DNA from: Anas platyrhynchos
Taxonomy: Eukaryota > Chordata > Aves > Anseriformes > Anatidae
Assembly (NCBI RefSeq): GCF_047663525.1
Contig: NC_092592.1
Span: 19,728,001 to 19,792,000, forward strand
DNA: 64,000 nucleotides
Direction of reading: 5' to 3'
Positions 1 to 64,000 of the stretch are shown in pieces; position 1 is the first letter of the stretch; every line of letters starts with the position of its first letter. The translations under genes and the position numbers were made by a program. Under the pieces are notes generated by a model. The model was not told where the DNA came from and did not search any database. It saw nothing but the letters and a program-made list of their open reading frames with translations.

Positions 1-650
1 GACAACATTATCAATCTCACATGACACTGTACCTGCAGATCAGAGGATCTAAATCACAAGTGTCTATATTAAAGCTGTATTTCATCCTTACCAATATATT
101 GTGTATTAGCAAGGTATTTTGCTGAAGATTTCTTTCTCGTTCTGCAGCCTTCTTGTACATCAGCAGGAATTAAAAAAATTTCAAGAGGAACCAAACTGTG
201 TATAAATACCAGTATGAATATGAGTCACGGTGTTACTATCCATTTTAAGTTGGCCAAATCTCTGGGCCTGAATACTTACTGATAGCAGCTCCTAAGTTAG
301 GCAAAAAACTTATATACAAAGAGAGGTTACCCTTTAACTTCAAAAATATGTTTACACACATTCCTAGAAGATATAATTTCACAGTGAGTACCTGACTCCA
401 CACTGTTGCTGGCTGGACAACTCACTGCAGAAATCCTTAAGACTGCAAGACCCAAGAACTTCATGCCAACAAACTCAGCCAATGGTCAAGAAGGCTGTTC
501 TTCCACCCTGGAAACAAAGATGCTGTCGAGATCCACACAGCAGTACTGACATATCACTTGATTTCAAACACTCACAGAACTGTATTTTTCACTTATTATC
601 CAAAGACCCCATCTTTAATTGCTTGTCTGCAGTCCCTTTAAAACAGCACA
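1..650. other. CHCHD1 3' UTR and downstream flank
   Basis: No coding exon is recognisable here. Immediately below the CHCHD1 stop, an ATTAAA hexamer on the minus strand (plus-strand tttaat, 614-619) is a possible poly(A) signal, which would give a 3' UTR of only a few tens of bases. By human synteny the next gene would be ZSWIM8 on the same strand, but no part of it is seen. Confidence 0.5.
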
Positions 651-764
651 TTATGCACAACGTGTGATATTAGGAAACCTCCTCAGGAGTTTGTTCACTT
701 TGCTTGAAGTTAAGTTTCTCTGGGGTGACAGTGTCTTCTCATCCTCATTCTCCCTGCGCTCCTT
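651..764 (-). CDS. CHCHD1: CHCHD1 coding exon 3 and stop
   Basis: The acceptor is CTGTTTCAG just above 764 and the TAA stop is at 651-653. It encodes 37 residues beginning [10 protein letters not shown] and ending NITRCA. It was found by translating the minus strand and fits human exon 3 in length and in its LLRRFPN motif. Confidence 0.93.
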   Translation of the reverse strand, partial: KERRENEDEKTLSPQRNLTSSKVNKLLRRFPNITRCA

Positions 765-2576
765 CTGAAACAGGAAAAGAAAGCCCAGAATATTATCTCT
801 GTTTATTTGCCACCTTAACACTCACTCTCATAGAGTGCTAATAATTGTATTGGAATGTTTATTTCAGAAGAACACTATTTCTTTAAAGAAAACACATAAT
901 AACATTTGGCTAAATAATCACAAGGCTTTTAAAAACCAAATAGTCTTCTTTAAATTGTGAAATTAATAAATAACTAACATTTTGTGAAGATTATATCTTT
1001 CCATATTCTTAATTAAAAATATTATAATCTTATAATAGCAATACAAACATGTTTTACCTTTTACTTTCCAGTTTTCTATTTGTTTTTATTGTAATCTACC
1101 AAATAATTGGAGGACAATTTTTCATTTATGATGTCAAACTGCAGCACTAAAAAGCTATTTATTAAATGATGATCCTATTACTAAAAACATAAAAACTTGA
1201 AATCAGTTTAAGGACAAGTTTTGTACCTGTATCAACCTTTAGACTTTGCTTCAACAGTGTTGAAATTTTAGAGATTAAAAACTGGAGCATATTAAGAGAA
1301 ATTAAGAGAGTTGGCCAACAGCAAATAAACTCTACTTCAAGAATTTGACAACACAGAAAGGACTGGATGTGACTATTGTTTTATCCCTAGTTATAACATA
1401 CAAAACATCTAGTCCCCTCCTATGCTCCTTTATTTTAAGGAAATTCCAAATTCAAAAAGGAAGAGCTGTGTTCCTGATGTACATCATCCTGCATCTCTCC
1501 TACAGTTCAGCTGGCTTTAGCTCAAATCAAATTGTTCATGGAACACTTATTGTTGGTACACAAAAATGACTTCTCTTCCTTTCCTACCACTAGCCCTAAA
1601 GAACACCAAATTGGCTTTAATTACTTCTGCCCTTGCCACGCAGTCATAGAACATCTGGATCTCCTTGGCGCAAGCTGTATCATTGAAGTCATTCTGCTTC
1701 CAGCAGGCCATCATTATTGACATCTCTGTAATGCAAGTTGCATCTAGAAGGGAAAAATAAAACAATGAAAGCTTAGGTATGCAAGATTTGATTCTAACAT
1801 CCTCCACAGTACATAAATCTTCAAAGAGAAGTTTAAAATGAGGTAGAGGAAGATGAGAAAAAACAAAAGTGAAGTAAACAGCAGTATCTCATCATTGCTT
1901 CCATTAGAGAAGAAGTTCCTAGCACAAGGATTAGCACAGTCAGAGCCATCTAGTTGTTACATTTTGATAAAGCATTTATGTTAACAATTCAAAGCGCTTT
2001 ATATGCAGGACTTGCACATGGAATATTGTAAAATACAGACAGAGGGTTGGAGTATGGGAAAATACTCTTTTCTAAACACCTCGTGCACAAATTCCACGGC
2101 ACAAACTGGACCCCCTTGCCTGCTGAAATGCTCCTGGTCTTTTGTCCGACTTCCCAAGGGGATGCTGAACAGCTACCACACAATTTTTGTTTTGCGTTCT
2201 TCCTCTGCATTTCCTTAACGTTCAGCAAACGGAGCTATACCACAGCTTTCCCACTGCAACATTTAGAAACCTTACAGAAGCGCCTCTCAGAGCACAGGAC
2301 GCTCCCCAGCAGGGACCTGAGCACGCCCTGACACCACACGACCCTTCCCCTTCCCGGGCTGAGGCAGCGGGGCCAGCTGCCAGGGACGAGGCTCGGGGAC
2401 GCCGCGTTTTCCTGCCCCGCCGCCGGGAACTCACCGCCCGCCGTCTCCCTGCGGTTCGCCACCTGGTCGGCCAGCACCAGCGGCCGGGTGGGGCGGACGA
2501 GCGGGGGCCGCTTCTTCTGCCGCCACTGCCCGCTGACCCAGCGGCCCACCCAGGCCGGGTACGCGGGCGCCGCCAT
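651..2576 (-). CDS. CHCHD1: CHCHD1 (mS37/MRPS37), mitoribosomal small-subunit CHCH protein, 3 exons
   Basis: The coding sequence is the join of 2435-2576, 1625-1743 and 651-764 on the minus strand: 375 nt, 124 residues plus stop (human protein 118). Seen: exon joins keep frame with GT donors and AG acceptors. The protein has a basic N-terminal segment and then a CHCH domain with two perfect CX9C motifs (C51/C61 and C72/C82) in [16 protein letters not shown] and [12 protein letters not shown]. The C-terminal tail is basic and ends [16 protein letters not shown], matching the human KLNKLLQRFPN region. Known for the family: CHCHD1 is subunit mS37 of the 28S mitochondrial ribosome. Twin CX9C proteins are typically oxidised by the MIA40 pathway, though mS37 acts in the matrix. 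The start is chosen because ATG GCG GCG gives MAAP and lies in a TISU element; there is no cleavable presequence of standard type. The gene lies head-to-tail behind FUT11, 7.6 kb away. Confidence 0.97.
765..1624 (-). other. CHCHD1 intron 2
   Basis: An AT-rich intron with no additional exon, RNA gene or recognisable repeat that I can support. Confidence 0.8.
1625..1743 (-). CDS. CHCHD1: CHCHD1 coding exon 2 (twin CX9C)
   Basis: The acceptor reads TTCTAG before 1743 and the donor is GTAATT (ac at 1623-1624). It carries all four cysteines of the CHCH domain. The 119-nt length restores frame with exon 1. Confidence 0.96.
1744..2434 (-). other. CHCHD1 intron 1
   Basis: The intron passes from the GC-rich promoter island (above about 2330) into AT-rich sequence. 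No other feature is seen. Confidence 0.8.
2435..2576 (-). CDS. CHCHD1: CHCHD1 coding exon 1
   Basis: Runs from the ATG (plus-strand cat 2574-2576) to donor GTGAGT (ac at 2433-2434) and ends with one base of codon 48. It encodes residues 1-47, including [17 protein letters not shown], which aligns with human KPNKPLILANRVGERR. Confidence 0.96.
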
Positions 2577-2580
2577 CTTG
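2569..2580 (-). promoter_or_regulatory. TISU / YY1 element over the CHCHD1 start codon
   Basis: On the minus strand the bases read CAAGATGGCGGC. This is a perfect match to the TISU consensus SAASATGGCGGC and also to the YY1 core AAGATGGCGGC. The ATG inside it is the CHCHD1 initiator. Known: TISU elements direct both transcription start close upstream and scanning-free initiation from very short 5' UTRs. Inference: the CHCHD1 mRNA leader is probably very short. Confidence 0.85.
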
Positions 2581-5500
2581 TGTGCGAGAGGCCGCCCCCG
2601 TGAGGCGGCACGCGGGCGGGCGGGCGGCGCAAGGCGGGCCCCTCACGGCGCCCTGAGGCAGGGCGAGTGAAGCCGCCTGTGCCGTGAGCGGGATTCTCTG
2701 TCCCAAAGTCCGTGAAAAAGTCAGCACCTCTTCGCAGCTTCAGTGCTACACGCTAACAGCTCCCCCAGTTCACACCTCCAACCCTTTTCTGCTGAAAACC
2801 CCCTGGGAATCATTTTTTTGTGTTATTTTTAAAATAGTATTTTCTTAAGAGTCCAATTTTAAAAATACGAGAACACATTTCCAAGTAAACAAAAGTGATT
2901 TTGCTTTGTCCTCTTCAGAACCAGACTGGCATTTCTTCAGATCCAAATTCAGACACTGACTGGAAGTTCTGAAGCATTTTGGTAGGGAATATTTACATTT
3001 CTCTGCTTCCTTTTTTTATTTTTTCCTGATAGTACAGGAAATGAGCTATAGTTCTAGCTTGGCTACCACTGGAAAAGAAAAACAAGCTGACACGTTCAAC
3101 ACAGAGGGCTTGCATCTGCAACTCTAAATGTTAGAAGTCTTTCAGCTCAATACAGAGATGTCACTTCAGTGTTCAACATTCCCATTCTTGTGTGGTTGAG
3201 CTGCTCGTAATTTGCCTCTTCTATTTACCCCCCCGATAAACACTTTTCTCTGCTGCATTTGACTGCTGTAATTACTAACATGCCTTCCACAAGAACAAAA
3301 GGGAAGCAGCAAATGTTAGGACGTAAGAGAAGTTGAGCTGCATTCACTGTAAATCAACCTCCCTTTTTCCAAATTACATTAGCTAATGGTGGCAGCACCT
3401 TCAGGTACATTCACCTTCAAAAGCTGATCTCTGTTTTAAACAATTTCAAGAAAAATAGGGGGGAAGCTGGGAAAGAGAAAGGCAAGCTACACAAGGAGAA
3501 TTTTAATAGCTTCCTGCCACTTACTGCTCTCTGCATTATAAACTTTTTTCTTTTTTTGGCATTCAGCCTGGGAGTGGAGCATCAGCCTAAGAAATTCCCA
3601 AGACGCCAAAAAATGTATGCAATTGTCTGCACACCCCACACTGATGCATCTGAAGCATGGCACAAACCTTGGTTTCAAAGGGAGAATGTAGAACCACAGA
3701 AGAGGCTTGATACCCAATAGCCAACTCTCCCTATAGCCTGTATTTTTTACAACTGTTATCACAGAGTCACAAATGGATGGAGCAGAAGTCCTGACTTTTC
3801 AGGAGAAGTCAGAAAAACAGTTCTCTCAACAAACTGAACAGTGAACCCCACCGAAGTTTCACTGTGCATCCTGAGCATACACCTATAAAGAACATGTGAA
3901 ATTCTAACTTTGTTTGCAGTTTTTCTTTACTTGAATGAGTATTATTAAAAGGTGAATCCTAGGCTGTGTTCCAGCTGAATTCAGTGTCAAAAACAAAATG
4001 AACCAGAGATGAAACTATTAGCACTAGATCTGAAAAGAAAACCTACAACACAACTGGAATAAGGGGCAGTTATGATGCTGCAATAAATGCATGCTAACAA
4101 TGCAGTCCTAAAATACATTCAAGATATCATAACCACATCTTTCTGAACTGTTTGGATCCATCTTTCTTTGGGTAAATTTCCTGGGTAAATTCACCCAAGT
4201 TTACTCTTCCCATACAACCTCATAAAACCCTTGCCTATCACTATTTATTCTCAGTTATCTCACCCTGACCTCCTTAACCTCAATGTGAGCTGCCCTAGGG
4301 CATCTCAGTTTAATTGGAGGTGCCTTAACTTTTAACTAGCCCCACTAAGAGGTGCCTCACTTTAACAGTAAAACTAACCAGTTTTCTAAGATTCCAGTCA
4401 GTTCAGACTTAGTCCTGTCTGCTGAGCTATTGTATTTGGATGTTACTAACACTTAATGCATTCATTAGCACAATGACAGAGGCAATTTCTTTCCTCATGT
4501 CACTCTCCCCACACTCCAATGCTAGCCTACCTTATCCTGAGCTATCTCAATCAGATCAGCCTCCCTGAACTACTTTGCTCACCTGATTAGATCTGAGCTG
4601 CCATCCCTAATCCCTGACTCCCAGACCTATTTTATTCCAGTCTGCGCTACTACAAGTTACCTGATGTCTCCTTATTTGCTCAGAGATGTCTTTAAGTGTC
4701 ATGGTCTGTTTTGATCCATTCCAAGATCCCCCAAACCATCTCTAGCTGAGCCACTTCAGTATTAGATTGGTCTTTTCTGCAGGAAAGAGTGTATATAACA
4801 ATAGAAATTAAGATGCCAGTCATGTCAGGGTTCTGGAACAAATCCTGCAGTTCCATTCCTCTCCACCCTTCCTAATCTTTTTGCAGGGCCATGTATCTCT
4901 CGCTGCCAGCTCTGAGACACTGAATCATAAGAGAAGAGCACTTTGTTATAGCTTGACATAGGCTTTGGCTCAGCTGGTCATATCACTAAAAGGATTTTGT
5001 CTCTGATTAATTTCAACTTGTCAGTAGAGGTCTCTGAGCAGAACTAAGGAAGTGGCCGCCCTGTATGTTTCCGATTAAATACAACTTCTCAGAAGGTGCC
5101 TGGAGATCCATCAACAACCTTAATTAAATCCAACCAAATTGATGACAGCTAATCATTAAGGGAGTGGCACTCTTGGGACAATGGGTGAAGAGTGGGTATG
5201 CAGGGATGGTATGGGGGACAGATGGCTGCTTGTCTAACACAGCAAAGCCTGTTTAAACAGTGATGTCCCCGATGGCAGTGTACCAATTCAATTTATTCTG
5301 TTCCTAGCCCTTAAGGAGTTATTTGTTCTTCCACCATCTACTGTTTCACAAGCCAGTTAAAATTACCTTCTGTCAAGGTATGACTGGAGATTTTTTGCTC
5401 TGATTCTCCAAGCAGTTACATTTTGGAGACCATTTCCAGGCAAAACAGTTCATTCTTTTTTCTCCCCAAACATACACTTCCATTGTTGCTTGGCTCTTAA

Positions 5501-6937
5501 ATTGTTTCATTCTACTTACCATCAAAAATGACCCATAAAACAGTTCAGTTCGAAAATTACTACAGTAAAAGAAACAGAAGTGTTTTTTTTTATTATCATT
5601 ACTTTTTCCCTGAAATGGATTGCTGGATTTTTAACCTTCCATTGGACTTTTATTACTCCTTTCTCAAATTTCAAGATGCCATAAACTTATCGTACTTTTT
5701 CAAGTCAATTTTGAGACACAGCATCAATAGAATCTGCTGCTGTTTCATATAAGCAGTTACGAGGAGACAGCTATTTTTAGAACATTAATGCTAGCGAATA
5801 AAGCTGTCTTGGCAGCTTTGAAATCCTCCCTCTAGTCACACAGTAAACAGGCAAAATGCATGACAAGCAGTGAAGTGACTCACCCTGGCTGGTAGAGGCT
5901 TGCCAATGGGTTTACAAGGGTAATCTCTTTATCACCTTAGTATTTGATATCTTTGCTAAAATTCCTGATTAGTCTCAGTTGTGTTTTCATAAATATGGGC
6001 ACCTGCACAGTAAGAACAGGATTAACATAGGGGGTTGTATACACCGCTCAGTCTGAGTATCATGTAATCCTCCTAGTAGTCACAACACAAGTGATGACAT
6101 TCAGCCATTATCAAGCTGGTTTGGATTTAAAGCAGTGAAACGAGAAATCCACAAATAGCAGTCAAGAACTTACATAATACCTTTCTCCAAAATATTAATA
6201 GTTGCTGCAGTGACCTTCCTCCTTTACTGAATCCGGATATTTGCATTAGTAGAAAGATGACTAGGATCATAAACTGAATTCACTTTGGCTAAAGCTGGCA
6301 GTAGTCTTTAAATGTTACAGAACAATCCTTTCAAATGAATGATTATGTAGATCAATCTCAAATTCTTTATTCCTGAAATAATTCAGTCTTAAAGACACGC
6401 ATTCTCAGAAAGAACACTTTGACCAAAGAGAAAGAAGAAAAAAAGAAAATAAAACCAGAAAAAATATATATAAAAATTAGAATCTAAGATTATCAAACAG
6501 TTACAAATATTGCACTTATAAGGGAGTATTTGTAGGGTAGTGGATATTCTTATTACAGTACTGGTGTAAGGTACAAGCAAAGTGGACAGTAACAAAATGC
6601 ATATGCCCTTCTAGGCTATGAAAGCCAGCTACTCCTTCTGCCTCCTCCAAAAAAAAAAAGAGAGAGATGAAAGCAGAATCCTGGTGGGAAGAACTACCAT
6701 TATTCAGCATTTTTTAGTCCTTGGTGTCCAGAGAAGCAAAGGTTGGGAAGGTCAGTCAGCAGCCCAGAAAAGAACTGCAGCCACAACTCTTCAGCCAGCT
6801 GGGAAGATTAGCGCTTCTCCTGCCACAGAAGAGTTTCCCTGGCAGGTACAGAAGTTATTCATACTACAAACTGGAAGAAGCATTTTAACCTTAATACTTG
6901 TGCACCCCTTACAACAAGTAAAACACATTTAGTATAC

Positions 6938-6958
6938 AAAAAAAAAAAAAAAAAAAAA
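6938..6958 (+). repeat. Poly(A) run, 21 bp
   Basis: An uninterrupted run of 21 A. No target-site duplication or retroposed gene body was recognised next to it. Confidence 0.9.
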
Positions 6959-9261
6959 CACTTTATAAATCACAAACATTAATTGTGACATATAGGAGAA
7001 GATACAGGTAGAACAATCTATTATTTCAAGAAAAATTCTGTAGGTACAAGAGAAACAAAGTTTGGGTGAATGTCATTGCTGTAGATTGGTACCTGATATT
7101 CATTACCTTCTGCGAAGTTCACCAATTGTGAGACTGCAAAAACAGTTAAATCTATGAAGATGGTGACTAAGAAGAGAAAGCTGTTGAAGTTGGCTTGTGA
7201 CTAACAACCTCTAAGTTGTATTCTGAAAGCTTTAGACAAAAAATAAGCAAACATTTGTAACAAAGTTACTTTATATCTATGCTACTTTTATACCAGCATT
7301 AGGAAGGAATGTTGCAATTAGAAATACTCGTCTTTGGCAACTGTCACAAAGCTCAAAGCAACAGCCTTCTGTAGAGGAAAAAAGACTGTAAAACAAAGAA
7401 ACAAGCTTGTTGGACTGGGGGATACAATGTACTGAATACAGATAATAAACAATGGTGAAGGAATACTGGTGGTAAGGGTTTTGAATTAATTCATGAAGAG
7501 TACCAAACAGTAGGTTTTTATCCAGGTTGCTAGCTACTCTTAAGTTTGTACACCGTATCTTCGACTTGACAATATGAAGATACTTGATCGTATCTTCAGT
7601 TGACAATAGTATGTTCATTTTGCTGTGAAGAAAGGTAAAGTGAGGGTATAGGACCCCGTTAATCAAAAACTAAACAAGTGTTATGATACACAGATGGTTG
7701 CTATTGATACTTAATACTGTTACTCCTGTAAGGACGATACATTAAATTCATCATGTCTAATTCTGGTAAAAGCAGAAAAAATATAAAAAAAAAAAACAGA
7801 TGGGACTTGGTTGTTTGTCCCCCACTTCCAGATAATCTGCTTAAATTATAGGATAAAATAGCAAAAAGCAGAATGTGCTAGCACCTGGAATTTTTATTTT
7901 TTATGTTTAGTACAAAAAGCAAGATCAGAATTTCTCCTCCTGCCTATCCCAACAAAACTTGGATCAGAAAGGGTTTTGAGATATCGGTAATTAAAGACAG
8001 TCAAAGGGACCTGAATGATTTTCTATACAAATATGTGAAACAAAGAGAATCTGAAGTAACTCAAGACAAATTCAAACAATTTATTTAAATCTCACTAAGC
8101 TGTTCAGTAGAAGTTCCTATTCAGAACTAATGCAGCCTTAATTTGTTTTATCTTAATTTACTTCTCAAGCACTGTGACCACTTTAATCCTGAATACACCT
8201 ATCTACAATCTTAATCTGATTTGAGTAATCTACTTTAAAAATTAATTCAGATAGATTCACTTAAGTATTCCTATACCCTGAATACCCGAAAAAAGGAATA
8301 TAAACTGGTGAAGGCATTTTGGCTGAAGAGACATTTCTTCTTATTATTATTATAGAAGGGAGATTGTAAAAAAGCAAATTTCTCCTTATTTTATACAAAA
8401 AAATCAGATGCATATTTTATGCTAAAGTCGTGCACTTTCCACATCTGCATGAACACAGCAACAGTTGTAGATCTGCTCTGTTCCAGTGCCCGTATTTTAA
8501 CACTGCAACACTGTGGTATCATCTGAGAAGCACACACTGGGATGTATATCGTTACCTATGCTAGTATTGTATCTATACCTAGAATATTATGAATTTGAGA
8601 AAAAAAATAGATTAAGTGATCCATACACAGAAAAGCAACAGATAATGGCTTAATTAAGGACAGAATGTGAATGCAGCCTGGTTCTCTACTTTTACTAATA
8701 GGCTTCAGGCTTGCCCTAGCAATGCATGAACTACCTTATAAAAATCAGCTAACAACAAGGATTCTACACTTTCATTACCAAAAATTTATCTTAGGCATGG
8801 ATAAACTCTAGCTATTTAGTCAGTAGTTACTTCTGAACAGGGGGGGAGAAATGGGGAAAAAAAAAATACTATTGTATCATTACAAACATTGCTGCAGTGT
8901 GACCTGTGATTTGAAATCCCTCACGCTAAGGCAACTCATCTTCCTCCAGTGCAAAATCAATTTTTTCAGAAAGGTACCAGCATACCAGGGAACAGGGGAT
9001 TTTATTTATTTTTGTAAGAGATACAGGCTATGCAGTAAAGAACATTTATGTGTCATCACTTACTTTTAGGAATTCCAGTCACAGACCAGGATCATAATGA
9101 TTTAAGATTAGGTATAGATACAAAAACAATCTCACTGCTCTTGATTGTGATCATCCACCTCAGTACAGAAAGACTGCATGGTTTGTATCCAGACTGTAGA
9201 GACTATTGGAAAGGCACCATCCTTAAAAAGTATTTGTCTTTGCAGAAAGCTGCAGATACAG

Positions 9262-9288
<27 letters not shown>
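9262..9288 (+). repeat. Poly(A) run, 27 bp
   Basis: The longest mononucleotide run in the window. It could be length-variable or mis-sequenced. On the minus strand, if the FUT11 transcript extends this far, it would be a U-tract. Confidence 0.9.
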
Positions 9289-9292
<4 letters not shown>

Positions 9293-9742
9293 AAATCAAA
9301 AGCCCCTGAACTGCTGGCATTAAGAAGAGAACAAGAAGTCAAGATTATAGCTGGGATTTCAGATTTTATGGAAACTTAGAAGCACCAAAGCATACTAATT
9401 CTACTGTGGTTCTGCACAATACCTTTCAAATACTTGGTTGAAAGTTGTGAGTTAAATAATTTAGTCTCTCATCCCATTGTTGCACCTGGAAAGTTAGCAA
9501 AATAGGAAAATTAGCAAAATTAGCAGAAAGAAAATGACCTGCCTATAGGTATCCAGTTACCCTGAAAAAGCAGGAACATTTGAGGCACATTTACTTGGAG
9601 AGAAAAGTCTTTATTGCTGCAATTTCATAAGGCACAGCTGCTCTCCAAGGACATCAGTCTTTTATAATTCCTTTAATAGAAAAAGTATTTGTTAATAGCA
9701 GGTAATAGTAAACTTTTATTGAGGAGAGTAAGTGGTGAAATA

Positions 9743-9748
9743 TTTATT
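9743..9748 (-). terminator. Candidate FUT11 poly(A) signal AATAAA
   Basis: First AATAAA on the minus strand downstream of the FUT11 stop that I see, about 400 nt below it. Two more lie at 9715-9720 and 9610-9615. Which one is used cannot be told from sequence. Confidence 0.35.
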
Positions 9749-9749
9749 T

Positions 9750-9767
9750 AAAAAAAAAAAAAAAAAA
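9750..9767 (+). repeat. Poly(A) run, 18 bp
   Basis: In FUT11 transcript sense this is a run of 18 U directly followed by AAATAAATA, so a candidate poly(A) hexamer abuts a U-rich tract. Confidence 0.85.
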
Positions 9768-10153
9768 CAATGAGGATTTTGGATATAAAAAAGCCCCTGA
9801 AATAAGTTAGGGTACTTGAGCAGTCTGAAAACATCTTCCTCTGTAGTCACAGAAGCCACAGAGAAACTATACCAAATGCAAAATGAGAGTAAACTCTTCT
9901 TGTGCATCTTATGTAGACACCTGTACTTCAAGAGCACCTTCACACCACAGAGCTGAAATTCAAATAAAAGCAGTTGCTCACATCTCCAGAGATGAAATCC
10001 AACGACAACAGAGAACTACTCACTTCATGCACCAGAAAAACAGTGTCTGCAGGAGGCTTTTCTCCTACTTCAAGGCAAACATTTGGAGTGAAGTAAGAAT
10101 TCTCAGTCTCAACTTTCAATGCAGTTTTCAGATCAAGCTCTTGTAAAGATGGG

Positions 10154-10301
10154 TCAGTGTTGCCTGGTCCTCTTGAGAAAAATCTCATGCATATAATCCC
10201 AAAATCTTCCCTGATGCGACTCATTCCGATGAATCATAGCAGTAAGGGCCTCACCCTGATCCAGGCTTTGCCAATAATCCTGCAGCCACATCTCTTTCCA
10301 A
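10154..10301 (-). CDS. FUT11: FUT11 coding exon 3 and stop
   Basis: The acceptor is GTGTTTCAG above 10301 and the TGA stop is at 10154-10156. It translates to [19 protein letters not shown] through [11 protein letters not shown], matching the human C-terminus ([19 protein letters not shown]...HEIFMKRQHL). It lies 4.2 kb from exon 2. Confidence 0.96.
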
Positions 10302-13300
10302 CTGAAACACAAAAAGAGACATCACCATAAACCATTAAAAAAACAAAAGGGTCTGCAGCTGTAATAGCAGTAAAACCTTTTTTTTTCTTTCACCTAGGAG
10401 GAAAACAGGCCCAAGGTCATGACAAAATGTGTTGTTTATGTGCCATTGCGCTCCAACTCATTTAAAGGAGCTTGCCATGAGAATTCACTATGAAAAACAA
10501 AGTTAATATTAGCTTCAGAGTATTTTAGAAATACCAGCATTAACCATAGAGTTAGCCAAAGCAACTAAACTATTCATTGTTGAGAATAAAACCTTGTATT
10601 AAAATAAAATCTTACAGAGTCCTCATATGATTTTAAGAGTAGCTTTCCATGGCCAGTATGCATATTGCAGCAGTTAGACTAGGAATCAATCTTTTCGGAC
10701 AAAACATTTAACAACTACAGAATTACAGCTAGTCATTACAAGCTCAGGTAATGCACAACAGAGAGAAAAATCTCCATGTCCCTCAACTGACTTTCTTCTT
10801 TATCTCCAGACCATGTGGCTAAGTACATCATTTCTTTTTCAATGCACATATTCTTGAACATTTCATAGCACAGACAATGTCACAATTCCCGTCCCATTCA
10901 TGATCTGGTGGACTACTGCTCTCATTTGTATTATATTGAGGTATAACAATAATTTAGCTAATAATTAATATCCTTCCTTCTTATGATTAACTGATTATCT
11001 TTTCTCCATTACAGCTGCTACCCAGCCATATCAAACCATCACACATTCCAGCAAGAAGGATCAAAGGTTATGTTCTTTTTAATTTGTCCATGAGAGTTGC
11101 CCAATACTTGTTAATTTATCTACAGAACTTTTGCTTCTCCTCCTAGTCACAGAAAAAAGTACAGTGCCTTCCACATTCACTCTAGACACCATATATTAAA
11201 GCAAGCATGACTGCACTGCCCAGAAGCAGATCTCACCCGTTATACTGGGAACAGCAAAAGAAATGCAGAACGCACATCAGTGGGACTTTCATTGTGAAGC
11301 AGCACACAACATGTATGCCATAAGAATTAGTTTTTGGGAGTCAACAGTGTCATCTACAGTGGGACGTTTCTGCAGAGTACACCAACAAAGACCTCAAAAT
11401 AAAGCTTTTAACATCGATTACCATGTGAAGGATCACAGACTGCGACTTACTTCTGCATACAAAAAAGTCTGCCTACAGGTTCTTTTGTAAAATGAATCAC
11501 TTGGACATACCATGAGATCATGCTACTTAACAACTAAATTCATTAACTTCTGTTCAAGGATTGCCAATATGAGTTATATGTTTTTTAGAGCACACATTAG
11601 GAAAGCAAGTATACCAGCATATGTCCTAGACACAAGGATAAGAGGCAGCAGGTAACAGAAAAAATAAAATGTTCTGCAGCTGAATTCTATGGCAACACTG
11701 AAATAAATTCCAATATCCAAGTGAACACTTTGTCAAAAACATTAAATGAACACGACATTTTTCTTTTTACACTGCTCTTATTGTTTTTAAGAAACAAATT
11801 TTACTCTGATTCTGTAGCTTGAAAAAAAAAAAGGTATACCAGGATGAACAGGACTGCACAAATATTCTGAAATTATCAACTACATCCACTGAAACACTAT
11901 GACCATGAGCTAAGGATCTATCTTAATATTGGTTGTTTTTTAAATTCTATTGCAAGGGACACCTTACACTGGCAAAGGTAATACCCTTCTAAGCTCTTTT
12001 TCTCTCATCCTAAATAAACTGTGACATCAACATAAAATAGAACTAGCAAAACTATGATGGTTTCAAAGTATTTCTTTATCAAAGGCACACTGGCTTCTCT
12101 GTTCTTGAGAGGATAAAAAAAGAATGCGATACTGCAGATTAAAACTGTTTAGGTAACTAGAAAGGTGCTGTCACTTAGTCTTTTTAAATTTATCCTTGCA
12201 AATTCTCTGCCTTTAGAAAATGAATCCATATCACGGAAACAAACAAAACATTTCTCTTCACAAAGGTGATGAGAAACCATTATCCAGTCCAAGAATAATT
12301 GCAGGTTCCAGTTCCTATTGAACAGATGTTCCAATCACAAGGAGCACCGGAACTCACTATTTTTTTGTACAAAGCAGACAAGAATTCAATAGATCATAGC
12401 TAACAACCTGTATCCTAACACATACAAATGGTTATTCCACAACATTTTTTACATTTATTTTGGTGTGAAGCCCAGAAGTCCAAACACAAGTGAGGCTGAA
12501 AGCATAAGGATCTAGGGAACACATCTCCACACTCTGAGCTAAGGACAGCAAGGTGAAGATAATAATTTGCTCTGGCTACATACGCTCAAGAGAGAGATTC
12601 TGTTAATTCAGCACATTTGTCAACACTAGAAACAAATTACATCCGTAAAATAAGAGTTAAAGCACATACAGATGTGCAGGGTAACCATATTGTAATTAGG
12701 TACTAGTTCTAAAAATATAGAGACTTTAATTGCCTCTGTTATTTTCTGTTCCAGAAGCCTCCAGAGCCCAAAGTCACCCTGTATGTTTATAGTCAGACTT
12801 TATATATTGGTTATGAGACAGAAGCCACTGTACTTCGCTGGAAATCATCTTAATCGTACCTCCGAAGGTACATAAACATTTACTTTTTTGGAGACATCTT
12901 ATGTCTACAACAGTGGGAAAACAACATACTATGGTTCAGCGAGACACAGAAACCTCCATAGCATGCAGCTGTATCTTCAGTTATGGACCAACTGTACAGA
13001 ACTCCTTGCTGATAACGACTACACAGAACGATGGAGTATCTTAATTTGTACGTAAGTCACATAGACACCCATGCTATGTCTTCTAAGGTATTTCTCTACT
13101 GCCATCTGCTGCTCAAGGAAAAGAAAATTTTTGAACAAGTAGAGAACACTCACTTTTATGGACTTTTATGGACTATGCAGGACACTGCACAGCACGTTAT
13201 AAGGGAAAAGCACATTTTGCTATCAAAACTGAAAAAGGTATTGCTATATAAAAGCTCCAATAAATAAATCAGCCAACAGAAAACAAGAGATTAAAAAGGC

Positions 13301-16300
13301 ATTTATCAGATAATCCTAGAATTTTCAGGCCCTTTTTACCTACAAGTATAACTTATCAATTACTCAATGTGATAATTATTTCTATTGTGAAAAATGCTTT
13401 TTAGTGAAAGACATCATATGTTTTGTGGAATAGGAATTTCCTAAAACAAACAAACAAAAAAAACACCACCTGAATTACCTCTGTCTTATTTTCCTTTTTT
13501 TCATTTCAGTTGGCCATTTTTTGAAAGCATCCAAACATATGAAGAAGCAGTTCCCTGCCCTTTCTTCCAGTTACAAAATGTTTCATAATTTTGTGGATGG
13601 ATAACCTAACAAAAACTTTTTTAGAGCTTTATATCCACGCAGAATTTATTTCTAGGTTACGGAGTACTTGAAATGATGGAGTCTACATTTTCATCATCTC
13701 TCTAACATTTTAATGCTCTCAAGTGGTTCAATACCTTGGTCTACAGAAGTATTAACAAAGCTCTCAACTGATATAAGCCATGATAGAATATATTAACAAC
13801 TTCTTTCTGGACAGGACATCAGATCTTTCCAGTATTTTCAAAAAGTCATTAATACTACAGTGGCACTAACAGCTGAAAATTAAAATCTTCGGTAACAGAT
13901 TGGTAGCTATTGAACATACTGCAAGAAAGCTACAGCTGAGGGTTTAGCTTTATGATGGCTCAGAGAAACTGAATTGCATACGTTTGCATAATAGTCTAAA
14001 AGGACAGGAATCATTGCAGTTAAAGTGGAGAAAATGACAAACCTGGGGGATCTAGACATGTTATGCTAGTAATATGAACTATGAAAATCAAGTGCACTGT
14101 ACTGGAAAATACTTGTCCTGGAAAACACTTGTCCTCCAAACAAACAAAAAGAAAAGGAAAGGAAAGCCAAAGGCAGACAAAGGATAACCAAATCACACAA
14201 GGTCACAGATCATTTGAACATATTACTAAGGGTCTCTCACATTCATCATTAAGCCACTAACCAACATTACCATTCAAGTCTCTTTTTCAGCTTCAGTGTC
14301 ACACAACATGAGAACAACCATGCCGCCCACAAGGCATAATATGAATTGTAACTGGAGATGTATTAAGAGATCCTTCAAGTGCCAAGCATCATTGAAAATT
14401 ACAGCTGCTATTATTTAAAGCTTTTTTCTTCAAAAAGCATAATACTGGTACATTACCTGTCTCCTCCAGAGAGGTCCTCAACACTTCCAAACCCAGGGGT
14501 TGGCATAGGGCATCCCATGTGCTGGAAATGAGCTACGCGAGGCCTAGGAGCTGGAACTTTCCCACGAGACTTTTTGTGTTCCTGCTCCTCTTTGATCCGG
14601 GCGTTCTCCCTGTCACAGACGAAACACTCGAAGCCATTCAGGTAGTTGGGCAAAGTCATGTCATTCACACCCCACTCCCGCCTCTCCAAGGTCTCTAACA
14701 AGAACTGGTTTTTGATTCCCCCGGGGTTTTTATACTCTAGATACTTCATGTATTCCTCTCCATTCTCATCCAGGAAATGAAGATACTTAGCCAGCTCTTG
14801 AGGGCTTTCAAAGTCATCTATAAGAATGATGGAGAGGTTGTTTGGCATCCAGTCCCGTACAGATGGGGAGCCTCGGTATACTGGGACAGCGCCCAAATGC
14901 ATTGGACGCCACAGCTTTTCTGTCATGTAGTCATTACATATGGCATTCTCCAAGGCCAGGTGAAACTTGTACCTGGCAATAAAAGCCATAAATTCGGAAT
15001 CTTCTGTAGTGGCTGTAGAAGTGTCTTTCAGTCGCTCACTGGGAAGCTCACGGTTATGCAGGCACTTCCCGTAAGAGTCAACCTAAAATAACAAGTCATC
15101 TTTACAAAAGGATTTTTTGCCCAGAGATTGTAGTCCTTATAAAATTCCTAATTTTGATCAGTTCCTAGCTACTTAGTTTAGCCTCACTTTCTCTCCAACT
15201 TCTTTCCATTTTGAGTACTCTAGAGTCACAGTTGTCCTTTAACAGCTGTAGAAGAAAATGAACGCTCAGCTTCAAAAGTAGCACAAACTACACTACAGAT
15301 AAGGCAGAGGGAAACGCAGAAAAAAAATTAAAGAAAAATTGTACTTATTAGAGGATAGATCAGAAACTGAGAGATGAAGAAAGACATCCACCTTCCTCCA
15401 TATTAATTTAAAAGTCATCTTTCTACTTAACAGAAATCCAGGGCTTTTCCAAACAGTGAATTCACACAGCTCCCTCAAATCCCAGAAAGTTGGCTAAAAT
15501 ATTTTCAATTTGTTAGACTGAAAAAATTTGATGGAGGGAGGTAGATAAAAATGAAAGACAGGATGCTTGATCTGGAGTCTGTTTTATACTTTGACAATGC
15601 AATTATATTTTTAAATGGTTTTGTCTTTTCTTCATTACTGAGCAAACGATGGAAAGAAATGAATCACTACCTTTGGAAACAGCAGAATTAGCTAGGAAAA
15701 GGATGTTTCAGATAAGGAGTAAAACCAGATGCTTTTTCCCTCATCTATTATCCTTCAGAATTTTTAAGAAAAAAGCATTAGACTGTTTTTCTACTCGAAA
15801 GAAACTGCATTATTTCAGTTCATGAAGCTACTCTCCATCAGCTGTGCCACAGCAGTGCAAATCACCATAGAATAACACAGTTCTACCAATGCAGGTGTGG
15901 AGCAGACTCTCAAAACACAGCAAATTTCTCATTACACGCTTATATTGTTAAATGCAGGCAAGGCTTGTAAACGGACAGCCTTCCTTTACGCTAACTTCAA
16001 GCTCCTGGGATCTCAGGAACTTCTAGCAAGACTGATCTCATTCAGGCTTAGTACAACTTGCGACTGACGCCAAGTCTGGCCAACTCCGTGACTAACAACT
16101 ACCATCAGGCCTACCTACTGCCGCGTGGTGCAGTCTAGACCATGCTTTTGGGAGGCATACAACTAGTCTTTCTGTCCAGCTTGCGGTCGGCATGCTTCCC
16201 GTTACGACTCGCGTCTTGGCTAGAAACGAGGACAAACAAACCCCGTTAAAACGAGAACCTGCAGGCGGACGGGGGCGGCCAGGTGGTGCCACAGCCTCCC

Positions 16301-17028
16301 CGCACGGCACCCACCTGGATGTACTTCATGAGCTCCCGCACGTAGCGGTCCCTGTCCGAGGGCACGTCGCAGTGGGACTGCATGTACAGCACGGGCCCGT
16401 AGCCCCGCCGCCGCCACGCGTCCTTCTCGGCCAGGGCCAGCGGCGGGCCCCGCAGGTAGGCGATGCTGGGCAGCCACTGCAGGGTGAGCGGGTAGTCCGA
16501 CTCCCTGCGGAAGGTGGCCGTGTAGTTGAAGAGGCGGATGCCGGGCGGGTGCGAGAGCAGGTAGTTGTTCATGGGGGACTCCTCGTGGAACAACGCCCAC
16601 GTCTGGTGGGGCAGGCGGGGCAGCGGCGCCTCGTAGGCCCTGAAGTCGGTGCCGTAGAAGATGAGCGCCTTGGTGCGGCGGTGCCGCGCCACCCGCCGGC
16701 TGCGCGTGGCCAGGCAGGAGCCCCGCGGGCAGTCGATGCGCTCCGTGTCCCCGGGGAAGTGCGGGAAGAGGCTGCCGCTCCACCACAGCACGATGGGCAG
16801 CGCCTTGTTGCCCCGCGTGTCGTTGTTGCCCGGCCCGCGGTACGACGCCGCGGCCGCCACGACCGGGCCCGGTGGGCCGGCGGCCTGCGCCCAGCCCTCG
16901 GCCCCGCACGGCGCCTCGCCGCCCGCCTCCCCCTCCGCCGCCAGCACCCGCGGGCCGCCCCACGCCAGCGCCAGCGCCAGCGCCAGCCAGAGGCAGCCGG
17001 GCCCCCGCCGCGCCCCGCAGCCCCACAT
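10154..17028 (-). CDS. FUT11: FUT11 (POFUT4), GT10-family fucosyltransferase, 3 exons
   Basis: The coding sequence is the join of 16315-17028, 14457-15082 and 10154-10301 on the minus strand: 1488 nt, 495 residues plus stop (human 492). Seen: a short N-terminal signal-anchor (about residues 12-23, [12 protein letters not shown]), then the lumenal catalytic domain. Near residues 278-294 is the GT10 signature [17 protein letters not shown], followed by [19 protein letters not shown]. The C-terminal part has GFECFVCD and the [11 protein letters not shown] segment. Sequons include NDT, NYT, NLS and NES. Known: GT10 enzymes transfer fucose from GDP-fucose. FUT10 and FUT11 have been reported to be protein O-fucosyltransferases acting on EMI domains (POFUT3/4) in the ER rather than Lewis-antigen enzymes. 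The ATG at 17028 is chosen because it directly precedes the signal-anchor and fits the family length, although an in-frame ATG exists 80 codons upstream. Exon 1 is extremely GC-rich; exons 2 and 3 are not. Confidence 0.97.
10302..14456 (-). other. FUT11 intron 2
   Basis: 4.2 kb, AT-rich. No further exon, RNA gene or recognisable transposon was found in it. A 10-bp unit (acttttatgg) is directly repeated near 13151-13171. Confidence 0.75.
14457..15082 (-). CDS. FUT11: FUT11 coding exon 2 (GDP-fucose binding motif)
   Basis: The acceptor is ATTTTAG above 15082 and the donor is GTAATG at 14456-14455. It starts [18 protein letters not shown] and ends in VEDLSGGD plus two bases of a serine codon. 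It contains the alpha-1,3-FT motif. 626 nt. Confidence 0.97.
15083..16314 (-). other. FUT11 intron 1
   Basis: 1.2 kb, with nothing beyond splice sites recognised. The upper end runs into the promoter CpG island. Confidence 0.8.
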
Positions 17029-17210
17029 CGCCGCCTGCCCGGCCACGGCCGCCAGGAAACGGCCGCCGCGGCCCCGCCCGGAGCCGGCCTTCCGCCGGGA
17101 GCAGCGCGGGGAGCGGCCGCCAGGGGCGGCAGGAGCACGGCGGGGACCCGGGGAAGGGGCTGGGGGGGGGGCCCGCCAGGAGAGCTCTGCCCCTCGGAGG
17201 AGGGTGATGG
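16260..17210. promoter_or_regulatory. CpG island over FUT11 exon 1 and promoter
   Basis: Dense CpG and very high GC across exon 1 and about 180 bp upstream of the start. A G10 run lies at 17162-17171. Composition falls off sharply on both sides. Confidence 0.85.
16315..17028 (-). CDS. FUT11: FUT11 coding exon 1
   Basis: 238 codons in phase 0, from MWGCGARRG to MKYIQ. The donor is GTGGGT at 16314-16313. It contains the membrane anchor and the stem and N-terminal catalytic blocks ([56 protein letters not shown]). Confidence 0.96.
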
Positions 17211-18729
17211 GGGCAGCGAAATGTAACGCCAGCCTGCTGAGGTTGTTGTGAAGCCTCCCTGCCCCCAACGCCCCTGCACCTCACGGCGTGCTGCCAGCTC
17301 ACCCAGCGATAGCAAAAACGCCTCCAGCTGCTGCTACGCGGCTCCGGCCCCAAGCAGGCACGCAGACACTGCAAGAAAGTACAGCGAGTGTTATCTCCAG
17401 CTGGCGGCCACAAAGGGCAAACAAAACATCGAGGAACAGAACGGGTGGCGGGGAGGAGCTACACCTCAGCGCAAAGGTCACGTAAGGTGCGCTTCTCTAC
17501 CAACCTGGGATAACTCGATACTGAAATATTATCGGAATGGTAAATTGATATTTGTATTTAGACTACATTATAAAAATCTAACAGAACAGTTCTAGATTTG
17601 CTAGTAATAGAAATGATATAAGCTTCAAATTCGTTCCCTTAAGAGATAATTACAAGTATTGTGGGATCAGATCAAGTTTGATGTAGGCAATAAAGGACAC
17701 CTATTAGTAGTTACACAAGCAGAGAAGCACTCTCTGTTTAAGGAACAGGCTAAAAATCCTGGAATATTCATGTTTTCTTCTGGGAAGGTTGGTCTTAACG
17801 CTGCTCAGACTTGATTCAGAAGCATTATGGTCATCATATGGGTGCAGAAAGACTGCCCTGCGTGCCACCCTCGTCAGCTCCACCACTCGCTCAGTCCCAG
17901 CACAACAGGGGCTCAATCCCAGTAGACACTGGCTCAGCAAGGCAATCTCCATACACACTGTACTACCACAAAGGTTCCTGCAAGCACAATTTACTCCAAA
18001 ATTAATGTACAAGATGCACAAGGCCCATCATTATTGCAATGTATCTGTCCAGTAGTGGATTCTGAACATAATGCACATTCTGTAGAAGAGACTAATCTGC
18101 AAAATATTCCATAGCAAACTAAGAAATTGGATGTTTCTAGCAATGACCGTCTTGTGCTTTCATACACACTGTTGCAAGGTTAGCAATGAAGTGTACAGTA
18201 TCAATGCTCTAGGCTACAGTCCAGTTGCACTGCCAGTTCAATCTGAACTTTATTTCTGCAATTAGTCAAAAAAAGAAGAAAAAAAATCAAACCCCAAGAA
18301 ACAGGAGAAAAGAAAATCAGCTTCCCTGTTATCTTGACTCCAAAGTAGTAACTCTATTTCTCTGAAAAATGAAGACTGCAGAAGTCTTCAAGCTGGCCTT
18401 GTCACAAGGTAACAGCAATACTTTTCCAATTAGACAAAAAAAAAAAAAAAAAAAAAAAAAGAACAGAAAAATGAAGTCTTTGCAAAATGAAAGTTCAGAA
18501 GGGGCAGAAAATTAAAACCGTTCATCTAAGCGAAGTAATACTGAGATTAAACAGCACCTTTTGTCTGTTGGCTCTTGCTGAATTTCTTACTGCCATTCAC
18601 TGTGAATAAGAAAAAAAAGACTGAACCTGGTCAGCAGAAGATTGGATTGTAAAGGACCACTTAGCTAGACTTCAGCCCTTCCCATTTCCTCCCTCCCGCA
18701 AAATACAGGGTTTGGAAAAATAAGCAGTG
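17029..18729. other. FUT11 upstream region / SEC24C downstream flank
   Basis: Between the FUT11 start and the probable SEC24C transcript end. The first 200 bp are promoter island. The rest is AT-rich with an A25 run at 18436-18460. No gene recognised. Confidence 0.7.
18436..18460 (+). repeat. Poly(A) run, 25 bp
   Basis: Uninterrupted A-run downstream of the probable SEC24C 3' end. No associated element was recognised. Confidence 0.9.
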
Positions 18730-18770
18730 TTTATTTACTAACAATGACATAAAATACATCTTAATATATT

Positions 18771-18776
18771 TTTATT
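18771..18776 (-). terminator. Candidate SEC24C poly(A) signal AATAAA
   Basis: Plus-strand tttatt. A second hexamer lies 41 bp further on at 18730-18735. Use of either would give a 3' UTR of about 1.9-2.0 kb. Confidence 0.4.
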
Positions 18777-20482
18777 TCTTTACAAATTAAAAGATGCATT
18801 GGAAAAAACAAGTGAAGAAAACAAAAGGTTCATTTATGATCTCATTTCCACCCCCACACCCCCCAATATTAATACTAGAAATTAGTATTTGTGGAAGTCT
18901 GTGGTTGCTGAGCCTTATATTCCTGGGAAGTTGTTTTTTCCCCCCCTCTGGTTAAAAATCCTCTAGATTTTGGGCTGGAGGCAACACATGGAGTAAAAAG
19001 TCAGCCACATTCATACAAAAATGAGGAAGGTTCTGTCATTGTGAAAGTTCCTCCATTACAATTTCCATACTCCCCTTTCTCTGTAGTGATGGGAGGGAAG
19101 ACAAACTAGCAGCATTAGAAGAAAAATGGATTTATATACACGCTACAGTATATGGAACTAAAACCACAATCAAATATTTTTCTGATCTAAACAAGGACTT
19201 TCTTTTGAGATGTCAAGCCCAGGTCATATCTCCTTTAATCCACCCACACTTTTTCCTCATACTTTTAGTACTATTGGTGACTCAAACTCCTGGGTATTTT
19301 AGGAACACTTGGTAAGTGTTCAAGCTAAAATATACAAGCCCCCTTTCAGAAGTGAATAATCAAAGCCCTTAGGATTCTGAATTTGATTTACACTTGCTCC
19401 CTTTTCATAGGAGTCTTCTCATTCACCCTTGCAGAATGGAGTGGCAGAGTGGCCAAAATGGATGGACTAATCTGAGGTATTTTAGTTTAACAAACAGGCT
19501 TATAAAAAGGTTTTGTGCAAGCTGATCGCTAGGCTGAATGGGGGAGGGCATAAACATCCAGTGATGAAACTCTTCACTACGGCCCCGATCCTTTCCAGTA
19601 ACTGAAATCAGGTACTTGCCATACCTAATACAGTACAGTCTAAATCTGTTTTTGTATCCCCTTCCTTCTAATACAGGGTCCAAAGCAGTCTCAAATTCGC
19701 ATCAGTAAAACTCAAATTCCTGCTTGTTTGCTATGATTCAGAATAGCGTGGTTGAAAATGGCCACCTCCTTTTCATCCAGTTCCCACACATCACCTTGTT
19801 TAAAAGTATTTTCTGCTTAACCGTAAGAGGCTTTTGTTCCCACCACCATCTGGATAGACAGGTAAGCTCTGCAGAAGAAGAGAGGCCATGGAACATGTAG
19901 GACATCACGGAGCTGTGCAATGAGAAGGAAAGGAGTCACCACTCACACGAACAGGAAGCTCTGACTCTACCCCTATGCTGTTCAGAAGCTAGTTATTGTT
20001 GTTCACTGAACTATTAATTCCTCCAGTACAGATCTGCACAGCAACTTATAGTACAGGGACGATTGTGGAAAGAAATTTGCCCTCCTGCCTCCTGGCTTAC
20101 CACTTATTTCTTTTTTCAAGGATTTCTGGTTCAGACAGCCACATGATACATTTGTGCTCTGCAATGTCACGTTTCCCTCTAAAAAGAGAAAGAGGCAAAA
20201 TGTTTGGCTGCTTTAGCTACCATCACCTGACATGCCTCTTGTCCTCCCATCCTGCGCATCCTCTTCACACTTAGAGCATGCACACGCGCCCATACAAACA
20301 CACAGCAACTACCAGAAATTTTGAAGAGTTATCGCTTTTTCACCCAATGTTGAATCATGTACAGTGAACTGAAAAAAACTACATTCATTACAACAGGATT
20401 AGCGAGCATGGGGGGGGGGGTGAACTCCTGCCAAGCACAGGAAACAATTTAGATACAAGTAAAAGACCTGGTATCAAAGGCC

Positions 20483-20504
20483 TTTTTGTTTGTTTGTTTT
20501 TTTT
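20483..20504 (+). repeat. (TTTG)n / T-rich simple repeat
   Basis: Three TTTG-type units flanked by T-runs, in the SEC24C 3' UTR. Confidence 0.85.
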
Positions 20505-20704
20505 AGCCCTCACCAGGAAAAAAGAAATTATCTCTCATATGGGACTGGGAAAGGTTGAAAGGATTTCTGCTTATGCAATGTGTATTAAAAATTATGGAAT
20601 TGTACAGATTTCTACGTTGTCCTTTTTGAGGGCGCTGGGCCTTCTGATCAGGTCATTAGTGGAGGCTGAAATGTCACTGCTGAGTTCCAGCACCACTCCC
20701 TCCT

Positions 20705-20845
20705 CTAGCTCAGTAGCTGCCGAATCTCCTTGTGCATGTGACACAGGAAGTCCACATATGAAGCTCCCCCAGTCAGGCTCTTATCCTCCACCAAAAAGTG
20801 TTTGAAGAGCATTTCCAGCTTATCTTCTTGCTTCACAATTATTAA
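20705..20845 (-). CDS. SEC24C: SEC24C coding exon 22 and stop
   Basis: 46 codons plus TAG (20705-20707). [20 protein letters not shown] through [11 protein letters not shown], nearly identical to the human C-terminus. The acceptor is TGTTTGCAG. Confidence 0.97.
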
Positions 20846-23800
20846 CTGCAAACAAAAGCAATAGTGGATAGTTAACAGAACTAATGTTCCAGAGGAAAGA
20901 AAAAGAGAAAAAAATTAACTAGCTCAAAAAATCCAACAAAGATAACTAGAACCACTGCATATATTGCTTATGTGCTTTCACTTCTATAATTAAGTTGGAT
21001 TAAGTCTCAGCCAAACTTAGAAGGAATTTACCGCATGGTATGTGGTTTGTGCAGTAGTATATTATGTCCGAAATAATTCTAGTTTCAGAACTACGTTAAA
21101 CACAGAACTCCAAATCTAATACCTGAAGTTTTTTGAGATGCTTGAAAACTTATGTTTGAATCACAGTTTTAAGAGTAAATTCAGCATTAGCCTTTACATG
21201 AATAAGACTGGTATCACCTGCTCTGGTAAGAGTAACAGGGAAGGGGACTTAGAGCAATGAATGAGAGGCAACATTTTTACCTTCATGTAGCGGGATCTTT
21301 GCACCTGAAGCATGTCAACAATAGATCGTACTTTCTTTGAAAAGGGATTTTCCAAAACAGGCAGGGTATTCTGAAATTAAAAACATTCAATTCCCGTTAG
21401 ACAAATAAATAGAGTGCAATTTAAAAGATCTCAGCAGTTTCACCGTATTATGTAACATTACAAATATATTTACCACCACTAGCATACCATTTATTTGACC
21501 TCAGCTAATTAAAAGAAAATAAAACATAGCAACAGAAATGAAGGTCAGTTTTCAGTCCCATTTATGTATCACCTGTTCTCCTTACTGTCAGTGGAAATGT
21601 GGCTTGTCAAATAAAGCCAGCCAAAAAAACGTCAACATGCCCAGATGAGGGATGTCTCCATTAGTTTCACATATCTGCGCTTCTCATTGTTAGTAAGAAG
21701 TAAATATCTTTAAATTTTTTCCCAACTTTCTTTCTCATTGTTTTAACTATTGAGTGATTATTATAGACAACATCTCCCACACTGTTACCCAGCTCACCAA
21801 AGTGCTGCTAATCTGACTGAAGGATGACACTCCAAAGAGGTTCTGGATCAGGCCTTGCTGCACATTCACTCCCACCCACACGAAGATGTTCAGCCCATTC
21901 TCCAGCAGGTATATGTCACCCTTGGAGAGACGTTCCTCTGAGTTGCGGATTGCTGCTGGTAAGGAGTCACTGTCAACATCTGCTTTGGTCTGTTTTAGAG
22001 TGAAGTAAAAAAAAAGTCAAGGTTATAAAATAAAAACATTAAGTTCTGAAAATTTCTGCCACTAAGACCCCAGTGGTTTACCAATTGCTAGGACTCATAA
22101 TACTGCAATAGCTCAGACTTAAGTATTCATTTTCTTAGCTTAGCTTTCTTACTGAACACGACACAGAAGCAGATTAGAGACTCTTGGTTAGCAAAAGAGA
22201 ACAACAGATTGTTGTGAAAGTATTCTGTAGTTCCAATATTGCTTTCTGGAGCCAAATTGGTATTTACTGTTATTCCAGCAACTATGTTACTTAAAAGTGA
22301 GAATAGTAGGTGGATTTTCCCTGCAACAATTATAATTACTACATAAAATTACAAGATGGCTTAGGATTTTTGAAAGACTACTAAAGAATCAGAAGATTGT
22401 TGTCATGTGCTCACAGCTCAGAGAAGATCTCAGCAAATTCACAAGAGGCAGTAATGTACCTATCACTGAAAAGAACTAAATGACGTATCCCAACAGATGG
22501 CAGATCCCAAATACTTCTCAAATTACTTCCCACTAATAAAATACAAATGCCAGTCCTTAAGGTAAGTCAAGACAACAGCAAGTCTCCAGTGTTAAGAAAC
22601 TGAATTACTCACCAGGGGCAAGAGCCTGGGGTAAAAGAAAACATTTGTTTCTGCCACATCCATGGATGTGACTAACTGGCGAATGTAGGCACGGTCATCT
22701 GTCGTGACCTCCGGACCAGGCTGAAGGACATCACTCTTCAACACACAGTTCAAGTACACAGGAAGCAGCTTCATGCATTCAGGGAGGATCAGCTGCAAGT
22801 CACAAGCAGACAGAAGTTGGCCAGCTCTCTTGCTGAATAAGTTTATGCTTGACAGAACAAAGCTTACATGAGCCAACAGTGTGGTTCATATGTGAGAAGT
22901 GAAACTGACAGTCTAATCATAATGTGGACCTGCAAAAATAGTGCAAAACTTCTCTGGAAGAAGCTTACAGTCCCTTTTAATACCTGAGCCCCTGGTTCAA
23001 ATTTAAAGCATTAGTGTTTACCTGGCCAGCAGAAGATGGACTAGCACAGTTCTTTCGATAGCAAGCTAGGATCTGGGCACACTGGTTAATCAGTGCATCT
23101 CGGACAGTCTTTACTGGGCTGTTCAGAACTCCACGATATGCTGCACAGAAAGAGAGAAAAGAAATGGACAGCTATCAAAAGATGGCTCATGAACAGTAAA
23201 ATAAACACTACTTCCATAAAACAAATCTAAGTTTTTGTTTTTTTATAGTAATGAAAGAGATGAATTCCTACTGAAAACCTAAAGAAGCTCATTTTCCCTC
23301 CTCTTATTACATATAGTTCTACTCGCCATCTCTCATATGCTTTAAAATACACTTAAAATAATAGGTACAAACAAAGTTAAGTAGAGTACAATACATACAA
23401 GTATTATATTTAACCCATATTCATGAACAAAGGCCACTGTTTCCTATTCTTTTGACTTCCCAATTTTTCCTCCAGGAATAACTAGACCAGTCCAAAAATA
23501 AATACAAACATGAATTCAGACAGCTTTCAATACAAACCTCTTAAAAATATCGATAAGATTTTGTAGGATGGATAAACCTACACCCTCTATCTGCACCTCT
23601 TGCCCTAAACAACAGTACTATGGGAAAGAGTACAAATCTGTGATAAGTGATTGAAACATCAGGATTGCCACCTGACACTTGATGCAAAAAGACTAAACAG
23701 GTGTCACTGAATGACAAGAGGCATTTTAGCACAGTTAGAGGTTATGTTTCTTGTTACCATATTTAGCCTTACCATATTTAGCCAAGTAATTGATGAGTGT

Positions 23801-26800
23801 GTCTGTCTCACAGTTTCGATAGAGGTCAGCAAGCTGTGTGCAACAGTTTAGTGAGAGGTTGTGAATGCGGAGTCGTCGCTGTCCGGCACAACTTGTATAT
23901 AGCAAAGCACACTGCAAAAGACAAAAATGCCAAGATACAGGAAAGTGAGGTCCTGCTACAGTAAGAAAGGTGGGGTTTGAATATACTTCATTAAAAATCA
24001 GGATTCAGGTGTCCAGACAAGAAAATTACGTAGAGGATTTGCACAATAACTTAAAAGCATATGCTAAGGATGAGTCAATGAAAGGTAACAGGCAGCAAAT
24101 GCTAGCAGTTGTCTTCGAAGACAGATTGTGGATTGAAGCTGAGCTCTCAGGTCTCACCCTGAGACCATGTATTCTGAAAGGTTAGGGATACAGAAAGTGA
24201 CAGGAAGACTTCACAGTTCCTTGAGTGTCTAATAATTCAGCTTTAGAGCGATAATCATCTGCAACTGGCACACTCCCACAGTTAGGCATTGGTTCTTGTT
24301 TTGACACATTCTTGCTGACATTTTTTCAATTGTTAACTGCCTTCCTTCTTCTATGAAAGCCTTCACCCTCCCCTGCCTCACCTGAAGGAGTGCACCACTG
24401 TCTTCACTCAGTTTGTCATCATGCTTGAATTCCACTGTGATGGTTTTATCACAGTCCAAACCTGCCATCTCTACGTCAGTTGTGTTGCTCATATAGAAAG
24501 CTCCAAAAAAGTCAGTTGCTCGAATGCCTACAAAAGAAGGATACATGATAAATGAGCTGTGCTTTTCGACAGAATAAAAAGACAGCTTTTAGAGCCCTGA
24601 AAATCCTGTCACTAGGGACACTAATTATCTTGACAGATTTCAAAAGGAATCTTTGTTCAGTCTTGACAAAGTGCTTCAAGGTCAGAGCTTTAAGAGAGCT
24701 TTTTGCATAGTCTAGTCTCAAAAGGCTTAAATTAGGGGAAAAATCTGTTACTTCCCATGTGATATACTTGAAGTAGTAAATTTTTTAAGACTCATTCATG
24801 CTAACACCCACCTGTGCTTGTGCGTACTCTCATCACAGCATCAAATCCCACTTCTTTCTGGACATCTCTTCTCAAGTCATTTAGGAACCTATCCTGGTCT
24901 GTCTCCAGCTAAAACACAATCAGTAATTCAAGTTTCACCATAAATCACAATTAAAAAAAAAAGATACACCACTTGCAGTTTTACCTTAAAAAATCAGCTC
25001 AGTGTCCTACTAATATAATGTCATGATAAAAGTTAACAGCATAGCTTGTTGTTCTTGTTCACAGAGATTGTGCAAAGACAAAGCTAACAAAATATTCTTG
25101 GTGAAAAACTCAAAGTAGCATTTTTTATCTCCAAAGAAGTATTTGTTTGCTATGATTTACACAACAAAAAAGAACTGGCAGCTAAAGAGCAACTTTTACT
25201 CAAATCAAATACGAGTCTGACTCAATGGAGCTCTTACCTGGAAATACGCATACTTATAAATGGAGCCTCCTGTCTGGTAAGTTACTATGCCTAGCGTTGC
25301 CACATCCAAATACTGGTTTGGAAATAGGAACAGATCCACACAGCAGCCTTGGGCCACACAGTCCTTAGCCAAGTTGTTGTAGAAGCTTGTCTGAGGTTGA
25401 AACAAAGTCTAAGAAAGGAAGTCAGATGTGAGATCAAAAGTTTGTGCTAAGAGAAGGAAAGCAAGAGGCAGATTATAATCACAGGAAAAAACACATTTAA
25501 TGCTTCAAGTCTCCATTCTGCAAAATTCAGATTATATGACATCCTTCCTGACCCTGCCTTTGAAAATGACTGTAATGTCATAAAAATTACTACACATCTT
25601 GCATTAATCCTAAATTCTGCATGTTTACTTTAACACATCATCTATAGTACTTCATGCCGTGTAAGAATACAGATCTACTTCTTTTTCTTATACCAGAGCT
25701 ATCCTTATGATATCAACTTTACACAGCTGTGCCTGAGAACAGCCAATGAAGTGTAATGTTAAAAGATAATAACTGCGATGGTTACACTGCATGCTACCCT
25801 TGTCACTCTTTCAGTGATACTTCAGAGCTATTTTACCCTGTAAGGAGTATAATGTAGAAATGAATCATAAGCATCGTTATTACCTTCTCCTTATCTGTGT
25901 TGATTAGTTTCTTATCGTCCCTGTTCTTCAGCTTCCCTGGGGCCTCTGCAATGGGCAGAGAGGTGTGGAAAATGAAGAGCTTGCCAGCACACTCAGCTGC
26001 CTACAGAAGAGGGGGGTGAAATTGCTCAAGTTAGAAACATTTAATAAAAACATTTAGGCCAAAATGTGATTCAAGGACACACATCCAAGCATCTTTATTA
26101 CTTCATTTCTTCATGTCAAGAAGGTACTACACACAGGCTCAGTAATCACTTGGCTATATCAATGGTACCCATCACAGAGAGCACAGCTTGATGATCTGTT
26201 ACAGAAAAGGAAGTTTCAGTTCTACTGGACCTGTGCTAGTTCTATGGCAGGGAGAAGAGGTCTGGCTTCAAGGAGACAAAGAGCAATAAATTCTCTAAAG
26301 GCAGGACTCAGCTACAAAAAGTTTTGCACAAATGAGTTAGATTGCTTTCAGCTACTGAATTTGTGGGAATAAGTTAAGTCACAGAAATGGAAAAGGATGT
26401 CATAATCTGACTTCCAAAAGATCATTAATTTTAAATCAATAGTCTACGTAGACTCCCACCAATGTTTAGTAGGTCATTTTCTCTGATACATAGAGTAAGC
26501 AATCAATTAGTAGTTCGAATTGCTTCTTGACTGAAGTAGTTACCAAACCTGAGTTTAGGGGAGACTTGTAAGGACTTATATGACAGACAAATGAAGTTGT
26601 AAGAACAGATTTGGTGGAATCATACAGGAAATCCATTTGATCAATACATACAAGTCTGAGTTAGATCACACATGCAATTACCTGAAGTACTAGAATGGAA
26701 GAACTTTTGGAAAATTTTACTGCTATATAATAAAATTTTACATATTGGTATGGATAACTTCAACAGATCGCACTCTCTCCTTTTATTTAAATTTATACCA

Positions 26801-29800
26801 GAGCTTCCAGCACAGGATTAGAAAGACACTGTGTTACAGAACTCCTCCTAAATGATATGTGAAGGAGTTCAGCACCTGGTTTTAACACTGAAAGGTCTTT
26901 TCTGTAGGTTCTGGAAACTGGTCAAAGCAAAAACACTGCCATGTCACCAAGATTAAGCCTCATTTCTTGTATTCTCAGCAAAAATGCTTTAAAAAATTAT
27001 ATAGAGAAGAGATAGCTGGCTACATAGAACTGGAGGTACGTGCACTTTAATGGGCCAAGTAGAGAATGACGGAACATGAACTTCAGAGTACTCAGACTGA
27101 AAATTTGCTATGACAATGCATTTACCAACCTTCAATGCTTCCAGTCCTGCTTGAATCACAGGTCCAAAAACAGTTTCTGTTTCTCTTGTGTCTGCAAACA
27201 TTTCTGGAATCTGGTCCAGCAAACTAGCAAGGAAAAAGGAGGAATTCAGGAAGAATCTATGTAAGTGGTAAAGCCACAGTTTTAGTTAGTTGTTGACCTA
27301 TGAGACTGAGGTGGTTTAAACACAAGTTCCTAACGTGTATGTTTTCTGAAGATACTTTGTTTTTTTGTTTTGTTTTAAACACAGTATTTGCCACCCATTG
27401 CTTATGTGTGAAAAACCTCATACTTCAATAGCTGTTTGTGCTCTTTTAATATATACCAACACATATTGCTAGGTAAATTCTTAGGGAAGACTAGCAATAC
27501 TTCACCTCTGTTTGCCAAACATCCAATGTGCTATTCAAAGATTAATAGACTTCATTCACAGATTTGTACTTGCTTTTGTTAATGCACTACAGAACAGGCA
27601 GGCAATTTTCATTAACAACATGAACTGCGTCTAGTTCCCCAAACCTACTTAGCTACACACCATAGTTTAATTGCAATTCAAGTATAGTGTTAAATAGCTT
27701 GCCAAAATTTTGTTAATTTCTTTCTTTCCTTCTAGATTTCACCTTTCCCTAACCCTATTCAATTTTTCCATTGAACCAAAATCAGACACCATTGTTGTCT
27801 TCATTTATAATTTACCTGGGCATCTGTCTTAAAGATGATGATTCTGTATTCCTGTAACTTTCATTCTCCACCATTTTGATTTTTTTTTTTCCTCCCCTAG
27901 ACAGACACTTCTGCACTAAATCCCATTAAATATAGCCTCTGCCAAGCTGGTCTGGAAGCCAAATAAACCCTTACACTCCATAAATTTTCCCATCCTCTCC
28001 TTTGTCGGTTTCATCTCAAAGAGTATAGACTTCTAGGCACGTAACACAACAAATAAGCAGTGAACATGACACTTGTAAATGAAACACTTGAGTCTACCAA
28101 ACAAAATGTTTACTCTGCACAACATAATTCAGTTTCTGTTACCTGACAATAACTGTCCTGGACTCGTTCACATTCACCAGGAAACCATCAAGGAGTGGCA
28201 CAAACATGTCTGCCACATCTGAGACAACCATCATTTGCGGCTGCGCCAATGAGCTCTTCACGTTATAGAAGTGTAATACCTTGTTGTAAGTGACAAAGCC
28301 TACTCGAATGGCTGATTCTTCCATGTTTCCTTCTCTGTAAGAGACATACTTCTAAGTCGATCGCAAAATCATTACACAGAATACAACACAGTAAAGGGTA
28401 AAGGAGAAAATGAAAGGAAGGAAAAATCTTTCAGCTAGAAAAGTACTCAGATGTCCTGCTTGATCTCTTTGCAAACAAAAGCTTGACAGGATTATCTTTT
28501 TTTTTTATTATTATTATGTTTAACCCCTGGCTTTTTTTAAAAAGGAGAAAGTGAGTTTCCCCTGTTTTGACTGGCTACAATAGTACACATTATACATACC
28601 TGGGCAGGTAATCCAAGAGTGACTTTAATTCTTCACATATTAGCCTCACTAAGCCACTCTTCACAGCATTGTAAGACACATCAATCATGAAAATGAAAGC
28701 AGGTGGACTAGGAAATTTGTTATTCTGTGGAAGAAGGGGAAGAAGTCACATTAAGGTCATGTAACACAATCCACAACAGCTCTGCAACATGAACAAACAA
28801 ATGCAGGTCAAAACTCCTACGGTACTCATATACTTTTCACTCATAAGTGATTGTTTCTTCGGATTACTTTCACATTCCTGCCCATCTAACAGAAATCTAA
28901 GTGCACTGTGCTTGAAATGCAGCGCTACTATGTACCCCGACAAATTTTGATATCTCTCAACAAACAGCAGATGACTTTAGTTTTTCTGAAAACGTTCGGG
29001 TTTTATTTAAAAGCATAACATAGTAATAAACATATACTACTGTACCTTGCAGTAGTCAACTGTTGCCAGAAACTCATAGGACCCCAATGATAACTCAGGT
29101 CGATCATAGAAGTCTACTCGCTTTCCCGTGTGATCCAAATGCTGGAAGTAGTGAGGTGGCACTGGGTAAAGAAAAAAACATGAAGTTCAGTGACAAACTA
29201 TGATAAGCACTGTCACAGATGGTTCAAATAAAACTCCTGGAAAAATAGCTAGCTAGACTTCTGTGCTACCACGCAAGTATTACAAGAAATATTGATGCAA
29301 TTAAGAGAATCATTACATCCAAAAAAAAAAAATAAATAGTTCCTTTGGCCTTACGCACCAGGTGGCACATAACAGTCACTATTGTATTTTTCTTGAATCT
29401 TTTACATTCTGATTTTGTATTTCTTATCAGAAAGGTCACTGCAACATGCACTTTGAGTTTTCCCGAGTGATTTAGTCCCAAGGAGAAATGTAGGTCTTGT
29501 AAAAGTAGTAAAAAATGACTTGCAACAGCATTTGCAACAAGCTACAAGCTTCACTATTACTGAGACAGTTCAGACATACCAAAAAACTAAGCCCCTCTTT
29601 TTATTATGAGTTATTCAAAACAATCAAAGCGCCAACAATTCAGAAGAACACTGTGATACTATTAACACTGTGTAAGTAAGCAGATACCACTCTCTACTCT
29701 CTAAGTACACATCCAGTACAAGCTAATTACTTGATTTCTTTTTCACAGAAAACAGGAATTGCTCTGAAGCATTAGGTACAACTACATTAGATTTTCACAT

Positions 29801-32800
29801 CTCTTAAGAGGAAGCATGTTTTCTATTGATTTAGAAGAGCAGTGAAGATAAAATGGCATATATTGAATACTCCTATTCAACTGTAGCAGATTTACCTGCA
29901 ATCTCATCTTTAAGCAGTGTCCAAACAGGCTTTGTGAGCAAGAAAAAAAATCCTAACTCATGCTACTAACTAGATATTCATCTCAATAACACAAATAATT
30001 TCTCAGAACACTATACATCATGCAACAAGTACCTCACATTAAAAGCTTTGGTATGATGAAACTACAAAACATAAGCACCTGCTTAATTTGAACATCATTT
30101 AATAACTGTGCAGTGAACATGTTTTATTCATTTTTTTTTCCCAACAGTAAACACATTACAGCATAGCATACATTAGATATGACCGTAACATGATTAAGAT
30201 TCATTTCTTCACATCTTTTTTTGAAGATCACTACAGTAGTGCCTGTAGGATGGTTTTCAGAAGAAGCCTTACCCTCAGTGACACAGCTGCAGAAACAGCA
30301 CTGGAACCTCCTTCCACCCTCAATAAACTGCATAAAAGGGCACATGTAGGCCTTGCACCTATTACACCGGACAGGACCAGATTCTCCATGATCTACTAAA
30401 TAAGGAAGGGTCTGTGGAAACAGGAAAAAAAATCAAAAAGGTCACTTGATGATGAGAAAAATGCAACCGCATATACTGCAAAGCTTAAAACTATTTCCTT
30501 GTAAATTGTATAGAATTTAGTATTTTTGGCAGCTGTGAGAGAGAATGCAGGGGAAGCCCAAACAAATATTTTACAAATATTTTTCAGCTCTAGCTGTTAA
30601 CACAGCAGTTCCTTTGTGGGCTGCAGTCATTAACAGGCTATCCCACTTAGACACAAACAAGTACTCAGGCATGGTGCTGCACCACCTTACACAGTAGCCT
30701 GCTTGAGGAGCATGAGCTCTAGAAGGAAAGACACGCTGCACAGCACAGATGGATCCCAAGTGAACACTGAAGACTGAAGCCATGCAAACAGTGGCTGTGA
30801 TAACATCATGGGAGCGAACACCATTTCCACCTCACCCCAGGTTGATTTTTTTTAGAAGCAACTCTTTACCTCCTGTTTTTCCCTTGTAAAAAAACATTTT
30901 TTTTTTTGACAAAATAGAAGCCAGTCACTGCATTCCACAAATTCAAGAGTTTAAAGTATCCGGATTATCTTAAAAAATTTAAATGGTTAAAACTTCTTTT
31001 TCAAGTTCTCCATGAAATACAACATATCCATATGTTCTGCTTGTCTTGACACCACATGTAATTTTAAAGGACTTGCTATCATTTAGTGATACCATTTCTC
31101 AACTATTACTGGCAAGATAGTCTTTTTGCAGCCCAACCAGAGGAAGATGCTTGGCAACTTCTTCAGCTTTTTAACCTCAGAATGAGCAAAAGCACTTTAA
31201 AATGATTAAGACAGAGCTTTCGCAAGCTGCAAGCTACATTCATAGTTCAAGACACCTTTCGGTAACTAAGAATCTAGCTCAAGATGTTTAATTACTTTTA
31301 AACTATGACATTTAAGGCGTCCAATCTTAATTCTTCCACGCACCCTAAATCTCTGGTCATTTTCAAGAAAGAATGTATTCCTTGAGCTTAAGTTGAACAA
31401 ATGCCCTTGACACTTAATTCTTCTTCACGCTGCAGATGTATCAAATGTCTCATTCACCCCCACTAGTCCTTTGTTGACAATACAATGGCTTTGCTGCCAG
31501 TGTGTCTCAGTTCCTACCCACTAGGCTGACCTCCTCCGAGGAAACAAAATTTCAAGTTTTCTGACTGCTAGGCAATATTAGTATTAAGTTTCCACACAAT
31601 AAGCCTCTTCCCGTCTTACCCCCCTGCGAAAATAAGTAGTACTATACATAACTTGCTACTTACCACTTACTACCAGAAGGCACACATACTTCTTACTAGA
31701 ACTCCCAAGTTTTGCTTTCTGAACTGTGCATTAACACAGGGCAAAAGCCCTGTATCTTGCAACCAGATGCTGAATTCTCGTAGGTTCTAGATTTATCCAG
31801 ATGTTGCATTTTCAGCAGTCCTATTTTATTTATCCTCTTACCTCTGATACGTTAAACATTAGCTCTACTTAGTCCTATTGCTCTCAGCAGCTGAGCCTAC
31901 ATCTATCAGAAGGGCTCCTCCACAGGGAGTTTGCCCTTGCCATAAAAAACTTTCCACAATCTCCAGCACAATTTTCCAGTCCTAGAGATGTTTTTTCTGG
32001 ATAACACAAGTGTTTGTTCAAAGCATAAACACACCATGAGCACTAATAGCTGGTTTGTGAAACTTGTCTGAAAATGCACCCCCAGGTTTCTCAAGTAAGA
32101 TAACATTTGCCTATTGCTCTCCTTTTAAACTCCAGCCAAATACAGAAATTAATTTCACAACTCAGTTTTATCACAAGCTAATTTTCAGAATCCAAATTGT
32201 AGTTTAGGAACATTAGCCAAATGAAACAAAAATCACCCTTAAACACCAGAGAATGTTCCTTTCTTCATGAGATGTTAAAGTCAAGTTTTACAAGGCAGAG
32301 AACACTGCAAACATACTAAAATTTCACAAGCATATTTGTCTTTATGTCACTGCTCTAAGTGAACTAATGCTACACAACACCCAGAGTATTTGCCATACTT
32401 TTAATACAGTTTCCAGCTCTCATTCTCAAAGCTTTTATCTATTCAGCAACCAGATACAGCAGGTAAAAGGCTGGCTAGCTAGCCACATATGACACCTAGA
32501 AGGAAACAAGCGGTGCACAGAGAAAGTGCAGAAATTCAAGTTCAGCAGAGCCTGGAACTCAGTCTCATGCTGTCTGCTATCCCACACAGTGCTGTGCATG
32601 GACACAACATCAGGTAGCTTAACCAGCACTGCTTGATATATTCTCATCCAACTCCACAACTTGATATCCCAGAAAACACTATCAGTGATTTGTTACCATT
32701 TCAATACTGCAGACCAAGAAAGAAATTGAGATCAACTCAAAGCGCACACGTTTATTAGCATCCTAGTATTTTGGTCATTTAGTCAGAATGATGCTTGACA

Positions 32801-35800
32801 GTTACTGCAAAAAAGAAAGCTGAGATTCTCATAGCAATCAAAATATTAAATGTTTTGAACACAACATTCTTCTGCCTTACAGATCTCTACCACACACTTG
32901 TGAAAGAACCAACATTTACCTAGGCTTTGTTACTTAAACATGCCTACTGTTGAAAGTTAAACAAGGTTATCTGCAAAATAGCAACATCTAATAGCATTCT
33001 CCTGATGAGATCAGATTGCATACAGTGCGAGTGTGACTTCACAAACAGTTCTCACCTCATCTGGGGGTAGGGTAGCCAGCGGTTTTATGACAGCAGCTAG
33101 AGGAACTTGGGACTGTTTGGCCATATCTGATGTGCAGGGAATATTGTACGATGTACATCTTATATACCGGGGGCTTGCGTTCCCTGGAGAACAAAGGAAA
33201 AAATGCCGACAAGTTTCAGTAAAGTTTATATTAAGAACAGAATCTTTCTTTCTTTTCTTGTTCTTCTTTATATGAAGAACAAGATAGCTTCAGTTCTGCT
33301 GCTGAGTCACAGAATAAGAATGTATTTAAAAAAAAAAAGACATAGAACTTAATTCCCAACCAAAAGCCTCTTTACAACTATGCATAATAAAAGCCTTTAA
33401 CTCAAAACAAGTGAATTTGACTCCATATCAACTTAACATCTAAAGTATTCCCACTCCACTCTTTTTGCAGACTAAATCATACTATGGGCAAAGATCTCAA
33501 CTCAGACATTTCTAATGTCTGATTTTGTAAGTCTGGCTGAAGAGCGAAGCACTTGATTACAGAATTGGATTCTGAAGTTTTAAGGGAGCTTAAGATCTCC
33601 AAATAAAGTCATGGGAAATAAAAAGATTAAATTCTTTCTCTAAAATCCATGAACCAAATAGCGTCCCATACTTAAAAAAAAAATACACTGTTTCCAGTCC
33701 AACTCAAACACTACTACTAGTAAATTTCAGTTCTGACCTGAATGATTAAAGACAATTCCACCACTTTTTTAGGCTTGTGTTCATTGCTTGAATTCATTGT
33801 TAAAAATATTTTACCTTGATCCTTGACCAAGAAATTGGTAGTAACGAGCGGTGGGACCTGTCCTCTTACTCCAGTGACAAATGGTTCTGATCCACGGTTA
33901 CTTCTGTCATCTTCAATCACTTGAATCTACGATCGAAGAAAACATCACATTGAAATCAAACCTCCAAAGATTAAAGTACCACAAAATAACACACTTGCAT
34001 CTGTAAGACAGTGGAAAGGGAACCTGAGGCAAACATCACTAGCTCTAAAAATAAGAGGTCTAAGGCAAGCAGGTTTTGTCAAGCAGTCACCTCTCAGTTG
34101 GATTTCAATTATTACTGAATGACTAACAATAAAATATAAATGGTATTTTCCCCAAGTACTGAGTAGTAGCATACTTTGTGTTTTAGGGACTAATCTGAAC
34201 TCATAACAAGCAAACTTAAGTCAAGAAAGGATTTTTTTGCTAGTGTTTCTGTTTACTAGTCCTAGCCAAATTAAAATCAGAAGCTTTTTTAAGCCTCAGG
34301 GTGAAGTTCTATACATGACCTGGATTTTCCTTTCTGTTGTGCTCCCAATGCTTTTTCATAGCATGTGTTTATTTTCATCCACTGCAGCTCTCACCTAAAG
34401 ACACGCTTGCCAGCTCAACTGTAAATCTTTACTGCACTGTAGTGCTCAAGAATTTATGATTTGAATTCTGGGGATGCGGAAAGTGAAGTTTCACTAGAGC
34501 TGAAAATTATTCAAGCTTAAACTTCACAAAAGCAGAAAACAGCCAAAAAATGGTAAATTTCTTACAATTTCAATTTCTTCATTAATGCAAATGTACTTAA
34601 GAAAACAGAAACACATCAGTTTTACTTGACTAAAATATCCATAAGAACAGAAGATTATTCTTACACATTTTTAACTACCTTTACCATTCCAGTGCTTGAA
34701 TCTAAGCATGAAAGCCAGCAGCTGTCTTGCCACCAAACACACATACCTTTGCTTAGAGTCAAATTGCAAAATGCAGAATTTTGCACAGCAAAACTTCTAC
34801 CCTCTCACTCTGGCTTCCAAGGAGCCAGCAAAAACACCACCCCCATAGCATCAGACTGACTTCTAGGATAAATCTAGTTCCATCTCAAAAGCCTACAGAC
34901 TGATTGACATTTCTGACTTCACTGCTTGTAGCTGTTGTATGACCAAATTTGGTTAAACAAGGAAGAATTGATACAAGGGTCATTGCTTTTTTTTTTTTCT
35001 TCCAATGCAAAAGGTAGCTGCTTTTTCTTTAGGTAGAGTTCTCTAGACATAACCATTCTATTTTCAAAATCAAAATGTAATGGTTATTTATGAGCACAGA
35101 TAATGAAAGAATGTTTACGGCTCCCCGGACCTCGTATTAGTCAACTAAGATTTACAGGAGTTAACATCCAAACAAAAATAGTTTCTCCTCAGTTTTAGAG
35201 TTTCAAAGCACTAGCCCAGTATCGGTATCAACACGAACTGTAATCAAGTTCTGCTTAGAACTGGTAGAAGACACGGCTACAAAGGCTCATGCTGTGTGTA
35301 TGTTAACATGGCATGTGCTGTACGGACAATTATACTGATGGCTTACACTGAAAATGCCAGTTGGAATCTGACGGAGGTATTTTAAGGATCAGAAAAGTAA
35401 AGGGGAGACATTCTTCATGATCTGTTTCTGCAATGGTCTGCTTTCTATTGCCTCACCAGTCATTGCAGAAGAGAAGATTTTAAACAACCTCTTGTGGTGT
35501 TACGCTACTCATTTTGGTAAGGCAAACAGAAGACAGCAAGGAAAGGATAAAGGATTAATGATGGAGGGTTAGTAAGGTGAAAGTCAGATATCAGGCATGC
35601 ACAGATGGTCACCAACACACAGACTACAATTGACATAGATACAGCACTTACTGGACTAGGAATTGCATCAGGGTCTATTCTGTGCCTGGGTTTCTGCTGG
35701 GGTGGCAGCTCATTAAGTTGCTTTATTTATTTATTTTTTAAATAAAGAGTGCCACAAAAAAAAAAAAAGAAAAGAAAGAGAAGAGAAGAGAATAATAAAA

Positions 35801-38800
35801 CAAAGAGTAACAGCGTTACTTCTCTCTACCCAAACTTGTAGCACTGGAATTAGGTATTTGGACATTGGTTCATGCAACAAGAAACACCAGCTTCTGCAGC
35901 ATTCACTGAACCTAAAAATGAGTCTTCAGGTTGTATTGGGCCTGGGCACCGAACACATTGCTAACAGACGTAGTGGCTCACGTGCTCACTTTGGTTAGAA
36001 ATTGCGGATTTATGTTTTAAGAACATGCTGAAATGAAGGTAACTGATACAAGCCATTTGAGATTTCATTTAGTGGGAGAGAAGAGAAGCAGACAAGCAAT
36101 TACAAGTTCATATATTCCACATAAAAAAATTTGCAGCCCCAAGCCTTGCATAAATCTGAAGTCTAAACAGCTCACCATTTCTGAATAGCAACAATTTTTG
36201 AACAGCAACAGTCAAGATCTCAGCTATAACTCACAACTACATTATTTTTTTATAGTTTTTAAGTAAACTGATTGTAAGCACTGTCCTGGAAATGCTTCCT
36301 GTTATCAAATGATTGTAGCCTTCTGAGACAACGGAACAGCATCAGGAGCAGTGGAAGGAAGAGAACAGCAGACTAGGGGCAACAATGCTCCCAGGCTTAG
36401 TATTACTCATCATTGTCAGCCATCACACATCATTGCTCCTCTTTTCGCAGAGACTCCATTCCAAAAGATAGTTCTAATTTGAGAAGTTGCCCATATTTGA
36501 CTGAAGCAGTGTCCTGACTTAATGACACAAAGAAAGCTAACCAGCTCTTTACAGAAAAAGGAAAGGAAAAGTACTACAACCATCTCCTATGAACCTTACT
36601 TTAAACCTGGAATATGCAGTTGATAGCTTGCCACCCCAAAACCAGCAATTAGTTCACCTTGGAAAGTAGTTAAGCAGGAATTCAGAAATGGTCAAGCAAG
36701 TATAATCAAAGCCCTGCAGGATTTCTAAAATGTAAACCATAACATGGTACAGAAGACCAGCCGAGAAATTAGAGCAGTGACTTGCATATGCAATGCCTTT
36801 CTTTAGTCTTCTGGGCTTATTCATAACAAATGACTGAAGCTTGGATATACTGGAGAAAAGCAAACAGAAAAATATGCTGCTGTTCTTTGGAAGAAGAAAC
36901 CTGCTTTCAGCTCTGGATTTTGTCAGTTCTGTTTAACATAAAGACACTATGGGAGAGTTCACACTTAAGAACAAAGTAGGCTTACAGGGCTAGGAATGGA
37001 ATCTGGATCCAAGCGTTTTGGTGGCGGTGGTGGTCCAGGCTGACTTCCGTAATTTGGTGTTCCTGGATAAGCTCCTCCATAGTTTGGTTGGGGGCCCCTC
37101 ACCTGTCCAAAGGAACCTTACAAGAAAGAGACAATGGAATCAAACATTAGCTAACATTAGGCAATTCCTCATCAAACACCTCCCATTTTTCCTGTCATCA
37201 TAAAAATAACAAAAAACAAGAAGCTACGACAGGAAACTACATGCTTTTCAGTCAATTAGGTTTAAATGCATTTGTCAATGTTTCAACTCAGTCTGACACA
37301 GTCTTCCTTAAAACCAGACGTAAAGAAACCTGTGTTTTAAGACTAACGTAACTAGTTTTAGAATATATTATTAAAACATGCATTAAGATCATGTACTATG
37401 AATATTCAGGTTGAGCTGCAGAACTACCTAATAGAAAGTGCACACAGAACAGCCAAATAGCCAGCAGATGACCCATAATGCCTCAAACTCAAGTTATGCA
37501 AGGATTTCTCTCAGGCAGTTTTGTACTGCCTAAAAGCACAGTAATAAGTTAGCACATGACAACTTCTTTTGTTTTGTAACTCATGGAAGTAATTTCACAC
37601 CACTTTACACAATTCCAGTCAATTACGGAATAACGTCGTGATTCACCCCACAAGTGTTTTTACAGTTCATAGCAATTTGGACAAATGTTTAAACAAGTAA
37701 TTTACCTGGCCACTTGTGCAAGGCTGCACGTGGGGGGCAGGATTTTCAATCCTGACAGTTGCACGTGATTACTTTATCCTAGCTATCTGCAGATGTTATT
37801 GATTAAAAATCAGCCAAAACTGTTTTATAATCCAGAAAGTTCAAATGATATTACTTCTAAGCACACAGGAATTGTAAAGGGTTTTACAAGGAGAAAAATA
37901 CAGCTTTGTGAATTAAAGAAGAAAAAGTTGCAACTCCTTTTCAATGTATAACACTCCTCTCATACACAGTGTATATTCACACCCAGTGTGTATATTGTTA
38001 AAAACTATAATAATGATTTTCAGGATTTCAAATCTCTACTTTTGAAAGGACAAGGTTGCAGACATCAAATTTAAGTTTGTAGTACAAAAAATTGTGGTCC
38101 AATTGTAGTCTTATGGCACTAAGCATTGAACAATTTTTTAGCCAAGTGAACTAGTGTTCTTTTAATTTCATTAACCTGAATAAAACCTGCATGACAAACA
38201 GCTTAGAATGATAAATCCTACTCTTTGTCTTAGATTTGTCCTTCGCACCAAGGAAACGAGGGAAGCCCTGAAGTGTAGCCAGAAGCCTGCAAGTTACAAA
38301 CCTGAAAGCTGTTTCTCAGTTTGCAGCACACGGAGAACACACCTAACTTACAATTCCTACCCTAGAAATACTCACCGTTCTGCTGCATTTGGTAACCTGG
38401 CTGAGGAGGATGAGTGGGAGGAGGTGGTCCATGGAGGCCACTCATGGGAGGCCCCGGGTGGGGCCCTGACAGAGTTGATGGAGGTGGTGGTGGTGAGGAT
38501 ACATGATTAGGCTGTGATGTTGGTGGTCCAGCAGCTGTCTGCCCAGGCAGCGGCGGGCCTGGCATGGTAGGTGGCCTTGGGGCACCTGTGGTAGGAGGAT
38601 AAGAGGAAGGTCCAATCCCTGTAGAAGATGGAGGTGGAGCAAAACCAGGGACTTGAGTAGGCAGGCGCTGAGTTGATACTGGTTGACCAGAAAAGGGAGG
38701 CTGTGCCAAAGGAAGACCCTGAGACACACTGGGAGGAGGGGGTCCTTGGCTCGCAGTGTAAGGTGTGTAGAGACCAGATCCTGTTGCACTAAAGCTCCCT

Positions 38801-41800
38801 GAGACTGGGGGAACCGATGTTGGGGGACCTTTTAAGAAGAAAAGAGGACATTACCATCATTTTTTCAATCCTCAAAACATTTAATTCCAAATAGATCACA
38901 GAAGACTCAAAACCCCTTCACTCTAGAGCATCTCAGCTGGTGCATATATATCATTTTCTTATCTTCAGATGGACATTCCGGTACTAACAGAGATAAACCT
39001 TAAGTAATCATACTCTTAAAATTCAAACAGCTAAGGGATCCGAAACTTGACAGTTCCTTCAATGCCTTCTTTCTCCCCCCTGCCCTGTCCCCCACTTCAG
39101 AGCCTAAGCTGCGCATTTTCTATAACCTGAATGCATTTCGGGATTCAGGGACAGGAAACCTTACCATAGCCCAGTCCAGCTGGGGGAGGAGCAGAGGTTG
39201 AAGTACTGCCAATTGTCATCCCAGCCATGTGATTGCTGAGCTGCTGTACACTGGCTGGAGGGGGACCATATTGCTGGAACGTAGATGTCTGGCTGACAGG
39301 CACGGGTGCTGAGCCTGGCAGAAACGGCTGAGAAGTAGGCGGCCTGAGAGGGGAGAAGAGAATCTTCACTGGGTCCTCCATTATGCAAGCAGTTACAATT
39401 CCCCATGCCTTAGAAGTTGTTCTACCGTATCAACACCAGCTGGTGTCAACAGCGTACATAAACTAAAAACTGAGCACTATAGCTATGTTTCTGAAAAGTA
39501 ATTACGTATTCTGCACATGTCCAAACCCCTTTCATCATAAACATCTATTGTTTCTTAAAAACACAAAATTTATGTTTAAAATATTTTTTGTTAATTCCAT
39601 TTTAGTTATCATAACAAATCAGAAATACTGCAAGGGAGTCTACAGGGTAAGAAGCAATAGTGCCAGCACAGATATCTAAGAAGGCTCCGTTGTTCAAAGG
39701 ATTTGGACTCTCCAGCCAAATCCTTTCCAGAAATCAGGAAATTCCTTATGGGAAAATGACTACCACAAAAAAAAAAAGAAGTCTTTGGAGGAAAAGTGGC
39801 TTTAATCAATCAGTCACTGACCCATATCCTTCCATAAGCTTTTTATCTAAAAAGATTCCTATTTTCTAACAAATACCCTTCCTTACAGTAAAATGTTGAT
39901 TCAAAACAATAAGAAAAAAAAGTCAATGCCCACCACAGCAAAAACAATGCATTTAGTTTGTTTTATAGCCTAAAAGGTCTAGACATAGCCTAGGTCTACC
40001 AAGGTAGGCCTTTGTTACAACTTTCTTTTCTTGTGCATACCTCTGCATTGGTGCTGTTGAAGCTGGAATCCCATTCTGCACATCTCCTTGTCCAAACGGA
40101 CTGTACCCCAGGTGGCCAGAAGAAAGAGATGTTCCAGAGGTTGAAGGCGCTCTTACCGAACCTGCAGACATTAAAAAAAAGTCACAAATTATTCACAGAA
40201 ACAAGGGCTTCAAACAGCTACCATGAAAAATCAAAGGAGGAAAAAAGCGAACAAGGAGTTTAGTGATGGCCAAATTGATGCATCAATACTCCTCCAGCAA
40301 CAAATCATTTATACAACCATATTAGTAGAAGCAAAACTGAAAACAAGTATTTTTAGCCATTGTCACCAGTCACACCCCCACACAGATCAAGTACAAAGTA
40401 TGCACCATGGAGAGTTCTTCAAAAAAGAACTTCATCTTCTGACAAAGAACCAACCATGTTCTTGTCAGAAAGGCATTAGGTTCTTCCCCCTCCAAGTCCA
40501 GTTACTTTTTATCCAGAGTATGAAGAGTATTGTAGTGGTACCTAATGTTCATTACAGGTCAATTTTCTCTACTTGAGGGGTAAGCATGTTATGCAAATAG
40601 ATTCAGTTTTGAAAAACTGAATTCTACCAGCTGTTTTTATACAGAGCATAGTGTGGGCCACCACAGGGGGCCAATCCCAGCCTCTTAAGGTTGGAGGGTA
40701 ACAAGAATACTTCCTCATTTTTCAAAGTCAACTGGTTCAGTCACAGACCAAATGATTTGCTTCAGAATTAAGTTTCATCACTTTCAAGACCACACAATGC
40801 TGGATACAATGCCAAGAGATCAACAGCAGCATTTACTTCCAAAAAAAAAAAAAAAGAGAATATAAACTTCTATTTTAATAGTATTATATTAAAAGATGCT
40901 GTTAAATAGAACAGCCATGTGACCATGCCTGCTAACCACAATGGAACTTATTTCATGTATGGGGTATGGTTCAACACAGGTGACTCAAACACCTTAAACT
41001 GCGAGAAGACCAGAGCAGCCAATAGACACTGCTGTGTCTTCCGACAGCGTGACAAGTTCAGAAGGGACTCCGAAGCCTTCTTGTGAGGAACCATTACGAA
41101 ATAGAAAACATGTAAGAGAAGCCAGTTCTCAATTCTGTAGCATAAGTTACTTACCAAAGCATGAGGTTTCAACTCACATTTTTATCTTATCTGTTACATG
41201 TACATTTTAGGAAGCTTGTGGGAGTAAATTCAAGGAGTTAACTAGATTTTTTATGAATGACCAGTAGCTTTTGATTTTTTCCCCCTTTTGGTTTTAAGTT
41301 TTACTAAACCTCCTCCTGGTCTTCACTTTGAGATTCAGAACTCAATTTACAGATAAAATTATTATTTTTACATACCTTTATCTCATTAAACATTTTCTTT
41401 ATATCACCTGTTACAGCACACCTCTGTCTTATTGTTCCTCTGGCCAAGCATCTCCTGATCCCTAACCATTTTTATGTTGTCACTTTCTGTGGTATTTCTA
41501 TTTCTGAATGTCTTTTGTGACATTTTTTTTGTTAATATAATATACTTTCATTTGTTTCAAAACATTTCATTTCATAGTACATCTGAACTGTTTGGCATTG
41601 TCATCTTTTGTCTTCAAAAGCATACACTTTTTTCTTTTTTTTTTTTTTTTACATTAAGTTTACATACTTTTTCAGCTTTAACATGCATACAATTTGACAA
41701 ACGCATGTTTAATTCAGAGAAAGTTTCAAAAGTCATCTTTTTCTAGTCCTTGTCACAAACATACTCCTCTAACCATTAGCACAGACTGATCAAATAACCA

Positions 41801-44800
41801 CTGGAAAAAAAAATAACTTAAAGGGGTATGAATATCTAGTGGTTTATCATCTTAAGGTTCACTGCTCTTGAGGAATCTTGAGGTTCCTCTTCAATACCTT
41901 TGAGATACTGTCCTTACTCATAACAGACCTCAAAACAGAGGCAGATGACAGCATAACGGGAAATGCCTGTGATTTTACTCAAAGCCCTGAGACTATAAGA
42001 ACTTGGCCCAGTTCTGCCTCCCTATTCTTCTAAACAAATAGACGCTGCTGGAAATAGCTCTTCCAAAATACCACTAGTTAGAAAGAAGGACAAATAATAC
42101 GATTTCTTGAAATGTTTCTAGTTCTTGTATCTTCGTTGCTACCTCTGCAAAAACATTACTTTCTTCAACCCACAGCTTTTGAATCATAATTATTCCTAGC
42201 TTCTACGCTGTATCTAAAGAAGTAAAAACTTGTTTTCCCCTTAAGTTTAAACCCAAGCTATAGAGATCCCGTAACTTTTAAGACCAAATTCCCCATAGCT
42301 GGGGAGATTCTTCATTTCTGCATTACAATGCTTTTATTTCAGACCTCACATTTTAGTTCTTTCCCAAGCAGGACACGACATTCTTTTAAACTAAGGCTTC
42401 TTGACAAAACCTGCAAGGACCAATTCAGGTTTTGAAATCAACCTTTAGAAAACAGTCACAAGTCAGTTTTTAATCTATAAATCTGCAGGCATAAGGGATT
42501 TCTACTAGAATTATTTCTTCATATCCTATTCATGTTTTTGGAGTGCTGCCTACATATAGAGTTGGAAGAGTCCCATCCACCTCTGCCTGAATAATCAGGT
42601 ACCCACACCTTTGAGATAAACATCCATGTTGAAAGGAAACTTGGCACAGAAGACAGTTAAGAGAACCAGAACCACCCCTTCCCCACAGTAGGAGTGGCAC
42701 GCCACAAACGCTCCCACAGAAAGGACACCATTTACCTATGAAATTAGGTGCAAGAGAAGTGTCAGAGTTGAGAGAAACAGGAGAGCCCTTCGAAGGGAAC
42801 CCCAAGGAAGGAAAATAACCTGGAAAGACAGAATACACCAGTAAATCAAGCCAGAGAGAAAGCACCGAGAGACAGTGTTTCCAATGCTGAGGACAGTCTG
42901 TTGTACAGAAAGCATCAGGTACACAAAATCCTTATCACATTTACTATTTATTCCTTACTCTATACTCCTCACTGTTCTACCACGTACGCTACCAACACAG
43001 TTTATATATTAACATGAACACAAGTGTAAAAAGGATCATAAACTGAGTCTATGTATGATAATCCAGCAGCAACCTAACTGTCACTGGTATTCAGATAACT
43101 GTACAGTTATCTGTACACTTTCAACTGTACAGTCTCATCAAAAGCAAAACTGAGAGATTGAATGAAAAATTTGTGCAAAGTTGTCCTGGTTCTTCTCATA
43201 GCAGGAAGCTGCTGTTCTCAGCTAGCAGCGCAGTACTCCTCTTCTGTTCCTGAGCAACGCTAGCACCACTGGCACAACACTTCCATGTTTCCATCAGTTA
43301 GAGCTAGGGTTTGTCGTCTAACTCAAACATGAACGCTCCCTGACTGAGGATGGCACCTGCTGCCAACACTTCGCCATTCAGTCCCTCCAAGCCCTTTTCA
43401 CTGTGTTTTTTCCCCTCAAATACCCCCTTAAGACAAATATGTTGAGATCACAAAGTAGCATCAGCAGTTCTCCTTCTACCCCTCAGTGTTCTCTAAAGTC
43501 CTGTCACACTAGCACTTCTGAAATGAATTCTCTCCCCTCTACATTATGTAGTTACAACCCATTTTGCTGCGAAGACCTACAATGAACATAACATGATAAA
43601 GATGGGAGTAGAAACTGGCACTATCACCTGGCTGCTCTTTTTGTTTGTTAATGCACTGTTTGCCTCTTGTTTCTAGCTGGATCCTATATTCAGCAGCTAA
43701 CAAAAGGTCAACTTCTGGTTATTGTGTTAGTGCTCAGAGTTTTACATTCCTTCCTTCTAAAGACAGGAATCCTGAATTTACAAGAGCAGGTACAAAATGT
43801 GCAACCTGACAACTGAGATTTGAGTCCAACTTCTCCCTATTCCTTCCATGGGGCAGGAAACACTACTTGGTCATTATCTACGCTGAGTGGCCAGAGTGCT
43901 CAAAGCTCTGCCTGCATCTTTCCAGGAAGCAGGATTTCTTTCCTCTGCCGAGCTCTGACTTTCATCACTTTTATAGGAATTCAAACCCTTTTTGAAACTA
44001 GATCAAAACCCATGGATTGAGAGTGCTGTTGGAAGAGATTCACCAGGAGAAGGGGAGGAACAGAATTAAAGAAAGAAGAGGAAGATGGAGCAAAACTGAG
44101 TAACACCAGTTCTTATGCATACCACATTTCTATCTCCAACCAAAATAAAATAAAATAAAATCCAGGGTAACCACTTATCTCCCCTTGAAGTCTCTTCCTC
44201 AGTACACAAATTTTAGTCTCTCACTTGAGTTAGTTTCACTTCAGCAGGACGCACTTTGGTTGTTCTGTCCTTCTCATTGACACAGAGACCATTAGCACAC
44301 TCCTCCTTTCCTCAGAAAATCAATGCAAAAATGGAGTATTTTCTCCTCTACATTTCTGATGTTAAAGTCACTGTTCATCTCTCAGTACAATTTAGGTACT
44401 CAAACACAAAAAACCTGAACAAGTGACACGATCCTGCAGAACCAAGGAAGTTCTGGAACACATTAGTATGCTCACATGTCTAAAAGCTTTCTATTGGTTT
44501 TAAAGATACTGGAGAAACTAGCTCTGAACATGCTTTCTATCCAGAGCTGTACATCTTAATCCTTCAAGACAGAGCACTAATCCTTCTCCATGGTAATGTA
44601 ACAAGGACTCTATTATAAATCTCTAAGTCATCAACCACTGCCCCTCAGCATGACCTCTTCAGGAATACTGTTCTGCTCAAGAGCTTCAGTACCATGGGGC
44701 AAGGACATGCAGAACAAAGCTAGGCCATGTTCCTCAACACGTTAATTTTATGAGTTATTAGGAAAAGAGTAAACCCCACTGAAACAGACAAGTGGCAGAT

Positions 44801-45139
44801 CAATAACTTGAGCATATACAGAAAGAACACGATTTTTAACATCACGCAAGCTACATACAGAAGATAATTGCTACCATAAAAGCTAACAATAGGAATTATA
44901 AAGAAAAAATTCCACACGTAACAATTCACAGGTTATCAATCATTAAGTTTTGACTGAGAAGTACCTTGTGGAGGGACTGGCTGTTGGTATCCTGGCACCG
45001 GACCATTATAAGCTCCATATTGCGCGTGAGGAACCCCTGGCAATGGCTGTCCTCCGTAGGCAGGCTGCTGGTATCCCTGATATCCAGGCTGAGGTTGCCC
45101 ATAAGGAGGCCCTGTGTGAGTCTGCTGGTTTACACTCAT
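20705..45139 (-). CDS. SEC24C: SEC24C, COPII coat cargo adaptor, 22 coding exons
   Basis: Joining 22 minus-strand exons (each listed separately) gives 3357 nt, 1118 residues plus stop (human 1094), with consistent phases and GT-AG sites throughout. Seen, in order: a Pro/Gly/Gln-rich disordered N-terminus (about 1-350); the conserved IQVIEDD and [17 protein letters not shown] blocks; a zinc finger with CxxC pairs C449/C452 and C471/C474; a vWA-like trunk domain starting near residue 519 ([12 protein letters not shown]); then beta-sandwich, helical ([19 protein letters not shown]) and gelsolin-like ([17 protein letters not shown]) regions; and the C-terminus [11 protein letters not shown]. Known: SEC24 pairs with SEC23 on SAR1 at ER exit sites and selects cargo; the C/D class differs from A/B in signal preference. 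The start at 45139 (MSVNQQ) matches human MNVNQS. It shares a CpG island with divergent SYNPO2L. Two extra in-frame candidate exons are listed separately. Confidence 0.98.
21281..21370 (-). CDS. SEC24C: SEC24C coding exon 21
   Basis: 90 nt. [20 protein letters not shown], then [10 protein letters not shown]. The donor is GTAAAA. Confidence 0.96.
21798..21989 (-). CDS. SEC24C: SEC24C coding exon 20 (gelsolin-like domain)
   Basis: 192 nt, phase 0. [20 protein letters not shown], then [20 protein letters not shown]. Its first third ([14 protein letters not shown]) is diverged from human, as expected for a linker. Confidence 0.96.
22613..22792 (-). CDS. SEC24C: SEC24C coding exon 19
   Basis: 180 nt, phase 0. 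[20 protein letters not shown] through [13 protein letters not shown]. The donor is GTGAGT. Confidence 0.97.
23022..23140 (-). CDS. SEC24C: SEC24C coding exon 18
   Basis: 119 nt. [20 protein letters not shown] through [10 protein letters not shown] (helical domain). The acceptor is TCTGTGCAG. Confidence 0.97.
23754..23783 (-). repeat. Perfect 15-bp tandem duplication spanning the coding exon 17 donor
   Basis: The 15-base unit ttaccatatttagcc (plus strand) occurs twice without mismatch at 23754-23768 and 23769-23783. Each copy has an ATATG|GTAA splice donor in SEC24C sense. Confidence 0.95.
23773..23911 (-). CDS. SEC24C: SEC24C coding exon 17 (duplicated donor)
   Basis: 139 nt. [20 protein letters not shown] through TLINYLAK. 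The donor GTAAGG at 23772-23771 lies inside a perfect 15-bp tandem duplication. A second donor, 15 nt further, would add five codons (GKAKY) in frame. Confidence 0.96.
24382..24527 (-). CDS. SEC24C: SEC24C coding exon 16
   Basis: 146 nt. [20 protein letters not shown] through SGALLQ (beta-sandwich region). The donor is GTGAGG. Confidence 0.97.
24812..24908 (-). CDS. SEC24C: SEC24C coding exon 15
   Basis: 97 nt. [20 protein letters not shown], then [12 protein letters not shown]. The donor is GTGGGT. Confidence 0.97.
25238..25408 (-). CDS. SEC24C: SEC24C coding exon 14
   Basis: 171 nt. Contains [20 protein letters not shown] and [12 protein letters not shown]. The donor is GTAAGA. Confidence 0.97.
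25884..26000 (-). CDS. SEC24C: SEC24C coding exon 13
   Basis: 117 nt, phase 0. [20 protein letters not shown], then [19 protein letters not shown]. The donor is GTAATA. Confidence 0.97.
27130..27223 (-). CDS. SEC24C: SEC24C coding exon 12 (weak tandem donor)
   Basis: 94 nt. [20 protein letters not shown] through GLEALK. The phase-correct donor is GTTGGT at 27129. A better-looking GTAAAT lies 4 nt downstream but would shift the frame. Confidence 0.93.
28143..28334 (-). CDS. SEC24C: SEC24C coding exon 11
   Basis: 192 nt. [20 protein letters not shown] through [13 protein letters not shown]. The donor is GTAACA. Confidence 0.97.
28600..28724 (-). CDS. SEC24C: SEC24C coding exon 10 (trunk start)
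   Basis: 125 nt. [20 protein letters not shown], then [20 protein letters not shown]: first strand and helix of the vWA-like trunk. Confidence 0.97.
29046..29161 (-). CDS. SEC24C: SEC24C coding exon 9
   Basis: 116 nt. [20 protein letters not shown], then [18 protein letters not shown]. The donor is GTACAG. Confidence 0.97.
30273..30411 (-). CDS. SEC24C: SEC24C coding exon 8 (zinc finger)
   Basis: 139 nt. Contains [16 protein letters not shown] and [10 protein letters not shown], the two CxxC knuckles of the SEC24 zinc finger. The acceptor is TTTCCACAG and the donor is GTAAGG. Confidence 0.97.
30412..33055 (-). other. SEC24C intron between coding exons 7 and 8
   Basis: 2.6 kb intron. I see no extra exon or recognisable repeat. 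The other SEC24C introns, apart from those holding the two candidate exons, are likewise featureless to inspection. Confidence 0.7.
33056..33183 (-). CDS. SEC24C: SEC24C coding exon 7
   Basis: 128 nt. [20 protein letters not shown], then [22 protein letters not shown]. The donor is GTGAGA. Confidence 0.97.
33815..33926 (-). CDS. SEC24C: SEC24C coding exon 6
   Basis: 112 nt. [19 protein letters not shown], then [18 protein letters not shown]: almost identical to human. The donor is GTAAAA. Confidence 0.97.
35652..35720 (-). CDS. SEC24C: SEC24C candidate extra exon repeating the DPDxIPSP end of coding exon 5
   Basis: 69 nt with a strong donor (GTAAGT) at 35651-35650. A long polypyrimidine tract lies upstream (complement of 35756-35792), with the first AG after it at 35722-35721. 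It translates in phase 0 to QLNE then [19 protein letters not shown], echoing the preceding exon's [11 protein letters not shown]. Both ends are phase 0, so it can be inserted between coding exons 5 and 6 in frame. Joined directly to coding exon 4 it would hit a stop, so it cannot simply replace exon 5. It is either a functional cassette or the relic of an exon duplication. Confidence 0.5.
35756..35792 (+). repeat. Polypurine tract (A-run followed by AAAAG/AGAGA units)
   Basis: All purine over 37 bases. In SEC24C sense it is the pyrimidine tract upstream of the 69-nt candidate exon. Confidence 0.8.
36986..37116 (-). CDS. SEC24C: SEC24C coding exon 5
   Basis: 131 nt. Encodes [18 protein letters not shown] and ends [11 protein letters not shown] in phase 0 at donor GTAAGC. 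It matches human [11 protein letters not shown]. Confidence 0.96.
38376..38828 (-). CDS. SEC24C: SEC24C coding exon 4 (Pro-rich)
   Basis: At 453 nt this is the largest coding exon. It is very Pro/Ser/Gly-rich and includes [13 protein letters not shown] and the terminal QPGYQMQQN, matching human [11 protein letters not shown] and QPGYQPQQN. The donor is GTGAGT. Confidence 0.96.
39165..39343 (-). CDS. SEC24C: SEC24C coding exon 3
   Basis: 179 nt. Encodes [18 protein letters not shown] through [11 protein letters not shown]. The acceptor follows a CT-rich tract and the donor is GTAAGG. Confidence 0.95.
40041..40161 (-). CDS. SEC24C: SEC24C coding exon 2
   Basis: 121 nt. Contains [20 protein letters not shown], aligned with human [19 protein letters not shown]. 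The donor is GTATGC. Confidence 0.94.
42736..42819 (-). CDS. SEC24C: SEC24C candidate cassette exon between coding exons 1 and 2
   Basis: 84 nt with acceptor GTCTTTCCAG above 42819 and donor GTAAAT below 42736. It enters and leaves in phase 1, so skipping or including it keeps frame. It encodes 28 codons without a stop ([20 protein letters not shown] and on to NFI), of Ser/Pro/Phe-rich character. It has no counterpart in the human canonical sequence as I remember it. Inference: an alternatively included exon in the disordered N-terminus. Confidence 0.6.
   Translation of the reverse strand, partial: VIFLPWGSLRRALLFLSTLTLLLHLIS
43092..43113. repeat. 22-bp perfect palindrome in a SEC24C intron
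   Basis: The arm cagataactgt is followed directly by its reverse complement. A second short palindrome, actgtacagt, repeats the core at 43124-43133. It lies about 270 nt upstream, in transcript sense, of the 84-nt cassette candidate. Confidence 0.85.
44142..44161 (+). repeat. (AAAAT)4 microsatellite
   Basis: Four perfect AAAAT units in a SEC24C intron. Confidence 0.9.
44965..45139 (-). CDS. SEC24C: SEC24C coding exon 1 (N-terminus)
   Basis: Residues 1-58, starting [20 protein letters not shown]. The exon itself extends to about 45167 (acceptor TTTTTGCAG) with 28 nt of 5' UTR. The donor is GTACTT at 44964-44963. It ends in phase 1. Confidence 0.94.
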
Positions 45140-45144
45140 TGTAT

Positions 45145-45150
45145 TCACAT
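45145..45150 (-). promoter_or_regulatory. Start-stop element (ATG TGA) just upstream of the SEC24C ATG
   Basis: In transcript sense, ATG is immediately followed by TGA and then five bases before the main initiator. The upstream ATG has G at -3, so it could be recognised. It is out of frame with the main ORF. Confidence 0.7.
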
Positions 45151-45398
45151 CCCCAAACTAATCTCACCTGCAAAAAGGGGCGAAAAATGGCTTTTAGTAG
45201 ACATAAAACCAAACTGGCCAACTTCTCTACTGTTTTCACAGAAATGAGAGATCCTGAGACACTAGTGATGTTAAAATGTTAACAGTAATTTACTCATGCA
45301 CAGCAGTTTTTCAAGTAAGGTAAATGCTTTATAAGAGCTAGCGAACAATATTCTCAGAGATTTTCCAACCAACTTACTCGCTGTTCTATACTGGTTAG

Positions 45399-45427
45399 AC
45401 TTCTGATCAACTTCTGATCAACTTCTT
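45399..45427. repeat. 11-bp tandem repeat, about 2.6 copies
   Basis: The unit acttctgatca occurs at 45399-45409 and 45410-45420, followed by a partial third copy, in SEC24C intron 1 close to coding exon 1. Confidence 0.85.
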
Positions 45428-48400
45428 AGAAAAAAAGATTGTCACTCCATATCAGATATTATCAAGCTCCCTCAGACACCTCACAAATTACTTCTGCCTC
45501 TAAAATCACCAGACCAATGAAAAACACATTTCATTACTTAGATGAAAGATTCCTTAACGTAACACTCCACGAGTTCACCCTTTAGCTCTATGCTACCCTG
45601 CTTCCTTGCTATAAGACAATATCCACACAGGCTGCTTCTTGAAGTGTTTGCAAGTACCTTGAACAGGGACAATGTAGAATTTTGAGATTTTTCAAACAGT
45701 AAATCATTTAAAGTCCTTACATACATAATTTTCAGAAACCTAGAATGTTCCACAAGCAGCATGCTCATCTAAGAAAGATCTTTGAAATAGAAAAGCAGCA
45801 CAGGCTAAGATGTCATTAAAGGAGTTATACGAAAGTGTAAGACTGGAAACAAAACATCAGAGACAGAAGATAAGTTTCTTAGCAAAGCTATGCAAGAGAT
45901 CTTAATAGATGCATTCCCAAGCCCTCTAACTTTATAAAGAGAAAAATAGAAAGGACATTGGGAGACCCCAAACCAGGCAGGCAGTTCGTACAGCCATGGT
46001 ACCAAGCAGACAGATAAGCTACAGGGCCCTTCAGTTGCAAAGTGCCACACAAATGAGGCCCTCCGCTGGCAGGAGATTGCCTTGCAGTCTCAAGGACATT
46101 TTCGCATCCCCTGCTCTCCTTTGGATGCTCCATGTGTTGCTGTTACCCTTCAGCTAATGCTGTCTCTGCAGTAACAACATAAACATACCTGTGTTTGGAG
46201 AGCAATTTGATTTATCAAAAAAGACTTCAGTTTATATAAAAACGCAAGCTTAAGTGAATAACTGTATTTGCCCCCAACCCCACGATGAACTTGCACATTA
46301 AAGATAAATAGTAAATCTTAACACAGAGGAGACAAATACATCTGCAACAGCCATTAGCCAATTGAGGTAAATCCCAGTGAGGAATCTGCAGCTTAACGCA
46401 AGCGGATAACAGACAGCCGAGCTGTTTTGCCTATTCATTGATTACAGGATGCCAACTAATGCTAAGGTTGACTTTTTACATTATCAAAAATATGATGCTT
46501 AAGTATTATTTCAACAACTGGCACAACAATTGTACGCAAGGGTACTAAAGTAACTACAGACCTGTAAGAACCATCCATGTACAAATGAATTTTTTCAGGT
46601 CCACATACATTATATGAAGAGAAAACATTTACATCAAAATCATCTATTTCTTTACAGAAGACAGCTAGCGTAATACCATGCATTCGATATTTAACCTCCC
46701 AGAGCTAGTAAATACAGTAAGTCTTAATGCTAAGCATGCCAATGCTTACTCTGAAAATGAGGTATTTAACTTTACATGAAAGGAAATGAAGTTTCATATC
46801 TGTTTTTCAAGCTGCACAGAGGCAGTGAGAAGGCTTTTGTCTAGAAAAACTTCTCTTTAATATTTAAAGGTAATCTACTGCTCAGAGTAACATATAATGC
46901 CATTTACAACAGCTTATTACACATTTTTTATCAGCCTGCCAAGTTTCTAAACATGCTTACAGCAAGCAAGAGGGTCACTGCTAAAAATTCAGGTTTCCCA
47001 CTCCACCTTTGACTTAGTTCTGCAGAACAGTCTAACCTGAGCAGCCACGGGGCCACGAAATCTGGACTTTGGGACCAGCACCCTTCCCCAGCTCCCCTGA
47101 AGGTTAACCTCTTCCTCCCTGGGCAGGCAACTAGGACCAGATTGCACTCACACACCTACCCACATCCTTTTTCTGCCCACTGCAACCAGACAAGCAGGAC
47201 AGCTCCTCCTGCAAAGCTGGGGGTTAAAGAAAGGGAGAATATGGCAGAAGATTGCTCTACCTAAGCAGCTCAGAACATATGGGCATGTTGAGGAAGGAGG
47301 GCTGCTTTCTCTTCTTCCTGCCCCTCACTATTTCTTTTTGGATTGTCTATGAGGAATTTGGCTTCCAGTCACTGTTCCTACAAACAGGTCCTTCTTCCAG
47401 GAAAAGCTGCAGTCTAAGCAGCAGCATCCTGCAGGACACCTCCTGAGCTACAATCATTAAGACACTCTACACATCACACTTACAGGACTCTGCAGGACTC
47501 AGCGTGGATATTCCTGAACATATCTCAGGGTTGCCCAAGCAATTGCAACAGGGCTAGAACAGCTCAATATTTCATTCTATTTCTATTCTAGCAAACAACT
47601 TCTGACTTTTTTATTGTATTGTCTGCTTCTTGCTCTCTCCTCAGTAATACTGAAACCAAGAGGCACGCTCATTTAATACAAACCTTCCAGAGAAAAACGT
47701 TTTGAGATAGACTCTATGTAAATTAGTACTAGGCAATTATCTCCTTTGTTGGGTTACAAAGTGCCCCAAATGAGAGGAAGGCAAGATACACCTCAAACCT
47801 TTAGCTGGCCACGTGACAGCCAGCACAGGCCGACCTCCACCACAACACAAGCTGACGCTTGCTCTGTAGCAGCAGAGGGTCAAAGAGGGAGCTGAACAGA
47901 AGAGGAAGACTCGAGAATTAGCTTGGTGTTGAAACTGCGGACAAGGCTGCTTCATTTATCTTGGCTGCTCAACCTGCTCTAAATGTAAGGCTTGTGGCAC
48001 GCTTGCTCATAACCGATGTGGAGTATCATGAAGGGCAGGGCCAGGAGTATCCACCTCTGAGAAGGCAGAAAAGAATTGTCACTGAATTAATCCATTTTCC
48101 CTCTTCCCCAGCACCAGTCATTTTTATCAAACAGCTTTCATTTTGCCTGCATCCAAAACTGTGTACATAAATTAGAAGCTGGTCACTCAAGGAGAAGTGG
48201 GAAAATGGAGGATTTTATGCTCTATTTCTTATGACATGAAGAAAGGTGACAGAAAGAATGAAATACATACACCATACAGTGAGAAATGGAGAAAGCTCTC
48301 CCACTTGACAGAAGTACTGAGGACGTTCATTTGTACATGGTAACACATTACCAGAGCTAAGCCAAACGTAATATTTTAAGATGCTATCGAACATCCTATT

Positions 48401-51400
48401 ACTGCTCACAAGGTACCATACACAAAGCTCCAATAACCAGGACTGATACGAGTGGTAAATACTATGACAACAAGTGGATGTTACTACAAATAAGTCAAAT
48501 AATTCTCTTGCAGAATATACAGCCGTCACTCTGCCATTTTCTTTTATTCCTCTGTACAAAGGCAGTTGACCATGCACATTTTGGTCAAAATAGTGTCAGT
48601 GCACACAGTCAAACTTTATACTGGGATACCGTTAAATAAGATTGACAACCAAAGCTGGTAAGCAGCAAACTGATGGGAGAAAAATACACAGTAATACTGG
48701 GAATAGATCTTACACTTCTGTAATGGTTTCTGTATTCCTTAGTTTCCAAACAAAGACTACAGTTCAGTTTTTATGGCCTATTTAAAAAAAAAAAAAAAAC
48801 AACTAGTGATTCACATGAGCATTTCAATCAGCAAGTCTCCCCAGTCTTTGCAAACTGCAAGCTCATCTTTTTTTTTTTTTTGTTTGCATTCACTTAATTC
48901 CCTTTTGAAACTGAGATGCTTGATCTCATCAGTTCTTGACTGCTTTCTAAACCAAGTGCGTACAGTGAAATTCTTTTTCTCCAGAAAGATGTTAGTCCCT
49001 TTTTCACTGGTCCCAGAGAAATAAAAGCCTTGTTAGTTTCAACTTCTGGACTGACTTGATCTTTGTTTAAAAAAAAAATATAAAAGAAGAGGATAGCACG
49101 GCCTGCTATGTTTTGCTGGACCTGAAGGAAATATGCCAACTTGATTTCTGACCACAGATACTAAAACCCATTCCAGAAGATGGGACAGAAAGGCACAGTT
49201 GGCATCTCCACAGATCAATTCAGAGTATTACCTACAGGGCTTCTAAAGCATCTAGGCTGTAACTTTTTTGGAGACAAAGCAAAGTTGCACCATTCTCAGA
49301 TCACTCTCCTGAAAGAGAGACATCCTTCATTTTTTTCATCAGATACGATTTTATGATGTCCTCTACAAGCATTCACAGAACACTTGACTTCTCCTCAACT
49401 CCAAGAAGCTCCTGTCTTGTTTTTCTACAGAAAAACATGGAAAAAAAAGTTCATATCCTGGAAACCAAAGACTGGCAATTGATCTGGAAGTACTCAGGCC
49501 GTTACAGCAGCATGCACTCCATACATTTGTCCAAAACAACCCAAGTGACACTACTGGAATTGACTCTCTGAGCCAACAACATGTGTTTTGACAGCTCACA
49601 AGAGGTGTAAGACATCTAGTTTTAAAAATAAGACTTTACAATTTAATGTCACCAGTGAAAGTCCAGAAGCCTCAGTATTCTCATCAAAGACTTTCAGGAA
49701 AACTAAAGAGAGTAGCTGCTAGAACCTCACTGACACAACAGGTTCTGGTGCAGAATTTTGGAGGCCAGTCCTTCGTGGACTGTTTTGAAAAGGTCTTTCA
49801 AACTATCATTCACTTCTGAGGTATGATCATTCCATGTTCTTCTAAGTAAGAGCCACCTTAAACCCTATTTTGTTAGATTGTTTCATCATCTTGGGCAAGG
49901 TCCAAGACAACATTTAAGTTACAAGAGCGCAGAAGTGGCTAAATACGGAATTTAAAAGTCTTAGTCTTTACCAGACTTTAAGCCTACCACTATTTCCAAT
50001 CCCTATCATCATCACTAGAATTTTAAGTCAAAAAAAAAAAAGATAGATAAAACTGATTGAAGTTGAATGGTAGGACTGATTTACACCTCACCTCTACCTC
50101 TGGAATAAAGCCCTAAAAAAAAAAAAATCACCAACACTCAGTCACTGGCATTACTCCTGAAAAGCAGTCCTGTAGGGGCAAAAGTCATTGGAAATTACAC
50201 CTCAAAAAAAAGACGGTGAAAGATTTATCTCCTTCCTTAGCTTTAACTCCATGTACACGTTATGATGTGTGAAGTCATCTGACTCACTTCGGTGAACTCT
50301 GCACAAGTATAATCGATTAGGAAAAGTTGAAAGTTATTTAAAGTTTATAGAAGAGGCCAGAAGGAAGAACAAACAAACAGGTAAATAACTAGTAAGGCCA
50401 AAGGCTTATTATAATGGTGCACAACCTTTCTGCACATACATTGTAACACTGCCTATTTTTCACCTAAAGCATCTATACTCTGACTTCCTCTATGCAAACA
50501 TGCATTACGCAATTCCCATCACTCGCAGGAAACCAGAAAGTCTCACAATTAGCTTTTCCCGGTGCATGACTGCCCGGCTCATAGTTTAATGATTTCTGTG
50601 CTAACAATGAACCTCACTGAACACATAAAAACAAGCTTTCTCTTCATAACTCATTGCTGATGAAACCTAAATAACAAGAAACATCCACCTTGTCTGTTCT
50701 GTGAGACTTTGTTGGTGATTATTTTCAGTCGTTCTTTGTACTTTGCCCTTCCTCAGCCAACTATCAATTCTTTCTTGGATTTTTGACCCTTCTGATAATA
50801 AATGTTACAGGAAGAAAATTTAGTTCTACAGTAAGTAGCAGAAGTAAACACTCAAAAAGGTACAAGCATTGAACAACTCATTAAAGAAATAATCCTCTAG
50901 ACATCTGCTCTCTGTAAGTATTCAGCTTTTAGCCACGACATTAGAACCTGTAGTGACTGTCCCAGCAAATTAAAAAGCAGTATTGCCTTCATCACCTTCC
51001 ACTTCCCACTGTCTATAGCAAGAAAGGATTATTCTGAGTGGTGCAGCTTTAAGCAGAAAGGGGCAGTTCCAGGAGTGGGAACCTCTCCCACACAAAAATG
51101 GAGAGAGATGCTCGTACTTCTGCTGACAGCGTACAGCAAGCCTCCTCTAAGGGGGAGTTTTAGGCCAAATGTATTTCTAACAATCCCACAGCCAGAATAC
51201 CTATTCTATGACAAGGGAAAAGAAAAAAACAAAATACATCAACGCCAAAGATCTGCAGATCTATTCTGAACAACTCCACATTACTGAAGGCTAAGGCCTA
51301 AGACAGCACCTGCAACCAGCCACCTCGCTCTAGGGATGGGACTTGACACAGCACGTAAACGAAGCCTGGCCTTGTGCGTTGTATGTCAGATGGCTGCTTC

Positions 51401-51840
51401 TCCCCTCTAACGTTTCCCCTAAACTTTTAGTGCAGTTTACTAAGGAACCCTGTGACAGAAAGAAACTAGAGCTGTTTGCTATGAAGCTACCACGTTAACA
51501 GCTGAAAATTAATGCTGTGCATCAAACTGAAGATCTGTTTTTCGTGTTATTGTAAAAAACGATAACAACCCTGGCAGGTGCTCGTGATGTGGTTGCAAGC
51601 AGCCCACCCGTGCTCCTGCCGCAGCGCGGGGCAGCTCAGGCAGGGCTCAGGGCACGGCGTGAAGCTGCCAGCGGAACCCCGCGGGTGCGGGCCCGCCACA
51701 CGCACAGGCGGCGGATGCGGAGCTGTGGCCCAGGACCGGGGCAGCCGAGCCCCCCCCGCACCCTCAGCCCGGGGCAACCCGCAGCCGCCCGGCGGCGGCC
51801 CACAGCAGCCCGCCTCGGCCCGAGGCCCCGCCGGGCCGCC

Positions 51841-51860
51841 TCCCTTCCCTTCCCTTCCCC
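51841..51860 (+). repeat. (TTCCC)n pyrimidine repeat
   Basis: CCCTT units in tandem at the edge of the CpG island. Confidence 0.8.
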
Positions 51861-52109
51861 TCGCCTCCCGCAGGCCGCCGAGCTCCGTCCCCGCGCCGTA
51901 GGGGCCCCTCAGCGCTGCCCGGCGCCGTGAGGGAGCGCGGGGCCCCCGCGGGAGCGCGGCGGGGCCGGGCGGGGCCGTGCGCGGAGGCAGCGCGGGGACG
52001 GAGCGGGCCCCACGCAGCGCCCCGCAGGCCCCGGCCCCGCAGCGGGGAGCTGTGGCCGCGCCTCAGGGCGCCCCCGCGGCCCCCCCCCGCCCGCCAGCCC
52101 CCCGCTCAC

Positions 52110-52240
52110 CGCCGCTGCCGGTACCGGGGCCGCTGCCGCTGCCGGGCCCGCTTCCGGCCGCCGGCCCCGCCGCCCGCCGCCTGCCACGTCCGCACTCCCC
52201 GCCAACCCCCGGCCGCCGCCGCGCCCCGCCCGCCAGGGCC
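52110..52240 (-). other. SEC24C: Proposed noncoding SEC24C exon 1
   Basis: Within the CpG island, the minus strand carries a strong donor, GGCG|GTGAGC, at 52109-52108. That is the expected place for the 5' UTR exon that splices to the acceptor at 45168. The upper boundary is only a guess, placed just below the NRF1 site. Confidence 0.4.
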
Positions 52241-52247
52241 CGGATGC

Positions 52248-52259
52248 CGCGCACGCGCG
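52248..52259. promoter_or_regulatory. NRF1 consensus site
   Basis: CGCGCACGCGCG fits YGCGCAYGCGCR at every position. It is located where the SEC24C core promoter is expected. Confidence 0.7.
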
Positions 52260-52307
52260 CCGGAGCCGGCGGCGCGCAGGCGCGCGCCCCGCCCGCGGGC
52301 ACGGCGC

Positions 52308-52315
52308 TGACGTCA
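52308..52315. promoter_or_regulatory. Full palindromic CRE (TGACGTCA)
   Basis: A perfect cAMP-response element, the binding site of CREB/ATF and CREB3-type bZIP factors, about 50 bp from the NRF1 site. It fits either divergent gene. CREB3-family factors are known activators of COPII genes, so SEC24C is the likelier target. Confidence 0.65.
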
Positions 52316-52676
52316 CGGCGGCCGCCGGGGCCCGGGGAGCGCCCCGCGATGGCGGCGGGCGGGGGGCAGCAGGGGGGGGGCTGGGGATGGAGCCGGGCCC
52401 GGAGCCGCTCCCCGGGCCGCGGGGCCGCGGAGGGGCCCCCAGCGGGCGGCGAGGCGCCGGCTGCCTGCCCCCGTTCGGCCACGGGGCGGGTGCTGGCGCC
52501 TGGAGCCGAGGAGAGGTGTCCCCGAGGTGCCGCCCTGCCCCTGCCGCGGGGCTGTGCCCGGGGGCCGGGGACGTGAAGCGGCCGCCGAGCGGCCCCGTCC
52601 CGCCCCGCAGGTCAGGGCCGAGCTATTTTGAGCCCCGCTGCCGCGCTGGGGCCGCGGGCACGGGCTGAGATTGACG

Positions 52677-52688
52677 GCACACGTGTGC
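52677..52688. promoter_or_regulatory. Palindromic E-box (CACGTG in a 12-bp palindrome)
   Basis: gcacacgtgtgc is a perfect palindrome with a CACGTG core, about 200 bp upstream of the SYNPO2L start codon. USF/MYC-type factors bind such sites. Confidence 0.55.
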
Positions 52689-52888
52689 GGGACGGCGCTG
52701 GCCGCGGCCCAGCGGCAGCATCGGGTGTCCCGGCGGGGCGGGGCGGGTCCGGGGTGCGCGGAGCTGGGGGAGGCAGCGAGGAGAGGGGCTCGGGGGCAGC
52801 GGGGGGAGGCAGGGCCGGGGCGATGCTGCCTGCTGAGAGCCGCGCTCTGCCGGCGTTGGGGAGATAAAGGACCCGCAGCGCAGGAGCC

Positions 52889-52993
52889 ATGGGAGCCGAG
52901 GAAGAAATGGTGATCACGCTGTCTGGAGGCGCCCCCTGGGGCTTCCGCCTGCAAGGGGGCTCTGAGCAGAAAAAGCCCCTCCAGGTGTCCAAG
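52889..52993 (+). CDS. SYNPO2L: SYNPO2L coding exon 1 (partial gene; PDZ start)
   Basis: Encodes 35 residues: MGAEEEMVITLSGGAPWGF, then RLQGGSEQKKPLQVSK, ending in phase 0 at donor GTAGGA. Human SYNPO2L begins MGAEEEVLVTLSGGAPWGF. Seen: the GGAPWGF turn, the carboxylate-binding loop of the N-terminal PDZ domain, at residues 13-19, and a strong Kozak context (GAGCCATGG). Known: SYNPO2L (CHAP) is a synaptopodin-family, actin- and alpha-actinin-associated Z-disc protein of heart and skeletal muscle. The remaining exons, which hold the rest of the PDZ domain and the long disordered body, lie beyond the window. The gene runs divergently from SEC24C, sharing its CpG island. Confidence 0.95.
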
Positions 52994-55900
52994 GTAGGAC
53001 CGCAGGGTGCGAGCTGCGGGCAGGCTGTGCCGAGCCGGGCAGCTCGCTGCCAGCAAGGACCGCGGGAGCTCCTTGCTGTGCCAGAGCTCTGAAAGGGAAA
53101 ACGGGGCAGTGGGCAGGCAGGGAGTGGGGTGGGATGCGGGTCCTGAAACGGTGCTACCGAGGCAGAAATAGAGAAGCGTCAGGGGCAGATCTGCCTGCTT
53201 TCTCAGGGCAGGTCGGATAGCGCACACAGTTTGCACACAACCTGTGCAATGCCCCCAGTTGTCTGCAGAGATAGAACAGCAGCGACAGCCCAGGGAAAGG
53301 GCTCGCGTTCACATTCAGAGGCTTCGGTGTTTGGGTAAGGCATCCAACGAAGTCAAAACCAACTGAAGTGAAAGCAACAGAAGCTGTATTTCAATGACAC
53401 TGTCTCTAACACTTCATTATTTTCCAGCTTTCAAAATACCTGTGCTTTTCTTAGGGGCTCTTACATTGCCGGAGCTTTCTCAATACAGTCTGAAGTATTT
53501 TTGATGCTCTAAGCAGCAAGTATGGGTTCACATTCAAGGACAGAAGGAAAACGGTTGTTTGGAAGAGTTGAAATAATAAAAAAGGAACAAATACGAACTT
53601 TGTGTTGCACTAATTTTGATTAACAGCTGTCCTTGTTTTCTTTACATAAAGATGACTGAGTAGGTTAAAAATTAAGGGGAAAAAAAAAAAAAGTCCTGTG
53701 TTTATTAAGCTCCTAACAGCTGCATTAGCTTTGACACAATGATATCTTGGGATATCTTGCTGGAAGGCACCCAGCAGCAGGCATGAAAAAATGCTTTGCC
53801 CAACCCTTTCTGTTTCCTTAAGTAGATTGTGGGTCTGACAGAGAATTTTAAAACGAAGTATTCTGTGCCCCCAGGTCAAGGAGTGTTCATCTGTAACAAA
53901 CTGTTTGAATCCCCGCAGCTTGGCCCTGAAGTAGGCATTTCTTCCATAAATAAAGATTATCTGTAGGAAAACCAACATATTCAGAAAGCTTCAGGTGCTG
54001 AAGAGAAGGAATACCCTCGAAACAGGTATCTGGAATCGGTGGTTATTAGCAAAATGGGCTTTTCATTGGCCACATAAATTTTGCAGAATTGTTCTGACTC
54101 ATTGTTTTCCTTCAATGGTCAAGAAACTGGAATTGGAAGAGGAAGGAGGTACTGAGTATCTTGTAAAGATTACTTGGGGAAGAACAGGAGCAAGAACTAG
54201 CCAGTGCCCAGACCAAGTTGCACCTTAAGGCGCCTGGAATATTGCTCCAGGATTAGTGGCACTTCCAGAAAGATATTAACTAAAACTAGCTTTCATCCCA
54301 AACTTGGTCTTGTACCTTAAGTCTAACAATGCAAATATATAAATGTATTTTCAATCTGAGGAAAAAAAAATGAAAATATAGTTGATATAAATCCATTTGA
54401 GCATAAATCATTCTTCATGTAGGACTGCTTTTATGATTATTGTTTGGGGCTATTATTAACCTGAATTTACTGGCATCCCAGTGACCATAAACACTCGCTG
54501 TTGTAGAGACAACACTGTTTAGTCAGTCTCCAAAGAAAGGCTTTATGGATGCTTACTGGGAACCTAGTAAGGTCCTATCTGATTGTAGAATGCTTAGAAG
54601 AGAATAAACCCCCAGAATTCAGGGAGTAGCCTGACTCCTCTGTTACCAGGCAGAGAGCAGAAGTTTGAATCTCCAGTTTTGGCTGAGTTGAAAGATCAAC
54701 TCCTCATTCTTCTGCAGTTAGGATTCTGCTATTGACACCTGTAGGATGTAGCCTGGGCCAAAATGTTGACTGCAAAGCATCCACCAAATCTCTAACATCA
54801 TTAGCAGCGTCTGGATCTTCTGGGAGCCAAAGATGGGAATGGTCCCAGCACTAAGGAATCCTGACCAGAGACTGTGGCCATGTGGTATCACACAGAGAAA
54901 GAGGGCGGTGTTGTGTTTGTTAGAGCTGTATTGGTTTGTTAGAGCTGGGACCCTTTAGTTGTGGATGTGCAGTTTGCCTCCATTCCATGATATCAGAGCC
55001 ACTGCACAGCACTGGGACATGTGGTGTCAGAGGGAGGTGTCACTGAGACTGAGCCTGCCTCGCAGAGGTAAGGTCAAATAACAGAGTGTTTGTTAGCATG
55101 GTGAAGAACATGTTGTGCGTGCATGGAAAGACAGATTAGATAAATGAGAAGGGTCAATTAGTAAGCTAGTTGCTGTCAAAGAAAGGACTCTTGGGGAGAA
55201 AGAGAAGTTCTAAGCCAGGAAAGCTTTGTCTTAGCAGAACAGAAATTGTTACTAGTGCTTTGGTTCTTAGAGCAAAATCTATTTGGACAGGATGGGGAAG
55301 AATAGAACAGGAACATGGATGAAACTGTAGAAAATATGAAAGAAGATACAGACATGAATATCCTGGAGGTATCAGGAAACACTTGAGTGGATACAGTTGG
55401 GTGTCTCTGGGGATTCCAGTGCTGTCGTTTCAGGCAATTTCAACCTCTAGACTAGAAAAGTCATAGGAGTAGCACGAAGGAAAAATGCTTACCCTTGGAT
55501 GTTGAATTAAATTGTTTCCCTATACCATTCTGGCTGAAGAAGAGCTAAGCAGATAAAAAACTTATTTGGGCCCAATGAGTGGAAATGAATCAGGTATAAC
55601 AAGTTATGTAGAAACGGTTTGCACTGTAGTTATGTAGAAATGCTGGAATTGCTATAACAGACAAGGTTAATGGGCAGTCCACCTCCTGCTTCCTGTCTCC
55701 TTTGTGTTTCTTGCAACACAGGTGTGTCAGAGGAAACTCTAAACTTCAGCAATGCACCTAATTTTCTAGTAACGCAATGCGGAGGAAAATTCTTTCACCC
55801 CCCAGCTGATTATCAGCATGCTCTATGAAGTACATGAGAATTGACAGTCCTGCTATTTTAGCCTATACATAAACAGATAATTATTTGTGAACAGCTGGTG

Positions 55901-58900
55901 TTACCTGTCTGATTAAATCTCAACTGTTTCCCAATGAAGATTCAATAACATCATGCAGTCAGACATTCCGAAGACTAAATGTTGCACAAAGTAGGATTTC
56001 CCGTTTTGAGTCACTCTTTGTTGTATTACAAATCCATGGAAAACTCATTACCTTAAATGATCATTTTACACAGTCACAGTTCCTCTTGCCTTTCTTCTTT
56101 CTAATGTTTGTATCATCATCTTGTTATTGTTTTTCCATATGGAAGATTATTATCAATCTGATTGATAGCAATCAAATGATCAATCACTTTAATTTCTGTT
56201 CTTGATATCTGTTATTTCTGAAAACTCTTTAAGCCTGTTGTATCCCTTCTGTTCCCTTCCCTCCTCCCTCCCAGTGGGTATTGACAAAAAAGCTCAAGTT
56301 TAAATAACATAAGCAAGATTGAAATGCTAATATTATTTTCTACTGATTACATGGTTCCAGATCTGTAACTGTGTATGTCTTTCCTTTTGTCATAAACTCT
56401 CCTACAAAAGCACACACTGAATGTTTTGTTCCACCCTAACAATCATTTGCAGTGTCTTTGTGCTAAAAAATGTCTGATGTGTGTATGAAGGATTGGTGGT
56501 ACCATAACAGTTCAGTCTCATAAAAACAGATGTGGAGATGTGGTAGGAGTAGAGGGTGAGGCAAAAGAAGAAGCAAAAGAGAATTTATTAGTGTCTGGGG
56601 AACCCTCCATGGAAAAGAGTAGATGATTTTTAAATTAGAGTTATATTAAAATATCAACTTGGTAATGAGTAAGCTGAAAAAACAACAGACATTGATATGC
56701 TCAGCAGGCAGATACACAGCAGGATAAAAGATCAACAGAGGACATGAATAATTCTGCAGAAATTAGGAAGGGTTGAAATACGGGGAACTAGAGAAACAAA
56801 TAAAGGGAAAATATAAGATTAAAGAACCCAAAAAGGAAAACAAAATCTCTATTCTGTTCGTAGTTACAGCAATGTCCTTATAACTGAAATCAGTTGAACT
56901 ACTGTGCTTTCACATTTAGCTTATTATCATTTGTAATGAATCTTTTAACTCTTACCCAGTGAAGCAGATAAAGGATAATGAGAATTCACGCTACCCCTTA
57001 CCAAACCAAAGGTGACTTTGTATAGCTCAGTGGCTGTGTGGTAGCAACACAACACAGCAACACGACACAACAGATCTTTGGCCAGAAACAGTCAGCAGGG
57101 AAGAGAAAATAAGCTCAGAAGTAAGAAACAAAAAGTGTCTGTAGATGGTAAGATTTTTATTTTAGAAAGGCTGAGGAAAAAGCACATTTTCCTGAAATGC
57201 ACAGCACACCTTGCAAGGGGAAGCCTTCATGATGAGAAGGTTCACCCACTCTGAAAAGAGTGTACAGTAATGGAGAATAATACCATCAGGTCCTGGAGGA
57301 TTTCTTTGCACTAACGGTATGTGCATCAAATGCACTTGAAACTAAATAAAATGTGAAATAGCTAGTCTGAGAAAAGTCATAAGATAGGACATAAGCATTA
57401 AATCCATCATCAGCCAAAGCATAAACATAACATGGAGCTGTATTAGGGAAATCATTTTTAGGATCAACAGGGGTAGCTTTAAGATGGTACAAGTACATGT
57501 ACTGCCTTTAGGGAGTTTTCTACAGAACAAGATTTATTCCATTAGAGGGAAACCCAGTTAATTACTATAAAAAGCAGCACGGAAGACACTTGTACCTCCA
57601 GCTTAGTCTGGTCCACAAGTACTACTGAAGAAATTAGTGGAAACTGGAAGCTTTCCAAGAGGTACTGATGGTAGAGGAGAGAGATCTGGGCATGTTAGTG
57701 CATCACAAGAGGATAACGAGCCAGCAAAATGATGCATTGCTGAGAAAAAGGCAAACAAGTGAGCCTCAGCTGAGCTACATGTAACCAAAACAAGAAGGCA
57801 TTGATGTTGCTGTCTGATGTACAAGTGAGCATTCACTGGAATTACCACACCTATGGAGCCGGCCACTTTGAAAAAAAATTAATTTCAGGTAGAGCAGCTA
57901 TAGAAAAGGACAGGAGAGAAGGCTTCTTTCATCTAGCACAAAGGTTGAGAGATATGATTGCTGTCTACAAATAGATGTTGGGCAAACACCAGCAGCACTG
58001 TTCAAATATAGGACAGCATTGTCAACGATCAAGCGTGCACAGAAAGACCAGCAGTAACTAACCAGGGAGGCTCAGCAACAACTTTCCAACCCAGGCAAAC
58101 AACTAAAAACCTCTTAAAATCAGGTTATGAGCTGGAGCAAACAGCCTGGCATGTGAAACAACAGAGGATTGGCCCTTTTAACTCAGGAGGCTTCTTTCAG
58201 TTCCCACTTCTGCACAAATACTCTGCAGCAATGGAGTGAATTGTTAGGGGAAGCAGTGGCCACGGGACTGGATAGCTATTAAAAGCAACAACTGTTTTGT
58301 CGTTTAAGAGCAGTTCATCACAACCTCCTTTTGACCTCTTTCTTACCTATCTCTACTTTCCTGTGTTCCTCTGCTGCAAATCCTCTGTCTCTACTGTCTC
58401 CTCTGCCAGACACAGAGAGCCCTGCTGCCATGTGCCGTGCCACTGCTCCCTGTGACGCATGGCCTGGCTGCTGTGTCCTGTTCGCCTTTGCTCGTGTGAC
58501 ATTATTCCTGCTGAAGGCTGCCAGCTCCATCCCAAATAGGGCTGATGGCTTGCAGACTCGCAAGCACTCTCTGCCTCTCCTCCGTACAGTGAAAGGTGGA
58601 CAGGCAGGTCTATACCTGTTCCTGCAGACATTTAATGTCACATCCAGGAAGGTGTGGAAGGTGTGCCTGGTAGCCTTGCCTATAGCAGTCACTAATGCTG
58701 GCTTTGGAGGGCCGCATACGGCTGGCAGTGCTGCGGAAGGAGTTACTCAGGCAGTTTTGGGAGTGCTCCTGGACATGTTTTATGGCCTGTCAGTGCCTAG
58801 ACAGGTGCCACCACTGGCTGCCAGTAAAGGAGAGCTGGCTGCAGCGCTGGTGGGACTTTCAGAGGAGCCTGGCAGTTACTGTGTGCCCGAAGGACACAGG

Positions 58901-61900
58901 GCTCCAGGGCTGCTCTGCCACTGAGGAGCTGCAAGTTCAGTGCAGCGCTGGGATGGCAGAAAGCAAGGTGCAGAGCTTGGAAGGAGAGCTCTGCCCTTCC
59001 CAGCAGGGATGAGGGGATAGGACCTCCAAGATAGTCATAGGAAGATGGCCTAAAGAGAAAATCATGCTATTGCAGCTGCAAATCACCATCACTGATTTGT
59101 ACATGTATCATCCAAGGATCTGATTCACAACTCCCTCTGTATCACCAGGGGCTTGGAGCTACCTGCAAGGAAGTAGCATTACACAGGCACTCCCTTTCAA
59201 ACAAGCATGGAGAGCAGGCTGTGTGGATGACAGGGATCACTGGTTATGCCATTCCCTACAAACTGTCTTTACTGTGGAGTACAGGATTGTGGTTTAGACC
59301 AAAAAGAGCTTTTATTCAGTGAAATGACACAGGAAATGCTAAGTGGCAGTATCTACTTATTTTAAAACAAGACTAGAAGGACTTCATAAATTCATTAACT
59401 TCACCCTAATGTAGGGTACTAGATATATCTTTTTCTCTCCAGAACACTAACTGAAAGATTGCTCTCCCATCTGACTGGGAAGCCTATGATAGTTAGAAAA
59501 CAATTAGGAACTGAATTTTAGTCTACACTTGCTCTCAGCTAATCTTTAACCCTTGGTATAGTACTCCTCTCTCACTCCTCAAGCCATTTCACTCTGTTAA
59601 ATCTTTTCTTTTCCCTGCCTACCTTCATGTTCCAAAAGGCATGATGAAGTCACACCTATGAAAAAATGGGATGTTGTCTTCTGGTCCTCCACACATTACT
59701 GTCCTGAATTTCTCCTCTGCCATGTGACCACAGCTGTGCTGCCTCATGCTTTTCGCTTTCACAGCTCATCTAAGACTTCTGCTTGAAGGACACTGTGACA
59801 AAAGCTTCCACTCTCCTCCTTGCAGAGATGAAGAGACTAGGCAGTTCTGTCCTTGCATCCTATTTATGCTGTAGCAGGCAGGAAGAATGTCTGTCAGATG
59901 ACTATCAGCAGCTGTGGGGAAACCACACGAGCTACACCTGTATGTGGTGTATTAAATGTGCCTGGGACCGCACTGGCACAGAGGTTTGCTGGTGTGGCAT
60001 GGAGCAATGACTAGCAGTTAGAATTCTTCTCCTCTTCTGAATTGGGTGGCCACATGTAAGCTGTCCATAGGCAGTGCCCTGTTCTAGCTCCCAGACTGTG
60101 CCTGGGAATTGTTCAGGAGAGCACTACCTGGCCAGAGCCAAAGGTAGGACCAGGACCATTTCAATGGTTTGACAGTAACAGGCACTTTGCTGGCATTATT
60201 CAGCCTGCTACTGGTATGTTTCTGTGCCAAAGTCTCTCTGAATCCTTCAGGTGAAAGGGCTGCTTGTCTAATCCCTTTCTGTCCTGGCTGGTTCTGTCCT
60301 GGCCACAGAGCTGCAGAGGTGTGGTGCTCATCCGTCTCAGACAACTTCAGAGAGGCTCTATTAAGGTTAATGAGTGCTGTCATTTGGTGCAGTAGCCCAT
60401 ACTTGAAAATACGATGAATGTTGTGTACAATAACTTCTTACAGACATGAGTTTTGACCTGGATTGTATCCTAATTCTACCAAAATAATAGCAGGTATGTC
60501 GTCTTCAAGTTGCTCCTACCTAAGTGTAATGCTTTGGAGGCATACATGTATTATACTTGAGACTGCAGCTGTTCAACAATAGACAGTAACTAAAAGTCCT
60601 CTGTTCTGAATAAGGGTTTTATTCAAAGTTTGTTAATCCTCACTGCACAGCACCAGCGCACAGTGCTAAGGTTGAGAGCATCTTGTTCTGGAGGATTGAA
60701 GCCATGTCTCTGGATGACTCTGCCCTGTGTTCAAGGCCCGCTCACTCCTGTCCCAGCTCAGTGCCTGACACTGTAAAATGTTGGTAGCTGGATTTGCTTG
60801 TGAACATTTAATTCCCTTAGATTTCAATCCTAATATCTTTTACGTCATGAAGAGGAAGGTTGAACATCTAGAAAGAGATCTACATGAAATAGGTGAGCAT
60901 GTTTCTTCTGAACACTCCCATCTCTTGTCCCAGCAGCTAGACATGAGCACCAGGACTCTTGCTTTTTGGCAAACCTATCTGTTCCTTCTGAATCCTTGCT
61001 TCATACAAAAAAAACATACAACTTGATATCCTGCTGCTTCAGTCTGTTGAAAGCAAAATGCTTACCAAATACTTTTAGTATCTCTTGTAGTACATGTGGC
61101 ATTATTCTTTGTCAGTGGTATAACACTTCACTCACTTTTCAGCTACTCTTCTATCAAGTAACAAAAGGCCACAGAGATAAAGCCTCTTTTTGTCTACCTG
61201 CAGTCAGCTCTGGCGAGGCACTTGTTCCCAGCAGCAAGCTCCACGCTAAACTCTGCTTAGGCAAAGAAGGTAGATTGTTTGGGGTTGTTTTCTGGTTTTC
61301 TCCCAGGTAATATCAGCACAAAATGTATTTTCAAGGTGCTTGGTTTCAACAGACAGGCAAAACTAACAGCCCCCACTTGGCTGTGTTTGTTTTGCATCAG
61401 TTGTACCCACTGGTACAAATCAGAATTAGGCCTGGTGCACTGAAGATGTGTTCTCTTCCCAACACTAGGATAGCTGTATCCCTCACCAGTGCACTCCCTC
61501 TAGGTGGTAACAGACTAGAGGAGTCTTATACACACTCAGTGGATTGTCTAGCACCAGCATCCTTTGCCACCACCAGGTTTCATCTCCAGACCCCTTGCCC
61601 AGAAACCACCCAATCTGTCCTTGTGCTCAAGATACCTTCTTTTACCACCCTGTCTTGCTGTATTTGTTTATCATTCCAGAAAATGTCTGTTTTCTCCCTT
61701 CTTTCTCTAGTTAAACACCTTCTGCTTAAGCTTCACTGTGGATGACCTTTGAAATAGGTCTGCAGGGACAATGGACCTGCTTTACCAAGATGCAATGCAG
61801 TGGCACCTCTTAAACTGGAACAAGGTGTTAGGGCAGAAGTTATTGGAACGAAATAAAGACGTGTAATTGTAATGGTTGGTGTAATTATAATAGGTTAGAG

Positions 61901-64000
61901 TAAATATTCTCCTCTAATAAAAATACAGCAGTAACACAAAGATGTGATGCTACTTGCATCCCTAACAGGCAAAGCATAGAAATAGTATCTTACTGGATCA
62001 TTATGTTCAGATGGGCAGCTGAGAGAAAGAAATTTAAGAGTCAGAGCAAATGATTAGAAAAACCTTTTGATATCCAGGCTCCTGTCATTTACAGTTCAGT
62101 GTGAGTGTTTTCTCCGAGGTCACACAAAAACTCCTCCAGGCCTCCTGGATGCCAGTCTAGTGCTTTAACCACAGGGTTGTTTTTTTCCTTGCACAAATAA
62201 AGATTTGGCCCTGGCCCTGTAGGAAAACCAAACTGTTCCAGTAACCAAAATGATGTTAACACAGATGTGCTGAAAGAAGAGATGGAGGGTTTGCTTCTTC
62301 TCTTGCAGCTATCAGCTGCTGTGGTTGTGGTTCAGCTGAGCAGGAAGTGCTGGGAGGAGCAGACCTTGATGTTGCTTGGCTCTTCAGATCTTGCCTGAGT
62401 TCATTCCCCCTTGGTAATGCTTTGTATTGCTTCATACTACAACAAGGCAGCTCTTACCCCTCCTTGGGGACCCCGTGACATGACTACATTTCACTTCAGA
62501 CTGGAAATAAAATGTGAATACTGCTGAATTGCCATAGGGTGCAACTACTCCGCTGTAGCTGCTGAGGGAAAGGGGGCAGCTATACAACTTGAGATGCAAT
62601 CAGAGAGGGGAAGGAGAAAGACCACTTGTAGTCAACATCCAACTCTTACTTGGCCTGAGCTTGCTCAGCTGCTGCTGGGTGGATTTTAGTATAATGTAAT
62701 TTGTCTTCCTGCTGTATGGATTGAGCTCTGCTGATGAGGGAGGTGTTGAGTGCCTTGGGGAGGCAAGGGCAAAGATGGCACGTACCTCTTAGATTCCTGA
62801 AAGGCACTGTGAACCACTTCTGATTACCCACAGCATCTTTCCTTTTTTTTTTTTTTATGAGGAAGGGGTTGTGGCCAGTAGGGACGGTGGTTGCAGAGTT
62901 TCAGGACAGGTTCCCTGGGCTGTACTCAGGCAAGATGGGAAGCCACTGAGTTACTATCAGGACTTCTCTATTATTAGCATCCCAGCGTGTGTTCACCCCC
63001 CACATACCACTACCTAAATATAGTCCATACTGAAGGACAGATGCTGCCGAGTTGCATCTGACCCCCTCCTCCCTTGCATTCCCGAAAGCTAGGCTGAATT
63101 CGCCCAAAACACGTCCAGTGAGCAGCATGTCCTTTTGTCTCCTCAGGGCTGTGCTGAGAAAGCTCTGCTAGAGCCTCAGCCCAGTCCTAGCCTTCTCAGC
63201 CTCTCCTAGCACTGGCCTTCCCTTCAACACCATTTCTTCTTACTTGCTTTGTCATTTGTTGCTTTTGCTCTTCCTTTTTTGACTGCAGCTGCTTCTGTCC
63301 CTTCCCTGTCTCATTCAATGTGATCAATTAGAGGAACAGGGCAATATCATAAAGGAAAACAGGCATATATATGTGCACATACGTAGCCACTGTGGACAAC
63401 CAAACCTCTCTGACAAGAGCTCTTCTGTCACAACAGAAGTCTTGGTGTGAGTGCAGGAAGTGGGACAATATCCTGTGTCAGTGTATTTCATTACTTTGTC
63501 GTTCAGGTATTCTGTACTGTTTTGTATTTTGAGGAGCATGGATCAGTAAGGCCCGGACACTGGGATTCCCGAAACCCAGCTGAAACATAAGCAGGACGTG
63601 TCTCCCAAGTGAGCCAAAGTGTGCAATGGGGAGGGGGTGGTGTCTACTGAGGCATGGAGTGGAAGGTGTACCAGATAGGTAGGTAGAAGAGAATTTGTGC
63701 AGTTTTCACCTCCAAAGGGAGAGGCCAATCCTTGCAGATCGGGTAGTGTAATCCCCTGGAGCTACCCCTTGCTTTCTGACAGTCCCTCACTGCTGCCTCT
63801 CACTTGCACAAGAAAGCGCTCAAGGGATCTGCTTCAGAAAGCAGAGAGGATTTCTCTTTGAAATCCCACTTGTCCCATCCCTACAGAAGGATTTCTTTCC
63901 CATCCTTTCCCCATCCGCTTCCACAGAGCTGCTGGGTGGCACCGTCCTCCCTGTCTGCAGCCTGTGCAGGGCTCTGAGGCTGCTGGGCGCCCAGGAGAGG
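52994..64000 (+). other. SYNPO2L intron 1 (to window end)
   Basis: The next exon should encode the rest of the PDZ domain (a stretch like RSQAGRAGLRERDQLLAING). I could not find any such coding stretch on the plus strand to 64000, so the window probably ends in intron 1. It is moderately AT-rich with a GC-richer patch at about 58330-59010 and another at the very end. Open frames in it resemble no known protein. Confidence 0.6.

Follow-up and report, generated by a model that had tools for sequence, protein, structure and literature searches.

The SEC24C locus and the candidate exon

The window, that is the whole 64,000-nt stretch of DNA analyzed here (C6:19728001-19792000 of a 1.26-Gb assembly in 42 contigs, judged to be bird-like), carries SEC24C on its minus strand. 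The gene was traced as 22 colinear pieces matching the human SEC24C protein, with residue 1 at position 45139 and residue 1094 at position 20708. Intron 5 separates coding exon 5 (36986..37116, minus strand) from coding exon 6 (33815..33926, minus strand), the latter starting with IQVIEDD, and contains a 69-nt segment at 35652..35720 (minus strand) which is the subject of this work. The analysis covered this one genome at the level of sequence. The segment has no stop codon, is in phase 0 at both ends and is followed by a GTAAGT donor, so that its coordinates, frame, donor and freedom from stops had all been given correctly in the original prediction. The 19-residue peptide assigned to it there was in error, since 69 nt give 23 residues; the letters QLNE had been dropped, and a length of 19 fits entry at the AG ending at 35709. 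Entered at its first AG, the candidate cassette exon would add 23 residues in frame.

The end of exon 4, exon 5, the candidate segment and exon 6 form one open frame. The expectation that inclusion would put two DPDxIPSP motifs in tandem is supported by the sequence.

Splice sites and flanking motifs

The donor had been described as strong. It does rank within the top 1.8 % of the 3882 GTs on the minus strand of the window, but it is middling within SEC24C itself, where 10 of the 21 donors exceed its score of 3.61 (the donor and acceptor ends were picked by a script near tblastn ends, so some of them may be wrong). The long pyrimidine tract and the AG-free zone upstream are also present. The AG-to-AG gap preceding the acceptor is 98 nt long, a length reached by only 9 of the 4574 gaps on the minus strand of the window, and it holds a 30-nt all-pyrimidine run with TCTT/TTCTCT repeats (35756..35785, minus strand). 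The tract, however, ends 35 nt before the exon, and for this reason the first acceptor, the AG ending at 35721, is locally poor: it reads AAAG and the preceding 17 nt are only 24 % pyrimidine.

Four possible acceptor AGs, ending at 35721, 35709, 35697 and 35694 and including a CAGCAG pair, fall within 28 nt (35694..35722, minus strand) and would give exons of 69, 57, 45 and 42 nt, all of them in frame. The two last AGs look locally better than the one at 35721, with C at position −3 and pyrimidine contents of 59 % and 53 % in place of 24 %. A real exon may therefore be entered at one of these (the AG ending at 35697 or 35694, CCACCCCAGCAG) and encode 15 or 14 residues, or several acceptors may be in use, as every choice keeps the frame. 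We consider such a downstream entry rather unlikely, since the zone free of AG, in which the pyrimidine tract lies, terminates at the first AG and since two splice forms of mouse Sec24c are on record, one of them with an insertion of 23 amino acids, exactly the number encoded by 69 nt (PMC8548507, citing Adams et al. 2014, J Biol Chem).

The flanks of the candidate exon contain several short motifs, of the types associated with RBFOX, PTB, Nova, QKI and MBNL. TGCATG, an RBFOX-type motif, occurs at +51 from the donor (35596..35601, minus strand) and again with its start 156 nt upstream of the exon (35871..35876, minus strand). It is thus present in both 200-nt flanks of the candidate, as compared with 2 of the 44 flanks of the 22 SEC24C coding pieces. 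In the 300-nt upstream flank TCTT was found 8 times versus 3.5 expected from the intron mean. YCAY was counted 7 times in the 300-nt downstream flank and twice upstream, with 3.5 expected, and ACTAAY once in the downstream flank, with 0.3 expected. The MBNL-type motif YGCY was not enriched in the 300-nt flanks (4 and 4 versus 3.9 expected). These comparisons were made post hoc and are counts of motifs, not evidence of binding; they fit a regulated cassette exon.

Similarity to the end of exon 5

In its last 11 codons the candidate agrees at 8 of 11 residues with the terminus of coding exon 5, from which it was presumably duplicated, and the resemblance is limited to these codons. Both elements have the same orientation and both end before phase-0 GTAAG donors. 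This agreement in residues, phase and orientation argues for the tandem exon duplication that had been proposed. Tandem exon duplications used as cassettes likewise show adjoining homologous exon ends and donors in the same phase; the present case differs in that only the last 11 codons are alike and the copy would add to exon 5, being unable to replace it.

Over the 33 nt compared, the candidate and exon 5 differ at 12 sites (4, 0 and 8 at the first, second and third codon positions, respectively), with only 3 amino-acid changes. The differences are concentrated at third positions, 8 of 11 versus 4 of 22 at the first and second positions taken together (Fisher p = 0.0055), although part of this bias would arise because exon 5 is itself constrained. 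Over the same 33 nt SEC24D shows 12 differences to exon 5 and 10 to the candidate. As the candidate is as diverged from exon 5 as SEC24D is, the duplication looks old.

The selective regime was approached by simulation of neutral change. When all 12 changes were placed in the candidate copy, 442 of 400000 trials left the frame free of stops and preserved 8 or more of the 11 residues (P ~0.001); with fewer changes in this copy the probability rose to 0.14 for 7 of 12 and 0.29 for 6 of 12. With a sample as short as 33 nt, the neutral test can settle the matter only when almost every one of the 12 differences arose in the candidate copy, and the data from this single genome suggest constraint on the segment, short of proof. 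The original prediction had offered a relic of tandem exon duplication as one explanation, of which the duplication is well supported and the relic is unlikely. A duplicated exon in decay, having lost its splicing, would agree with the locally weak first acceptor, and with half of the differences in the candidate copy the observed similarity could survive unselected, with the probability of 0.29 given above. Against such decay stand the third-position bias, the open frame and the intact donor, all kept after a divergence like that of SEC24C and SEC24D, as well as the 23-residue splice form reported for mouse (PMC8548507), and we regard it as very unlikely.

The similarity was also compared with chance. 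The 11 stop-free codons before every GT in the window were scored with BLOSUM62 against the end of exon 5, which gave 3817 ends (2102 from the minus strand, 1715 from the plus strand). The highest score, 59, was that of exon 5 itself; the candidate ranked second with 48 and the next best end reached 24. Among 2000 introns simulated with a first-order Markov model the best score was 26, and none reached 48. The segment is short, which leaves some room for coincidence, but given the control introns and the next best score in the window a fortuitous likeness within the intron has a negligible probability. No other genome location matching the candidate exon was found in a DNA search that skips common words, and the two other genome matches of a 201-nt query were both confined to its first 51 bases, that is to the pyrimidine tract. 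The human SEC24C protein also matches the segment (E 8e-4); this match adds little, because proline-rich stretches elsewhere in the window score equally or higher when the low-complexity filter is off.

Homologous tandem exons are often mutually exclusive, but here exon 4 ends in another phase and its joining to the candidate segment creates a stop from all four of the in-frame AGs tested, so that a productive protein can carry the segment only as an insertion, a choice between it and exon 5 is refuted for productive protein and, as a reading of the locus, next to impossible, and the earlier statement that the segment cannot replace exon 5 is borne out.

Comparison with SEC24D and with known splice forms

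Two SEC24D copies were found in the assembly, at C4:4.15 Mb and C4:47.7 Mb. In each of them the corresponding exon ends with one motif and then GTAAGT. A search of the next intron in both copies did not find a second motif, the best tblastn match (E 0.16, 16.2 bits) being at chance level. As far as this genome goes, the second motif has therefore been seen in SEC24C alone.

According to PMC8548507, sequence paralogous to the 23-residue insertion of mouse Sec24c is absent from SEC24D as well. The mouse form and the candidate share the gene, the length (69 nt, or 23 codons) and the lack of a SEC24D counterpart; the species differ, and the comparison is one of these three properties. Their agreement is strong ground for inferring that the candidate corresponds to the mouse insertion. 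The suggestion of an undescribed isoform is in consequence probably wrong, to judge from the splice form stated in that paper. The cited passages do not mention that the exon could derive from the end of exon 5, and this proposed origin may be one that has not been noted before.

Further reports concern SEC24C splicing more generally. In the relevant passage of PMC3737533 a mouse Sec24c exon is placed among Nova-target candidates with a strong CLIP cluster overlap, and Nova-dependent splicing is described as not apparent for it. That exon belongs to the same gene and is likewise a candidate alternative exon, and the candidate described here has a YCAY-rich downstream flank; as the passage leaves the exon unnamed, the likeness is at the level of the gene. 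Sec24c also appears in a gene-ontology table of a mouse Qki5 splicing study (PMC6429586). Two other events, a 116-nt frameshifting event at SEC24C exon 11 (PMC9691287) and a SEC24C splice event on hnRNPM knockdown whose exon is unnamed (PMC11265163), are not shown in the passages concerned to involve the candidate exon.

A literature text search with four peptide strings found no papers. Pattern scans of the viral-contig and genome-contig collections gave 0 matches to vertebrate sequence from other species, and of the 183 stretches (genome contigs) and 20 stretches (viral contigs) picked by protein patterns none was confirmed by tblastn.

Proposed origin and function of the exon

We propose, with a probability of approximately 0.87, that the segment is a real cassette exon of SEC24C, that the 3' end of exon 5 gave rise to it long ago by tandem duplication, and that it most likely corresponds to the mouse 23-residue insertion. 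The copy would have been retained since then as an exon for optional use. Skipping of this exon would give the standard SEC24C protein, and its inclusion in the mRNA would add 23 residues in frame, placing two tandem DPDxIPSP segments in the part of the N-terminal tail that adjoins the folded core. The weak local acceptor, the distant pyrimidine tract and the TGCATG motifs on both sides may make inclusion of the exon regulated by tissue.

The sequence of PDB entry 3eh2 (Sec24C) begins with PIQVIEDD, its first residue being the last one before the insertion point, at the end of exon 5. The insert would accordingly sit just outside the crystallised part and give a second DPDxIPSP segment to the tail, a region which is probably disordered.

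A wider proposal, which we hold tentatively and at somewhat less than even odds, is that the duplicated DPDxIPSP linker is an ancient innovation of SEC24C only, kept since about the SEC24C/SEC24D split, and that its switching by factors of the RBFOX, PTB and Nova type tunes a COPII function specific to SEC24C. That a bird-like genome carries a segment of equal length, 69 nt, which resembles the end of exon 5 and which the search of SEC24D did not turn up, points to an insertion of long standing that has been kept. In mouse embryos SEC24D largely substitutes for SEC24C, and the 23-residue splice form is put forward in PMC8548507 as a possible cause of the residual perinatal lethality. The interval 35652..35720 is the exact segment to delete or to force into the transcript.

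As a separate observation, the second SEC24D copy includes the introns (C4:47.714-47.765 Mb versus C4:4.134-4.185 Mb). The two copies are 81-94 % identical in aligned DNA for 45 of the 46 pieces of at least 150 nt, and the second copy is an apparent large segmental duplication of SEC24D in this genome, or else a feature of the assembly.
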